DNA of 50,212 bases. Source: Caulobacter sp. 32-67-35 (GTDB taxonomy: Bacteria; Pseudomonadota; Alphaproteobacteria; Caulobacterales; Caulobacteraceae). The DNA is taken from NCBI GenBank assembly GCA_002280875.1, contig NCEV01000064.1, positions 1 to 50,212 on the forward strand. The letters are read 5' to 3'. The stretch's first letter is position 1. Each line of letters begins with the position of its first letter. Made by a program: the position numbers and the translations under genes. Shown one piece after another: positions 1-50,212 of the stretch. Below the pieces are notes generated by a model. That model was not told the DNA's origin and ran no database searches. It saw only the letters and a program-made list of their open reading frames with translations.

Positions 1-98
1 GCCAGCAGCTTGATGATCTGCTGCCTTGGAACTGGCGGCCGCTCACCACGGTCGGGCGCGCCGCTTAGACGCCAGCGCGGCCTTCACCGGATGGGTAC
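1..98 (+). mobile_element. 3' end of an IS66-like element (transposase C-terminus)
   Basis: The window opens inside a reading frame that ends at the TAG at 66-68 and gives QQLDDLLPWNWRPLTTVG. The LDDLLPWNW block resembles the extreme C-terminus of IS66-family TnpC transposases. About 15 bases after the stop lies TTCACCGGATGGGTAC (83-98). Its complement resembles the GTAAGCG...CCGGTGAA type terminal inverted repeat of IS66 elements, so the element probably ends at about 98. Only the last 21 residues are visible, so family assignment is tentative. The rest of the element would lie upstream of the window. Confidence 0.5.
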
Positions 99-281
99 TC
101 CCCTTCCGCCAACCCTGCCCCTTGAAATGGGCGGTGCTGACAGCGTCATCTCGGGCGAATTATTGATGGTAAGGGTGTGAGCCTCCCCCAATCGGAAGGC
201 CCAAGGTTTTGATCATCGCCGCCCATGAGCGGGCGTTGCTGATGGCGGCGGTGATCAGGTCGCCAGTCTTGCCCGTAACGG

Positions 282-884
282 CTAGGCCGCCTCCTCCTCA
301 GCGGCCGACCATGTCCAGTCGCCGCGAAGCATGGCCGCCCAAGCCTTTTCAGCTTTTTCCGTTATCAGTTCGATCCCATAGGCGACCGGCCAGTGGTCGG
401 TAGAGCAGTCTTGGTCGAGGCTGTAGATGTAGCCGTTGGCCCTGTGATCAGCGACACAGTAGGTAACGAAATCCACGCCCGACTTCAGGCCATGGTCGAA
501 GTTTTCGACCCACTCATAGATCGTTCCAGACTCCACGACACTGCGGCTTGAATCGTTGGTATTGCACTCGGTCCACGCGCAAGCCGGAAAATCTTCGACT
601 AGCTTGCCGCCGACCTGATTGAGGGCCTTCAGCATTTCGGCTTCCAAGTTGAAGATCACGTCGTCCGATAGTTCCATGTCGTCAACATCAACATCGACCT
701 CGTCCGCGACGGTGCCGAAGAGCTTCACGAAATCGGATTCAGTGTCGGACCCGTCGTCAAAGCTGACAATGATCGCGCCTGACCGCTCCCTATCGTGATG
801 TAAACAAGCCTTCCGGCCCTGCTTCAGAATCCATTCCGCCATTTCGGCCGGAAGATAAGCCTCGTGAGGCTCGTAATATGCCAT
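282..884 (-). CDS. hypothetical acidic protein
   Basis: A 200-residue protein that I do not recognise. It is acidic, with a run of alternating Asp and Val at about residues 63-72, and has no signal peptide or membrane segment. The ATG at 884 is preceded by AGGAGG at good spacing, which supports the start. It lies 27 bases downstream of the gene at 912-1634 on the same strand, so the two are probably co-transcribed. It sits in an accessory island between an IS66-like remnant and a radC remnant, so it is likely horizontally acquired cargo. No function is proposed. Confidence 0.7.
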   Translation of the reverse strand: MAYYEPHEAYLPAEMAEWILKQGRKACLHHDRERSGAIIVSFDDGSDTESDFVKLFGTVADEVDVDVDDMELSDDVIFNLEAEMLKALNQVGGKLVEDFPACAWTECNTNDSSRSVVESGTIYEWVENFDHGLKSGVDFVTYCVADHRANGYIYSLDQDCSTDHWPVAYGIELITEKAEKAWAAMLRGDWTWSAAEEEAA

Positions 885-911
885 GGCACATTCCTCCTTA
901 CTTGATCAGGC

Positions 912-1634
912 TCAGTAATTCGGAGCACCGCGATCAGCCGAACGCGGGACCACCGGCAGATTGTCGAGAAGCCATTTGGCGAGCGCGTCGCCGTTGCCGT
1001 CCAGTTGATCGACTTGAGCATGGTTGGACTGATCGGCAGGTGCATCGGTCCAAGCCCGGCCGTCGAAACCGCCGTTCTGATGCCAAAGGCGGATGCCGAA
1101 ATCATGGTCGTCCGACCAGTCGTCAACATGGGCAAAAGGCGTCGTGACGATGCCGAAGAAATCCTCGTTAGGAACGACCCCCGGCAAGCGCTTCATTCGC
1201 GAGTTCAAACGCCGGATGACGTCGCCCCGGCAACTGGGGCGCTTAAGGTCGGCCGTGTGCGCGGCGATGAACCTTTTTAGGGCGGTTTCCAGATTGCCCC
1301 AAGCTTCCGCGCTCGGTGCCGCATGCCACGCGAAATAGTCCGGGGCCACGAAATCGGGCTCAACGCGGAGGATTAGCTCACGCAGCAGCGCTTGAGCGGT
1401 CGCCGCGTCCTTTAGGTGCACGACCACCGAGTAAGGGGTCGGGGGAAAGACTACGAAGGACGCCGGGCGGAACATGGCGAACTCGAAATGTACACCCGCG
1501 AGCAGCGCTCTCGCTTCATCTTCGTCACGGACCGCGAAGCCTACGACCGGGATCAGTTCGGCTTCCCTAGCCGCAAGTTTCGGGATCGATGCCTTGTGCT
1601 GCTGCGGGGGCGTGAAACCGTGATTCAAGTCCAT
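912..1634 (-). CDS. hypothetical protein, first gene of a two-gene island operon
   Basis: A 240-residue protein that I do not recognise. It has no signal peptide or transmembrane segment. The C-terminal third is rich in Asp, His and Trp (for example DDWSDDHDFGIRLWHQNGGF), which may mark a compact conserved domain. The ATG at 1634 has AGGAG about eight bases upstream. It precedes the gene at 282-884 with a 27-base gap. The upstream region (1635-1735) is AT-rich compared with the rest of the window and probably holds the promoter. Gene order suggests the two products work together, but nothing shows what they do. Confidence 0.7.
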   Translation of the reverse strand: MDLNHGFTPPQQHKASIPKLAAREAELIPVVGFAVRDEDEARALLAGVHFEFAMFRPASFVVFPPTPYSVVVHLKDAATAQALLRELILRVEPDFVAPDYFAWHAAPSAEAWGNLETALKRFIAAHTADLKRPSCRGDVIRRLNSRMKRLPGVVPNEDFFGIVTTPFAHVDDWSDDHDFGIRLWHQNGGFDGRAWTDAPADQSNHAQVDQLDGNGDALAKWLLDNLPVVPRSADRGAPNY

Positions 1635-1736
1635 GAAACAAGCTCCTAATCAGTCGGCGAAGTGCGCTCGACGGTCAGAAGTTACTGTTTTATTTGAATT
1701 TCGTCACGAAAAGAGAGGTAAGAGCCCTACCGCACT

Positions 1737-1801
1737 GTTGTGACTTTTAACCGCTCCGTTGTGACTTTTGCCCAGTTTTGCTGGGCTTTGCTGTGACCTC
1801 T
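1737..1801 (+). repeat. three short direct repeats (GTTGTGACTTTT type)
   Basis: GTTGTGACTTTT occurs at 1737-1748 and 1758-1769, with a diverged copy GCTGTGACCTCT at 1790-1801. The steps are 21 and 32 bases, close to two and three helical turns, so all copies face the same side of the helix. Between copies two and three lies a small hairpin, GCCCAG-TTTTG-CTGGGC (1770-1786). The array sits just upstream of the gene starting near 1851. It could be a binding site for that gene's product or for a plasmid or phage regulator. Confidence 0.5.
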
Positions 1802-1850
1802 TTTTTTGGCGTTTACCAAACCTAAGCGCGTTTTTGGTCCACTTGCCGAC

Positions 1851-2561
1851 ATGGCAACGATGACCAAAGTCCAGTTGGCGGCTCACCTTGGCCGCAGTGC
1901 TGAGAGCCTGATTTCGCGTCACGAGGTGGCGAGCCGCACTGGCCTCACCTACAGCTACTTGACTAAGCTCAGCGACCAAGGGCCGGGATACTATCGCGAA
2001 GATGGAGGTATCTGTTACTATCCCATTGAATTCGTAGATGCGTATAATGCTGAACGGCGAAATAAAGTTAGGTTTGAATGGAAGGCAGGTGTCAATCTCG
2101 GGCGAATTCCTATTCCGGTTGAGCCAGTGAGGAAGGTCGTTCCTGTACACGTCGTCGTGGGCGTCATCGAACGATGGAAACGCCGCGAACTCTACCGGCG
2201 CGCCCAAACTGTTTTCGACGACTTCCTTTCAGACCAGAGAGAACTGAAAAACGAACTGCGGCTCTTCGGCGAGCCGTGGAATGGTGATCGCCTCGACGCA
2301 CTATCCAAAATATTGGATGGTGACGACAACGCCCGCGCCCGGAAAGATATATTTGACTCTATGGATGAACAGTCGCGGGAAGTGACGAAGAAGCTCCGCG
2401 AAGTTTGCGATGAAGCTGAAATATTTCCATCTTTCGTCCACTCTTCTTTTCAGATTTTGTCGAACCTGATGGAGGCTGCGTGGCGAGATGTAGTTGTCAT
2501 TGAACGCCGCTGGCGCACGACTACTGACTATAGCGGAATGCCATTAGAAAAGCCGGACTGA
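1851..2561 (+). CDS. hypothetical protein with possible N-terminal DNA-binding domain
   Basis: About 236 residues from the ATG at 1851; the frame is open to a TTG at 1806, and a second ATG lies at 1860. The segment RHEVASRTGLTYSYLTKL followed by a GP turn and a YYPIEFVDAYNAERR stretch resembles the small winged-helix fold of MerR-like or excisionase/AlpA-like proteins. The rest is charged and helical with no recognised domain. Its codon use is more AT-rich than the core genes to the right, consistent with recent acquisition. Three phased direct repeats lie just upstream and are candidate self-binding sites. The DNA-binding role is an inference from local pattern only. Confidence 0.6.
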   Translation: MATMTKVQLAAHLGRSAESLISRHEVASRTGLTYSYLTKLSDQGPGYYREDGGICYYPIEFVDAYNAERRNKVRFEWKAGVNLGRIPIPVEPVRKVVPVHVVVGVIERWKRRELYRRAQTVFDDFLSDQRELKNELRLFGEPWNGDRLDALSKILDGDDNARARKDIFDSMDEQSREVTKKLREVCDEAEIFPSFVHSSFQILSNLMEAAWRDVVVIERRWRTTTDYSGMPLEKPD

Positions 2562-2976
2562 AATAGAAGCTAAATCACATTCGAACTGACCAGCGTATTT
2601 ATCGTCTTTGGGACCGGCTACTTGGTCGTCAACGGCATGTCCGATCAGAGTTCGCTTAAGCGTCGTTCTCGACCTTAGCCTTGGCCTTGGCCTTGGCACC
2701 AATGCCGACGCCAATCCCGGCGAAAAGGGCCAGAGCCAAGGCCAGCGGTCAATCGGCTACTTGTTCGCAACCGCCGCGTAGATTGTGAGGCCGATCAAGG
2801 TGGTGCCGGTGACGATGGCGAGCGTCGAAGACACTCCGGAAATGCACAGCGCATGGCTGCGAGAACGGGACCGGCGGCGATGTGTCGGCTTTCGCTAAAT
2901 CAGTTGGTCGCCCGCCGCTTGGCGCTCAGTCGCTCAGTCGCTCAGCAATGGGCTGGCCCCTGCGCATATCGACACT
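2562..2976. other. gene-poor stretch with degenerate coding remnants
   Basis: No convincing complete gene is seen. On the minus strand a frame ending at the TAG near 2759 reads STLAIVTGTTLIGLTIYAAV and could be the tail of a small membrane protein. Another short frame downstream ends in AKAKAKAKVENDA, encoded over CCTTGG tandem repeats near 2676-2697. At 2923-2945 an 8-base unit (GCTCAGTC) is repeated almost three times just before the radC remnant. The stretch looks like decayed mobile-element DNA. Confidence 0.4.
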
Positions 2977-3241
2977 TTGCCAAGAAAATTGCTTGTTCAG
3001 CTAATCCGCTTGTTCCTTGACAAGAAAAACCAGCTGATCGCCGACGAGATCATGAACCACGGCACCGTCGACCACGCCCCGGTCTATCCCCGCGAGGTGA
3101 TGCGCCGGGCGCTGGAGCCCCGATATCGACATGACCCGGCAGGTCATCGAGGCGGGCCGGGCGCTGAAGATCAGTGTGCATGATCATCTGGTGGTCGGAC
3201 GCGAGGGCGTGGCCAGCTTCAAGGCGTTGGGGCTAATGTAA
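2977..3241 (+). pseudogene. radC: radC remnant with internal deletion
   Basis: The first part (TTG at 2977) reads [20 protein letters not shown] and [17 protein letters not shown], matching the JAB/MPN domain of RadC proteins. After about 3112 the match continues in another frame as [20 protein letters not shown] then DHLVVGREGVASFKALGLM to the TAA at 3239-3241. The intervening segment, which in intact RadC carries the metal-binding HxH...D core (usually LVHNHPSGDPTPS), is missing, and the N-terminal half of the protein is also absent. The gene cannot encode a working RadC. RadC genes are frequent in integrated elements, which fits the island context. Confidence 0.8.
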
Positions 3242-3328
3242 CGTCCAGGCGTCAGCTGCGCCTTGACGCGCCCAGGACCATCCGTGACCGTCGCAGCTCC
3301 AGTCTGCGTCAAAACCTCCGGAGCCTTG

Positions 3329-4564
3329 ATGTCCTACCGCCTGCTGACCGCCCTGCTCGGCTCCGCCGCCCTCCTGGCCACCGCCGCCAGCGCGGCCACG
3401 CCGCCCAAGCCCGGTGTCTCCAAGGCCGACATGGCCCTGCATCAGAAGATGCTGACGCTGGACACCCATCTGGATACGCCCACCCACTTCGCCCGCCCCG
3501 GCTGGGATATCGCCGACCACCACGAGGTCGAGCACGATTTCAGCCAGGTGGACCTGCCGCGCATGAACGAAGGCGGCCTGGATGGCGGATTCTTCGTGAT
3601 CTATACGGGTCAGGGCGACCTGACCGCCGCCGGCTATCAGTATGCCCGCGACTACGCCCTGCGCCGCGCCATCGAGATCCGCGAGATGCTGGCCGCCCAT
3701 CCGGGCAAGTTCGAGCTGGCCCTGACCGCCGCCGACGCCGCGCGCATCAACAAGGCCGGCAAGAAGTTCGCCTTTGTCAGCATGGAAAACAGCTGGCCGC
3801 TGGGCGAAGACCTGACCCTGATGGAGACCTTCCAGAAGGAGGGCCTGCGGATGGCCGGCCCCGTCCACTTCCGCAACAACCAGCTGGCCGACAGCTCGAC
3901 CGATCCCAAGGGCAAGATCTGGAACGGCTATTCGCCGCTGGGCCTGCGCTGGATCGCCGAAGCCAATCGCCTGGGCATTGTGATCGATGTCAGCCACGCC
4001 AGCGACGACGTGGTCGACCAGTCGGTGGCCCTGTCCAAGGTCCCGATCATCGCCTCGCACTCGGGGCCCAAGGCGATCTACGATCATGCCCGCAACATGG
4101 ACGATGCGCGCCTGAAGAAGATCGCCGACGCCGGCGGCGCGATCTGCATCAACTCGATCTATCTGACCAACACCACGCCCAGCCCGGAGCGCAAGGCCGC
4201 ACTGGAGGCCCTGGGTCGCGGGCCTGACCTGAAGACGGCGACGCCCGAGGTGGTCAAGGCCTATGCCGACAAGCGCGCCGCGATCGACAAGGCCTATCCG
4301 CCTGTGCGCGGCGACTTCGACCTGTTCATGAAGAGCATGTTGCACGTGCTCAAGGTGACGGGCCCCAAGGGCGTTTGCGTGGGCGCCGACTGGGACGGCG
4401 GCGGCGGCATGGACGGCTTCGAGGACATCACCGACCTGCCCAAGGTCACCGCGCGCCTGAAGGCCGAGGGCTATTCGGACGCCGACATCGAAGGCATCTG
4501 GAGTGGCAACGTGCTGCGTATCCTGGCGGCCGCCGAAGCCTATGCCAAGAGCTTAGCGAAGTAG
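3329..4564 (+). CDS. membrane dipeptidase (peptidase family M19), exported
   Basis: A 411-residue zinc dipeptidase of the renal dipeptidase family, expected to hydrolyse dipeptides (and often D-residue-containing ones) outside the cytoplasm. The ATG at 3329 starts a clear signal peptide ([18 protein letters not shown]); the frame upstream of it is not conserved-looking. Metal-site motifs are visible: DTHLDT with His47 and Asp49, the bridging Glu in [11 protein letters not shown], and the two His in [10 protein letters not shown] and IIASHSGPK. The C-terminal [15 protein letters not shown] motif is also typical. It is a single gene, convergent with msrQ, with a perfect hairpin between the two stops. 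It marks the end of the accessory island on its left. Confidence 0.92.
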
Positions 4565-4581
4565 GTTGGCGTAAGACGCGC

Positions 4582-4607
4582 CCTCTCCTGGCAGCCGCCA
4601 GGAGAGG
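4582..4607. terminator. bidirectional hairpin between convergent genes
   Basis: CCTCTCCTGGC-AGCC-GCCAGGAGAGG forms a perfect 11-base-pair stem with a 4-base loop. It lies between the dipeptidase stop (4564) and the msrQ stop (4608). There is no clear T tract on either side, so it may act as a shared hairpin terminator or 3' end stabiliser. Confidence 0.65.
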
Positions 4608-5228
4608 CTATGTCCGCTTGACCCGATCCCATATCCGCCAGCTCATCAGCACCGCGAACACCGCCGCATAGATCAGCGGCGGACGGTGGTCGGCCTTCAC
4701 CAGCAGGTAGTAGTGGGCCACGCCCAGCGGGACGATCAGATAGATCAGCCAGTGCAGCCGCTGCCAGGTCGCCCGGCCCATGCGGATCACCCAGCCGTTG
4801 GTCGAGGTCACGGCCAGCGGGATCAGCAGCAGGAACGCACCCATGCCCAGGGTGATGAAGGGCCGCTTGAGGATATCCTTCCACAGCTGGCCAAGGTCGA
4901 AAAAGAGATCGACGCCCACATAGCTGAACAGATGCAGCACGATATAGCTGAAGGCGAACAGCCCCACCGTGCGCCGGAAGCGCACCAGGCGGGGCATCCT
5001 GAGGATCCGAGCCAGGGGCGTGATCGCCAGGCCAACCAGCAGCAGACGCAGCCCCCAGACGCCCAGTTGGCGGATCAGGGTCTCGATCGGATTGGCGCCG
5101 AGATCGCCGGTGAAGCCTCGCCACGCCAGCCAGACCAGCGGCGCCAGGCAGGCCAGCCACACCAGGCCATAAACGAGGTTGTCCAACAGTTTCGACGGGC
5201 GTTTGCGCGCCGGCTTGGCCCCAATCAT
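4608..5228 (-). CDS. msrQ: MsrQ, heme-binding membrane subunit of methionine sulfoxide reductase
   Basis: A 206-residue integral membrane protein of the MsrQ (YedZ) / ferric-reductase-like family. It passes electrons to MsrP for repair of oxidised methionine in periplasmic proteins. About six hydrophobic segments are visible, along with heme-ligand-type His in FSYIVLHLFSYVGVD and WQRLHWLIYLIVPLGVAHYY. The ATG at 5228 overlaps the msrP stop by one base (TGATG), which implies translational coupling and fixes the start. The frame is open much further upstream, but that part is msrP read out of frame. Confidence 0.93.
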   Translation of the reverse strand: MIGAKPARKRPSKLLDNLVYGLVWLACLAPLVWLAWRGFTGDLGANPIETLIRQLGVWGLRLLLVGLAITPLARILRMPRLVRFRRTVGLFAFSYIVLHLFSYVGVDLFFDLGQLWKDILKRPFITLGMGAFLLLIPLAVTSTNGWVIRMGRATWQRLHWLIYLIVPLGVAHYYLLVKADHRPPLIYAAVFAVLMSWRIWDRVKRT

Positions 5229-6148
5229 CAGAAGTTCTTCTTCAGGTCCATGCCGCGATAAAGGTCGGCGACGTACTGGCCATAGCCGTTGAACGGCAGG
5301 GTCTCGCGACGACGGAACTCGCCGATGCGGCGCTCGCTGGCCTGCGACCAGCGCGGGTGGTCCACGGCGGGATTGACGTTGGAATAGAAGCCGTATTCGC
5401 GCGGCGCCGAGACGTTCCAGGCGGTGCGCGGCTGCTTCTCGGTCAGGGTGATCCGGACGATCGACTTGATTCCCTTGAAGCCATATTTCCAAGGCACGAC
5501 CAGCCGCAGCGGCGCGCCGTTCTGGTTGGGCAGGGTCTCGCCATACAGGCCCACGGCCATCAGGGTCAGGGGATGGGTGGCCTCATCGATGCGCAGACCT
5601 TCGCGATAGGGCCATTCCAGCACGTTCCAGGCCTGGCCCGGCATTTCGGAGGGGCGCATCAGGGTCTCGAACGCCACATACTTGGCCTTGGACGTCGGCT
5701 TGACCGACGCGATCAGGTCCTTCAGCGGAAAGCCCACCCAGGGGATCACCATCGACCAGCCTTCGACGCAGCGCATCCGGTAGATGCGCTCTTCCAGCTT
5801 GTTGGCCTTGATCAGATCATCGATCCCGACCGTGCGCGGCGCCTCGCACTCGCCATCGATACGCACGGTCCAGGGCCGGGTCGTCAGCCTCCCGGCGTTC
5901 TCGGCGGGATCGCCCTTGTCGACCCCGAACTCATAGAAATTGTTGTAAGTGGTGACGTCATCCTTCGGGGTTGGCTTCTCGGTGGTTGAAAAGCCCCTGG
6001 AATAGCGCAGTGGCGCCGCGCCGGCGGTCCCCGCCAGACCCGCCAGACCCAGGCCGGCCGCGCCGCCGATGAACTCGCGGCGCCGAAGATAGAGGCCGTG
6101 GTCTGTGACCTCATTCTCGGTCAGGTCGGGGGCGTTGCGGATCAGCAT
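5228..6148 (-). CDS. msrP: MsrP, periplasmic molybdopterin methionine sulfoxide reductase
   Basis: A 306-residue catalytic subunit of the MsrPQ system, carrying molybdopterin and reducing methionine sulfoxide in envelope proteins. The N-terminus has a twin-arginine signal ([20 protein letters not shown]). The sulfite-oxidase fold is recognisable, with the molybdenum-ligand Cys in [16 protein letters not shown] and the [16 protein letters not shown] block. It is the promoter-proximal gene of msrPQ. The 73 bases between it and the next gene upstream (stop at 6222) are short but enough for a promoter. Confidence 0.94.
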
Positions 6149-6221
6149 GGCAGGGCTCCGATGCGGGTGTCTTTTTCAAGATACGTATCGGCGAGGGATT
6201 TGGTTACGCCAGACGATCAAT

Positions 6222-6815
6222 TCATTCGTCATCCATACGCCGTGACGCCTGGCGCGGCGTATAGATCTGGCGGAGGCCCTCGGTCAGGACCGCTCGTTCT
6301 TCCGGCGACAGCGTCGCGGCGTAGCGCGCCAGGGCGGCTTCGACATTGCCCCGCGCCTGGACATCGAGGGCGCGCGCCGCTGAGAGGCGCTTTGCGACCT
6401 CGTCAGCGTCGTAGGGTTTGGCGTCCAGGGCCTGCAGCGCCGCTTGCCGCTCCGCCCGGGCCTGGCGCGTGACCGGCTGATTGCGCTGGTTGGCCTCTCG
6501 CAGGGTTCGCCGCAAGGCCCGACGGCTCTCTTGCGACAGGCCCTTGCCCGCCATCCAGAGCGGCGGGCGCGCCAGATTCTCGCCCTGCGACGGGGGGGCG
6601 GAGGTCGCCGGCGGGGGTCGCTGCGCCGGCGCTGCGGATGGACGGGGTGATGAGCCGACAACCGGCGCGGCTGGCGGAAGCGCCGCACTCGCCTGCACCG
6701 ACGGCGCGGGCGGGGCCTGCCGCACCCAAAGCGCGCCCACCACACCACCGACCAGAAACACGTTGAGCGTCGCCGAGGCGATCAGGCCGATCAGCAGCGG
6801 ACGGGAGACAGTCAT
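6222..6815 (-). CDS. membrane-anchored periplasmic protein, heavy-metal-sensor/Spy-like
   Basis: A 197-residue protein with an N-terminal membrane anchor (PLLIGLIASATLNVFLVGGV), a Pro/Ala-rich linker (residues about 33-80) and a helical C-terminal domain rich in Arg and Gln. The LSQESRRALRRTLREANQRN and LSPEERAVLTEGL segments look like the CpxP/Spy/CnrX-type periplasmic domain that often accompanies ECF sigma factors. The ATG overlaps the stop of the gene at 6812-7240 (ATGA), so the two are coupled. Its likely job is envelope sensing or chaperoning within the sigma-factor circuit. That role is inferred from fold pattern and operon position. Confidence 0.75.
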   Translation of the reverse strand: MTVSRPLLIGLIASATLNVFLVGGVVGALWVRQAPPAPSVQASAALPPAAPVVGSSPRPSAAPAQRPPPATSAPPSQGENLARPPLWMAGKGLSQESRRALRRTLREANQRNQPVTRQARAERQAALQALDAKPYDADEVAKRLSAARALDVQARGNVEAALARYAATLSPEERAVLTEGLRQIYTPRQASRRMDDE

Positions 6816-7240
6816 AGGGCGGCAGGCTCCTCGAGGGCCTCGGACAGGTCGGCAGTGAAGTCGGTGGCGATTACGCTCTGGGCAGACTGCGGATCCGTAG
6901 GGCCCGGCTGCCCGATCATCACGCCGACAGCGACCCCCGCCAGAGCCGCGACACCCAGCCCCACAGCCGCCCCGGCGCCGGCCAGCCATCGCCGCGCGGC
7001 GCTTGCGGGCTGGGGCGCCGCCGCGATCAGCCGGCCCAGCAGGGCCGAATCAGCCGACTGGGCGGGCGCGAGGTCGAGCAGGCGGTCCAGCCGTGCGGCG
7101 TCGGCCAGCACGACCTCAAGGCGCGCGGGTTCAGCGACCAGCAGGGCGCGCGCCGTCTCGCGCACGGCCTCGGGCCAGCGCGCGACGTCGCCGCCATAGA
7201 TTTCGGCCAACTCAGCGAACCTGTCGAGGCTCATGGTCAT
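6812..7240 (-). CDS. putative anti-sigma factor (single-pass membrane protein)
   Basis: A 142-residue protein with a cytoplasmic N-terminal region containing YGGDVARWPEAVRE, one transmembrane segment (about residues 85-110, AVGLGVAALAGVAVGVMIG) and a short periplasmic tail. It starts 13 bases after the sigma-factor stop and overlaps the downstream sensor-like gene by ATGA. This arrangement and topology are those of a membrane anti-sigma factor, although no zinc-binding anti-sigma motif is visible. A second possible start (M3) lies 6 bases downstream of the chosen ATG. Confidence 0.65.
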   Translation of the reverse strand: MTMSLDRFAELAEIYGGDVARWPEAVRETARALLVAEPARLEVVLADAARLDRLLDLAPAQSADSALLGRLIAAAPQPASAARRWLAGAGAAVGLGVAALAGVAVGVMIGQPGPTDPQSAQSVIATDFTADLSEALEEPAAL

Positions 7241-7253
7241 GCCCGGACCTCCT

Positions 7254-7814
7254 TCATCGTCCCTGCCCCGCCAGATCGGCCAGCGACGCCTTCAGCGCCC
7301 GCCGACCACGCCCCAGCAAACTCTCGAGAGCCTCGACGCTGACGCTCATCAGGGCGGCGGCTTCGATATTGCCCAGTCCCTGATGGTGGCACAGCACAAT
7401 GGCTTCGCGCTGTCGCGCAGGCAGCGCCGCCAGCGCCGCTTCGACCCGTCGCGACAGGTCCGCGCCCAGCAGACCGGCGTCGGGCGCCGGGCCGGTGTCG
7501 ACCTGCTCCGGCGGCTCGGCCATCGCCACATCGCGCCGCTTGCGCAGGCGGTCGTAGCAGAGGTTCAGCGCCACGCGGTGCAACCAGGTGTCGAACTTCG
7601 CGCCGCCTGGCCGCCAGGACCGCGCCTGCTTCCAGGCCCGCAGGAAGGTCTCCTGCGCCACGTCCTCGGCCTCGCCTGCGTCGTTCAGCATTCGCCGGGC
7701 CAGGGCGAGAACGCGCGGCAAGCGTCGGTCCAGCAGCTGGCGAACGGCGGCCGGATCGCCCCGGCCTACCCCCGTCAGCAGCGCCTCGTCGGGATCGCTC
7801 CCCTCGGCCGCCAA
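7254..7814 (-). CDS. ECF-type RNA polymerase sigma factor
   Basis: A 186-residue sigma-70 family member with only regions 2 and 4. Region 2 is seen in DAGEAEDVAQETFLRAWKQ and FDTWLHRVALNLCYDRLRKR. Region 4 is seen in LPARQREAIVLCHHQGLGN and the helix-turn-helix that follows. An in-frame stop lies just upstream and the first available start is TTG at 7814, preceded by GAGGTGAGG, so TTG is likely the true start. It is followed by a putative anti-sigma factor and a periplasmic sensor-like protein and preceded 30 bases upstream by an EF-hand protein. An ECF stress or metal-response circuit is inferred. Confidence 0.88.
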   Translation of the reverse strand: MAAEGSDPDEALLTGVGRGDPAAVRQLLDRRLPRVLALARRMLNDAGEAEDVAQETFLRAWKQARSWRPGGAKFDTWLHRVALNLCYDRLRKRRDVAMAEPPEQVDTGPAPDAGLLGADLSRRVEAALAALPARQREAIVLCHHQGLGNIEAAALMSVSVEALESLLGRGRRALKASLADLAGQGR

Positions 7815-7844
7815 ACCTCACCTCGCCGCGCGCAGACACATCAA

Positions 7845-8279
7845 TCAGATCCCGACCTTCGCCTTGCCGGCGCCGGTCTTCAACTCCGCCATGGTCAGGA
7901 CGCCGTCATTGTCGGCGTCCATGCGCTTGAAACGGTTGGCGAGAAAGCCGTCCATCTCGGTGCGCGACACGAAACCGTCGTCGTCAGCGTCGATCCGCGA
8001 CCACATCCGACCGACGCCCTTGCCGCCTTTTCCGGCGGCCGGAACATCGCCTTCGGCCCTGGGCTTGCGCATCGCCGAGAACTCGTCGCGCGACAGCTTG
8101 CCGTCCTTGTTGGCGTCGTGGCGGTCCATCATCTGCCGGCCGCGTCCGGCCTGAAACTCGGCCAGAGTCACCTTGCCATCGCCGTTGGTGTCCAGCGCGG
8201 CCGCGCCCTTCGGCGCCGCCAGGGCGGGGCCGGCCAGCATCACGATCGCGCCGACGGCGATCAGGGTTGTTTTCAGCAT
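7845..8279 (-). CDS. secreted EF-hand calcium-binding protein
   Basis: A 144-residue protein with a signal peptide (TTLIAVGAIVMLAGPALA) and four EF-hand loops in a row: DTNGDGKVTLAEF, DANKDGKLSRDEF, DADDDGFVSRTEM and DADNDGVLTMAEL. All four keep the Asp at positions 1, 3 and 5 and a Glu or equivalent at position 12. It probably binds calcium in the periplasm or at the surface. Only 30 bases separate its stop from the sigma-factor start, so it may be the first gene of that operon or an upstream target. A calcium-responsive circuit is possible but is inference. Confidence 0.88.
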   Translation of the reverse strand: MLKTTLIAVGAIVMLAGPALAAPKGAAALDTNGDGKVTLAEFQAGRGRQMMDRHDANKDGKLSRDEFSAMRKPRAEGDVPAAGKGGKGVGRMWSRIDADDDGFVSRTEMDGFLANRFKRMDADNDGVLTMAELKTGAGKAKVGI

Positions 8280-8327
8280 GTGACTTGCGTCTCCGAAGGT
8301 TTAAGCCGCCCCATGCCCTCTTGAACG

Positions 8328-11219
8328 TCAGCCCCCGACTTTTCCGTCGCGCCGCACAATCGTCTCGAACCCGGCCCGAGCCTCGACCTTGGCCCGGGTC
8401 AGTTTGGCTTTCAGCGAACGGAATTCGCGCACATGGCCGGCGCGGGCCAGCAACGTCTTGAACGCCTTCGGCTCGGCCTCGGGATCGCCGCCATCCTCCA
8501 GCGCCACCTTGATCAGCTGCGACAGGTCCTGCTCAAGCCGCCATGCCGTCTCCAGCGACGCCAAAGCCGCATCATCAGCCAGACCCGCCGCCCTCAGCGC
8601 CGCCAGGGCCTCGCCGGTATTCTGCGCCAGAGGGCCACCATCGGCCGCATACTTGAGCTGCAGGAACTGGGCGACGAACTCGATATCAACCAGCCCGCCG
8701 GGCGTCAGCTTCAGGTCCCAGACGCCCTTGCCCGGCCGCTCCTGCTCCATCAGTTCGCGCATCTCCAGCACGTCGACAGCAGTCTTCACCGGATCGCGCG
8801 GACGGCGCAGGGCCGCCTCGATGGCCGCCTCGGCCCTAACCTTGAAGGCCGGCGAGCTGGCCCACATCACCCGGGCGCGGGTCAGGGCCAGCAGCTCCCA
8901 GGTCTCGGCCTCGCGGTCGTAATAATCTTCAAAGGCGGCAAAGCTGACCGCGACCGGCCCCTTGGTGCCTGAAGGCCGCAGCTTCAGGTCCACTTCATAG
9001 AGTGTGCCCTCCCCGGTCGGCGCCGACAGGGCCGAGGTCAGACGCTGGGTGAAGCGGGCATAGAAGCTTTCGGCGCCCCAGGCCTTGATCGACGACATGG
9101 CCGCCGGATCTTCGGCCGCATAGAGGGTCATCAGATCCAGGTCAGACTTGGCGGTCATCTCGCGCGAGCCGGCCTTGCCCAGGGCCACCACCGCAACCTC
9201 GCCCGGGAAGTCGCCGCCCAGCCGGACGGTCTCGGCCAGGGCCGCCGGCGCCAGGCCGCCGACGATCAGGTCGCCCAGCCCGGCAAAGGCCGCGCCGACG
9301 TCGCGGGCCCCGGCGGTCCCGCTCATCACCCGCACGCCGATGCGAAAGCTCTGGTCGCGGAACAGGCGGCGCGCGGCGTTCATCGCGCCCTCGAAATCCT
9401 CTGGATCCCAATTGGCCTCGGGCATTTCCATCGGCCCGAAGAAGGCCGGATCCAGCAGGGCGTCCAGAGCCGTAGGCCGGCGGGCCAGGGTGGCGGCGAG
9501 GCGCGGCGCAAAGGCCATGACCTCGACGATCAGCTCGAACAGACGCGGCTGGGCCAGGAACAGCGACTGGATCTGCACGCCGGAACTCAAGGAGGCGAAG
9601 AAGTCGGCGAAGCGGTTGAAGGCGGCGTCCGGCGCGCCCGTAGCGTTGGCGGCGTCCAGCAGGCGCGGCGCCAGGCGCGTGAACAGCTCGCGGCCCCGCT
9701 CTGTGCGGGTGGCGGCGATATGGCCGTGGTGCCAGCTGCGGATGGTGGCGGCGACGCGCTCGGGGCTGGAAAAGCCCATTCGCTTGAGCGTGGCCAGGGT
9801 CTCGGGGTCATCCTCGACACCGGTGAAGACCAGGCTGCCGAACCGCGAGGAGAGTTCCTCCTCGCCCGCAAACAGCCGGCCATAGCGCAGGTTGACGCCC
9901 TTCAGGATCTTGCCGACAGCGGCGTCGAAGCTGCGCAGATTGTCGTGGTTCCACAGCGCTGCGACCTTCTTGCGGTCGGTGTCGGACTCCGGCAGCTTGT
10001 GGGTCTGGTCGTCGGCGATCATCTGGGCGCGGTGCTCAAGGGCCCTTAGATCCTTGTAGGACTGGGTCAGCCAGGCCGCATCTTCCGGCGTGACGTGGCC
10101 AGCCTCCGCCAGGGCGGCGAGCGCGTCGAGGGTGCGAGGGCCGCGCAGATCCGGCTGACGCCCGCCCAGGATCAGCTGCTGGGTCTGGACAAAGAACTCG
10201 ATCTCGCGAATGCCGCCGCGCCCCAGCTTCAGGTCGGCGCCCTTGGCGGTCAGGCGGTCATCGACCTTGTAGGTGTGGATCTGGCGCTTGATCGAGTGGA
10301 TGTCGGCGATGGCTGCGAAATCCAGGTTCCGCCGCCAGATGAAGGGCTGCAGCTCCGCCAGGAACGCCTCGCCCTGCCTGATGTCGCCCGCCGCGATACG
10401 GGCCTTGATATGGGCGGCGCGTTCCCAGTTCTGACCCACGCTTTCGTAGTAATCCATGGCCGCGTCGACCGGCATGGCCGGCGGGGTCGAGGACGGATCG
10501 GGGCGCAGGCGCAGGTCGATGCGGAACGCATAGCCGTCTGCGGTGCGCTCCTGAAGAATGCGGCCCAGGTGGTTGGCGATGCGCACCGCTACGCCTTGCG
10601 GCTCGACGCCATCGGCCACGGGCAGCTTTTCGGGCGCATAGAAGATCGAAAAATCGATGTCGCTGGAATAGTTGAGCTCGAAGGCTCCGTGCTTGCCCAT
10701 GGCGATGCAGAACAGGCCCGGCGCGGGTCCGGCCTCGGTGTCTCCCACATGGGTGAGGGCGCCGCGATCGACCTCCAGCCGCACCGCCTGGGCCAGGGCC
10801 GCGTTCAGGGTGGCGTCGGCGAAGCGGGTCAGGGCGCCCGTCACCGCATCCAGGTCCCAGACGCCGCCCAGGTCGCACAGGGCGGTCAGCAGATGCAGGT
10901 CGGCCTTCAGCTCGCGCAGCACCCGGCGGGCGGTCTCGAAGTCGGGCTCGGCGGCGACAGCCTTGGCGGCGGCCAGGATTTCGACGAGACGAGCGTCCGG
11001 GTCGGTCTCCAGGATCGACGGCAGGCGGCGGGCGTCGCGGCGCGCCAGGCCGGCCAGATAGGGCGAGGCGGCAAACACCGGCGCCACAGCGAGCCAGGCG
11101 GCTTCCACGCTCGCCGAGGCCTCGCCGACACGCTTGAGAATCGCTTCATGAGCGCGCTCGGCGGCCTTCACATCAATGATAGGGCCACACGGGGCGAGGC
11201 GTTCGAGCAGGCGAGTCAT
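8328..11219 (-). CDS. glnE: GlnE, bifunctional glutamine synthetase adenylyltransferase/deadenylase
   Basis: A 963-residue enzyme that adenylylates and deadenylylates glutamine synthetase in response to PII state. Both nucleotidyltransferase halves are present: NYSSDIDFSIFY in the N-terminal deadenylase half and KSDLDLMTLYAA in the C-terminal adenylylase half. The conserved GRGGIREIEFFVQTQQL and TPGGLVDIEFVAQFLQLKY blocks also appear. The ATG at 11219 is chosen over the longer open frame because the preceding 14 codons look like untranslated leader. Unlike several neighbours, the gene appears full length with no internal gap. It is divergent from the M56 gene. Confidence 0.96.
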   Translation of the reverse strand: MTRLLERLAPCGPIIDVKAAERAHEAILKRVGEASASVEAAWLAVAPVFAASPYLAGLARRDARRLPSILETDPDARLVEILAAAKAVAAEPDFETARRVLRELKADLHLLTALCDLGGVWDLDAVTGALTRFADATLNAALAQAVRLEVDRGALTHVGDTEAGPAPGLFCIAMGKHGAFELNYSSDIDFSIFYAPEKLPVADGVEPQGVAVRIANHLGRILQERTADGYAFRIDLRLRPDPSSTPPAMPVDAAMDYYESVGQNWERAAHIKARIAAGDIRQGEAFLAELQPFIWRRNLDFAAIADIHSIKRQIHTYKVDDRLTAKGADLKLGRGGIREIEFFVQTQQLILGGRQPDLRGPRTLDALAALAEAGHVTPEDAAWLTQSYKDLRALEHRAQMIADDQTHKLPESDTDRKKVAALWNHDNLRSFDAAVGKILKGVNLRYGRLFAGEEELSSRFGSLVFTGVEDDPETLATLKRMGFSSPERVAATIRSWHHGHIAATRTERGRELFTRLAPRLLDAANATGAPDAAFNRFADFFASLSSGVQIQSLFLAQPRLFELIVEVMAFAPRLAATLARRPTALDALLDPAFFGPMEMPEANWDPEDFEGAMNAARRLFRDQSFRIGVRVMSGTAGARDVGAAFAGLGDLIVGGLAPAALAETVRLGGDFPGEVAVVALGKAGSREMTAKSDLDLMTLYAAEDPAAMSSIKAWGAESFYARFTQRLTSALSAPTGEGTLYEVDLKLRPSGTKGPVAVSFAAFEDYYDREAETWELLALTRARVMWASSPAFKVRAEAAIEAALRRPRDPVKTAVDVLEMRELMEQERPGKGVWDLKLTPGGLVDIEFVAQFLQLKYAADGGPLAQNTGEALAALRAAGLADDAALASLETAWRLEQDLSQLIKVALEDGGDPEAEPKAFKTLLARAGHVREFRSLKAKLTRAKVEARAGFETIVRRDGKVGG

Positions 11220-11349
11220 GGCGCCACCGTGGCCCGCCTCGCCTGCCCCGGCAAGGCACACGCTTGACGAGCGATATTACAGTTGTAACCATGGCTGACT
11301 GAAACCCGAGGCCAGAGACCGGGTCGGGCCATGGGCGGGGGAAGCGACG

Positions 11350-12231
11350 ATGATCGAACTGTTGGTCCTGGCGCTGACACGGGTGCAGGTCGCGGCGGCG
11401 GCGGCAGTCTTATTGGTCCTGCTGCTGCGTGTTCCCGTTCGCAACCTGTTTGGCGCGCGTCTGGCCTACGGGCTCTGGTCACTTGTGCCGGCGGCGGCGG
11501 CGGCCAGTGTCTTTCCAAGCCTGGCTGAAACGCTGGGCGTGGGCGCCCCCGCCGCGCCGCTGGCGCCGGGTCTGGCAATCAGGGTAGCGACCCTGTGGCT
11601 GGGGGGCGCCGCGCTCTTCACCGGCTTCATGATATGGCAGGAGCAGAGGTTCCGGCGCGCGGCAGCCAGGGGCAAGGCTGGCCCAGCCGTGATGGGCGCC
11701 CTGTGGCCCAGGATCGTCCTGCCCGCCGATTTCGAAACACGGTTCGACGCCCGGGAGCGCGGCCTGATCCTGCTGCACGAGCGCACCCACATCCGGCGCG
11801 GCGATCCCATCGCCAATCTAATCGTGGCGGCCTGCCGGGCCCTGGGCTGGTGCAATCCGCTGATCCATCTGGGCGCGGCCTTCACCCGGATCGACCAGGA
11901 ACTGGCCTGCGACGCCACCGTCCTGGCCCTGAAGAGCGATATCCGGGGCGACTATGCCAAGGCGCTTCTGAAGGTATCGATGTTCCGAACGGCCTCGCCC
12001 CTCGCCTGCGGGTGGGGAACCCATCCCCTGATCCTGCGCGTGAGTTTCCTGAAGCGCAGCGAGCCTGACCGCCGCCGTGAGGTCGCCGGCTTCATCGGTC
12101 TCATCGCCTTGAGCGTGGCGACCTTCATGGCCGTGTGGAGCCTGGCGCCGCGCGGTTTCGAGCCCGGGGCCCTGGCGCCAAACCTCCAGATGAACGCCCC
12201 TCAGGCTGCCGGGGTCCTGCCCCTGCCATAG
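11350..12231 (+). CDS. BlaR1-like M56 family membrane metallopeptidase, orphan
   Basis: A 293-residue integral membrane protein with hydrophobic segments near residues 8-26, 36-52 and 76-96 and a C-terminal one. Its zinc motif is HERTHIRRGD, the HExxH-type motif of the M56/BlaR1 family, followed by a DQELACDATVLAL helix typical of the family. BlaR1-type proteases usually act with a BlaI/MecI repressor, but no BlaI gene is seen nearby and the protein lacks a periplasmic penicillin-sensor domain. Its 3' end overlaps the convergent oxidoreductase gene by 31 bases. Confidence 0.85.
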   Translation: MIELLVLALTRVQVAAAAAVLLVLLLRVPVRNLFGARLAYGLWSLVPAAAAASVFPSLAETLGVGAPAAPLAPGLAIRVATLWLGGAALFTGFMIWQEQRFRRAAARGKAGPAVMGALWPRIVLPADFETRFDARERGLILLHERTHIRRGDPIANLIVAACRALGWCNPLIHLGAAFTRIDQELACDATVLALKSDIRGDYAKALLKVSMFRTASPLACGWGTHPLILRVSFLKRSEPDRRREVAGFIGLIALSVATFMAVWSLAPRGFEPGALAPNLQMNAPQAAGVLPLP

Positions 12232-13421
12232 AGCGCCGCGATGGTCGCGATGGCGTCCTCGGCCTCGCTTCGGCTGGCCACCTCGCTGTCGTCGTTATAG
12301 CCCCAGGCCTCGGTCTGCCCGACCTGCTGGACGACGATGCCGTCGCGCCGCGCCAGGATCGACACGCCCTTGTAGTAGAGGCCGTAATGGACCTCGAACT
12401 GAGGGATCAGCCAGGCGATCTGTCCCCGCACCGGAATGATGCTCTCGTCCTTCCACAGCGCCCGCGCGCCATAGCCGGTGCAGTTGACCACCACCTTCTG
12501 CTTCAGCGCCGCCAGATCGGCGGGCGTGTGAAAGGTCATGGTCTCGATCTTGCCGCCGGCCAGAAGATAGTCGGTCATCAGCAGGTGGGCATATTCGGCG
12601 ATGTTGAACTGCATCGCGGTTCCGCGTCGCGCATAGGGCGTCGGGAACGGATGGCTGCCCGGCGCCAGGTCCAGGCTGCGTGGCGTGATGTCCCGCACCC
12701 GATCGACATACTCCACAAACCGCACGCCGTTCGGATCGTGCGGCGTGGCGCGCCCCGGGCCCGGAGGGTTGTCGAACAGACTGTAGCGGTCGGTCCATTC
12801 CACCGGATCACCGGCCAGGCCCAGATAGGTCTGGAAGGCTGCATAGGAGGTGCGGCACATCTGCTCCCACTGCGCTTCGAAGCCGGGGGCGGTCGCCCCC
12901 ACGGCGGCGATGCGGGAGTCGGGCGACCAGGTGCCGGTGGCGCGGGCCGAGCGCGTGTCGGGCGTGCGCTCGCTGGCATAGATGGTGACATTGGCGCCGG
13001 CCCGGCGCAGCAGCGTCGCGGTCGTCAGGCCCAGAGCCCCGCAGCCGATCACCGCGATATCGCGCTCGCCGGTCGACAGCGCGTTCTTGGCCGCGATGGT
13101 CCCCGAGCCCCACGACAGCGACCAGCCGCTGCCGCCATGGCCGTAGTTATGGACGACGGTCTTGTCGCCGACGGTTTCGACATCCAGACGCGGCCCGGCC
13201 TTGCGAAACGGACGCAGACAGACGGTGATCTTGGAGATCCGGTCGGGCCTCATGCGGATCGGCGCCAGGCGCGGCAGGGTGTCGAAGTCACCCAGACCCG
13301 CCATCGGCTCAGGGCGAGCGAGCTGGCCCGGCGCGCAGCCGGCCGCGCCCATCAGGCCAAGCCCGCCGAGCCCGGCCAGAAGCCGGCGCCGGTTAGCGAT
13401 CGCGTCGATGTCGAAAGTCAC
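12201..13421 (-). CDS. exported FAD-dependent oxidoreductase, D-amino-acid-oxidase-like
   Basis: A 406-residue protein starting at GTG (13421). The N-terminus has a twin-arginine-like signal (NRRRLLAGLGGLGLMGAAGC) ending in a lipobox-like Cys, so it is probably exported folded and may be lipid-anchored. The FAD-binding Rossmann motif is seen in DIAVIGCGALGLTTATLLRR. VVNCTGYGARALWKDESIIP and PVRGQIAWL match the DAO family. It probably oxidises an amine or D-amino acid to an imino acid with release of hydrogen peroxide. The substrate is unknown. It is convergent with the M56 gene. Confidence 0.87.
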   Translation of the reverse strand: MTFDIDAIANRRRLLAGLGGLGLMGAAGCAPGQLARPEPMAGLGDFDTLPRLAPIRMRPDRISKITVCLRPFRKAGPRLDVETVGDKTVVHNYGHGGSGWSLSWGSGTIAAKNALSTGERDIAVIGCGALGLTTATLLRRAGANVTIYASERTPDTRSARATGTWSPDSRIAAVGATAPGFEAQWEQMCRTSYAAFQTYLGLAGDPVEWTDRYSLFDNPPGPGRATPHDPNGVRFVEYVDRVRDITPRSLDLAPGSHPFPTPYARRGTAMQFNIAEYAHLLMTDYLLAGGKIETMTFHTPADLAALKQKVVVNCTGYGARALWKDESIIPVRGQIAWLIPQFEVHYGLYYKGVSILARRDGIVVQQVGQTEAWGYNDDSEVASRSEAEDAIATIAALYGRGRTPAA

Positions 13422-13553
13422 GCCGGGTCCTCGCCTCCGTGGAACACAGCGCCACCCTGGACCAGCCTCGTCCGGGGTTCGAGCCAGAACCGACGACCGT
13501 CCACAGATGTGCGCGCCCCGCCGCCGAAACCGGCGCCGTGCCCTGCGAGTAGG

Positions 13554-13925
13554 CTATTGGCTGTCAGCGCCAACGTGCTGTTCGATATCCATCGCATCGT
13601 GCAGGACACGCAACACCAGGACAGCGTGCTCGTCTGGCGTCTCGTAGACCAGCAGATGCCGCGGGCTTTTGACGGCCCCGCTATCGGTGCGGCCTCGATC
13701 CCGACTGAAGCGAAAGTGGTAGGTACGCGTCCCCGGGCCCAACTCTGGACGCGCCAGGCTGCCCGGTCTCCGAGGATCGACGCGGACATCCTCCAGGACG
13801 CGGGCCACCAGCGCTTCATAGCGTCGGCGGCTGATCTGTCCGAAACGTTCCGCACTGGTGTCGAGGAGTTCGGCAATGTCGTCGCGCGCTTGAAGCGTCA
13901 GATCCAGCCGGCGCTCGCTGCTCAC
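13554..13925 (-). CDS. parE: ParE/RelE-superfamily toxin
   Basis: A 123-residue basic protein. The LTLQARDDIAELLDTSAERF start, the GTRTYHFRFSRDR middle and the VLRVLHDAMDIEQHV end follow the ParE/RelE toxin pattern, and ParE toxins usually inhibit DNA gyrase. It is longer than the typical 95-100 residues because of an insertion around RDRGRTDSGAVKS. The ATG overlaps the antitoxin stop (ATGA at 13922-13925), as in most parDE operons. The final residues after EQH are not conserved. Confidence 0.88.
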   Translation of the reverse strand: MSSERRLDLTLQARDDIAELLDTSAERFGQISRRRYEALVARVLEDVRVDPRRPGSLARPELGPGTRTYHFRFSRDRGRTDSGAVKSPRHLLVYETPDEHAVLVLRVLHDAMDIEQHVGADSQ

Positions 13926-14200
13926 CTCGTGGGGCGTCCCGTACGTCCTAGTCCCGCCAGAAACGCGTCCACTTCGCCGGGCTCGATGCGCAAGGTGCGA
14001 CCGTGTCGGGCGTCTTCGCGACCCAGTTCGACCGCTTGCCGAAGGCGCTCAAGCTTGAGGTCATCTTCGCGCTGGCGTTGCTCCAGCAGCCTCAAGCCCT
14101 CGCGGACCACTTCGCTGGCATTCTGAAACCGCCCCGTGGCGACATTCGCATCGACAAAATTCGCCAGATGGTCGGTCAAATTCACATTGCGCGCCGCCAT
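13922..14200 (-). CDS. parD: ParD-type antitoxin
   Basis: A 92-residue protein beginning with the ribbon-helix-helix of ParD antitoxins (NVNLTDHLANFVDANVATGR, then FQNASEVVREGLRLLEQRQ), which binds both the operator and the toxin. It is first in the operon and overlaps parE by four bases. A perfect inverted repeat at 14238-14254, about 38 bases upstream of the start, is a plausible autoregulatory operator. The operon lies directly after the stop of the histidine kinase gene. Confidence 0.92.
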   Translation of the reverse strand: MAARNVNLTDHLANFVDANVATGRFQNASEVVREGLRLLEQRQREDDLKLERLRQAVELGREDARHGRTLRIEPGEVDAFLAGLGRTGRPTR

Positions 14201-14237
14201 GGCTCACCCTCCGAACGTGGTGATCAGCCTAGGATCG

Positions 14238-14254
14238 TTGTCAATCTTTGACAA
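14238..14254. promoter_or_regulatory. candidate ParD operator (inverted repeat)
   Basis: TTGTCAA-TCT-TTGACAA is a perfect 7-base inverted repeat with a 3-base spacer. It sits just upstream of parD and immediately before the histidine kinase stop at 14257. On the minus strand it contains TTGACA, which could also serve as a -35 element, so binding there would block transcription. Confidence 0.65.
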
Positions 14255-14256
14255 GT

Positions 14257-15615
14257 TTACTCGACCCGGGGAAGCACCAAGGCGACCCGCAGGCCCGGCC
14301 CCATGCCGTTGTACTCACCCGGCCCCTCGGCCAGTTCCAGCCGGCCGCCGTGGGAGGCGGCGACGGCCTGGACCAGCGACAGGCCAAGGCCGGCGCCCGG
14401 CTCGCTACGGCTGTTTTCCAGGCGCACGAAGCGCTGGACCACGCGAACACGGTCTTCCTCGGGGACGCCGGGGCCGGTGTCGGTGATCGAGAACTCAAGC
14501 TCCCCCGACGAGCGGCGGCGGGCCCGCAACATGATCGCCCCGCCCGAGGGCGTATATTTGATGGCGTTGTCGAGCAGGTTGGCGAGGGCCTGGGCGATGA
14601 ACTCGCGGTTGCCCTTGATGTGCAGGGCCGGGGTGATCTCGGCCTTGAAGTCGAGACCCTTGTCCTCGCACGAAAACTCATAAAGTTCGGCCATGTCGGC
14701 GGCCAGTTCCGAGGAGTCGAAGGTGGTCTGGTCGGGCGCCTGGCCAGCGGCCTGCAGGCGGGCGATGGCCAGGACGGCGTTGAAGGTCTTCAGCACGCCG
14801 TCGGCGTCCTGCAGGGCCGTCTCCAGCGCCGCGACCGGATCGCCCTTGCCGTTCTCGGCGTCAATCAGGGCTACTTCCATGCGGGCCCGCAGGCGGGTCA
14901 GGGGCGAGCGCAGATCGTGGGCGATGGCGTCCCCCGCATGACGCAGGCCGCCCATCAGCCGCTCGATGCGGTCGAGCATGTCATTGAGGCCCTCGGCCAG
15001 CTCGTCATACTCGTCCTTGGCGCCGCGCACCCTGGCGCGGGCATGGAGGTCTCCGGCCTGTACGGCGGTAACCAGATCGACCAGCCCCTGCATGCTGCGC
15101 GAGACGTTGCGGCTGATCAGCACCCCGCCAGCCAGGCCCAGGATGATGACCAGGGCCCCCGCCCCCCAGAGCGCCCGGACGATCTTGCGGACATAGCCCT
15201 CGGACTCGGCCACATCAGCGCCAACGAACAGCACCTCGCCGCCAGCCAGGCGCTCCTGCACCCCCCGCGCGGCGTTGCGCACCTCGGCGCCGTCGAGATC
15301 GACCTCGGTGACCTTGAAGCTGGACCAGCTGGGGCCGTCGCCCTCGAAGTCCTCCAGCGGCGAGGCCTCGATCGAGCCCGAGATCCGCTTGCCAGTCTTG
15401 TCGGCCAGGAAATACAGGAACGGCCGCTCGCCGGTGGCGCGCTCGACGATGGTCTGGTTCAGCGCATTGACCCCGCCCTGGCGGTAGGCCGCCTCGAGGC
15501 TCTCCATCTCGCGGCTGATCTCGGCGTCGGCGCGGCGGTTCACCTCGCCGGCCGTGGCCACATAGATATAGCCCAGGAAGGCGCTGGCCGCCGCAGCGAA
15601 CAGGGCCAGGAACAA
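14257..15615 (-). CDS. sensor histidine kinase (two-component), start lost at a deletion junction
   Basis: At least 452 residues of a membrane histidine kinase: a first membrane segment (LALFAAAASAFLGYIYVA), a periplasmic region of about 130 residues, a second membrane segment (ALVIILGLAGGVLISRN), HAMP, the H-box (AIAHDLRSPLTRLRARME), the N-box (LANLLDNAIKYTPSGG) and the G-box (ITDTGPGVPEED). The TTG at 15615 is only the first alternative codon. The frame runs upstream as PRLLRTTPFRLTLLFLALF, a usual N-terminus, but no ATG is present before the sequence merges with the response-regulator gene near 15655. The kinase core is intact, but its native start appears deleted. The partner is the truncated regulator at 15621-16163. 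Confidence 0.85.
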   Translation of the reverse strand: MFLALFAAAASAFLGYIYVATAGEVNRRADAEISREMESLEAAYRQGGVNALNQTIVERATGERPFLYFLADKTGKRISGSIEASPLEDFEGDGPSWSSFKVTEVDLDGAEVRNAARGVQERLAGGEVLFVGADVAESEGYVRKIVRALWGAGALVIILGLAGGVLISRNVSRSMQGLVDLVTAVQAGDLHARARVRGAKDEYDELAEGLNDMLDRIERLMGGLRHAGDAIAHDLRSPLTRLRARMEVALIDAENGKGDPVAALETALQDADGVLKTFNAVLAIARLQAAGQAPDQTTFDSSELAADMAELYEFSCEDKGLDFKAEITPALHIKGNREFIAQALANLLDNAIKYTPSGGAIMLRARRRSSGELEFSITDTGPGVPEEDRVRVVQRFVRLENSRSEPGAGLGLSLVQAVAASHGGRLELAEGPGEYNGMGPGLRVALVLPRVE

Positions 15616-15620
15616 CAGGG

Positions 15621-16163
15621 TCAGCCGAAACGGCGTGGTGCGGAGAAGACGCGGCAGGACTGGCCGGCGTGGCGCATCATGAATTCCAGCAACTGGAACT
15701 CGCGGGGCTGGAGATCGATCTCCTTGCCCTGGCGATGGACCGTGCGGTTGATCAGATTCATCTCAAGCTCGCCCACCTTCAGGGTGGTGGCCACGGCGCC
15801 CGTCTCGCGACGGCGCGACAGGGCCTCGACGCGGGCGATCAGCTCGGGGAAGGCATAGGGCTTGACCAGATAATCGTCGGCGCCGGCCTTCAGGCCTACG
15901 ACCCGGTCGCCCACCTCGCCCAGCGCTGACAAGAACAGCACGGGGGTGTTGTCGCCCTCGCGGCGCAGGGTCTCGACAACCTCGACGCCATCCTTTTTCG
16001 GCATCATGCGATCGACGATCAGCACGTCGAAGCCGCCCTTGCCGGCCTCCTTGAGGCCCAGCTCGCCGTCGGCGGCGTGGACGCATTCATAGCCCGCCTC
16101 GGTAAGGCCGTGGGCCATCGCGGCCGCCGCCTCGATATCGTCTTCGATGATCAGAATACGCAT
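15621..16163 (-). CDS. OmpR-family response regulator, DNA-binding domain truncated
   Basis: 180 residues. The receiver domain is complete: acidic pair in IIEDD, phospho-acceptor Asp in VLIVDRMMPKKDG, conserved Thr/Ser in LFLSALGEVGD and Lys in DDYLVKPYAF. The winged-helix output domain begins (LQPREFQLLEFMMRHAGQ) but breaks off; the last 13 residues (SCRVFSAPRRFG) are the kinase 5' sequence read out of frame. Family members are about 225-230 residues. The missing part holds the recognition helix and wing, so DNA binding should be lost. The position next to degP and the cyc/ccm operon is usual in alphaproteobacteria. Confidence 0.85.
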   Translation of the reverse strand: MRILIIEDDIEAAAAMAHGLTEAGYECVHAADGELGLKEAGKGGFDVLIVDRMMPKKDGVEVVETLRREGDNTPVLFLSALGEVGDRVVGLKAGADDYLVKPYAFPELIARVEALSRRRETGAVATTLKVGELEMNLINRTVHRQGKEIDLQPREFQLLEFMMRHAGQSCRVFSAPRRFG

Positions 16164-16294
16164 CAGCCCAAATCCCTCATGCGCCCACGAACGGAAAACT
16201 GACGTTCTCCCGATTCGACCCTAGGACGCGATCCTCGGCGATGGATACCGGTTTTGGGTCCGCCCGTCCCTTAAACCTTGGACAGATACAAAAC

Positions 16295-16323
16295 GTCCCG
16301 CCCCGGAAGAACCGGAGCGGGAC
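16295..16323 (-). terminator. rho-independent terminator after htrA/degP
   Basis: GTCCCGCCCCGG-AAGAA-CCGGAGCGGGAC forms a 12-base stem with one mismatch and a 5-base loop. Read on the minus strand it is followed by GTTTTGT, a short T tract. It lies between the protease stop (16354) and the response regulator start (16163), so the regulator/kinase pair is probably transcribed from its own promoter. Confidence 0.8.
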
Positions 16324-16353
16324 TGATCTTGCTTTGCGCAGCCGGGCTAGTGA

Positions 16354-17792
16354 CTACGGCGCGATCTTCAGCGGAACGAAGACCGGACGTCCCTGACGGA
16401 CCACCTTGGCCAGCACACTGGTGCGGCCGCTCTTTTCGGCGGCCGAAATGGCGGCGGCCACCTCGCCGGTCGAATTGACCGCCACGCCATTGACGCTGGA
16501 CAGAACGTCGCCCTTCACCAGGCCCTTCTCGCCTGCGTCGGAGTCGGCCTTCACGCCCGCGATCAGCACGCCGCGCACTTCGGGCGCGATCTTGTAGGTC
16601 GCGCGCGCCGCCGTATCGAGCGGGGCCAGGGTCAGGCCCAGGGCTTCAAACTTCTGGACCTGCGGCTTGTCGGGGGTGGCCGGAGCGCCACCGTCCTCAT
16701 TGCTGTTGTCATTGGCGCCGAGGGCGTCTTCGGCCGGTCGAACACCCGACTTGACCTCGATCGTGCGGGGCTTGCCGCCGCGCAGGATCGACAGGCGAAT
16801 GGCCTCGCCCGGCCGGGCCTTGGCCACCTGGCGGGTCAGTTCCGAGCCGCTCTTGACGTTGACGCCATTGACGGCGGTGACGATGTCTTCCGGCATCAGG
16901 CCCGCCTTGGCGGCGGGCGCACCCACCACCAGTTCGGCGATGATGGCGCCCTTCACATCGGGCATGCCCTGGGCTTCGGCCATCTCTTCGGAGAAGTCCT
17001 GGATGTTGGCGCCGATATAGCCGCGCACCACCTTGCCGCCGGCGATCAGCTGCTTGGCGGTGCTCTCGGCCACGTCGGCGGGAATGGCACAAAGCGCGAG
17101 GAGCTGTCGCCCAGGTCGCGGTTATACGCCGAGATGATGCCCGCCGTGGCGGTGCCGCCCAGACCAAACGGGTTGCCGATGGTGATCACCCAGTCGCCGA
17201 CCCGCGGCTTGGCCTGGTTCTCGAAGTTCACATAAGGGAACTCGGCGTTCTTGGCCTTGGGATCGGTGACCTTGATCACCGCCAGGTCGGTGCCCTCGTC
17301 GCGGCCCACCACGGTGGCCTTCAGCTCGCGGCCGTCCTTCATGACGACATTGATCTCGTCGGCGTCGGCCACGACGTGGTTGTTGGTGACAATGTAGCCG
17401 TCGGCCGAGATGAAGAAGCCCGAGCCCGAGGACTGCTGCTTGGGCGCAGCCGGAGTGTCCTCCTCGCCCTCGGCGCCCGGCCGCTGGCCGCGCGGCACGA
17501 TATCGAAGCCTTCCAGACCGGGGATGCGCAGGCCGCGCGCCGGATTGGCCTTGGAGGTCACGTCGATCTGGACGACGGCCGGGGAAACCTTTTCGAAGAT
17601 GTCGGCGAAGGACATCGGCGCGCCGGGCGGCGGCGCGAACGACGGGGCGGCCGCCGTGGACGTGCGGACCACGGCGGGGGCCTCGGCGGCGTCCGCCGCA
17701 CCCATCCGCATGCCCATGCCCGCCAGGGCGGCGGCGGCGACGCCCGCACCGGCAACGGCGCCCACGATGAAACCCGACTTCCTAGCGGTCAT
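16354..17792 (-). pseudogene. degP: HtrA/DegP periplasmic serine protease, catalytic serine block deleted and frame-shifted
   Basis: The 5' part (from the ATG at 17792) encodes a signal anchor and the first half of the trypsin-like domain, with the catalytic His in YIVTNNHVVADADEIN and Asp in DEGTDLAVIKV, up to ISAYNRDLGDS. The 3' part, in another frame, resumes at IPADVAESTAKQLIAGGKVV and carries two PDZ domains to the stop at 16354. The piece normally between them, including the catalytic GNSGGP motif, is absent. The junction lies at about 17087-17100. As written, the product would be a short inactive protein. An intact member would degrade misfolded periplasmic proteins. Confidence 0.85.
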
Positions 17793-17814
17793 ATCTTGTC
17801 TTTCCTCACCCGCA

Positions 17815-17855
17815 GCGCACAGCGCCGGGACCTGTTCGCCCTCGGCGCTGTGCGC
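17815..17855 (-). promoter_or_regulatory. long perfect hairpin in the leader of htrA
   Basis: GCGCACAGCGCCG (17815-17827) and CGGCGCTGTGCGC (17843-17855) form a perfect 13-base-pair stem with a 15-base loop. It ends about 22 bases upstream of the protease ATG, just before the GAGGAAAG ribosome-binding region. There is no T tract. It could terminate the upstream ccm operon or control protease translation as an RNA structure. Confidence 0.6.
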
Positions 17856-17927
17856 CGAAGATTATGCCTTGCAAGAGAACCTAGTCGCGATGGCGTAAGG
17901 CGCAATGGTTCTCGAACTATCTTTCCG

Positions 17928-18446
17928 TCATGCGGAGGGTGCTTCTTGCGGCGTCTTTTCGGCGCAATCGTGACCTTTGTCTTCCAGCAGGGCCGCCAGT
18001 CGGGCCTCCTCCGCCGCAGACAGGCCCGCCGCCTCGTCCGGTTCGGTCGCGCCATCCTCGCGTCGCCGACGCAGAAGCGCGACCATCAGGCCGCCGCCGG
18101 CCGCCAAAATCCCCAGCGGGGCCAGCCACAGTACGACATTGCCCGCCGAAAACTGCGGCTTCAGCAGCACGAATTCGCCGTAGCGGGCGACCAGGAACGC
18201 GCGAATCTCGCGATCACTCTGGCCCTTGGCGATCTCCTGCCGGACAATTCGCCGCAGGTCTGCGGCAAGGTCGGCCTGGGAGTCGTCGATGGATTCGTTC
18301 TGGCAGACGAGGCAGCGTACTTCCTTGAACAGAACACGGGCGCGAGCTTCTTGCGCGGGATCGGCCAGGCGCTCGTTCGGCTCGGACGCCGCAGCCATGC
18401 AGGCGACGGCGGCCAGAGCCGTCAGCAGGGCCCGTAGCCGCTTCAC
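17928..18446 (-). CDS. ccmH: CcmH (CycL), cytochrome c maturation thiol-disulfide protein
   Basis: A 172-residue protein with a signal peptide, the redox pair in RCLVCQNESI (Cys45 and Cys48), and one C-terminal membrane segment (VVLWLAPLGILAAGGGLMVALL) followed by a cytoplasmic acidic tail. It works with CcmF in reducing apocytochrome and ligating heme to CxxCH motifs at the periplasmic face. The GTG start at 18446 overlaps the ccmF stop (GTGA), which fixes it. It is the last gene of ccmIEFH. No ccmG lies between ccmF and ccmH, as in the alphaproteobacterial cycHJKL order. Confidence 0.93.
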   Translation of the reverse strand: MKRLRALLTALAAVACMAAASEPNERLADPAQEARARVLFKEVRCLVCQNESIDDSQADLAADLRRIVRQEIAKGQSDREIRAFLVARYGEFVLLKPQFSAGNVVLWLAPLGILAAGGGLMVALLRRRREDGATEPDEAAGLSAAEEARLAALLEDKGHDCAEKTPQEAPSA

Positions 18447-20425
18447 GCCCGGGCCTCCGACGCCTTGCGCCCGACGCCCAGTCGCAGGCGGCGGTCCGAC
18501 AGCGACACCGCGCCGCCGATCGCCATCAGCAGCGGCCCCAGGAAGATCAGCCGCACCCACGGATTGACATAGCCCCGCACCAGCCAGGCGGGTTTGCCCC
18601 CCGCGCCAGCCCGACGCTCGCCCAGCACGATATAGAGATCGTCCAGCCCCTTGGGGCAGATATGCACCTCGGTCGTGGTCTGGCCGCCGGTGGGATAGAA
18701 GCGGCGCTCGGGCTGGGCCGTGCACACCAGGCGCCCAGCCTTGTCGGTGATCGAAACGATGCCGCGCTCGGCCAGATAGTTGGGCCCTTCCACGGCCCCG
18801 ACATCGGTCAGGGTCAGCTGATAGGCGCCCAGCTTGAACGATTGACCCAGGCTGAGCGCTTGAGCCTGCTCGACCCGCCAGGCGGTCTCGAACGACGCGC
18901 CCAGCACGAAGACGCCCATGCCGGCATGGGCCAGGGTGGTGCCCCAGGCGCCGCGCGGCAGGCCGGTGGCGCGCCGCCAGACCTCGGCCATCGGGGCCCG
19001 CAGGAATTTCAGTCGCTCGGCCAGCTCGGCCAGGGCGCCGCCGATCAGCCAGAAGCCCAGGGCCACGCCTGCGCTGGCCAGGGCCTTGCGCGGTGTGACC
19101 ACGGCATAGGCCACCAGGCCCAGCAGGGCGGCGGCGGCCAGCGCCACCCACAGGCGGCGCATCACCGCCGAAGCGTCGCCGCGCTTCCAGGCCAGCAACG
19201 GTCCGGCCGGCAGGATCGCCAGGGCCAGCACCATCAGCGGGGTGAAGGTCAGGTTGAAGAACGGCGGCCCCACCGACACCGCCTCGCCGTCGATGGCCTC
19301 GCGGATCAGCGGATAGAGCGTGCCCAGCAGCACGGTCGCCGTGGCGGTCGACAGCACGATGTTGTTGAGCACGATGGCGCTCTCGCGGCTGACCGGCGCG
19401 AACAGGCCGCCGGAGTTCAGGGCCGGGGCGCGCAGGGCGAACAGCAGGAACCCCGCGCCTGCCGCGATGCCCATCATGATCAGCAGCAGCACGCCGCGCG
19501 TGGGATCCACCGCAAAGGCGTGAACCGAGGTCAGCACGCCCGAGCGCACCAGGAAGGCGCCCAGCATCGAGAAGGTAAAGGCCGCCAGGGCAAGGAAGGC
19601 CGTCCAGCCCGGCAGGGCGCCGCGCTTTTCCATGACGATGGCCGAGTGCAGCAGAGCGGCGCCGATCAGCCACGGCATGAAGCTGGCGTTCTCGACCGGG
19701 TCCCAGAACCACCAGCCGCCCCAGCCCAGCTCGTAGTAGGCCCAGAAGGCGCCGAGCGTGATGCCGATGGTCAGCAGGCTCCAGGCCGCCAGAGTCCAGG
19801 GCCGCACCCAGCGGGCCCAGGCCGCGTCGATGCGGCCGTCGATCAGGGCGGCCATCGCCAGGCTGTAGACCACCGAAAAGCCGACATAGCCGGCGTAGAG
19901 GAAGGGCGGATGCACCGCCAGCGCCCAGTCCTGCAGCAGCGGATTGAGCGAGCGGCCTTCGATAGGCACCTCGGTCAGCCGGGTCATCGGGTTGGAGGCA
20001 AGCACCGTATAGGCCAGGAACATCACGCCCAGCGCGCCCTGCACCGCCACGGCATAGGCCCGCAGGCGCGGCGGCAGGGTCGAACCGAACAGGGCCATGG
20101 CCGCGCCGTAGCCTGTCAGCACCACGCACCACAGCAGCATCGAGCCTTCATGGCTGCCCCAGGCGCCGGCCACCTTGAACAGCAACGGCTTGTCGGTGTG
20201 AGAATTGGCCGCGACGTTGGCGACCGAGAAGTCAGAGGTGACGAAGGCCCAGATCAGGCAGGCGAAGGCGATGCCGGTCGCGCCGAACGTCGCCACCGCC
20301 GCGCCGCGTCCCGCGCCAGCCAGCATGGGCAGCCGCAAGGCGCCGGCCACCGCCGACAGGCCGCTCTGCGCGACCGACATGACCAGCGCGAGGATGAGGG
20401 CGAAAGCGCCCAGTTCAACGATCAT
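18443..20425 (-). CDS. ccmF: CcmF (CycK), heme lyase subunit
   Basis: A 660-residue polytopic membrane protein that attaches heme from CcmE to apocytochrome c. The tryptophan-rich heme-handling motif is seen in YYELGWGGWWFWDPVENAS. Conserved His residues are visible in KVAGAWGSHEGSMLLWCV and WALAVHPPFLYAGYVG. The ATG at 20425 overlaps the ccmE stop (ATGA); the open frame upstream of it is ccmE read out of frame. Length and motif order are normal for the family. Confidence 0.96.
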   Translation of the reverse strand: MIVELGAFALILALVMSVAQSGLSAVAGALRLPMLAGAGRGAAVATFGATGIAFACLIWAFVTSDFSVANVAANSHTDKPLLFKVAGAWGSHEGSMLLWCVVLTGYGAAMALFGSTLPPRLRAYAVAVQGALGVMFLAYTVLASNPMTRLTEVPIEGRSLNPLLQDWALAVHPPFLYAGYVGFSVVYSLAMAALIDGRIDAAWARWVRPWTLAAWSLLTIGITLGAFWAYYELGWGGWWFWDPVENASFMPWLIGAALLHSAIVMEKRGALPGWTAFLALAAFTFSMLGAFLVRSGVLTSVHAFAVDPTRGVLLLIMMGIAAGAGFLLFALRAPALNSGGLFAPVSRESAIVLNNIVLSTATATVLLGTLYPLIREAIDGEAVSVGPPFFNLTFTPLMVLALAILPAGPLLAWKRGDASAVMRRLWVALAAAALLGLVAYAVVTPRKALASAGVALGFWLIGGALAELAERLKFLRAPMAEVWRRATGLPRGAWGTTLAHAGMGVFVLGASFETAWRVEQAQALSLGQSFKLGAYQLTLTDVGAVEGPNYLAERGIVSITDKAGRLVCTAQPERRFYPTGGQTTTEVHICPKGLDDLYIVLGERRAGAGGKPAWLVRGYVNPWVRLIFLGPLLMAIGGAVSLSDRRLRLGVGRKASEARA

Positions 20426-20913
20426 GGGGCGGTCTTGCCCTGATAGGCCGGCGGGCCCGAGCCCTCGCCGCGCCACTCGCCCTGCTCTTTCAGGGCCTTG
20501 GAAACCTCGCGGGGCATGTAGCGCTCGTCATGTTTGGCCAGAACCTGCTTGGCGACGAAAACGCCCGAGTTGTCGAACGATCCCTGTGCCACGATCCCCT
20601 GGCCTTCGCGGAACAGGTCGGGCAGGTCGCCATGGTACCTGACCTTGGCGGTGGCGTTCTGGTCGGCGACCACGAACTCGACGTCGCCGCCCGGATACTT
20701 GACCACGCTGCCGGCCTGGACCAGGCCGCCCAACTGCACCTTGCGGCCGGCCGGCACCTTGGCTTCCTGGGCCTGGGCGGGCGTGTAGAACAACGAGATG
20801 GCGTCGCGCATGCCATACAGCGCCAGGCCGACGGCCAGGGCCAGCACAGGCGCGATGGCCAGCAGGATGGTCAGGCGACGGCGCGCCTTGCGGGATTTTG
20901 GCCAGAAGCTCAT
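20422..20913 (-). CDS. ccmE: CcmE (CycJ), periplasmic heme chaperone
   Basis: A 163-residue protein anchored by one N-terminal membrane segment (LLAIAPVLALAVGLALYGM) with an OB-fold periplasmic domain. The covalent heme-binding His is His128 in LAKHDERYMPRE. It receives heme from the CcmABCD export complex, which is not in this window, and hands it to CcmF. It overlaps ccmI upstream and ccmF downstream by four bases each, so the operon is tightly coupled. Confidence 0.96.
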   Translation of the reverse strand: MSFWPKSRKARRRLTILLAIAPVLALAVGLALYGMRDAISLFYTPAQAQEAKVPAGRKVQLGGLVQAGSVVKYPGGDVEFVVADQNATAKVRYHGDLPDLFREGQGIVAQGSFDNSGVFVAKQVLAKHDERYMPREVSKALKEQGEWRGEGSGPPAYQGKTAP

Positions 20914-22031
20914 TGGCGGTCCCCTCCGGGCGCGGTCTGCTGTTGGGGCGGCGTCTGGGCCGCCTGGCGCAGGGCGGCCAGAACCTTGGGCTGATCGGCA
21001 TAGCGCCGGGTGGCCGATGCCATGGCCGCGTCGCGCTTGGCGACCTCACCCAGCACCGCATAGGCCCGGACCAGCCGCACCCAGCCGTCTGGATCGTCAG
21101 GCGAGGACGCCAGGCGGGCGGCCAGGCCATCGACCATGCCGGCGATCATGCCCTGGACCTGGGCGGACTGTTCCGGCGCAGCCTCTGGCGCGGGGATGCC
21201 GCCAGCGGCCTCGACCTGGGCGATCTCGCGGTTCATTGCGCCACGGCGCGGATCCCCGGCAGGCAGGTCGGCGGTCAGGGCGCGCCAGTCGGCAAGGCCG
21301 CCGGCCAGATCACCGTCGCCAATCTTGCCCCGGCCCAGATGATAGCGAGCCGACAGGCTGGTGGGGTCGATCTTCAGGGCCTCACGGAACGCGACCTGGG
21401 CGTCGCCGGTGACCTGCCCATTGGCCTGCGCCACGAAGGTCTCGCCCAGACCGGTCCACAGATCGGCGCGGCCGGGGGCCAGGCGCACGGCGCGGCGCAG
21501 GGCCTGCTCGGCGCCGGCCAGATCGCCGGATGCGCTGCGGGCCAGGGCCAGATGCTTCAGGGGCTCGGCGTCGTTGGGGCGCTGGGCGGCGAGGGTCTCC
21601 AGCACGGCGGCGATGCGCGGCGGGTCCAGCTGGGCCGGATCGGTGGCGCGCCACTCGGCCACGCGCCTGGCGAAGGGCTGGTCGGAAAAGCCCGGCGACC
21701 CGATGAAGACATAGGCGGCCACGGCCAGCAGCGGCGCGACGGCGGCGACGGCTACGGCCAGACGACGAGGTCCGGCCCCATCGCGCGTCCACGTCTCGGC
21801 GGTGTCGGCGGCGGCCAGCAGACGACGCCCCGCCTCGGCCCGCGCCGCCCTGTGCTCGGCCTCGTCCAGCAGACCGCCTTCGGCCAGCCGGTCGATCTCG
21901 CCAAGCTGGCGTTTGTGGGCGTCGAGATCGGGCGATACGCCCTGCGTTGCGCCGGCGCGCGCCGCGCTGCGCAGAACCAGGGCGCCAGCCGCAGCCGACA
22001 GCCCGGCCGCCGAGATCCAGAAAGCGATCAT
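20910..22031 (-). CDS. ccmI: CcmI (CycH), apocytochrome c chaperone
   Basis: A 373-residue protein with an N-terminal membrane segment, a short cytoplasmic loop with the typical LGEIDRLAEGGLLDEAEHRA stretch, a second membrane segment near residues 90-108, and a periplasmic domain of TPR-like helices that holds the apocytochrome C-terminus. It is the first gene of ccmIEFH. The ATG at 22031 follows a short gap from the unrelated gene at 22092, which is on the same strand, so the ccm operon promoter lies in or near that 60-base gap or transcription reads through. Confidence 0.92.
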   Translation of the reverse strand: MIAFWISAAGLSAAAGALVLRSAARAGATQGVSPDLDAHKRQLGEIDRLAEGGLLDEAEHRAARAEAGRRLLAAADTAETWTRDGAGPRRLAVAVAAVAPLLAVAAYVFIGSPGFSDQPFARRVAEWRATDPAQLDPPRIAAVLETLAAQRPNDAEPLKHLALARSASGDLAGAEQALRRAVRLAPGRADLWTGLGETFVAQANGQVTGDAQVAFREALKIDPTSLSARYHLGRGKIGDGDLAGGLADWRALTADLPAGDPRRGAMNREIAQVEAAGGIPAPEAAPEQSAQVQGMIAGMVDGLAARLASSPDDPDGWVRLVRAYAVLGEVAKRDAAMASATRRYADQPKVLAALRQAAQTPPQQQTAPGGDRQ

Positions 22032-22091
22032 GGCCGGGTGTTAGCTTAGGAAACGATCGGCCGTTAGCGAAAAAAGCGCTTAAGGGGTCTC

Positions 22092-23423
22092 TCAGGCCGC
22101 GATGGCGGCCGCAGCCCGGCGGCGAACGATCTCGGCGGTCTTGTCGTCCCGCGTGTGAGCGATGAAGCCCGCTGCGATATCGAGATATTGCTGGGCCAGG
22201 GCCGGATCGCCGCCTTCGCCCGTGCGCGCCGCATAGAGCACGTCCTCAATATATTGATCGAGGCGGTTGTTCAGCTTTTCCAGGGTCTTGGCGCGCGTCG
22301 AGCCATAGCCGCTCTGGGTCGCGCAGGGCCGCAGATGTTCGATGAACACCAGGATGGCGGTCGCGCGACGCACCAGGGCCTCATCCGGCGGCGCGCTCAG
22401 CTTGGCCACGCCCTTGCCGCCCTTCTTGCCCAGGATCGAGATCGGCTTGGTCGGCAGGGCCTCGCTCAGCTCGCGGTCGGCCGTGCTCATCCGAAGTTCG
22501 ACGGCTTGGGCGATCTGCTGCTTGTACTTGGCCAGGCGGCGCCCCCAGGGGCCGTCCTTGGCGATGTTCACCGATTGCTCGAACTCGGTGACCTGCAGGG
22601 AGACGCGCTGGGCGGCCATGGCCGCCTCGCGACTCAGCTTGACGCCCTTGTCCAGGTCGAAGTCGCGGATCAGGTTGATCGAGGCGTCGATATCGGCCAG
22701 CACCCGCTCGCCGAACGAGCTGACTTCCGACGAGGCCAGATAACGGTCGTTGGGGCGGTCCATGACCGCCGAGATCACCCGCAGGATCCGCCAGTCCTCA
22801 GGCAGATGCGCCGCCAGCATGTCGAACAGCCGGGCGCCTGAGTCCTCGCGGATGACGCAGGCGTCGCGATAGGCCAGCCGCGCCGCAGCCGCCCGCTCAC
22901 CGCTCATCCGGCTGACCCATTCGGACAGCTTGGGCAGGGCCTCGCGCACGATGTGGCTGATCTCGAGGCAATGGATCAGTTCTTCGGTTTCGCCCAGGCC
23001 GCGGGTGGCGTCAAAGGCGTCCTGCTGGGGATCGCGCAGCCCTTGGGCGGCCAGACGACATAGATGGTCAAAGACTTCCGGTGTTCCCTGTTCCAGGTCC
23101 CAGGGATTGCACTTGGCGGCGGCTTCCTCGACGCGGCGCGGCGCGGTGGCTTTCAGCGCCTTCCAGACGAAGGGCAGCACACGCGGCGAAAAGCTGATCT
23201 GGCCGGGGCCTCGCACCGCACACATCGGCACGATCGGGGCCAGGACGTTGTTGCGGACGAAGCGGTCAGTGGTCTCGTCCTCGACAAGGCCGCGCACCTG
23301 CGCCAGTCCGCCCACGCTGCCGACGCTGGCCAGGGCCAGTTCCAGACTGCGCAGGGCAGAGTCGGGCGCGGTTTCAACCAACATCCGAACGATCTGCAAT
23401 TTGTGCGCAGCGATTGCGGCCAT
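22092..23423 (-). CDS. conserved hypothetical protein, helical
   Basis: About 443 residues from the ATG at 23423, before the helix that begins MAAIAAHKLQIVRMLVETAP. No signal peptide or membrane segments are visible. The sequence is almost all helical, with repeated Arg/Ala-rich helices and a near C-terminal Lys/Gly-rich segment (ISILGKKGGKGVAK). I do not recognise a characterised family; the composition would fit a cytoplasmic regulatory or scaffold protein. A 187-base gap upstream (23424-23610), with AT-rich patches, probably holds its promoter. Confidence 0.8.
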   Translation of the reverse strand: MAAIAAHKLQIVRMLVETAPDSALRSLELALASVGSVGGLAQVRGLVEDETTDRFVRNNVLAPIVPMCAVRGPGQISFSPRVLPFVWKALKATAPRRVEEAAAKCNPWDLEQGTPEVFDHLCRLAAQGLRDPQQDAFDATRGLGETEELIHCLEISHIVREALPKLSEWVSRMSGERAAAARLAYRDACVIREDSGARLFDMLAAHLPEDWRILRVISAVMDRPNDRYLASSEVSSFGERVLADIDASINLIRDFDLDKGVKLSREAAMAAQRVSLQVTEFEQSVNIAKDGPWGRRLAKYKQQIAQAVELRMSTADRELSEALPTKPISILGKKGGKGVAKLSAPPDEALVRRATAILVFIEHLRPCATQSGYGSTRAKTLEKLNNRLDQYIEDVLYAARTGEGGDPALAQQYLDIAAGFIAHTRDDKTAEIVRRRAAAAIAA

Positions 23424-23610
23424 GATCCCCCGCCGGATCGAAAAGACCGACAGCGTCAACCATGTTGGCAACGAGGTTAAGACTTTCCCAAACCTGTCAA
23501 AAAAGCTGGTGGGTTCCTGGGCTCAGGCGGCGATGGAAAGATCATAGGCGCCAGAGGTTTAGCGATGGGCGCGAGGCGGGCGGCGACACAACCTGCGCGA
23601 CAAGCGGTCG

Positions 23611-25002
23611 CTAGGTTTCAGACCTTGGCAGGTCGAGGCAAACGCGCAGGCCGCCCAGGGGCGATTCACCAAGCGTGACCGACCCGCCATAGGCGCGGGC
23701 CAGTTCGTCGACGATGGAAAGACCCAGGCCCGAGCCGGGCGTATGCTCGTCCATGCGCTGTCCGCGCTTGAGGGCGTCGACCCAGCGCTCGGGCGGCAGG
23801 CCCGGGCCGTCGTCGTCGACCACCAGCGTCCAGCGCTCGGCCGTGGTGGGCGAAGCCACCGCGCGGATCTTGCTCCGGCACCACTTGCCGGCGTTTTCCA
23901 TCACGTTGCCGGCCAGCTCCATCAGGTCCTGCCGCTCGCCCTGGAAGCACAGGTCTTCAGGACAGCGCCAGTCGATCTCGATGCCCCGCCCGTCCGACTT
24001 GTCCTGGAAGATCCGCTCCAGGGTCACGGCCAGCTCGTCCAGGATCGGCTCCACCGGCGTGCGCTCGCCGCTGGTCTGCGAGCGGGCGGCGGCGCGGGCG
24101 CGGCGCAGGTGGTGGTCGACCTGCTCGCGCATCACGTCGGCCTGGCGGGTCACCACCTCGGCCAGGCTGCCCGGCTGCTGGCTGGCCTCGGTCAGCATCA
24201 CCGACAGCGGGGTCTTCAGGGCGTGGGCCAGATTGCCGACATGGGTGCGCTGACGCTCCACCACTTCCTGGTTGTGGGCCAGCAGGGCGTTCAGCTCGAC
24301 GGCCAGCGGCTCCAGCTCCTCGGGATAGACCCGCACCAGCCGTTCGGCCTTGCCGCGGCGCACCGAAGCGACTTCGCGGCGCAGCTGGAACAGAGGCGCC
24401 AGGCCCACCCGCACCTGCACAACCACGGCCAGGATCAGGCCGCCGCCCAGCAGCAGCAGGGCCAGGGCGGTGATACGGCCAAACCGCGCGGCGTCGGCGT
24501 CGATGGGCGAGCGGTCTTCGGCGGCGATGAACACCACAGGATTGGTGTGGCCCGGCAGCTGGGTGAGGATTGCGGCGGCGCGCAGCGGCTTGTCCTGCGG
24601 ACCGCGCATTTCGAAGAACAGGGTCTTGCCCGGGGCGGCCACCAGCCGGTCGACCTGCTCGGACGAGACCATCAGGTCGCTATCGAACAGCGAACGCGAG
24701 CGCTCGATCACCTTCAGGGAACCGGCCTGGGTCTTGTCGAAGATCGTCCAGTAGCGGCCTGAATAGACCCGGGTGGCGCGGATATCGGTCAGGACCGGGG
24801 CCCTGACCTGACCCTCCTCCACCGTCGACAGCGCATAGAGGTCGTCGGTCAGCACAGCGAGCGACTGGTCAAAGCGGCGAATGGCGGCGTCGCGGAACTG
24901 GGCGGTCAGGAAGACGCCGGCCACCAGCAGCACCGCCACGTTCCAGACCGCGGCCAGCATGACCAGCCGGCGAACCAGCGAAGGCCGGCGCAGGTCGATC
25001 AT
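23611..25002 (-). CDS. sensor histidine kinase of a PepSY-linked two-component system
   Basis: A 463-residue membrane kinase with two membrane segments (near residues 10-30 and 175-200), a periplasmic sensor region, a HAMP-like linker, an H-box in HVGNLAHALKTPLSVMLTE, an N-box-like stretch (LAGNVMENAGKWC) and a G-box (VVDDDGPGLPPE). The H-box style is that of PhoQ/QseC-like kinases. It follows the response regulator by 36 bases in the same operon. All key residues are present and the length is normal. Confidence 0.92.
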   Translation of the reverse strand: MIDLRRPSLVRRLVMLAAVWNVAVLLVAGVFLTAQFRDAAIRRFDQSLAVLTDDLYALSTVEEGQVRAPVLTDIRATRVYSGRYWTIFDKTQAGSLKVIERSRSLFDSDLMVSSEQVDRLVAAPGKTLFFEMRGPQDKPLRAAAILTQLPGHTNPVVFIAAEDRSPIDADAARFGRITALALLLLGGGLILAVVVQVRVGLAPLFQLRREVASVRRGKAERLVRVYPEELEPLAVELNALLAHNQEVVERQRTHVGNLAHALKTPLSVMLTEASQQPGSLAEVVTRQADVMREQVDHHLRRARAAARSQTSGERTPVEPILDELAVTLERIFQDKSDGRGIEIDWRCPEDLCFQGERQDLMELAGNVMENAGKWCRSKIRAVASPTTAERWTLVVDDDGPGLPPERWVDALKRGQRMDEHTPGSGLGLSIVDELARAYGGSVTLGESPLGGLRVCLDLPRSET

Positions 25003-25038
25003 GGCCTCAGGTCCCTGCCCGACGGGTCGCCCGGATCG

Positions 25039-25716
25039 TCACTCGGTCGCCTCGCCCTCCAGGGCGGTCAGGCGATAGCCGAGGCCGCGCACCGTCTCGA
25101 TGCGGTCGGATCCCAGCTTCTTGCGCAGGCGGCCGATGAACACTTCGATGGTGTTGCTGTCGCGGTCGAAATCCTGGTCGTACAGATGCTCGACCAGCTC
25201 GGTGCGGCCGATCACCCGGCCCTGGTGCATGATCATGTAGTGCAGCAGGCGGTATTCCAGCGAGGTCAGGCGCAAGGGCTCGCCATTGACGCTGGCCCGG
25301 GCGGCGCGCGGATCCAGCCGCAGGGCCCCGCACGACAGGCTGGGCGCGGCATGACCGGCCGAACGGCGCAGCAGGGCGCGCAGGCGGGCCAGCAGTTCCT
25401 CGGTGTGGAACGGCTTGGCCAGATAGTCGTCGGCCCCGGCGTCGAAGCCGGCGACCTTGTCGCTCCAGGCGGCGCGAGCGGTCAGGATCAGCACGGGCGT
25501 GGCCACATTGCCGCGGCGCCAGCGCTCCAGCACCGAAACCCCGTCCACCTTGGGCAGGCCCAGGTCGAGGATCACAGCGTCATAGGGCTCGGTCTCGCCC
25601 AGGAACTGGGCTTCCTCGCCGTCGGGCGCATGGTCGACGGCGTAGCCCGCATCCGCCAGGGCCAGCTTCAGCTGGCGCGACAGGTCGGGATCGTCCTCGA
25701 CGAGCAGGATACGCAT
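25039..25716 (-). CDS. OmpR-family response regulator (PepSY-linked)
   Basis: A 225-residue regulator with a full receiver domain (acidic pair in LVEDDPD, phospho-acceptor in AVILDLGLPKVDG, Lys in DDYLAKPFHT) and a complete winged-helix output domain ending in SNTIEVFIGRLRKKLGSDR and ETVRGLGYRL. It is preceded by the PepSY gene and followed by its kinase, so it probably answers to an envelope or cation signal. It shows, by contrast, what is missing from the truncated regulator at 15621-16163. Confidence 0.94.
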   Translation of the reverse strand: MRILLVEDDPDLSRQLKLALADAGYAVDHAPDGEEAQFLGETEPYDAVILDLGLPKVDGVSVLERWRRGNVATPVLILTARAAWSDKVAGFDAGADDYLAKPFHTEELLARLRALLRRSAGHAAPSLSCGALRLDPRAARASVNGEPLRLTSLEYRLLHYMIMHQGRVIGRTELVEHLYDQDFDRDSNTIEVFIGRLRKKLGSDRIETVRGLGYRLTALEGEATE

Positions 25717-25730
25717 GCAGGCAGAACCTT

Positions 25731-26048
25731 TTAGTTGGCGCTGAGGATCTGGCCGGTCTCGGCGTCGACGATGAAGTCGATGCGGCGGCCGTCGGTGGTG
25801 GCCCACCGGACCCGATAGTTGCGCCCCTCAAGCCCGGCGTCCAGCACCCGGCCGGGCGTGCGGCGGCTGATCTGCTCGATCACCCGCGACAACGGCACCA
25901 GACGGCCCGACTGCACGCCGCCACGCGCCTGATCCTGCCGGGCGCGCCAGTCGGCGCCCAGCGAGTCCTGGCCGCGTTGGGCCGACGCCACGCCCGGAAG
26001 GGCGGCGACGAGGGCGGCGGCGACGAAAATGGCGCGGATCGGTTTCAT
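25731..26048 (-). CDS. periplasmic PepSY-domain protein
   Basis: A 105-residue protein with a signal peptide (IFVAAALVAALPGVASAQ) and one PepSY-like module at its C-terminus (SRVIEQISRRTPGRVLDAGL then RWATTDGRRIDFIVDAETGQ). PepSY proteins commonly sit beside two-component systems and may modulate the sensor kinase or a protease. It is first in the operon, 14 bases before the regulator. The ATG at 26048 is chosen because the signal peptide begins there. Confidence 0.87.
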   Translation of the reverse strand: MKPIRAIFVAAALVAALPGVASAQRGQDSLGADWRARQDQARGGVQSGRLVPLSRVIEQISRRTPGRVLDAGLEGRNYRVRWATTDGRRIDFIVDAETGQILSAN

Positions 26049-26199
26049 GCTGTCGGTTGTAAGGGCGCCGGGCTGAATGGAGACTGAACGGGCGGCTAAG
26101 GGTCTGCTTATGAACGGGGTGTGGCGTTCTGTCACGCTCAAGAGGCCGGGCGTCGTCGCGCCGCCCGCCTGGATCACACCCCCACGCAGACCCGGCCCA

Positions 26200-26628
26200 T
26201 CAGGGCTCCCGCGCCAGGGTGGCATTCAGGGTCTGGATCTGCTGGTTGAGAGCGTTCAGCTGATCCAGCGACAGGCCCGACCGCTCCATCATCAACTCCC
26301 CCAGGCACTTGCTGCGGTCAAGCACCGCGCGGCCAGCGTCGGTCAGGCGCACCTGCACCTGGCGTTCATCCACCTTGCTGCGCTGGCGCTCGACCAGACC
26401 GGCCTGCTCCAGTCGCTTGATCGGCGGGGTGACCGTGCTGGACTCCAGCGACAGCCGCTGGGCGATCGCCCCCACTGTGGCGCCGTCAGCCTCGCCCAGC
26501 ACATTCAGCACCAGATACTGCGGATAGGTGATGCCCATCGCGTCCAGCATGGGCTTGTAGGCGCGATTGATCGTCATGCTTGTGGCGTACAGCGTAAAGC
26601 AGATCTGATTGTCCAACGGAACGGGCAT
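26200..26628 (-). CDS. OhrR-like MarR-family redox repressor
   Basis: About 142 residues. The N-terminal LDNQICFTLYATSMTINRAY keeps the reactive Cys (Cys10 from the ATG at 26628) of OhrR-type peroxide sensors. The ITYPQYLVLNVLGE segment and the winged-helix LSLESSTVTPPIKRLEQAGL follow, then the family wing QRSKVDERQVQVRLT. It is divergent from the hydrolase at 26791. The gap holds two palindromes with the core TTATCGCRATAA, which are probable operators for this protein. Oxidation of Cys10 would be expected to release it. Confidence 0.9.
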   Translation of the reverse strand: MPVPLDNQICFTLYATSMTINRAYKPMLDAMGITYPQYLVLNVLGEADGATVGAIAQRLSLESSTVTPPIKRLEQAGLVERQRSKVDERQVQVRLTDAGRAVLDRSKCLGELMMERSGLSLDQLNALNQQIQTLNATLAREP

Positions 26629-26686
26629 GGATGACGCTCTCCTGTGAGCCTTTTTTGTCTGTGCGCGCAACATACCACAGAAAATG

Positions 26687-26698
26687 TTATCGCGATAA
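26687..26698. promoter_or_regulatory. candidate OhrR-like operator 1
   Basis: TTATCGCGATAA is a perfect 12-base palindrome, 59 bases upstream of the repressor start and within the divergent intergenic region. It shares its core with a second site 55 bases away. Confidence 0.7.
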
Positions 26699-26739
26699 AG
26701 AAAGTGCTGGACAGAAGGTCGCGACCGCTTTAGTCATAT

Positions 26740-26755
26740 CGTTATCGCAATAACG
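26740..26755. promoter_or_regulatory. candidate OhrR-like operator 2
   Basis: CGTTATCGCAATAACG is a near-perfect 16-base palindrome, 36 bases upstream of the hydrolase start. It matches the core of the first site (TTATCGCRATAA), and the centres are 55 bases (about five helical turns) apart, so two dimers would lie on the same face. Confidence 0.72.
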
Positions 26756-26790
26756 ACTATCGCAGCATCAATCTGAAGAGGGACCTGAAG

Positions 26791-27723
26791 ATGAGCCAGT
26801 CAAACACCCAAGCCTCGCGCCGCAACGTCATGACCGCCGGCCTCGGCCTTGCGGCCGCCTCGGCCGCCCTGCCCGCCATCGCCTCGGCCCAGTCGGCCGC
26901 GCCCGCCGCCGGGCAGAAGGCCTCCAGCGCCACCACCGGCAGCGGCTTCATCACCACCCAGGACGGAACCCAGATCTTCTACAAGGACTGGGGCCCCAAG
27001 ACCGCCCAGCCCATCGTGTTCCACCACGGTTGGCCGCTTAGCAGCGACGACTGGGACGCCCAGATGCTGTTCTTCCTGGGTAAGGGCTATCGCGTCATCG
27101 CCCATGACCGCCGGGGCCATGGCCGCTCGACCCAGACCGATGTCGGCAACGAGATGGACACCTACGCCGCCGACGTCGCCGCCCTGGCCGCGCACCTGAA
27201 CCTGAAGAACGCCATCCACGTCGGCCACTCCACGGGCGGCGGTGAGGTGACCCGCTATGTGGCCCAGTACGGCGGCAATGGCCGTGTCGCCAAGGCCGTG
27301 CTGATCGGCGCCGTGCCGCCGATCATGCTGAAGACGCCCGCCAATCCCGGCGGCCTGCCGCTGGAAGTGTTCGACGGCTTCCGCGCGGCCCTGCTGGCTA
27401 ATCGCGCCCAGTTCTTTCAGGACGTGCCCGCCGGCCCGTTCTTCGGCTTCAACCGTCCGGGCGCCAAGGTCAGCCAGGGCATGATCGACAACTGGTGGCG
27501 CCAGGGCATGATGGGCGGCGCCAAGGCCCATTACGACTGCATCAAGGCCTTCTCGGAAACAGACTTCACCGAAGACCTGAAGAAGATCACCGTCCCCACC
27601 CTGGTCATGCACGGCGAAGACGACCAGATCGTCCCCATCGCGGACTCTGCGCTGCTGGCGGTGAAGCTGCTGAAGAAGGGCGAACTGAAGACCTATCCGG
27701 GCCTGCCGCACGGCATGGCGTAG
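26791..27723 (+). CDS. exported alpha/beta hydrolase (non-heme chloroperoxidase-like), short C-terminus
   Basis: 310 residues with a twin-arginine signal ([20 protein letters not shown]). The alpha/beta hydrolase fold is clear: oxyanion region [14 protein letters not shown], nucleophile Ser in [11 protein letters not shown], acid Asp in [11 protein letters not shown] and the base His in GLPHGM. Relatives of the cofactor-free haloperoxidase group usually run about 20 residues past this His; here a TAG follows two residues later. The enzyme probably acts on organic peroxides, peracids or esters in the periplasm. Control by the divergent OhrR-like repressor supports a peroxide-linked role. Confidence 0.88.
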
Positions 27724-27745
27724 GGGTCGAAACTGGGAACTTGGG

Positions 27746-27775
27746 AGCGCTCGCCGAAAGACGGGCGCTTCTTCG
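27746..27775 (+). terminator. hairpin after the hydrolase gene
   Basis: AGCGCTCG (27746-27753) pairs with CGGGCGCT (27762-27769), with one G-T pair, around an 8-base loop, followed by TCTTCG. It lies between the hydrolase stop and the convergent mazF stop (27788) and could serve both. Confidence 0.5.
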
Positions 27776-27787
27776 CTAGGATGCCCA

Positions 27788-28123
27788 TCAGAAGCTCAGC
27801 AGCGCCTTCAGTTTGGACCGCACTTCCGCCAGAACCTCCGGCGGAGCGACACCTTTTCGCGTGGCGCGACGAGCGACCCAGTCCAGGCTCTTGACCTGGT
27901 CGGCCAGAACCGCGCTGGGCTCTGCACCTGGGACAGCCACTTCAAACACATAGCCTTTGACCCGGCTCGTCATCGGACAGCAGATCATCATGCCGCGCTT
28001 GCCATTGTAGCTGGATGGCGACAGCACCAGGGCCGGTCGATGACCAGCCTGCTCATGCCCGGCCTGCGGATCAAACTGAAGCCAGACGATATCGCCAGCC
28101 TCTGGCACATAGCGCCCACTCAC
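27788..28123 (-). CDS. mazF: MazF/PemK-family endoribonuclease toxin
   Basis: A 111-residue protein of the MazF fold: VPEAGDIVWLQFDPQAGHEQ then GHRPALVLSPSSYNGKRGMM, with the conserved Arg-Pro and Ser/Thr positions of the RNase site, and a VLADQVKSLDWVARR segment like that of ChpB/PemK. It is expected to cut mRNA at short sequence motifs when freed from its antitoxin. The ATG overlaps the mazE stop (ATGA at 28120-28123). Confidence 0.93.
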   Translation of the reverse strand: MSGRYVPEAGDIVWLQFDPQAGHEQAGHRPALVLSPSSYNGKRGMMICCPMTSRVKGYVFEVAVPGAEPSAVLADQVKSLDWVARRATRKGVAPPEVLAEVRSKLKALLSF

Positions 28124-28362
28124 CAGACTTCTTCGCCCACGGGAGCGCCGAAGTCGGCATCGTCAGGGAAAGTCTCAGGGGTCATCCGAGCCAGAAGATC
28201 ATTCAGGTCGTAACCCGGGGCCCGGATCGGCTCGATGATGATCCGGCCGTTCTCTTCGCGCACGTCGACAGCCTGATCGACGCTGATCGAGGCGGCCGCC
28301 ATCACCGTCGCCGGGATGCGGACTGAAGCGCTGTTGCCCCACTTCTTAATCAAAACCTGCAT
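28120..28362 (-). CDS. mazE: MazE/AbrB-type antitoxin
   Basis: An 80-residue protein with an N-terminal swapped-hairpin AbrB domain (LIKKWGNSASVRIPATVM) and an acidic C-terminal tail that would wrap the toxin (ETFPDDADFGAPVGEEVW). The ATG at 28362 is chosen because the AbrB domain begins there; the longer frame is hipA read out of frame. A perfect 24-base palindrome at 28397-28420 lies 35 bases upstream and is a likely autoregulatory operator. Confidence 0.93.
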   Translation of the reverse strand: MQVLIKKWGNSASVRIPATVMAAASISVDQAVDVREENGRIIIEPIRAPGYDLNDLLARMTPETFPDDADFGAPVGEEVW

Positions 28363-28396
28363 GAGCGATCCTCGGATACAGGTTACAACATCGCAT

Positions 28397-28420
28397 ACGT
28401 ATCGACAAATGTCGATACGT
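28397..28420. promoter_or_regulatory. candidate MazEF operator, 24-base palindrome
   Basis: ACGTATCGACA-AA-TGTCGATACGT is a perfect 11-base inverted repeat with a 2-base spacer. It fits between the hipA stop (28430) and the mazE start (28362), where the mazEF promoter must be, and such palindromes are typical AbrB/MazE binding sites. Confidence 0.75.
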
Positions 28421-28429
28421 CGAACAGAT

Positions 28430-29737
28430 CTACCTCGCCAGCTCCAACCGCAACGTTGCAGCGATCTCATCGCGCCAGCGCTCGTCCACGCCAGCCGCGT
28501 CGGCGAAGGACGGCCATCGCGAGACGGCGTCTCGCACCTCGTCAAAGATCCGGCTGACATGGCCGCGATTGATCGAGGCGGTCCTGGCGCAAGCCTCAAG
28601 GTCGGCAAACTCGAACCCGTCCCGCTTGCCATTGATCGACATCTGATGCCGCGACGTCCACTCCCCGGCGGGGTTGTAGCTCCAGGTGATGTCGAAGGCC
28701 GGCGACAGTCGCCAGGCGCCCGAACGGTCCATCAGGAAGGCGATGTTCTTGACGTGATCGTCCTGGTTCCGCGCCAGCACGTTGAAGACCATGCGCCGGA
28801 ACTGCTCTTCCAACTGCGTCATCGGCAAGCCCATCCGCCGCATGGTGAACAGGGCCTGCTCATAGGAATTGGCGACCGGATCGTTGAAGTCCAGATGGGC
28901 GATGGCCGCCAGTGACTGCATGTGCAGCTTGCCGCCGCCCTCCAGCCGGTCGAACCGCTTGGTCATGAAGTGGCGACGCCCGCCTTCTTCGAGCAGGCGG
29001 CTCTCGGCCACGGTGACGCCGGCCGCCGCCGCCATGCGCCCATAGGCGTGCTCGACCGCGCCATAGCCCTTGGGGTCGGCCAGTTCCTTGTCCTTGTTGC
29101 CCGAGACTCCGTCGAACTTCAGCAGCCAGTAGCCAAAGCCCTCGCCGGCCTCGACCTGGCCGGAGCGCACCTCGTTGGTGGTCGGGTTCCAGGCGACCAC
29201 CGCCTTGGCCCGCGCCCCGCCGGCCGAGGTGCCGACGCTGAGAATGTCGCGCAGGGCGTCGGCCTTGCCCGCGTCGGCGAACGAGGCGCGCAGGTCGTGG
29301 CGGTGGGTCAGAACCTGCGAGGCCAGGGTCACCAGGGCGTCGATATCGATCTTGCTGGAGACCCGGCGGCGCGGCCCGGCCATGGGCGAAAACTCCAGCG
29401 CGCCCATGCCCCGTCGCCCGGTGTAGCAAAGCCGCTCGACGGCGTTGAAGCTCTGAGGCGTGCGCCCCTGGGTGGCCAGCCAGGCGTCGATCAGCACATT
29501 GCCGTACTTGTCGGGCAGGGCGTCGGCCAGCATCCCGGGCAAGCCATGGAAGCTGCGACGCGGCAGGTCGGGAAAGCTGAACACCCCCGGCCCCAGCGGC
29601 ATCATGATCGGAGCGGGCTGAACGCCGCTGCCGATGAAGGCCGGCTCATAGGCAAAGGCCGCCGTCTCCGCGCCGTCCTCCAGCGACACCGCGCCGATAC
29701 GGCTGCCCCACAGCCGGACCTCGGCGACGGTGGTCAT
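28430..29737 (-). CDS. hipA: HipA-family serine/threonine kinase toxin
   Basis: A 435-residue HipA protein. The N-terminal subdomain (GVFSFPDLPRRSFHGLPGML, ADALPDKYGNVLIDAWLA) and the kinase core are present: phosphate loop SVGTSAGGARAKAVVAWN, catalytic Asp in LARNQDDHVKNIAFLMD and metal-binding Asp in SPAFDITWSYNP. In studied cases HipA phosphorylates glutamyl-tRNA synthetase and causes growth arrest. The ATG at 29737 overlaps the antitoxin stop (ATGA). All key residues look intact. Confidence 0.94.
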   Translation of the reverse strand: MTTVAEVRLWGSRIGAVSLEDGAETAAFAYEPAFIGSGVQPAPIMMPLGPGVFSFPDLPRRSFHGLPGMLADALPDKYGNVLIDAWLATQGRTPQSFNAVERLCYTGRRGMGALEFSPMAGPRRRVSSKIDIDALVTLASQVLTHRHDLRASFADAGKADALRDILSVGTSAGGARAKAVVAWNPTTNEVRSGQVEAGEGFGYWLLKFDGVSGNKDKELADPKGYGAVEHAYGRMAAAAGVTVAESRLLEEGGRRHFMTKRFDRLEGGGKLHMQSLAAIAHLDFNDPVANSYEQALFTMRRMGLPMTQLEEQFRRMVFNVLARNQDDHVKNIAFLMDRSGAWRLSPAFDITWSYNPAGEWTSRHQMSINGKRDGFEFADLEACARTASINRGHVSRIFDEVRDAVSRWPSFADAAGVDERWRDEIAATLRLELAR

Positions 29738-30093
29738 TTTTCATCGCCCCAGACCCAGGCGGCGCCGCCACCCTCGGCGACACCAGGCTGGCTGGAGCGG
29801 CGCACGCGCGTTCGGCGGGCCTTGGCCTGGCTCAGCAGGTCCAACGGATTGACGGGCGTTTCAGGCAGCAAACGCTCCAGTCCCTCCAGCCTGTCCAGGG
29901 CCCGCAGGCACCGCACCAGGTTGGTCAGCTGGGCCGAGGCCCCATCTTCGAGACGCTCCACCGTACGTTTGGACACGCCGGCCGCCTGCGCCAGCTGGGC
30001 CTGGGTCAGGCGCCGGTCCAGCCGTGCGGCCATCAGGCGCTGGCCCATCTCGGCCAGCACCGCCTCGTCTGACAGGAGATTTTCGAACTTCAT
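29734..30093 (-). CDS. hipB: HipB-like XRE-family antitoxin
   Basis: A 119-residue protein with a Cro/C1-type helix-turn-helix (ARLDRRLTQAQLAQAAGVSK then RTVERLEDGASAQL). It is longer than E. coli HipB and carries a basic C-terminal extension rich in Arg. As first gene of the module it should neutralise HipA and repress the promoter. TCGCC/GGCGA repeats upstream (30096-30237) are candidate operators. Confidence 0.9.
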   Translation of the reverse strand: MKFENLLSDEAVLAEMGQRLMAARLDRRLTQAQLAQAAGVSKRTVERLEDGASAQLTNLVRCLRALDRLEGLERLLPETPVNPLDLLSQAKARRTRVRRSSQPGVAEGGGAAWVWGDEK

Positions 30094-30095
30094 AA

Positions 30096-30111
30096 TCGCC
30101 TCTTATGGCGA
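30096..30111. promoter_or_regulatory. candidate HipB operator, proximal
   Basis: TCGCC-TCTTAT-GGCGA is a 5-base inverted repeat with a 6-base spacer, immediately upstream of the hipB start. The same half-site recurs at 30192-30197 (TGGCGA) and in the palindrome at 30222-30237, within an AT-rich region that should contain the promoter. Confidence 0.6.
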
Positions 30112-30221
30112 CATATATGAATATTCAGGCCTATATCGTCAAGTTTGCCGATAAACGACAACTGAGTACAGGACATTATAGTCGTCAGTTTTGGCGATTT
30201 GCACCTCAAAAGTGGCTTTGT

Positions 30222-30237
30222 TCGCCAAGAATGGCGA
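30222..30237. promoter_or_regulatory. candidate HipB operator, distal
   Basis: TCGCCA-AGAA-TGGCGA is a perfect 6-base inverted repeat with a 4-base spacer. It lies about 130 bases upstream of hipB and just beyond the dnaJ-like stop. It shares its half-site with the proximal repeat. Confidence 0.6.
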
Positions 30238-30239
30238 CT

Positions 30240-31082
30240 TTAAGAGCAACCAGAGTCTACTTCCGCTTCGGCGAATAGGGCTTCTGGTCGCGCCACGCCT
30301 GGGCGAACTTTTCCAGGTCGCTGTCGGGCTCGTCGGGCAGGGTCACCACCAGACGTGGGGGCCTCGATCTTGCCGCCCAGCACCGCGTCGGGCACCGAGA
30401 TCGGCAGATCCATGACCAAGGTCTCGCCGTCGCGGCGATAGATGGCGTGGGGCTTGATGGCCAGTTCGATCAGGGCGTCGCCCTGGCCGCCGCGGCCGGG
30501 GCTGCCCTGGCCCTTCAGGCGCAGGGTCTGGCCTTCCTGGGCGCCGGCCGGGATGGTGACGTCGATGGTGCGGCCGTCCGAGAAGGCCACGCGCTTCTTG
30601 CCGCCGCGAATGGCCTCTTCCAGGTCGATGTCGAGCCTGGCCCGCACATCGGCGCCGCGCGGCGAGAACCCGCCGCCGCTGGCCCCGCCGGCAAAGCCGC
30701 CGCCCCGGGCGCCGCGCCCCAGGATGTCGCCAAACAGGTCGCCCAGGTCGATCTCGGGACCATCGGCCCCGCCGCCGCGCGACTGGAAGCCGCCGCGATT
30801 GAAGCCGCCGGCCCCGAACGGGCTGCCGCCCGCCCCGCCAAAGCCGCGCGCGATCTCGCGACCGTCGGCGTCGATCTCGCCAGCGTCGAACTTCTTCTTC
30901 TTGACCGCGTCGCCCAGGATGTCGAAGGCGGCGCTGACCTGCTTGAAGCGGTCCTCGGCGGCCTTGTTGCCCGGGTTGGTGTCCGGGTGGAACTGCTTGG
31001 CGAGCTTGCGGAACGCCTTGCGGATTTCGTCCGTCGTCGCGGTCCGGGAAACACCAAGTTCCTGATAGGGGTCGCGCGCCAA
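30240..31082 (-). pseudogene. DnaJ/CbpA-like co-chaperone with internal deletion and frameshift near the C-terminus
   Basis: The TTG at 31082, preceded by an AGGA, starts a J domain (DPYQELGVSRTATTDEIRKA, HPD motif in FHPDTNPGNK), then a Gly/Phe-rich region and the first C-terminal substrate-binding domain. After KIEAPT near 30363 the frame changes. The normal ending (VTLPDEPDSDLEKFAQAWRD and SPKRK) can be read in another frame down to a TAG at 30257, while the annotated frame runs on to 30240. About 40 residues of the second C-terminal domain are missing between these points. There is no zinc-finger domain, as in CbpA/type B proteins. Confidence 0.82.
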
Positions 31083-31164
31083 GGAAGGTCCTCGAGAGTG
31101 ATTGGAATACCTGCCCTCACTTAGGCCATTCGTGGCCGCACACAAGCACATTGTTGCATTATTA

Positions 31165-34100
31165 TCACAGCAACCTTGTCGCAGTGACGCCCCAACCGCT
31201 CGCGGCCGAGCCCTGGGCGACCTCGACGGTCAGCACGCCGGCCGATCCCGCCGCCAGATCAGCAACCTGCATGGCGGCGGTATGGACGAAGGCTGGCGCG
31301 GCCAGCGCGACCTCGCGAACGACCACCGCGCCATTCAGCACCCGCAGGCGCCAGGCCTCGACGGCTTCGCTGAGCGGAACCTCGCCCTCCCAGACATCGC
31401 CGCCCAGGCGGTCGCGACGGATCCAGTTGACCAGGCGATCGCCGCCCGAGACCCGTACGCGCAGATGCGCCGGAGCCAGCGGACGCAGGGCCCGGCCGCG
31501 CCAGGTCATGCCAACCTCGCTCATGGCCGGTCCCGAGGGCGGACCACCGGCCGGCGCGGCCCGCACGATCAGCGGCGCGCCCCGCTCGAAGGGCGCGACC
31601 TCCAGCCGGGCCAGCGCTTCATCCAGTAGAACCACGGGCGCGCCGGACAGGATCACCGCCTCAGCCGCCGCGCCATCGCGCTGGCCGCGCAGCAGGCCCG
31701 ACAGGGTCCAGACATCCTCGGCGACCGCCTCGGCCGACGTGAAGCCGATGACCTCCCATTCGCCGGATGGCGTCAGCACCGCCAGGGCGTTGTCGCCGGC
31801 CAGCACGGCGGCCAGCGAGCGGCTGGCCGGGGTCGCCCCCTCCAGCCGCACGGTCAGGCGGTTGGCGCGGTCCAGCCGATGCGGCGAGGCCGGCGGCAGG
31901 TCGGAGAGGGTCTCGCCCAGGGTGGCCGGCGTCGTGAGGCGGGTGCGGACCTTCAGGGTGTCCAGATCGCCGCCGGCATGAATATCGAACGGCCGCCAGG
32001 GCTCGGCGGCGGCGGCGACCCACGGCCGGGCGTCGTCGCTGATGGCCGGCAGGTCGAGCATCAACAACGCCGGAGGGCCCACAGGTTCCCGCGGCGGCGC
32101 GGGTGTCCAGTCGATGCGGCTGTCCAGCTCGGAGCCCGCCGGGACCGGCGCCAGGGTCGCGCGCGGATGCTCGTCCAGATCCACCCGGACCACGCGCCAG
32201 GCCTCGCCCGCGAAGCCGACGCGGTCGCCGGCCTCCAGCCGCAGGGCGGCCAGGGGCGACAGGTGCACGATGGTCTCGCGGCGCGCCGAGGCCGAGCCAT
32301 TCAGCATCCGCCGTCCGGCCAGTTCCGCCTCGGCCGGCGCCATGACGATCGGCGCGTCGGCGTCGGCGGTCCCCTGCCCGTCCTCGCGGCGGACGATCAG
32401 GGCCCCGGTCTGGTAGTCGCGGCCGGCGTCGATGAAGCGCAGGCGCAGGGCCTGGGCCGGCTCCACGAGCGTGCGACTGACGGCGACGGCGGCGGGCCGA
32501 TCCTCCGGCCAGGCCAGGTCGGTCTCGTCCAGCGACGCGATGGCGAGGCCTGTCTGCGAGCCGGGATCCAGCGTGACACCGGCCCGCGCGCCCAGGGCCG
32601 TGACCAGCTCGGCCAGCGGCGCGACGCCCGCGCGGCCGTTCAGCCAGTGGCCCAGCGGCCAGTTGGGACCATCGCTCCAGACGTTGGCGCGGGCCGGAAA
32701 GTCCGGAAACGGCCGGGCGTCCCAGCACCAGGCGCTGGCCGCCTCGATCATCGGGCCGCCATAGAGCGCGGACACCGGATTGGCGGCCGGATCAGCCAGC
32801 CAGTCCAGCACCGCCTCCAGCATCCGACGCTGGCCAAACTCGTCGCGCGCGCCGGTGGAATAGGGCGGCAGGTGGCTCTCGATGCTCTTGGGATCGACGA
32901 ACAGGTTGGGCGCATTGGCGCCCTTGTCGACGGCGGGGCAGCCAAACTCGGTCAGGCGGATCGGCTTGGAGCGCGGGACCCAGGCCGTGGGCGTGCCTGA
33001 GCGCACGCCGGCGGGCCGATCATGATGCGGTTGTGACCACCAGCTCTTCAGGTCCTTGGGGCGGAACATCCAGGCCTCGCCATGGGCGCCGTCGGTGATC
33101 GGCGTGCGGACCTGGGCGTCGCGGTCGGACTGGCTGGCATAGTACCAGTCAAAGCCCTCGCCGCTGGTCAGGCGGGCGCGCAGGTAGGCGCCGTCGTGCG
33201 GACCTTCAAAGCCCGCCGCCGCGTCCAGATGATCCTGGCCGTCGCGCCAGTCGGTGACCGGCGGATAGAAGTCGACGCCGACGAAGTCGATGGCGGGATC
33301 GGCCCACAGGGGGTCCAGGTGAAACACCGCATGGCCGTCGCCGGGCTGGTGGCCGAAATATTCGCTCCAGTCAGCGGCGTAGCCGAGCTTCGTCCCCGGC
33401 CCGACCATGCCGCGCACATCGGCGGCCAGGGTCTTCAGCGCGCTAACGGCCGGGTACGTCCCGCCGGCGCCGCGCACCGTGGTCAGGCCGCGCAGCTCAG
33501 AGCCGATCAGGAAACCGTCGACGCCGCCGGCCAGCTGGGCCAGGCGCGCATAGTGCAGGATCATCCGGCGAAAGCCCCAGCCGCCGCCCGAAAAGCTGGG
33601 CAGGCCATCGCTCTGGCCCACCTGAGCCGGCGTGACGCTGCCGAAGAAGGCCGCCACCTGCGAGGCGGCGGTCGCGCCACCGTCCGGGGAGCTCGCCTGG
33701 CCCGGCGCGGGATGGCAGGTGATCCGGCCGCGCCACGGATAGGCGCCCTGCTCGGCCGCACCATACGGATCAGGCAGGCCCGAGCCCTCCGGCACATCCA
33801 TCAGCACGAACGGATAGAGGGTCACCTTCAGCCCCCGCCGCTTCAGCTCGGCGATGGCCTGCAGCACCGAGCGATCCGACGGGGTGCCGCCATAGGCCGG
33901 GCCGCCGTCGTGGGTCGAGATCGCATGGGCTCCGGCGCGATCCACGCCGCCAGCGCGCCACTCGTGCGGAAGGGTCGCCTTGAACGCCTGGTCGACGCCC
34001 GGCTTGATCTGGCAGGTCCCGCAGCGCAGGTCGGTCCCGAACCACGAGACCACCAGGGTCACGTGATCCACCTCCGGCAACTGCGCCTGAAGCTGGTCCA

Positions 34101-34839
34101 GCGACACGACGAGATCGGGCCGGCCCTCGGCGTTGTTGACGTTCTCGGCCGTGGTCCGGGTGAGGCCGTCGCGGCGCAGGACGGCGTCGGTGGCGTAGAC
34201 GAACTCGCCCGCGCCGGGGATCAGGCACACCCCCTTCAGCCGCGCCTCCAGCCCCGTGGGCGAGCCGGGCCGGCGGAACACCTCGAACGACAGCTGCGGC
34301 GGGCGATTGCCGAAGGCTTCGAGCGGCAAATCCTCGAACACCACATAGGCCAGACCGCGATAGGCCGGCGCGGCGCCCTCGATCGCTTCGATCAGCGGGT
34401 CGGGCGTCTGGTCCTGCGTCCCGCGATGCAGACGCATGGTCACGCCCGCCATGTCCATCACCTTGCCGTCGGCCCAGACGCGGCCGATCCCGTCGATCGG
34501 GCCTTCGCCCACCGCGACGGCGAAAGACAGGCTGTAGGCATAGCTGGTGGTCTTCTGACCCTTGCTCCCGCCCACCCGGCCCTCGATCCGCTTCTCGCGG
34601 AAACGGGCGGCCCAGAGGATGTGGCCACCCACCCGGCCACGCCCAAACACGCACGGGATCGCCGCGCCCTCGGCGGCGCCGGTGATACGGAGCTCGGGAA
34701 TGCGCGGCCCCAGCTGGCGGGCGGGCGAAAGAGCGTTGATCACCGCGCTGTCGGCCGCCCGGCCCAGCATCGCGCCGACGAAACCGCCGACCGGGCCGCC
34801 GAGGGCCGCGCCGACGGAGGAGAGGATCACCTGGGCCAT
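31165..34839 (-). CDS. GTA tail-tip/host-specificity protein (gp15-like)
   Basis: A 1224-residue protein, the last structural gene of the GTA cluster. The N-terminus (VILSSVGAALGGPVGGFVGA) and RVGGHILWAARFREKRIEGR are typical of this family. A TIM-barrel-like domain follows (LGYAADWSEYFGHQPGDGHA; LTEFGCPAVDKGANAPNLF), then tail-fibre-type beta-rich domains. In GTA particles this protein forms the baseplate tip that contacts the recipient cell. It appears uninterrupted. It is followed by the dnaJ-like gene, so the cluster ends here. Confidence 0.93.
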   Translation of the reverse strand: MAQVILSSVGAALGGPVGGFVGAMLGRAADSAVINALSPARQLGPRIPELRITGAAEGAAIPCVFGRGRVGGHILWAARFREKRIEGRVGGSKGQKTTSYAYSLSFAVAVGEGPIDGIGRVWADGKVMDMAGVTMRLHRGTQDQTPDPLIEAIEGAAPAYRGLAYVVFEDLPLEAFGNRPPQLSFEVFRRPGSPTGLEARLKGVCLIPGAGEFVYATDAVLRRDGLTRTTAENVNNAEGRPDLVVSLDQLQAQLPEVDHVTLVVSWFGTDLRCGTCQIKPGVDQAFKATLPHEWRAGGVDRAGAHAISTHDGGPAYGGTPSDRSVLQAIAELKRRGLKVTLYPFVLMDVPEGSGLPDPYGAAEQGAYPWRGRITCHPAPGQASSPDGGATAASQVAAFFGSVTPAQVGQSDGLPSFSGGGWGFRRMILHYARLAQLAGGVDGFLIGSELRGLTTVRGAGGTYPAVSALKTLAADVRGMVGPGTKLGYAADWSEYFGHQPGDGHAVFHLDPLWADPAIDFVGVDFYPPVTDWRDGQDHLDAAAGFEGPHDGAYLRARLTSGEGFDWYYASQSDRDAQVRTPITDGAHGEAWMFRPKDLKSWWSQPHHDRPAGVRSGTPTAWVPRSKPIRLTEFGCPAVDKGANAPNLFVDPKSIESHLPPYSTGARDEFGQRRMLEAVLDWLADPAANPVSALYGGPMIEAASAWCWDARPFPDFPARANVWSDGPNWPLGHWLNGRAGVAPLAELVTALGARAGVTLDPGSQTGLAIASLDETDLAWPEDRPAAVAVSRTLVEPAQALRLRFIDAGRDYQTGALIVRREDGQGTADADAPIVMAPAEAELAGRRMLNGSASARRETIVHLSPLAALRLEAGDRVGFAGEAWRVVRVDLDEHPRATLAPVPAGSELDSRIDWTPAPPREPVGPPALLMLDLPAISDDARPWVAAAAEPWRPFDIHAGGDLDTLKVRTRLTTPATLGETLSDLPPASPHRLDRANRLTVRLEGATPASRSLAAVLAGDNALAVLTPSGEWEVIGFTSAEAVAEDVWTLSGLLRGQRDGAAAEAVILSGAPVVLLDEALARLEVAPFERGAPLIVRAAPAGGPPSGPAMSEVGMTWRGRALRPLAPAHLRVRVSGGDRLVNWIRRDRLGGDVWEGEVPLSEAVEAWRLRVLNGAVVVREVALAAPAFVHTAAMQVADLAAGSAGVLTVEVAQGSAASGWGVTATRLL

Positions 34840-34894
34840 CTAGGGGGCTCCGTTGTCTAGGGTGGAACGGAACTGAGCGTTCCAAAAATCAACG

Positions 34895-35030
34895 CCTTCC
34901 TGGGCCTTGTGCCCAGGATCCATGCCCGCGGCTTCGCTGCCTTCAGGTCAGAGGCTAGGGCTTGCCGCACGCGGTTGAGGGCCTCAACGCGAGCCGCACG
35001 ATGGGTCCTGGGCACAAGGCCCAGGAAGGC
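34895..35030. repeat. inverted pair of a CCTTCCTGGGCCTTGTGCCC-type repeat
   Basis: CCTTCCTGGGCCTTGTGCCC with the following AGGA occurs at 34895-34918, and its complement returns at 35006-35029, so the two copies face each other around about 85 bases. Each copy also contains its own GGGC...GCCC hairpin. The unit recurs at 36923-36954. The pair fills the gap between GTA gp15 and gp14. Confidence 0.7.
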
Positions 35031-35038
35031 AGGCATGT

Positions 35039-35476
35039 TCAGTTTTGGGGAGAGGAAGACGGAAACCGAAACGCCCCAACCATCCGCTCCCTCCACCACC
35101 GCCCCAGCCAGCTTTCGACGCAGGCGCGGCCCCAGTAGGCGTGGATCATGCGATCCGGCGCCGACAGGATCGCGCAGTGCTTGGCGAAGGCCCGGGGCTC
35201 CATGCGGAACACCAGGACGTCGCCGGGACGAGCGGCGGCGAGGGAAACCGGGATCAGCCAGCGGCCGAGGGCCTCCAGCAGGATCTCGCGCTCACCGACC
35301 TCGGCCCAGTCGGGGCGGTAGGGCGGCGGGGGTTCGGGCTCGTCGCCGTAGAGGGCCCGCCAGATGCCCCGGATCAGCCCTAGGCAGTCGCAGCCGACAC
35401 CCCGCAGGCTGGCCTGGTGGCGGTAGGGCGTGCCGAGCCATTGACGGGCTTGGGTGAGAACCAGCTCCTCCCCCAC
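35039..35476 (-). CDS. GTA NlpC/P60 cell-wall peptidase (gp14-like), start inside a repeat
   Basis: About 145 residues from a GTG at 35476. The catalytic Cys is in GVGCDCLGLIRGIW and the His in FAKHCAILSAP, as in NlpC/P60 peptidases used by GTA and phage tails to cross the recipient wall. The conserved part begins at LTQARQWLGTPYRHQASLRG. Everything upstream of that in the open frame is translated from a palindromic repeat (35463-35574), so the native start has been replaced or lies within the repeat. No ATG is available at the expected place. Confidence 0.83.
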   Translation of the reverse strand: MGEELVLTQARQWLGTPYRHQASLRGVGCDCLGLIRGIWRALYGDEPEPPPPYRPDWAEVGEREILLEALGRWLIPVSLAAARPGDVLVFRMEPRAFAKHCAILSAPDRMIHAYWGRACVESWLGRWWRERMVGAFRFPSSSPQN

Positions 35477-35574
35477 TGGGGGAGGTGGCCCAGAGGGCCG
35501 GAGGGGGCAGCGCGGCGTTCGCCCAGATGGCCCCCTCAGTCGCTCCGCGACAGCTCCCCCAGAGGGGGAGCAGC
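35463..35574. repeat. composite palindromic repeat, copy 1 (A then inverted B)
   Basis: Two double-hairpin units face each other. Unit A has a CTCCCCC...GGGGGAG hairpin followed by GGCCCAGAGGGCCGGAGGGG. Unit B, inverted here, has the same first hairpin followed by GCTGTCGCGGAGCGACTGAG. It separates GTA gp14 and gp13 and supplies the apparent N-terminal codons of gp14. Confidence 0.9.
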
Positions 35575-35589
35575 TCTCCGCGCCCGCCC

Positions 35590-36234
35590 TCACCGCCTAC
35601 CCCCGTCATGCCGTTCGCCCTCGGAGGGATACAGCGTCAGAAAGTCCTCGCCCGGCATGGCCGGGAAGCCCCGGAAGTTGACGCCATTGGCGAATGTGCC
35701 GACGCAGGTCGCCCAGCGCTTGTCGCAAACCGCGCCCGGCGCAGGCGAAACCCCGCAGCGCGCATCACCGAGCACGGCGTCGCACAGCCGGCCAAAGGTG
35801 CGGCCCGCCACACGGTCGAGATCCGCCAGCGGCCCTTCCAGCTCGGCAGTGAAGGCCTCGCCCTCGCGGCGGATGCGGGCGATGCGCGCCGTCCACAGGC
35901 GCACGAACAGGTCCGGCCGGCTCCAGTCTACGCTCAGGCACGCCACCGACGCCCCGTCATAGAGCCCGGCCTCGATGTCCTCGACGGTCACCGCGCCGTC
36001 GTCCAGGGCCCCGAGCGCGGCCGACAGCCCCGGTGCGAAACCGGCCGCCGTCTCGTGGGCGCCGGCGGTCCAGCCGCTGGCGGCCCGGCAGGTCGCGCCA
36101 TCGACCACCAGGTCGCGGTCGTGGTCGGTGAAGCCCAGAACCACGGCATCGCTGCGGGTCAGGATCCAGGCGTGGCACAGGCTGGCCGCGCCCTCCTCAA
36201 GGCGTGCGGCCAGTTCGGCGGGAACGGCGCGCAT
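35590..36234 (-). CDS. GTA DUF2163 tail protein (gp13-like), internally shortened
   Basis: 214 residues. The N-terminal DUF2163 part (LCHAWILTRSDAVVLGFTDH) and the C-terminal CDKRWATCVGTFANGVNFRG motif are both recognisable. Relatives are near 290 residues, with a beta-rich block of about 75 residues between the LGDARCG motif and the C-terminal CDKR motif. Here the two are only about a dozen residues apart (LGDARCGVSPAPGAVCDKRW), so the block is missing in frame, near 35740. The Cys residues that would bind a cofactor remain. The start overlaps the gp12 stop by one base (TGATG). Confidence 0.83.
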   Translation of the reverse strand: MRAVPAELAARLEEGAASLCHAWILTRSDAVVLGFTDHDRDLVVDGATCRAASGWTAGAHETAAGFAPGLSAALGALDDGAVTVEDIEAGLYDGASVACLSVDWSRPDLFVRLWTARIARIRREGEAFTAELEGPLADLDRVAGRTFGRLCDAVLGDARCGVSPAPGAVCDKRWATCVGTFANGVNFRGFPAMPGEDFLTLYPSEGERHDGGRR

Positions 36235-36788
36235 CAGGCCCGTACCTCGACCAGCGGACAGGCGGTAATCCGCGCCGCCGCAAAGCCTTCCATCTGCACG
36301 TCCAGCCGATCGATATCGAAGCGCACCGGGGTGTCGAACTCGAACCCCGCCCTGACCGCCGCGCCGGCGGCGGGCGCCGTGACCAGGGTGACGAGGCCGG
36401 TCGCCAGATCCACCGTGAAGGCGGCCGGGGCCAGGGCGACGCCCGCCACCGCGACCTTGACCGTGCCGGCCACGGGTTTGGCGATGGTGCGGACCGCCGT
36501 TTCAGCGCCGGTCCCGTAGGTCTTGGCCAGCTGGAAGATCTTGCGGGCGCCGTCACCGGTTCCGATCGCCTGGTCCGTCGCCGCCGGCTGGGCCGAGGGC
36601 AGGCACGACTTGAAGTCGCTGGGATCGCGAAAGCGAAAGCCGTGCAGCCGCCCGCGCCGGGCCTCGAAGAAGGCGACCAGCTCGGCGGCCTCGTCCAGCG
36701 GCCGGGTCGCGGTGGCGATCAGGTAGCGGCGGCGGCCCTGCACCCACGGACTGGAGCGGCGCTCATAGCCCGAGGCCAGGGTCACCAC
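36234..36788 (-). CDS. GTA DUF2460 tail protein (gp12-like), native start missing
   Basis: 184 residues from the GTG at 36788; the C-terminal VRFDIDRLDVQMEGFAAARI motif and middle GRRRYLIATATRPLDEAAEL identify the DUF2460/gp12 distal tail family. The family's conserved N-terminus can be read upstream in frame (FHDIRLPARLAFGCTGGVER, about 36789-36857), but no ATG, GTG or TTG precedes it before an in-frame stop near 36903. A CTG near 36872 is the only nearby option. A start codon has therefore probably been lost, or a CTG is used. Confidence 0.8.
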   Translation of the reverse strand: MVTLASGYERRSSPWVQGRRRYLIATATRPLDEAAELVAFFEARRGRLHGFRFRDPSDFKSCLPSAQPAATDQAIGTGDGARKIFQLAKTYGTGAETAVRTIAKPVAGTVKVAVAGVALAPAAFTVDLATGLVTLVTAPAAGAAVRAGFEFDTPVRFDIDRLDVQMEGFAAARITACPLVEVRA

Positions 36789-37148
36789 CTGCGTGCGCCG
36801 CTCGACGCCGCCGGTGCAGCCGAAGGCCAGCCGCGCAGGCAGGCGGATGTCGTGGAAGTCGCGGCGCTTCAGTCGCGGCTCGGCGACGCAGCGCGCAGGC
36901 GAGCATCACAAAGTCAGCGGAGCGATGGGTCCTGGGCACAAGGCCCAGGAAGGCGGGGAAAAGTGAATGCTGGCGGGCAAGAGTTGAGCGCTCGCAAAAC
37001 GCAGTGCGCGATTAAGTCTGCGTCATGACCCGCTTTTCACTTCTTGCGCAGGTCGCCCGCCCCTACGTATGAGGCAACATCTGAAGCGCGATGGCCGCCG
37101 AAACCGGCTTCCACTTTCGGCTATCGCGCTTTGGAACTGGAGACCGTC
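36789..37148. other. gap with gp12 N-terminal remnant and a third copy of the CCTTCC-type repeat
   Basis: 36789-36863 still encodes the conserved start of gp12. 36923-36954 carries the repeat seen twice at 34895-35030 (core CCTGGGCACAAGGCCCAGGA). From 36955 to 37148 nothing clear is coded; this stretch should hold the promoter of the DUF805 gene that starts at 37149. Confidence 0.55.
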
Positions 37149-37607
37149 ATGGACTGGAAGAACCTGTTTTTCTCGGCTGAGGGCCGCATCGGCCGCCAGG
37201 CGTTCTGGATCGGTTGGCTGTGCCTGCTGGGCGCCAACGTGGTGGCCGGCTGGGTGCCGTTCTTCGGTTGGGCCCTGTCTCTGGTCTCGATCTGGTGTTC
37301 GATCTGCATCCACACCAAGCGCCTGCACGACATGGGTCAGACCGGCTGGTGGCAGGCCCTGCCCTGGGTGTTCGGTCCGATCCTGGTGTTCGGCTCGGCC
37401 ATCTCGATCGGCGTCACGGCGGCCCTGGCGGCGGTCAATAACGGCGAGCCCGATCTGGCGGCGATCACCGCCCTGGGTGGCTTCTTCATCTCGCTGTTCG
37501 TCGCCTTCGCAGTGTGGCTGGCCTTCACCCTGTGGGTCGGCTGCAGCACCGGCCAGCCGGGCGAGAACAAGTACGGCCTGGCGCCGACGTCGGCGGTGGC
37601 GATCTAG
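37149..37607 (+). CDS. DUF805 family membrane protein
   Basis: A 152-residue membrane protein with about four hydrophobic segments. The family marks are WKNLFFSAEGRIGRQAFWIG at the N-terminus and RLHDMGQTGWW in the loop, with a C-terminal GENKYG motif. The function of the family is unknown; members sit in the inner membrane. It is on the plus strand inside the minus-strand GTA cluster, between gp12 and the tape-measure gene. A repeat-C copy lies upstream and a composite palindromic repeat lies 7 bases downstream, so it looks like inserted cargo. The ATG at 37149 begins the conserved domain. Confidence 0.9.
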   Translation: MDWKNLFFSAEGRIGRQAFWIGWLCLLGANVVAGWVPFFGWALSLVSIWCSICIHTKRLHDMGQTGWWQALPWVFGPILVFGSAISIGVTAALAAVNNGEPDLAAITALGGFFISLFVAFAVWLAFTLWVGCSTGQPGENKYGLAPTSAVAI

Positions 37608-37614
37608 GAACGAG

Positions 37615-37729
37615 GCTGCTCCCCCTCTGGGGGAGCTGTCGCGGAGCGACTGAGGGGGTTAGCTGGACATAGGCCGCGCTGCCCCCCTCCGGCCCTCTGG
37701 GCCACCTCCCCCAGAGGGGGAGGAGCTGG
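37615..37729. repeat. composite palindromic repeat, copy 2 (B then inverted A)
   Basis: Unit B (37616-37658) and inverted unit A (37683-37729) fill the gap between the DUF805 stop and the tape-measure stop at 37731, leaving only 1-8 bases at each side. It has the same hairpins as copy 1. Confidence 0.9.
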
Positions 37730-37730
37730 T

Positions 37731-38240
37731 TCAAAACCCTCTCGCCCCCAAACTCACCGCCCGCGCCAGGGCCTGGGCCAGATGAGCATCCGACCGCGCA
37801 AGACCTGACGCATCGCCGCCCTGCACATTGACCGTGACTGACACGCCGCCGCTTCCCAGCGGCTCCACGTTCCCGGCGCAGGAAGGTCGAAACACCTCCG
37901 GCCCACGCTCGCCGACCAGATAGGCGCCGCCCGGCAGCACCGGGCCGCCGTCCGCTCGCGCTCCGGCAAACGCGCCAGACACCGCCTCGGCCAGACCGCC
38001 GCCCTTCATCGCCGCGCCCGCCGCGCCGATCACCGCCCGCGCCAGTTCAGCCAGCGAGATCTCGCCGTCGGCGGCGGCGCTGGCCAGGGACCTGGCCAGG
38101 CTGGATCCGGCCCGCGCGAACGCCTCCTCGATCGACGACGCCGCGCGCTGGGCCGGCGCCTTCAGGGCCTCCAGCGACGCGGCGGCCTCGGCGGCGCGGG
38201 CGGGGACGGACGACAGGCCGTCGGTGTCGAAACCACTCAT
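37731..38240 (-). CDS. GTA short tape-measure protein (gp11-like)
   Basis: A 169-residue protein with an Ala-rich helical N-terminal half and a Gly-rich C-terminal half (ARADGGPVLPGGAYLVGERG; SVTVNVQGGDASG) typical of the C-terminal part of phage tape-measure proteins. GTA tape measures are short because GTA tails are short. The ATG at 38240 overlaps the chaperone stop (ATGA). Its stop at 37731 directly touches a palindromic repeat. Confidence 0.85.
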   Translation of the reverse strand: MSGFDTDGLSSVPARAAEAAASLEALKAPAQRAASSIEEAFARAGSSLARSLASAAADGEISLAELARAVIGAAGAAMKGGGLAEAVSGAFAGARADGGPVLPGGAYLVGERGPEVFRPSCAGNVEPLGSGGVSVTVNVQGGDASGLARSDAHLAQALARAVSLGARGF

Positions 38241-38419
38241 GGCGGGGTCTCCTCGTCGGGAAAGCGGGCGATCAGGGCGTCCAGGGTCGGACGGGTCAGG
38301 ACCGGCGCGGCGGGCGCCTGTGTCAGCATCCGCCATTCGCGCAGGGACAGACGCCAGAAGGCCTCGGGCGGGATGTTCAGCCGGACGGCCAGCCGCAGGG
38401 CGTCGGGCCAGTCGTTCAT
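38237..38419 (-). CDS. GTA tail-assembly chaperone-like small protein
   Basis: A 60-residue protein with NIPPEAFWRLSLREWRML, the pattern of the small DUF2376/tail-chaperone protein that follows gp10 in GTA clusters. It overlaps gp10 and the tape measure by four bases each, which supports it as a real gene despite its size. In phages such proteins keep the tape measure soluble before tail-tube assembly. Confidence 0.82.
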   Translation of the reverse strand: MNDWPDALRLAVRLNIPPEAFWRLSLREWRMLTQAPAAPVLTRPTLDALIARFPDEETPP

Positions 38420-38691
38420 GCGGAAGCCGCGAGCGCCGCAGCCACAGCGGCGACGGCTTCGGGGATGGTGACAGCGGAGAGGTCGACCGGCTCGCCCTCG
38501 ATCAGGGCGGCCAGCACGGCCAGCAGCTCGCGGGCCGACAGGGTCTCCATCCGGGCGGGGAGTTCGCGCCAGTCAGTGAGGGCCAGGGCGCCTTCGATGC
38601 GGGCCAGGGCGCCGAGCGTCAGGCACAGGCGACGCGGGGCGCCGGCCAGGTGGACAGTGACTTCGCCTCGGGCGGGGTTTGGGGGTGGCAT
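38416..38691 (-). CDS. GTA gp10-like tail assembly protein
   Basis: A 91-residue protein with RGEVTVHLAGAPRRLCLTLG and ALARIEGAL..DWRELPARM, matching the GTA gp10 family found between the major tail protein and the chaperone. Its exact role in the particle is not known; an assembly function is likely. The 130-base gap before it is mostly a palindromic repeat. Confidence 0.83.
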   Translation of the reverse strand: MPPPNPARGEVTVHLAGAPRRLCLTLGALARIEGALALTDWRELPARMETLSARELLAVLAALIEGEPVDLSAVTIPEAVAAVAAALAASA

Positions 38692-38709
38692 GGGTGTCTC
38701 CTGTGATGG

Positions 38710-38818
38710 CCCCCTCCGGCCCTGCGGGCCACCTCCCCCGGAGGGGGAGGATCTAGAGGCGCCGAGCAGATGCTCCCCCTCTGGGGGAGCTGTCGCGGAG
38801 CGACTGAGGGGGGCAGCG
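38710..38818. repeat. composite palindromic repeat, copy 3 (inverted A then B)
   Basis: Inverted unit A (38710-38752, with GCGGGCC in place of TCTGGGCC) and unit B (38771-38814) separate the major tail protein stop (38824) from gp10. It occupies nearly all of that gap. Confidence 0.9.
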
Positions 38819-38823
38819 CGGCT

Positions 38824-39240
38824 CTAAATCGCCGTGAACGTCACCGCCCCCGCCGACGCCAGCGACAGCGCGAACGCCGCCTCGCCGTCGTGGTCGCCGG
38901 CATATTCCAGCGCCGCGACGATGAACGGTCCTTCCAGCTGGCCGAAGTCCGGGATCACCAGCCGCCACACGCGGGCCGACTGGTCGAAGAAGCTCTGGCG
39001 CACCTGGGCGTCGGAAGCGGCGTCGCGGAACACGCCCGAGCCCGACACCGCGCAGGCGCGCACGCCGGCCCCGGCCAGCAGCTCGCGCCAGCGGCCGGCG
39101 CTGTCGCTGTCGGTCGCGTCGATGGTCCTGGCATTGAGGCTGATCGTGCGCGCCCGCAGGCCCGCGACAGTGTGGAAGGTTGGGGTGGCGGCCCCGTCGC
39201 TGATCTTCAGCAGGATGTCCTTGCCGGCTTGAGCGGCCAT
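38824..39240 (-). CDS. GTA major tail protein (gp9-like)
   Basis: A 138-residue tail-tube protein. The start (AQAGKDILLKISDGAATPTF), the RTISLNARTIDATDSDSAGR block and the VPDFG-like LVIPDFGQLEGPFIVAALEY block are those of the TP901-1/GTA major tail family. It polymerises into the tail tube around the tape measure. It sits 16 bases after gp8. Confidence 0.93.
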   Translation of the reverse strand: MAAQAGKDILLKISDGAATPTFHTVAGLRARTISLNARTIDATDSDSAGRWRELLAGAGVRACAVSGSGVFRDAASDAQVRQSFFDQSARVWRLVIPDFGQLEGPFIVAALEYAGDHDGEAAFALSLASAGAVTFTAI

Positions 39241-39256
39241 GGGAGTGCTCCGTGGA

Positions 39257-39646
39257 TTAGAGGGGTTCAGTCACCGCCCGCACGCGCACGATCCCGAGGG
39301 TCAGTTCGCGCTCGGCGGCGGGGAAGACGTCGGCATAGGCGACGCGCAGGTTGACGAGGCGCCGGCCGGCGATGGTCGGGCGGGCGTCGTGGATCACGGC
39401 GCGGACGGCGGCGACCACGGCGCGGGCCTCCTCCGGTCCGCCGAATTTCGAGACGCAGGTCAGGGTCAGCAGGTGTTCGATCACCTCGCCCTCGACCACG
39501 CGGCTCTCGGTGCGGCTGACGGCCAGGCAGGGATAGGTCGGCACGCGGGGGCTGCGGGCATAGATCCGCTGGCCGAGGATGGCGGTGACGGCCGGCGCGG
39601 CCTTGAGGGCGGCGACGAGGCCGTCGGCCAGGGCTTGATCGCTCAC
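39257..39646 (-). CDS. GTA DUF3168 tail-completion protein (gp8-like)
   Basis: A 129-residue protein with ALADGLVAALKAAPAVTAIL and the VIEHLLTLTCVSKFGGPEEA block of the DUF3168/gp8 family, which joins the tail to the connector. The GTG at 39646 overlaps the upstream connector stop (GTGA), so it is preferred over the longer open frame. In most GTA clusters a head-closure gene (gp7) lies between the connector and gp8; here none is present. Confidence 0.88.
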   Translation of the reverse strand: MSDQALADGLVAALKAAPAVTAILGQRIYARSPRVPTYPCLAVSRTESRVVEGEVIEHLLTLTCVSKFGGPEEARAVVAAVRAVIHDARPTIAGRRLVNLRVAYADVFPAAERELTLGIVRVRAVTEPL

Positions 39647-39912
39647 AGGCGAGCCTTTCGGTAAGGGGCCAGCCACGGCTCGACCAGGGCCAGCGAGGGC
39701 TCGCCGGTCTCGCGATGGGCGTAGGCGTGGGAGACCAGGGTCAGGATCGCCAGACGCAGCGGGGCGGGGCTGGCGGGGGTCAGGGTCAGGCCGGTGGCGG
39801 CGGCGACGCGGGCCTCGGCGGCGTCGATCAGCAAGGTGATCGTGGCGTCTTCCGAGGCATCGGACGCACGCAGAAACGCCCGGGCTTCGGCCAGGGTGAG
39901 GGATTGGGGCAT
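39643..39912 (-). CDS. GTA head-tail connector protein (gp6-like)
   Basis: An 89-residue helical protein. LTLAEARAFLRASDASEDAT and LLIDAAEARVAAATGLTL, with LRLAILTLVSHAYAHRE and the PWLAPYR ending, are those of gp6-type head-tail connectors that form the ring under the portal. It is short compared with the roughly 190-residue GTA homologue of Rhodobacter, but other phage members are of this size. It directly overlaps gp8. Confidence 0.85.
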   Translation of the reverse strand: MPQSLTLAEARAFLRASDASEDATITLLIDAAEARVAAATGLTLTPASPAPLRLAILTLVSHAYAHRETGEPSLALVEPWLAPYRKARL

Positions 39913-39940
39913 GGAGGATTTTCCTGGAAAGGGCGGCGCT

Positions 39941-40047
39941 GCCCCCTCAGTCGCTCCGCGACAGCTCCCCCAGCGGGGGAGCAGCTGCGCGGCGTAGATC
40001 CTCCCCCTCTGGGGGAGGTGGCCCAGAGGGCCGGAGGGGGCAGCGCC
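39941..40047. repeat. composite palindromic repeat, copy 4 (inverted B then A)
   Basis: Inverted unit B (39942-39984) and unit A (39999-40041) fill most of the gap between the capsid stop (40061) and the connector start (39912). Confidence 0.9.
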
Positions 40048-40060
40048 AAGGCTGGCCGAA

Positions 40061-41281
40061 TTAGCTGACCGCGAACTTCAGCAGCTTCACGGCATCGAAG
40101 TTCTGCACCCCGCCGCCGACGCGCTTGGTGGTGTAGAACAGCACGTGCGGCTTGGCGGAGTACGGGTCGCGCAGCACCCGGACGCCGGCGCGGTCGGTGA
40201 TCAGATAGCCCTTCTCGAAGTCGCCGAACGCCACCGCCAGGCTGTTCGCCGCAACATCGGGCATGGCCTCGATCTCGGTCACCGGATAGCCCAGCAAGCT
40301 GGCCGACTGGCCCGGCTGCAGGGCCGCGTTCCAGATGTAGTTGCCCTGGCTGTCCTTGAACTTGCGCACCACGCTGACCGTGCGGCGGTTCATCACGAAG
40401 CGGCCGTTCTGGCGATACTGGGTCTTGGTGGCGTAGATCAGGTCGATCAGCTTGTCGGTGGGATTGGCCGCCGCGAAACCGCCGGCGACGCCGGTGGCGA
40501 GGTAGCCCATCTGACCCCAGGTGTAGCTGGCGTCCGGCGCGGCGGTGTAGGCCAGCAGGCCCTTGGGCTTGTTGACGCCGTCGCCGCTGATGAAGGCCGT
40601 GGTCTCCTGCGCCGCGAAGGCGTCCTGCACCTCCTCGGCCAGCCACTCGTCGATGCTGACATAGGCGTCGTCGAGCAGGGCCTGGGTCGCGGCGGGGCTG
40701 GCGTAGAGCTCGCCGGCCGGGAAATCGATGATGTCCAGGGTGGGCGCCGTGGTCTCCGGACGCGCCGCGGTCTCGGCCACCCAGGCGGCGGCAAGGCCGG
40801 TGGGCGACACCGGCTTGCGGAACACGCCGGCGCCGATGGTGCGGACCTGACAGATCTCGCGCATCGGGCTGGTCGCCGCCAGACGACGCAGGATCAGCCG
40901 CTCCAGCTCCGGCGGCGCCACATAGCCGCCGGCCGTGGCCACGCCTTCCGACAGGCCCTTGGCTTCCAGCAACAAGCCGGGCGTTTCGCCGGTCTTGATA
41001 TAGCGGTCGAAGGCGGCCTTGCGCTCGTCCACCCGCGCCAGCGGTGCATCACCGGCCAGGGAAGGCCTGCGGCTGTCGGCGAGCACCCGGTCCAGACGGT
41101 CCTGGGCGCGGGAGACGGCCTCGTCGATGCGGCTGACCTTCTCCTCCAGCAGCACGTCGGCCCGCTTGGTCTCGATGGCGCTCAATCGCTGGTCGTTGGC
41201 GGCCTTGAAGGCCTCGAATGCGGCCAGCACCTCATGCATCATCGCGCCCGGCGAGGCCGGGGCGTGTTTGGTCTCTTTCAT
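40061..41281 (-). CDS. GTA HK97-fold major capsid protein (gp5-like)
   Basis: A 406-residue protein. The N-terminal coiled-coil delta domain (residues about 15-75) is followed by a likely protease cleavage region before AFDRYIKTGE, then the HK97 fold: VATAGGYVAPPELERLILRR, AWVAETAARPETTAPTLDII, FISGDGVNKPKGLLAY and FVMNRRTVSVVRKFKDSQGN. The delta domain would be removed by the prohead protease. The ATG at 41281 has GGAGAA upstream, which fixes the start. Appears intact. Confidence 0.95.
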   Translation of the reverse strand: MKETKHAPASPGAMMHEVLAAFEAFKAANDQRLSAIETKRADVLLEEKVSRIDEAVSRAQDRLDRVLADSRRPSLAGDAPLARVDERKAAFDRYIKTGETPGLLLEAKGLSEGVATAGGYVAPPELERLILRRLAATSPMREICQVRTIGAGVFRKPVSPTGLAAAWVAETAARPETTAPTLDIIDFPAGELYASPAATQALLDDAYVSIDEWLAEEVQDAFAAQETTAFISGDGVNKPKGLLAYTAAPDASYTWGQMGYLATGVAGGFAAANPTDKLIDLIYATKTQYRQNGRFVMNRRTVSVVRKFKDSQGNYIWNAALQPGQSASLLGYPVTEIEAMPDVAANSLAVAFGDFEKGYLITDRAGVRVLRDPYSAKPHVLFYTTKRVGGGVQNFDAVKLLKFAVS

Positions 41282-41297
41282 GGAGTTCTCCGAAAAA

Positions 41298-41453
41298 GCC
41301 CTTCCCCCTTGATGGGGGAAGGGTTTGGGATGGGGGTGACTACGGCGGTGACCGGTCACCCCGACGGTCGGATGGAGGCGCGGCGCCGGACGGCTCGTCC
41401 TGACGCGCTGTCACCCCCATCCCCGCCCTTCCCCCATCGAAGGGGGAAGGGAG
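41298..41453. repeat. large inverted repeat, CCCTTCCCCC type
   Basis: CCCTTCCCCCTTGATGGGGG (41298 on), followed by GTTTGGGATGGGGGTGAC, is answered by an inverted copy ending at about 41453 (TCACCCCCATCCCCGCCC then TTCCCCC...GGGGGAAGGG). The architecture (hairpin plus tail, two units face to face) is like the composite A/B elements but the sequence is different. It fills the gap between the capsid start and the VOC gene. Confidence 0.8.
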
Positions 41454-41472
41454 TTCTGTTAGCGTTCGCCGC

Positions 41473-41838
41473 ATGACCGATCACGCCACGCCCAACCTGC
41501 CGTCCCGCGACTTCGAAACCACGGCCCGCTTCTATGCGGCGCTGGGGTTCGAGCAGGGCTGGCGCGATAACGGCTGGATGATCCTGAAGCGCGGGTCGCT
41601 GATGCTGGAATTCTTCCCGTATCCGGACCTGGATCCGGCGAGCAGCTCGTTCGGCTCGTGCCTGCGGCTCGACGACGTCGACGGGTTCTACGCCGTGTGC
41701 CAGGCCGCCGGCCTGCCCGAGACACACCTGGGCTGGCCCCGCCTGCATCGGCCCAGGCTGGAAGCCAGCGGCCTGCGCATCGGAGCCCTGATCGACCCCG
41801 ACGGCTCGCTGCTAAGACTGATCCAGAACCCGGACTAG
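41473..41838 (+). CDS. VOC (glyoxalase/bleomycin-resistance) family protein
   Basis: A 121-residue single-domain protein of the vicinal oxygen chelate superfamily: SRDFETTARFYAALGFEQGW, the LMLEFFPYPDLDPASSSFGS strand region and IDPDGSLLRLIQ at the end. It closely resembles small bleomycin-resistance-like proteins that act as binding proteins without clear enzymatic residues. The substrate is unknown. It is on the plus strand, inserted with the next gene between GTA capsid and protease genes. Confidence 0.9.
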   Translation: MTDHATPNLPSRDFETTARFYAALGFEQGWRDNGWMILKRGSLMLEFFPYPDLDPASSSFGSCLRLDDVDGFYAVCQAAGLPETHLGWPRLHRPRLEASGLRIGALIDPDGSLLRLIQNPD

Positions 41839-41895
41839 CCGCGCGTCGGGCTTCTTCAATCTTGGCTGCAGCGATGATCCCCCGTAGGTTGCGCC

Positions 41896-42300
41896 ATGAC
41901 GTCGAAACTCACCGCCCTTGAAAGGGCTGTCGCTGAAGCTATTGCCCGGGAATATCCCGACGCCACGGATGCATTGCTCCGGCAGCTTCAGAACGCTGTC
42001 GTCACCAGCCGAGACTTCACTGGCGTCGGCTTCTTCACCGAGTTCGACGTGCCTAGGGATGGCCCGCCAGCCAAGGACTTGGTCGGCCCGGTGGGGCATA
42101 TCTGCGCATTGGTCGGGTCTGAGCGGTACCCGCTGGAATTCATGCTCTACGTCCGCGGCGGGTACGCTGAGATGATCGAGGCCTACAGCTTCGAGGACGG
42201 CTACGGCGATCTGGATTTGTTGACGGCGGAATTCACGCCTCCGGTGGAGAGCGACTTTCAGACAGTCGAAGCCGAGCCCCAGGCAACATCGGAAAAGTAA
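41896..42300 (+). CDS. hypothetical protein, cargo gene in the GTA cluster
   Basis: A 134-residue acidic protein that I do not recognise. It begins with a helical region (LTALERAVAEAIAREYPDAT) and continues as alternating strands (GVGFFTEFDVPRDGPPAKDL; YPLEFMLYVRGGYAEMIEAY). There is no signal peptide. Its last 68 bases overlap the convergent prohead protease gene, which suggests the insertion cut into or was fitted to the protease 3' end. Confidence 0.72.
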   Translation: MTSKLTALERAVAEAIAREYPDATDALLRQLQNAVVTSRDFTGVGFFTEFDVPRDGPPAKDLVGPVGHICALVGSERYPLEFMLYVRGGYAEMIEAYSFEDGYGDLDLLTAEFTPPVESDFQTVEAEPQATSEK

Positions 42301-42667
42301 CCACCGACACCTCCCAAAGCTCCACCCGCTTGAGTACCCGCAAGCTCCCGTCCTGACGCGCCTTGACCTGGCGAAAGCCGATGGAGAGGCCGTCCAGCGC
42401 GCCGGCCTCCACGAGCGCCGCGACCAGCCGGCCGCGCGGGGTCGAGCGCAGGATGCGGCCACGGACGAACAGGCCGCGCGCGTCCTCGACGACCTCGTCC
42501 CAGACGCCGATCGGCTCGGCGTCGTCGTGCTGGTGCAGCATCTTGACCCCCGCCGCGCCGGTCTCGGCCAGGCTTTCGGCGAAGGCGCCGGCGGCGGTGA
42601 CGTCGTCGTTGAGGTCCCGGGTCCAGAACAGCGAGGCGTGGCCCTCGATCTTCAGATCATCACTCAT
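42233..42667 (-). CDS. GTA HK97-family prohead protease (gp4-like)
   Basis: A 144-residue serine protease that matures the capsid. IEGHASLFWTRDLNDDVTAA, the catalytic His in VKMLHQHDDAEPIGVWDEV and the Ser in ALDGLSIGFRQVKAR are visible, as is VELWEVSVVTFPMLPGAR. It is shorter than many relatives, and its C-terminal codons are shared with the convergent gene at 41896-42300. The ATG overlaps the gp3.5-like stop by four bases. Confidence 0.88.
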   Translation of the reverse strand: MSDDLKIEGHASLFWTRDLNDDVTAAGAFAESLAETGAAGVKMLHQHDDAEPIGVWDEVVEDARGLFVRGRILRSTPRGRLVAALVEAGALDGLSIGFRQVKARQDGSLRVLKRVELWEVSVVTFPMLPGARLRLSESRSPPEA

Positions 42668-42909
42668 CGGTCGCGCTCCAGCCGGGATTCGATGCGGGCC
42701 AGCGCGGCGCGGGTGGCGACGGCCTGCTCTTCCAGCCGGGCCAGGCGCTCGGCGACGGGGGCCTGGGTGTCGAGGCGCTTGTGCATCTCGTCGATCCGGG
42801 CCGAGGCGCGCCCGGCCCACATCAGGGCGGTCGCGGCCTGCAGGGCGACGGCCACGATCAAGGCGACCGAGATCTGGCGGTCCAGCCGCCAGCGGTTGGG
42901 GGTGGTCAT
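42664..42909 (-). CDS. small GTA membrane protein (gp3.5-like)
   Basis: An 81-residue protein with one hydrophobic segment (ISVALIVAVALQAATALMWA) followed by a helical, charged region (VAERLARLEEQAVATRAALA) that could form a coiled coil. Proteins of this shape sit between portal and protease in many GTA clusters. The role is unknown. The ATG at 42909 lies just after a palindromic repeat. Confidence 0.75.
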   Translation of the reverse strand: MTTPNRWRLDRQISVALIVAVALQAATALMWAGRASARIDEMHKRLDTQAPVAERLARLEEQAVATRAALARIESRLERDR

Positions 42910-42929
42910 GTTGGGTGTCTCTTCAAAGT

Positions 42930-43043
42930 CCTCCCCCTGAAGGGGGAGGGGTCGGCGGAGCCGACGGAGGGGGAAGTTGGCCGGCGTGGGATGACTTCCC
43001 CCTCCGGCCCTGCGGGCCGCCTCCCCCTTCAGGGGGAGGACTT
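42930..43043. repeat. composite palindromic repeat, copy 5 (variant)
   Basis: A divergent member: CTCCCCCTGAAGGGGGAG followed by GTCGGCGGAGCCGAC at 42931-42973, and an inverted A-like unit with CGGCCCTGCGGGCCGCC at 42996-43040. It fills the gap between gp3.5 and the portal stop (43053). Confidence 0.85.
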
Positions 43044-43052
43044 GTCGCGGAG

Positions 43053-44198
43053 TCAGCCGTCCAGCCCCGCCAACCTTCTCCGCTCCTCGGGCGTGAGGAA
43101 ACTGGCCGCGTCCAGCCGCGCCCACAGGGCGTCGCGTTCGGCGGAGAAGGCGGGCACGGCGTCGAGGTCGGGGGCGATGCGGACGCCTGGGAACTTGACC
43201 TCCAGCCAGGCCGTCATGGCGCGCGCCGCCCGCTCGACCAGCGGCGCGACCGTGTGGCGCCAGAAGGCGGCGTTGGCCTCGCGATAGTTGGCGTAGGTGG
43301 CGTCGCCGGGCACCCCCAGCAGCTGGGGCGGCACGCCAAAGGCCAGGGCGATCTCGCGGGCGGCGGCGTGCTTGCCGTCGGTGAAGTCCATCTCGGCTGG
43401 GGTCAGCGACATGGCCCGCCAGTCGAGGCCGCCTTCCAGCAGCAGCGGCCGGCCGGCGTTCCCCGCCCCGGAATGGGCCCCGGCCAACTCGGCCTTCAGG
43501 CGGTCGAACTGCTCTTCCGAGAGCCGGTCGCCAGCCTCGCGGTTTGAATAGACCAGGGCGCCGGACGGCCGGGCCGAGTTGTCCAGCAGCGCCTTGTTCC
43601 AGGCGCTGGAGGCGTTGTGCACATCGATGGCGAAGGCCGCCGCCTCCAGGGGCGAGAGGCCGTAATGGTCGCTGGTGGGGTTGAACAGCTTCAGGTGCAA
43701 CACCGGCAGCCAGCCGTCGGCGTCGCGCCCGATGCGCACCGTGCGGCCGCCGGCCTGGTAGTCATAGGCCAGCGGCCAGCCGCGCGGTCCGGGGACAAGC
43801 GTCATGCGATCGGGGCGCAGGGCGTAGAGTTCGCTCGGCGTCTGGTCGTCGCCGCCGGCCTCCAGATAGGCGTTGCCGGCAGTCTGCAGGTTGCCGAAGA
43901 ACGCCTCCATCAGGTCGGGGCCGCCCTGTTCGGGATTGGGCTTGCGCAGGAGCTTCTGCGCCGGATGGTCGGGGGCGCGCCGGCCGCCCTCGAAGACGAT
44001 CAACGGCGTCGCGGCGGCGGCCTCGGCGATCATCCGCACGCAGCGATAGACGACGGGATTCTTGGCGAAGCCTTCGGACGCCAGGGCGGCGTAGTCGCGG
44101 GGGGTCCACTGCGGTCGGCCGCCGGTGGTCAGGGCGATCAGGCGGGCGGCGCGGGAGTCTTTGACTTCCGGCGGGCGGGGTCTGGGGAACAGGGGCAT
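43053..44198 (-). CDS. GTA HK97-family portal protein (gp3-like)
   Basis: A 381-residue portal. GFAKNPVVYRCVRMIAEAAA, ALRPDRMTLVPGPRGWPLAY, VLHLKLFNPTSDHYGLSPLE and IALAFGVPPQLLGVPGDATY are signature blocks of the family. It forms the DNA entry and exit ring. The ATG at 44198 begins the conserved region; the open frame upstream is non-conserved. The length is normal. Confidence 0.94.
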   Translation of the reverse strand: MPLFPRPRPPEVKDSRAARLIALTTGGRPQWTPRDYAALASEGFAKNPVVYRCVRMIAEAAAATPLIVFEGGRRAPDHPAQKLLRKPNPEQGGPDLMEAFFGNLQTAGNAYLEAGGDDQTPSELYALRPDRMTLVPGPRGWPLAYDYQAGGRTVRIGRDADGWLPVLHLKLFNPTSDHYGLSPLEAAAFAIDVHNASSAWNKALLDNSARPSGALVYSNREAGDRLSEEQFDRLKAELAGAHSGAGNAGRPLLLEGGLDWRAMSLTPAEMDFTDGKHAAAREIALAFGVPPQLLGVPGDATYANYREANAAFWRHTVAPLVERAARAMTAWLEVKFPGVRIAPDLDAVPAFSAERDALWARLDAASFLTPEERRRLAGLDG

Positions 44199-44265
44199 GG
44201 GGGTTTGGCTCCAGAATTGGAGTTGAGAACAAATAAAGAACATTTTAGAGTTGCGCCGACCTAGC

Positions 44266-44308
44266 ACCTCCCCCTCTGGGGGAGGTGGCCCAGAGGGCCG
44301 GAGGGGGC
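44266..44308. repeat. single A unit upstream of DUF559 gene
   Basis: One unit A (two hairpins plus GGAGGGGG) ends 17 bases before the DUF559 ATG. It is matched by an inverted A at 44676-44719, so the gene is enclosed between A units in opposite orientation. Confidence 0.88.
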
Positions 44309-44325
44309 CAGCACGGGAGAAACCG

Positions 44326-44769
44326 ATGGAGGCGCCATTACGAACGCGGCTGACTGCCCAGCGCCTGCGACGCGAACTGACGTTGCCGGAAATCCTGCTG
44401 TGGCTATGCCTGAAGGGACGGCGACTGAACGGCCTGCACTTTCGTAAGCAGCATCCCGTCGGCCCCTACATTCTGGACTTCTACTGCGCGGAGCATCGGC
44501 TGGCCGTGGAGGTCGATGGCGAATTGCATGCCCTGGACGACCGTCCAGCCAGGGACGCGATCCGGGACCGCCGGTTCGCAGAGCGGGGTATCGCGACCCT
44601 TCGCATCACCGCCCGCGACGTGCTGGCTTCGCCCGATGGGGCGGCGGGGCGCATACTGGAGTACCTCGGCGCGGGCCCCCTCCGGCCCTCTGGGCCACCT
44701 CCCCCAGAGGGGGAGGAGCTGGACCGCGCTGCTGCTCCCCCGCTGGGGGAGCTGTCGCGGAGCGACTGA
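44326..44769 (+). CDS. DUF559 endonuclease-like protein flanked by and reading into palindromic repeats
   Basis: 147 residues. The conserved DUF559 domain (about 15-113) includes LRRELTLPEILLWLCLKGRR, GLHFRKQHPVGPYILDFYC and LAVEVDGELHALDD, with the Asp...ExD-type residues of the restriction-endonuclease-like (Vsr-related) fold. Family members are small and of unknown function. The C-terminal tail from about residue 118 (GPLRPSGPPPPEGEELDRAA to ELSRSD) is translated from the composite repeat at 44675-44775, so the repeat sets the stop codon. It is on the plus strand between portal and terminase. A nuclease role is inferred. Confidence 0.9.
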   Translation: MEAPLRTRLTAQRLRRELTLPEILLWLCLKGRRLNGLHFRKQHPVGPYILDFYCAEHRLAVEVDGELHALDDRPARDAIRDRRFAERGIATLRITARDVLASPDGAAGRILEYLGAGPLRPSGPPPPEGEELDRAAAPPLGELSRSD

Positions 44770-44775
44770 GGGGGT
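44675..44775. repeat. composite palindromic repeat, copy 6 (inverted A then B)
   Basis: Inverted unit A (44676-44719) and unit B (44733-44774) overlap the 3' coding end of the DUF559 gene and reach to within 3 bases of the terminase stop (44778). Confidence 0.9.
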
Positions 44776-44777
44776 CT

Positions 44778-45946
44778 TCACAACGCCCTAAGTCTCGGCG
44801 CCCTCCCCACCCCCAGCATCAACTCGCTCACCGCCCAGACCAGCGCATCCGCCCGGTCCGGACTGTGCCCAAGATCACCCGTCCCCAGCCCCATCAGCTC
44901 CTCCTCCAGCGCCGGAAAGGCGCCGCAGTGAACCACCCGGCCCTGCTCGTACAAGGCCGCCACCGGTTCGGCCCGCGCCCGTTTGCCCAGCGAGGCCCGC
45001 ACCAGTTTCACCGCGCAGGGCGGGTCGGCCTGGACCAGCACGGCGCGCACCATGTCGCCGCCCTGGTTGGCTTCGGCGACCAGGGCGTGGGCGTCGAACT
45101 CCTGCGCGGCGATCACCGCGCGTCGCGCCCAGCCATTGGGGGAAAGCCCCTTGGCCGAGCGGTCGGCCAGCACGAAGGCGCGCCCCTCCAGCCTGCCGAC
45201 CACCACGATCCCGCAGGCGTCCCCCGTTGCCGTGGCCGGCGGATCGACCGCCACCACCACCCGGTCGAAGCGCGCGGGACGCGCCCCGCGACACCGCGCC
45301 AGGTCCTCGGCGCGGAACAGGCCGCCCTCGTCCTCGACGATGACGCCGTCCAGCTCCTGGGCCGCCAGGCGAGTGCCGCCATAGAGCGCCTGCAGGGTCG
45401 ACAGGAACGCCGGCGCCAGGTTGTCGGCATTGGCCGCCGTACCGGCCCGGGTAACCGCGACGCCGGGCTCGGCGATCAGGGTCTTCAGGGCGCGGATCGG
45501 CCGGGGCGTGGTTGTGACCACCAGCCGGGGGTCCTCGCCCAGCCGCAGGCCAAACCGCAGCATGGCCAGGGTCTCGGCCGGCTTGGGCCAGGCGCAGAAC
45601 TCGTCGGCCCAGGCGGCGTGGAACTGCGGGCCGCGTAAGGAGTCGGGGTCTTCGGCCGAGAAGGCGTAGGCGACGGCGCCGGCGAGAGCGCCTTGAGTCC
45701 CGAAGGCCCCTCGATCATCACCTCGCGCACGTCGTGGAAGGTGGGGCCCACCAGGGCGATGCTCAGCGGCTGACCGATGAGGTCGGCCACCCAGCTGGCC
45801 CCGGCGAAGGTCTTGCCCGCACCGCGTCCCCCCAGGAATAGCCAGGCCGACCAGGGGTCAGTCGGCGGGCGCTGGTGGGGCTCGGTTGGTCGGAGGCTGG
45901 GAAGGCACGCCGCGACCAGGTCCGGCGGCGCCGTCTTCAGCCACAT
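44778..45946 (-). pseudogene. GTA large terminase (gp2-like) split by a deletion/frameshift
   Basis: The N-terminal part holds the Walker A motif (LFLGGRGAGKTFAGASWVAD) and IALVGPTFHDVREVMIEGPS, then leaves frame after KALSP. The rest can be read in another frame from AVAYAFSAEDPDSLRGPQFH, with the Walker B/catalytic-like AAWADEFCAW, the nuclease domain Asp in VVVAVDPPATATGDACGIVV, and the C-terminus. About 20 residues normally lying between are missing (junction about 45676-45684). The start is taken at the ATG at 45946 (MWLKTAPPDLV); an ATG at 46042 is open but its extra codons overlap the upstream gene. As written no full terminase can be made. Confidence 0.85.
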
Positions 45947-46304
45947 GTTTAATGTCTCGGGAAGCGACAAGCTTAGCCATGCGTCGGCGGACGTCGGCAT
46001 GAAGTTCGGCGACACGTTCGGGTGTCCAGTCGGGTCGGTCATTCATCGGGGTCTCCTCGGGGTCCGACGAGCGCGCACGCGACGGCAGGGCGGTGATCGC
46101 CGCCACCGCCCGTCGTCCGGTCTCGCGGAACAGTTTCAGGTATCGACCGGCGCGCGCCATCTGCTCGGCGGTCCTCAGGCGAGCCACGGGTGGGTCGCTC
46201 TGGGTGGTCTCACACGCCTCCTTGGCCGCCTCGACATAGTAGGCGGTGACCAGGTCCTGCACGTAGGCAAGGGCGGCTTCGATCTCTTCGCTTCTCTGGG
46301 CCAT
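45858..46304 (-). CDS. GTA gp1-like protein upstream of terminase (possible small terminase)
   Basis: 148 residues. The N-terminal half is helical (ALAYVQDLVTAYYVEAAKEA; EQMARAGRYLKLFRETGRRA). DWTPERVAELHADVRRRMAK in the second half could be a short helical module. The frame runs on over the terminase start as low-complexity sequence. Its position directly before the large terminase is that of GTA gp1, which has been proposed to be a small terminase; that is position-based inference. The ATG at 46304 begins the structured part. Confidence 0.65.
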   Translation of the reverse strand: MAQRSEEIEAALAYVQDLVTAYYVEAAKEACETTQSDPPVARLRTAEQMARAGRYLKLFRETGRRAVAAITALPSRARSSDPEETPMNDRPDWTPERVAELHADVRRRMAKLVASRDIKHVAEDGAAGPGRGVPSQPPTNRAPPAPAD

Positions 46305-46562
46305 GACACAAAGATACGGGACCAGCGGGCGCCTCTGATCCAGAGGTGCGAGAAAGTTATAAGCTGTTGATTTTATGAGGTTCGATTCGCTATCCGCAGA
46401 GGATAGAGGGCAGCTTATCCCCGTAGTCGGGGTCTTCTCGCTGGCAAGGCCCAGGACATCCTGCGCCATAACGGGGTGGCGTTGAGCAAGCGGGATTATG
46501 CGGTCTCTGCGATAGGATCTGAAGGCGCAAGAGCCTGTGGATAACTCTGATGCGCGGCGCTA
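46305..46562. promoter_or_regulatory. probable GTA cluster promoter region
   Basis: This is the only sizeable gap upstream of the minus-strand GTA genes, so the main promoter should be here. It holds the inverted repeat CTATCC-GCAGA-GGATAG (46390-46406), a GGGG hairpin at 46420-46433 (CCCCG-TAGT-CGGGG), AT-rich patches around 46350-46380, and one exact match in complement to the DnaA box TTATCCACA (46536-46544). Known Caulobacter GTA regulators bind in such a region, but their sites cannot be assigned from sequence alone. Confidence 0.5.
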
Positions 46563-46671
46563 GCCCCCTCCGGCCCTCTGGGCCACTTCCCCCAGAGGGG
46601 GAGGAGCTAGGTCGCGCTTTGTTGGCCGCTCCCCTCTTGGGGGAGCTGTCGCGGAGCGACTGAGGGGGTCT
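46563..46671. repeat. composite palindromic repeat, copy 7 (inverted A then B)
   Basis: Inverted unit A (46564-46607) and unit B (46628-46670) sit between the GTA promoter region and the stop of the YcgN-type gene (46683). Confidence 0.9.
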
Positions 46672-46682
46672 GCGCCGCCCTG

Positions 46683-47171
46683 TCAGTCCCCATCCGGGTC
46701 GTAAACCTCGTCCCCGCGATCGGCCATCAGGTCAGTCGCCACAAAATCCATCGCGTCCTCGGCCACCTCGAACGACAGCTCGCTGACGGTCTGGTCGCGC
46801 ACCGAAATGCCCTGCTTGTGGGTGCTGTCAGGATCGCCCGTCACCAGCGGGTGCCAGTCGGGCAGGGTCTTGCCCTCATGCAGGCGGCGATAGGCGCAGG
46901 AGGGGGGCATCCACTCCAGGTCCTCGATATTGTAGGGGGTCAGCTTGATGCAGTCGGGCACCGTTTTGCGGCGGTTCGCATAGTCCTTGCAACTGCAGCG
47001 GTGCTCGTCAAACAGCTGGCAGTGCACACGCGTGGGGATGACCTCGCCGGTATCTTCGTCTTCGAAGCGAACCAGGCAGCAAAGACCGCAGCCGTCGCAT
47101 AGACTCTCCCACTCGGGGACGGTCATCTGCTGGAGGGACTTCGTCTCCCAGAAAGGTTTGCGCACCATCAT
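46683..47171 (-). CDS. YcgN/YkgJ-type cysteine-cluster protein
   Basis: A 162-residue cytoplasmic protein with a CxxCxxCC cluster in SLCDGCGLCCLVRFED (Cys25, 28, 31, 32) and further Cys in HRCSCKDY, VPDC and PPSCAY. This matches the conserved YcgN (UPF0260) family, which is probably metal or iron-sulfur binding but has no known activity. There are two adjacent ATG codons; the second is equally possible as start. It is divergent from the PBP gene, with a 54-base gap. Confidence 0.92.
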   Translation of the reverse strand: MMVRKPFWETKSLQQMTVPEWESLCDGCGLCCLVRFEDEDTGEVIPTRVHCQLFDEHRCSCKDYANRRKTVPDCIKLTPYNIEDLEWMPPSCAYRRLHEGKTLPDWHPLVTGDPDSTHKQGISVRDQTVSELSFEVAEDAMDFVATDLMADRGDEVYDPDGD

Positions 47172-47225
47172 GCGGGCGTCCTAAACCGAAACTAGGCTAA
47201 GACCAAACAGGGCCGTATCGAAACC

Positions 47226-49376
47226 GTGAACGACTGGACGCTTCCCCCGTACCGTTTCGAAGATGGCCCCAAGCCGCCGCAAAGGCCGGAGGTTTCCTTT
47301 GGCGCGTCGCCGCCGCCCCCGCCCCCCCCGCCTCCAGAGCCGCCGCCAGAACCTGAAGAGCCGTTCCGCGCCGACCTGAAGCACCAGAAGGCTCGCAAGA
47401 AGGCCAACCGCTTTGGCTGGATCTGGAAGACCCTGCTGGTCGGCGTGATCCTGGGCGTCCTCACCGTGGGCGCCGGGGCCGGCTATGTCTGGTGGAAATA
47501 CCTGCGCGACACGCCAAAACTGCCCAGCCGCGAGGCCCTGTTCGCCGTCAACCGCGCCCCGGGCATCCGGTTTGAGGACAAGAACGGCCAGGTGATCGCC
47601 ACCCGCGGCCCGCGCTATGGCCAGCGCGTCACCCTGGACGGCCTGCCCAACTATGTGCCCCTGGCCTTCATGGCCGCCGAGGACCGCCGGTTCTACAAGC
47701 ACGGCCCGATCGACCTGCGCGGCATCGGCCGGGCGGCGATCGTCAACTGGAAGGCCGGCCGCACCGTCCAGGGCGCCTCCACCCTCAGCCAGCAACTGGC
47801 CAAGGGCCTGTTCCTGACGCCTGACCGCACGGTCAAGCGCAAGCTGCAGGAAATGGTCATGGCCAATGAGCTGGAAAAGGTGCTGACCAAGGACGAGGTG
47901 CTGGAGCTGTACCTCAACCGGGTGTTCTTCGGAGCCAACACCTTCGGCGTGGATGGCGCGTCACGGACCTATTTCGGCAAGCCCGCCAGCCAGCTGACCC
48001 TGTCGGAAGCCGCCCTGCTCGCCTCGCTGCCCAAGGCGCCGTCGCGCCTGGCCCTGACCCGCGACATGAGCGGCGCCCTGGCCCGCTCGCGCCTGGTTCT
48101 GGCCAATATGCGCAAGGAAGGCTGGATCACCGCCGAGCAGGAGAGCCGGGCTCTCGACGACACCCCGCGCCTGTCGCCGCTGGCCGTGCAGGACGAGGGC
48201 ATTTACGGCTGGGTGCTGGACTACGCCACCAACGAGGCCGTGCGCATCGCCGGCCAGAACGCCCCTGATCTGGTGGTGCGCCTGACCATCGACCCCCTGC
48301 TGCAGAAGCTGGGGTCGGAAACCGTGCGCCAGGCCATCGCCTTTGACGGCGAGCGGGCCGGCGCCGGCCAGGCGGCCCTGCTGTCGCTGTCGGCCGACGG
48401 CGCCATCCGGGCCATGGTGGGCGGCACCGACTATATCGAAAGCCCGTTCAACCGGGCCGTCCAGGCCCGTCGCCAGCCGGGCTCGACCTTCAAGCCGTTC
48501 ATCTATGCCGCCGCCCTCGACAAGGGGGTTCTGCCCACCGACATCCGCGTCGATGCGCCCGTGAAGTTCGGCGACTGGGAGCCGGAAAACTATGCCGGCG
48601 GCTATCGCGGTCCGATGACCGTGGAACAGGCCCTGGTCAATTCCACCAACACCATCGCCGTGAAACTGGGCCAGGAAGCCGGCGGTCCGGCGATCGGCGA
48701 ACTGGTCCGGCGTTTCGGGATCACCACCCTGCCGCCCAGCCCCGACCTGTCGGTGGCGCTGGGCTCGTATGAGGTGAACCTTCTGCAGCTGACCTCGGGC
48801 TTCCAGGTGTTCCAGCAGGGCGGCAATCGCATCGAGCCCTATGTGATCGAGAGCATCGTCACCCAGGGCGGCGCCCCGATCTTCGCCCGTCAGGCCCAGC
48901 CGACGCCGCTGGCCGTCTATGACGTCGCCCGGGCCTCGATGATGGTCAAGATGATGAAGAAGGTCGTCAGCCAGGGCACCGCCCAGCGCGCCGCCTTTGG
49001 CCGTCCGGCGGCGGGCAAGACCGGCACCAGCCAGAACTGGCGCGACGCCTGGTTCGTGGGCTTTACTACCGACTATGTCACCGGCGTCTGGGTGGGCAAT
49101 GACAACGACAAGCCGATGAACAAGGTGGTTGGCGGCGACATCCCGGCCAGCATCTGGCGGCGGTTCATGATGGCCGCCCACCAGAACCTGGCGGTGCGCG
49201 ACTTCCCGTGGCTGCTGCCCGATCCGGCCCCCGAAAGCGAGCCCGACCCCCGTAACGGCTATTACGAAACCCTGGCGGCCGAGTTTGGCCGGGTGGCGGC
49301 GGAGCTGGAGGCCGTGGCCAATCCGCCAGTGGTGGAGGAGCCCGTTCAGCCTACGCCGGACGACCTGCCGTACTAG
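47226..49376 (+). CDS. class A penicillin-binding protein (bifunctional peptidoglycan synthase)
   Basis: 716 residues. The cytoplasmic N-terminus has a proline tract (residues about 29-45, SPPPPPPPPPEPPPEPEEP), then one membrane segment (70-90). The GT51 glycosyltransferase catalytic Glu is in AEDRRFYKHG (Glu152), with QGASTLSQQLAKGLFL and LYLNRVFFGANTFGV following. The transpeptidase has Ser420 in PGSTFKPF, the SxN at NSTNTIA (473-475) and KTG at 598-600. It polymerises and crosslinks peptidoglycan in the periplasm. The GTG at 47226 is the first start. All catalytic motifs are intact. Confidence 0.95.
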   Translation: MNDWTLPPYRFEDGPKPPQRPEVSFGASPPPPPPPPPEPPPEPEEPFRADLKHQKARKKANRFGWIWKTLLVGVILGVLTVGAGAGYVWWKYLRDTPKLPSREALFAVNRAPGIRFEDKNGQVIATRGPRYGQRVTLDGLPNYVPLAFMAAEDRRFYKHGPIDLRGIGRAAIVNWKAGRTVQGASTLSQQLAKGLFLTPDRTVKRKLQEMVMANELEKVLTKDEVLELYLNRVFFGANTFGVDGASRTYFGKPASQLTLSEAALLASLPKAPSRLALTRDMSGALARSRLVLANMRKEGWITAEQESRALDDTPRLSPLAVQDEGIYGWVLDYATNEAVRIAGQNAPDLVVRLTIDPLLQKLGSETVRQAIAFDGERAGAGQAALLSLSADGAIRAMVGGTDYIESPFNRAVQARRQPGSTFKPFIYAAALDKGVLPTDIRVDAPVKFGDWEPENYAGGYRGPMTVEQALVNSTNTIAVKLGQEAGGPAIGELVRRFGITTLPPSPDLSVALGSYEVNLLQLTSGFQVFQQGGNRIEPYVIESIVTQGGAPIFARQAQPTPLAVYDVARASMMVKMMKKVVSQGTAQRAAFGRPAAGKTGTSQNWRDAWFVGFTTDYVTGVWVGNDNDKPMNKVVGGDIPASIWRRFMMAAHQNLAVRDFPWLLPDPAPESEPDPRNGYYETLAAEFGRVAAELEAVANPPVVEEPVQPTPDDLPY

Positions 49377-49379
49377 ATT

Positions 49380-49511
49380 TCCCTCTCCCCCTTGCGGGAG
49401 AGGGTGGCCCGCGACAGCGGGTCGGGTGAGGGGTCGCACGGGCCTTTCCGACAGGTCTTTCAACCCCTCATCCGGCGCTGCGCGCCACCTTCTCCCGCAA
49501 GGGGAGAAGGG
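49380..49511. repeat. palindromic repeat pair, CTCTCCCCC type
   Basis: A unit with CTCTCCCCCTTGCGGGAGAG and a GGCCCGCGACAGCGGGTC hairpin (49380 on) is answered by an inverted one ending in CTTCTCCCGCAAGGGGAGAA at about 49508. The two-hairpin, face-to-face architecture is like the composite elements of the GTA region, but the sequence belongs to another family. Confidence 0.75.
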
Positions 49512-49584
49512 CTCCCCAACGGCGCCCTCGACACGGCGCGCCAGCCCCGCCACCTTCCGGATCCTGTTCCGGAGAGCCCTGACC

Positions 49585-50209
49585 ATGACCGACCACACCC
49601 TTGCCGGCCGCACCGTGCTGGTGACCGGCGCCTCCTCCGGCATCGGCGCTCATCTGGCCCTGGCGGCGGCCCAGGCGGGAGCTTCGGTAGCCCTTGCCGC
49701 GCGGCGCACCGACCGGCTCGCCGACCTGGTCAGCCAGATCCAGGCGGCCGGCGGCAAGGCCCAGGCCGTGGCCATGGACGTCGAGGACGAGGCCTCGGTG
49801 ATCGCCGCCTATGACGCCGGGCGCCCGGCGGATGATCAAGGCGGGCTGTCCCGAGACCGGTCGCGGCCGGATGCTGCTGGTGGCCTCGATCGGGGCGCAC
49901 AAGGTGTTGCCGGGGCTGACGGCCTACTGCACGTCCAAGGCCGGGACCGCCATGATGGGCAAGAGCCTAGCCCGCGAATGGGCCCGCAAGGGCATCAACG
50001 TCAACGTCCTGTGCCCCGGCTATATCCGCACCGAGCTGAACAGCGACTGGTTCGACCAGGAGGGCGGCCAGAAGCTGGTCGCCAGCTTCCCGCGCAAGCG
50101 CCTGATGGCGGAAAGCGACCTGGCGCCCATGGCCCTGCACCTGCTGTCGGACGCCTCGGCCACGATCACCGGCGGGGTGTTCACGGTGGATGACGGTCAG
50201 TCGCTCTAA
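49585..50209 (+). pseudogene. short-chain dehydrogenase/reductase with internal deletion and frameshift
   Basis: The ATG at 49585 starts an SDR Rossmann domain with VTGASSGIGAHLALAAAQAG and MDVEDEASVIAAYDA. After about 49818 the match continues in another frame as ARRMIKAGCPETGRGRMLLV, the catalytic Tyr/Lys region YCTSKAGTAMMGKSLAREWA, and NVLCPGYIRTELNSDW to the TAA at 50207-50209. About 45-50 residues normally present between these parts, including the NAG motif, are missing. The remaining frame would not give an active enzyme. Confidence 0.85.
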
Positions 50210-50212
50210 GGG

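Follow-up and report, generated by a model that had tools for sequence, protein, structure and literature searches.

A small gene of the DUF559 family lies inside the gene-transfer-agent (GTA) cluster of Caulobacter sp. 32-67-35 and takes its last codons from a palindromic repeat, raising the question of whether the gene and the repeats around it form one unit and whether the encoded protein moves them. We analyzed the whole stretch of 50,212 nt that carries the gene (the window; contig NCEV01000064.1, here contig C18), which belongs to an assembly of 4.10 Mb and 163 contigs that is 96% complete. Pfam identifies a GTA TIM-barrel protein, a portal protein and a terminase in the window, with the DUF559 gene between portal and terminase. 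The gene and the repeat units (A and B) of the window are arranged as follows.

44267..44307, + strand: A unit 5' of the DUF559 gene, a 41-nt core with its 3' tail pointing to the gene; its parts are a hairpin CCTCCCCC-loop-GGGGGAGG, an inner hairpin and the 3' tail GGAGGGGG
44326..44769, + strand: DUF559 gene, 147 aa from its ATG
44676..44716, - strand: A unit at the 3' end of the DUF559 gene
44734..44774, + strand: B unit behind the 3' A unit, supplying the stop codon of the DUF559 gene
35467..35571: short composite, A(+) B(-), tails inward
37618..37723: short composite, B(+) A(-), tails inward
38710..38812: short composite, A(-) B(+), tails outward
39942..40040: short composite, B(-) A(+), tails outward
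42931..43038: diverged A/B composite, with 6 and 1 mismatches to the 41-nt pattern
46564..46668: short composite, A(-) B(+), tails outward

The window gene matches PF04480 at 90.5 bits (E 8e-26), passing the Pfam gathering score of 20.6, which bears out the DUF559 assignment of the earlier note. That note had also described the order of an A unit, the DUF559 gene and a composite providing about 30 terminal residues and the stop; the coordinates agree, as the 3' A and B units encode roughly the final 30 residues and the stop codon (44767-44769). The upstream A unit does lie just 5' of the ATG, although the spacing given as 17 bases measures 18 nt from the 41-nt core to position 44326. The A units flanking the gene are inverted relative to each other (inverted pair I10, 44263-44312 and 44671-44720, 96% complementary). 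All six further composites that had been noticed between 35.4 and 46.7 kb were recovered, five of them good and one (~42931-43038) diverged. The original observation is therefore confirmed, and the pattern is more general than could be seen in the window. The adjoining terminase (44778-46042) is split between two overlapping frames (45485-46042 and 44778-45563), which looks like a frameshift, and the open frame around the same terminase match in relatives is mostly longer than the 359 aa of the window.

Below, genomes are labelled G, loci L and repeat types F1 to F5, F5 being the type found in the window. A and B share a 41-nt pattern, for which the 4.1-Mb genome contains 91 sites at ≤3 mismatches and 0 when the pattern is reversed as a control, so that the repeat exceeds chance. 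F5 units are arranged as 31 inverted doublets with tails inward (start-to-start distance 64 or 65 nt), 5 pairs with tails outward and 19 single units. Within the 11.3 kb of the GTA cluster (window positions 35400-46700) there are 14 of the 91 units vs. 0.25 expected, three of which lie at the DUF559 gene. A search of Rfam over 35.3-46.8 kb gave only three chance miRNA matches, below gathering score.

Each repeat unit consists of a pyrimidine/purine hairpin, a linker or inner hairpin, and a purine tail whose sequence is the mirror image of the hairpin's purine arm (arm/tail examples: GGGGGAGG/GGAGGGGG, GGGAGAAGG/GGATGAGGG, GGGAGAGGG/GGGTGAGGG). Given this mirror symmetry, the unit as a single strand could fold into a purine-motif triplex. 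Of 142 units, 129 could be parsed (13 unparsed), and removal of 13 repeats of the same unit left 116 distinct units, for which the fit to the purine motif was 0.930 for allowed and 0.858 for exact positions, compared with 0.803 for swapped tails (maximum of 100 swaps, 0.822) and 0.714 for shuffled tails. Watson-Crick pairing of the tail with the 5' arm was considered and rejected, since the purine arm copied exactly in direct orientation scored 0.771, below the 0.858 of the exact mirror. Judged by their sequences, the repeats share the architecture of class II intrastrand triplex motifs (TM), a hairpin with a mirroring third strand.

Such motifs were described from more than 260 genomes by Holder et al. 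2015 (PMC4666352), with triplex formation of TM_ECO demonstrated in vitro, not in cells, and with types A and B pairing in inverted order. The repeats studied here are alike in having a hairpin, a short linker and a mirror tail, and in the inverted A/B pairs; they are unlike in that many units hold an inner hairpin where TM has a 3-nt linker. They differ further in being linked to DUF559, whereas the triplex motif was described without an associated mobility gene, none having been found at the E. coli sites. The published coordinates place TM_ECO no. 9, one of 23 copies in E. coli K-12, 167 nt downstream of ycjD, the DUF559 gene of K-12, and a decayed TM copy can be recognized by eye at the 3' end of ycjD. 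By the score defined below, ycjD is not bracketed (score 18). The chance that one of 18 TM sites falls within 300 nt of ycjD is about 0.004, in a test conceived post hoc. Most of the ycjD region is present in 3333 of 5426 E. coli genomes, and a 2026 paper (PMC12817139) reports ycjD at this position when the eef efflux operon is missing. As the triplex form is already known, the new part, within the open-licence PubMed Central literature searched, is the link to DUF559; a search of titles and the starts of abstracts in the same collection found nothing on DUF559 and the spread of repeats.

What kind of protein does the gene encode? An AF2 model of the first 125 residues (mean pLDDT 89) matches the solved structures 3hrl (E 4e-5), I-Bth0305I (3r3p, 8e-4) and Vsr (1vsr, 0.014), and, less pointedly, Toxoplasma mitoribosome proteins at 1e-3. 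Profile matches point in the same direction (3hrl, 2e-38; 3r3p, 9e-4), and DUF559 is predicted to be a small nuclease of Vsr/EDxHD-like fold. Among the PD-(D/E)XK residues, D51 and E62 are invariant in 73 sequences, but D64 (in at least 90%) stands where K is expected; E22 is invariant as well, H68 occurs in 90% or more, and R80 is invariant or present in at least 90%. The dN/dS of the gene at the window site was 0.08-0.28 in five comparisons, and 0.06-0.34 over 13 partly non-independent comparisons, with the highest value between two copies in one genome. Substitution patterns thus indicate that the gene is under purifying selection. A RAYT transposase was considered as the mover in the Caulobacter genome and rejected as unlikely: the Y1 transposase domain (PF01797) had 0 matches there (assembly 96% complete), and it was not found in 12 of 14 genomes searched, this one included, but is present in the other two.

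Five DUF559 genes were found in the Caulobacter genome, and inverted palindromic repeats flank 5/5, each gene having its own repeat type, F1 to F5 (F4 resembles F5). None of the other four is on the contig of the GTA cluster. Bracketing was scored as the best inverted alignment between the 300 nt before and the 300 nt after the domain, with a cut-off of 40; the five genes score 59-97 vs. null maxima of 22-26, obtained from only 5-7 null windows per gene. A scan of named genomes with an alignment of these five proteins confirmed at least 580 stretches, the best 80 of which were kept; after omission of four loci too close to contig ends (L050, L064, L081, L086), 76 of these and the five own genes made 81 testable loci. 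As controls, a simple length rule picked out 425 non-DUF559 frames of at least 100 aa from the full set of 85 loci. The expectation that repeats flank DUF559 genes far more often than other genes was borne out: 57/81 DUF559 loci were bracketed at a score ≥40, compared with 3/425 control frames (Fisher p 5e-52), and without the Caulobacter genome 52/76 vs. 3/425 (p 4e-48). Direct (non-inverted) flank copies reached 40 at 29/81 DUF559 loci vs. 3/425 controls because the doublets contain both orientations.

By record titles, many of them of MAGs, bracketed loci among the best 80 were 33/41 in Alphaproteobacteria, 11/19 in Beta/Gammaproteobacteria, 3/5 in unspecified proteobacterial MAGs and 5/11 in other phyla. 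The scan favours kin of a bracketed gene, so these fractions are not rates for all DUF559 proteins. Within the window's family, own five included, 90 of 113 testable loci score ≥40; this set comprises best matches and fetched genus loci, not all DUF559 genes (115 collected; L124 and L144 left out at contig ends; L145, L227 and L230 removed as duplicates). Unbracketed at this cut-off are 24/76 loci outside the Caulobacter genome and 23/113 family loci. At L047, L066, L091 and L096 (two of them in Salinimicrobium), the DUF559 domain opens frames of 567-627 aa, which may represent fusions or read-through into the gene that follows.

Do particular DUF559 proteins go with particular repeats? Coupling was expressed as the correlation of protein similarity with repeat similarity for pairs of loci from different genomes. 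Spearman's rho was 0.52 for the 142 loci with scores ≥40 (500 permutations, maximum 0.06) and 0.68 for the 90 family loci. When repeats were shuffled within genomes (20 family genomes with two or more loci), the mean was 0.20 and the maximum 0.46, with 0/2000 shuffles reaching 0.68. The failure of within-genome shuffles to match means that repeats differ between the DUF559 types of a single genome, and the coupling across genomes means that a given DUF559 type has a similar repeat elsewhere; the proposal that repeat subfamilies track DUF559 phylogeny is upheld.

Repeat abundance gives a more mixed picture. Five or more F1 copies occur in 18/20 family genomes that encode a DUF559 of the L001 type (E ≤1e-35) vs. 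7/129 others (p 1e-15, with cut-offs picked after viewing the tables), and at least two of the seven exceptions (G018, G024) have a DUF559 gene bracketed by F1-like repeats. Among 27 genomes of the genus, F1 abundance correlates with L001-type DUF559 at rho 0.56 and with L005-type at 0.24; for F5 the values are 0.62 and 0.47. Since F5 follows the L001-type no less than the L005-type, its abundance shows no F5 specificity. That genomes without DUF559 have no repeats is only weakly true: five or more F1 units were found in 24/118 family genomes with DUF559 vs. 1/31 without (p 0.03), and five or more F5 units in 30/118 vs. 2/31 (p 0.03). Eleven of the 31 DUF559-less genomes fall outside the matches listed, and none of these has ≥5 units because every genome with ≥5 units is among the matches listed. 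The earlier note had named abundant repeats in genomes lacking the gene as an observation against its proposal, and two of the 31 DUF559-less family genomes are indeed repeat-rich, G001 with 80 F5-like units and G071 with 63 F1 units; both are draft assemblies, in which no DUF559 match was found even at E 10. These exceptions could reflect loss of the enzyme after repeat spread, or assembly gaps. A further DUF559-less genome, G108, has 6 F5 units. In G071, 12 of the 26 F1 units listed are within 130 nt of the beginning of a contig, which suggests that these repeats interrupt the assembly.

The gene and its repeats also recur together as one piece. Near-identical F1-type copies (92-94% over 533-673 nt) with unmatched surroundings occur inside G132 (L120/L183 and L177/L182), G128 (L121/L205) and G104 (L129/L192). 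In an alignment of nine element copies, homology begins and ends at the outer hairpins; as L120, L178 and L205 are the same site in different genomes, and L121 and L183 likewise, the nine copies come from six independent sites. Measured between its outer ends, the element has a median length of 519 nt (100 loci). The repeat-DUF559-repeat unit thus forms a discrete element, about 520 nt long, of which a single genome can contain copies at several unrelated places, as with insertion sequences. No target-site duplication was recognized by eye in the nine-copy alignment. L180 and L226 (G096) are DUF559 loci that have 780 nt in common at 100% identity, perhaps with an adjoining insertion sequence.

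Different states of one site were sought at L179, the flanks of which were found on both sides in 7/12 genomes. The full element is present in G076, a gene-less inverted doublet in G132 and a single hairpin remnant in G128; G062, G051, G057 and G151 have other repeats and lack the F1 element. The earlier note had predicted empty sites; full, gene-less, remnant and other-repeat states were seen, but no clean empty site was found. The L195 site was rejected for this comparison, its flanks being rearranged. Other palindromic repeats, GTCATTCCCGCC..GGCGGGAA and GTCCTTCGAGGC..CTCAGGATGAGG, sit at the same intergenic sites in related genomes (L264, L266, L272, L273, L275, L276).

The best explanation, to which we assign a probability of roughly 0.75, is that DUF559 and the repeats on either side of it constitute a single mobile element, in which the nuclease would mobilize both itself and the short copies. 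From the bracketing, the matching of repeat and DUF559 types, the element at unrelated sites, the states of the L179 site, the purifying selection and the predicted fold, we infer recognition, cutting, way of insertion and mobilization in trans. The element would have inverted folded repeats as its ends and a small Vsr/EDxHD-like nuclease as its only gene. The nuclease may recognize the folded terminus of its cognate repeat type on a strand exposed by replication, repair or hairpin extrusion, and would cut at the edge of the folded repeat; the host would then re-join or copy the released segment, or repair the break using another copy as template. The short A/B doublets would correspond to non-autonomous copies that the nuclease moves in trans.

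DUF559 would then be to these repeats as RAYT is to REP, though unrelated to RAYT, a role suggested by the earlier note and supported as the best explanation of the sequence patterns; bracketing, coupling and the mobility tests favour it, and unbracketed genes, repeat-rich DUF559-less genomes and the unspecific F5 abundance weigh against it, as do the failure to recognize a target-site duplication or find a clean empty site, the unbracketed ycjD of E. coli and the mismatch-repair role proposed for a Caulobacter DUF559 protein, VsrA (PMC12907096). The likeness to REP/REPIN and RAYT (TnpA_REP; REPtrons) lies in dispersed palindromic repeats in inverted doublets and in a gene adjoining inverted copies of its own repeat type (PMC3733652, PMC8266576), and here too, inverted copies of a palindrome that recurs genome-wide flank the DUF559 genes. 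In contrast, RAYT is an HUH/Y1 tyrosine transposase, whereas the protein here belongs to PF04480 with a predicted Vsr-like fold, and REP stems are GTAG-tagged, whereas these repeats have a hairpin and a mirror tail, with no GTAG tag seen beside the hairpin in units inspected by eye. For tnpAREP, PMC8266576 states that evidence of mobility is lacking; the DUF559 element, unlike it, is present at several sites of one genome. The CGTC-tagged REPs of Di Nocera et al. 2013 (PMC3733652) are also palindromic inverted pairs, mainly alphaproteobacterial, and that paper reports no dedicated transposase for them; they differ in having 8-9-bp stems with a CGTC tag and a CCA tail. Insertion sequences with MITEs resemble the element in having one gene between terminal inverted repeats along with short gene-less copies, but a known transposase domain was not seen in the DUF559 element and target duplication was not recognized. 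Vsr and the EDxHD homing endonucleases (1vsr; I-Bth0305I, 3r3p) resemble it in predicted protein fold, and we know of no link between these families and bracketing repeats.

The strongest rival, which we regard as rather unlikely, is a homing-type variant, in which DUF559 is a free-standing endonuclease that targets the repeat and cuts gene-less copies; host recombination would copy the gene in with the repeats as homology arms, and the repeats would multiply by another route. It partly overlaps with the mobile-element explanation, and the odds of the readings do not sum to one. A homing endonuclease, I-Bth0305I, is a close structural match of the predicted model, and the L179 site, full in G076 and gene-less in G132, is as this variant would have it. 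The GTA junction speaks to it as well. We took the best 30 of 46 terminase-bearing genomes (61 searched) and G091, leaving out L239 and L251, where the portal is not in view; DUF559 lies between portal and terminase in 28 of the 29 loci with both in view. In the remaining one (G132), a gene-less F2 doublet takes its place, again in keeping with homing. Similarity across the junction ranges from 0.41 to 0.97 for DUF559 and from 0.78 to 0.98 for the terminase, with no correlation between the two (rho 0.12), a further point for homing, and repeat similarity follows DUF559 similarity at rho 0.31 (1/2000 permutations; partial 0.29). Frequent replacement of the cassette at a preferred site would account for this, as would very rapid evolution in situ. 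The near-fixation of DUF559 at this junction is the behaviour of a resident rather than a roaming gene and counts against the mobile reading. Homing, however, leaves unexplained why F1 copy number tracks the matching DUF559, and why element copies in unrelated flanks stop at the outer hairpins. At L243, L245, L257 and L259, the junction has another repeat type, CCGCCCCC..GGGGGCGG..GGTGGGGG, with a C in the purine arm and a T at the mirrored tail position, a change in step.

It is improbable that DUF559 is a passenger, that is, a Vsr-like repair or defence nuclease in repeat-rich intergenic spots, with the repeats moved otherwise or acting as terminators. VsrA, a DUF559 protein of Caulobacter that triggers the SOS response in a methyltransferase mutant, has been proposed to be a mismatch-repair enzyme (PMC12907096), and repeats occur in G001 and G071, where no DUF559 gene was found; such a passenger would, however, hardly be bracketed so much more often than other frames (57/81 vs. 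3/425), match its repeat type within genomes, or travel with the repeats as one piece to unrelated sites, and no Y1 transposase was found in the Caulobacter genome.

Some phage nucleases serve packaging next to the terminase, and the position of DUF559 in 28/29 loci and the crowding of F5 units in the cluster's 11.3 kb would suit a window copy domesticated for packaging with incidental repeats, but this is the least probable reading, as the four other DUF559 genes of the genome are bracketed alike off the GTA-cluster contig and G132 retains portal and terminase without DUF559.

Returning to the mobile element, we propose more tentatively, at somewhat less than even odds, that DUF559 represents a new transposase class: a lone Vsr-type nuclease that would recognize an intrastrand triplex at both ends of a ~500-nt element, move the element and its gene-less relatives, and be the origin of the triplex repeats in hundreds of bacterial genomes, including Escherichia coli (YcjD). 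Two surveys, of triplex repeats by Holder et al. and of CGTC REPs by Di Nocera et al., leave open how such repeats spread, and a DUF559 nuclease travelling inside repeats of this sort, as seen across Proteobacteria and in some other phyla, is a concrete candidate for the mover. If this is true, a domain of unknown function would acquire a role, repeat-encoded protein tails such as that of the window gene would be explained, and E. coli K-12 ycjD and Caulobacter VsrA would be testable laboratory models.
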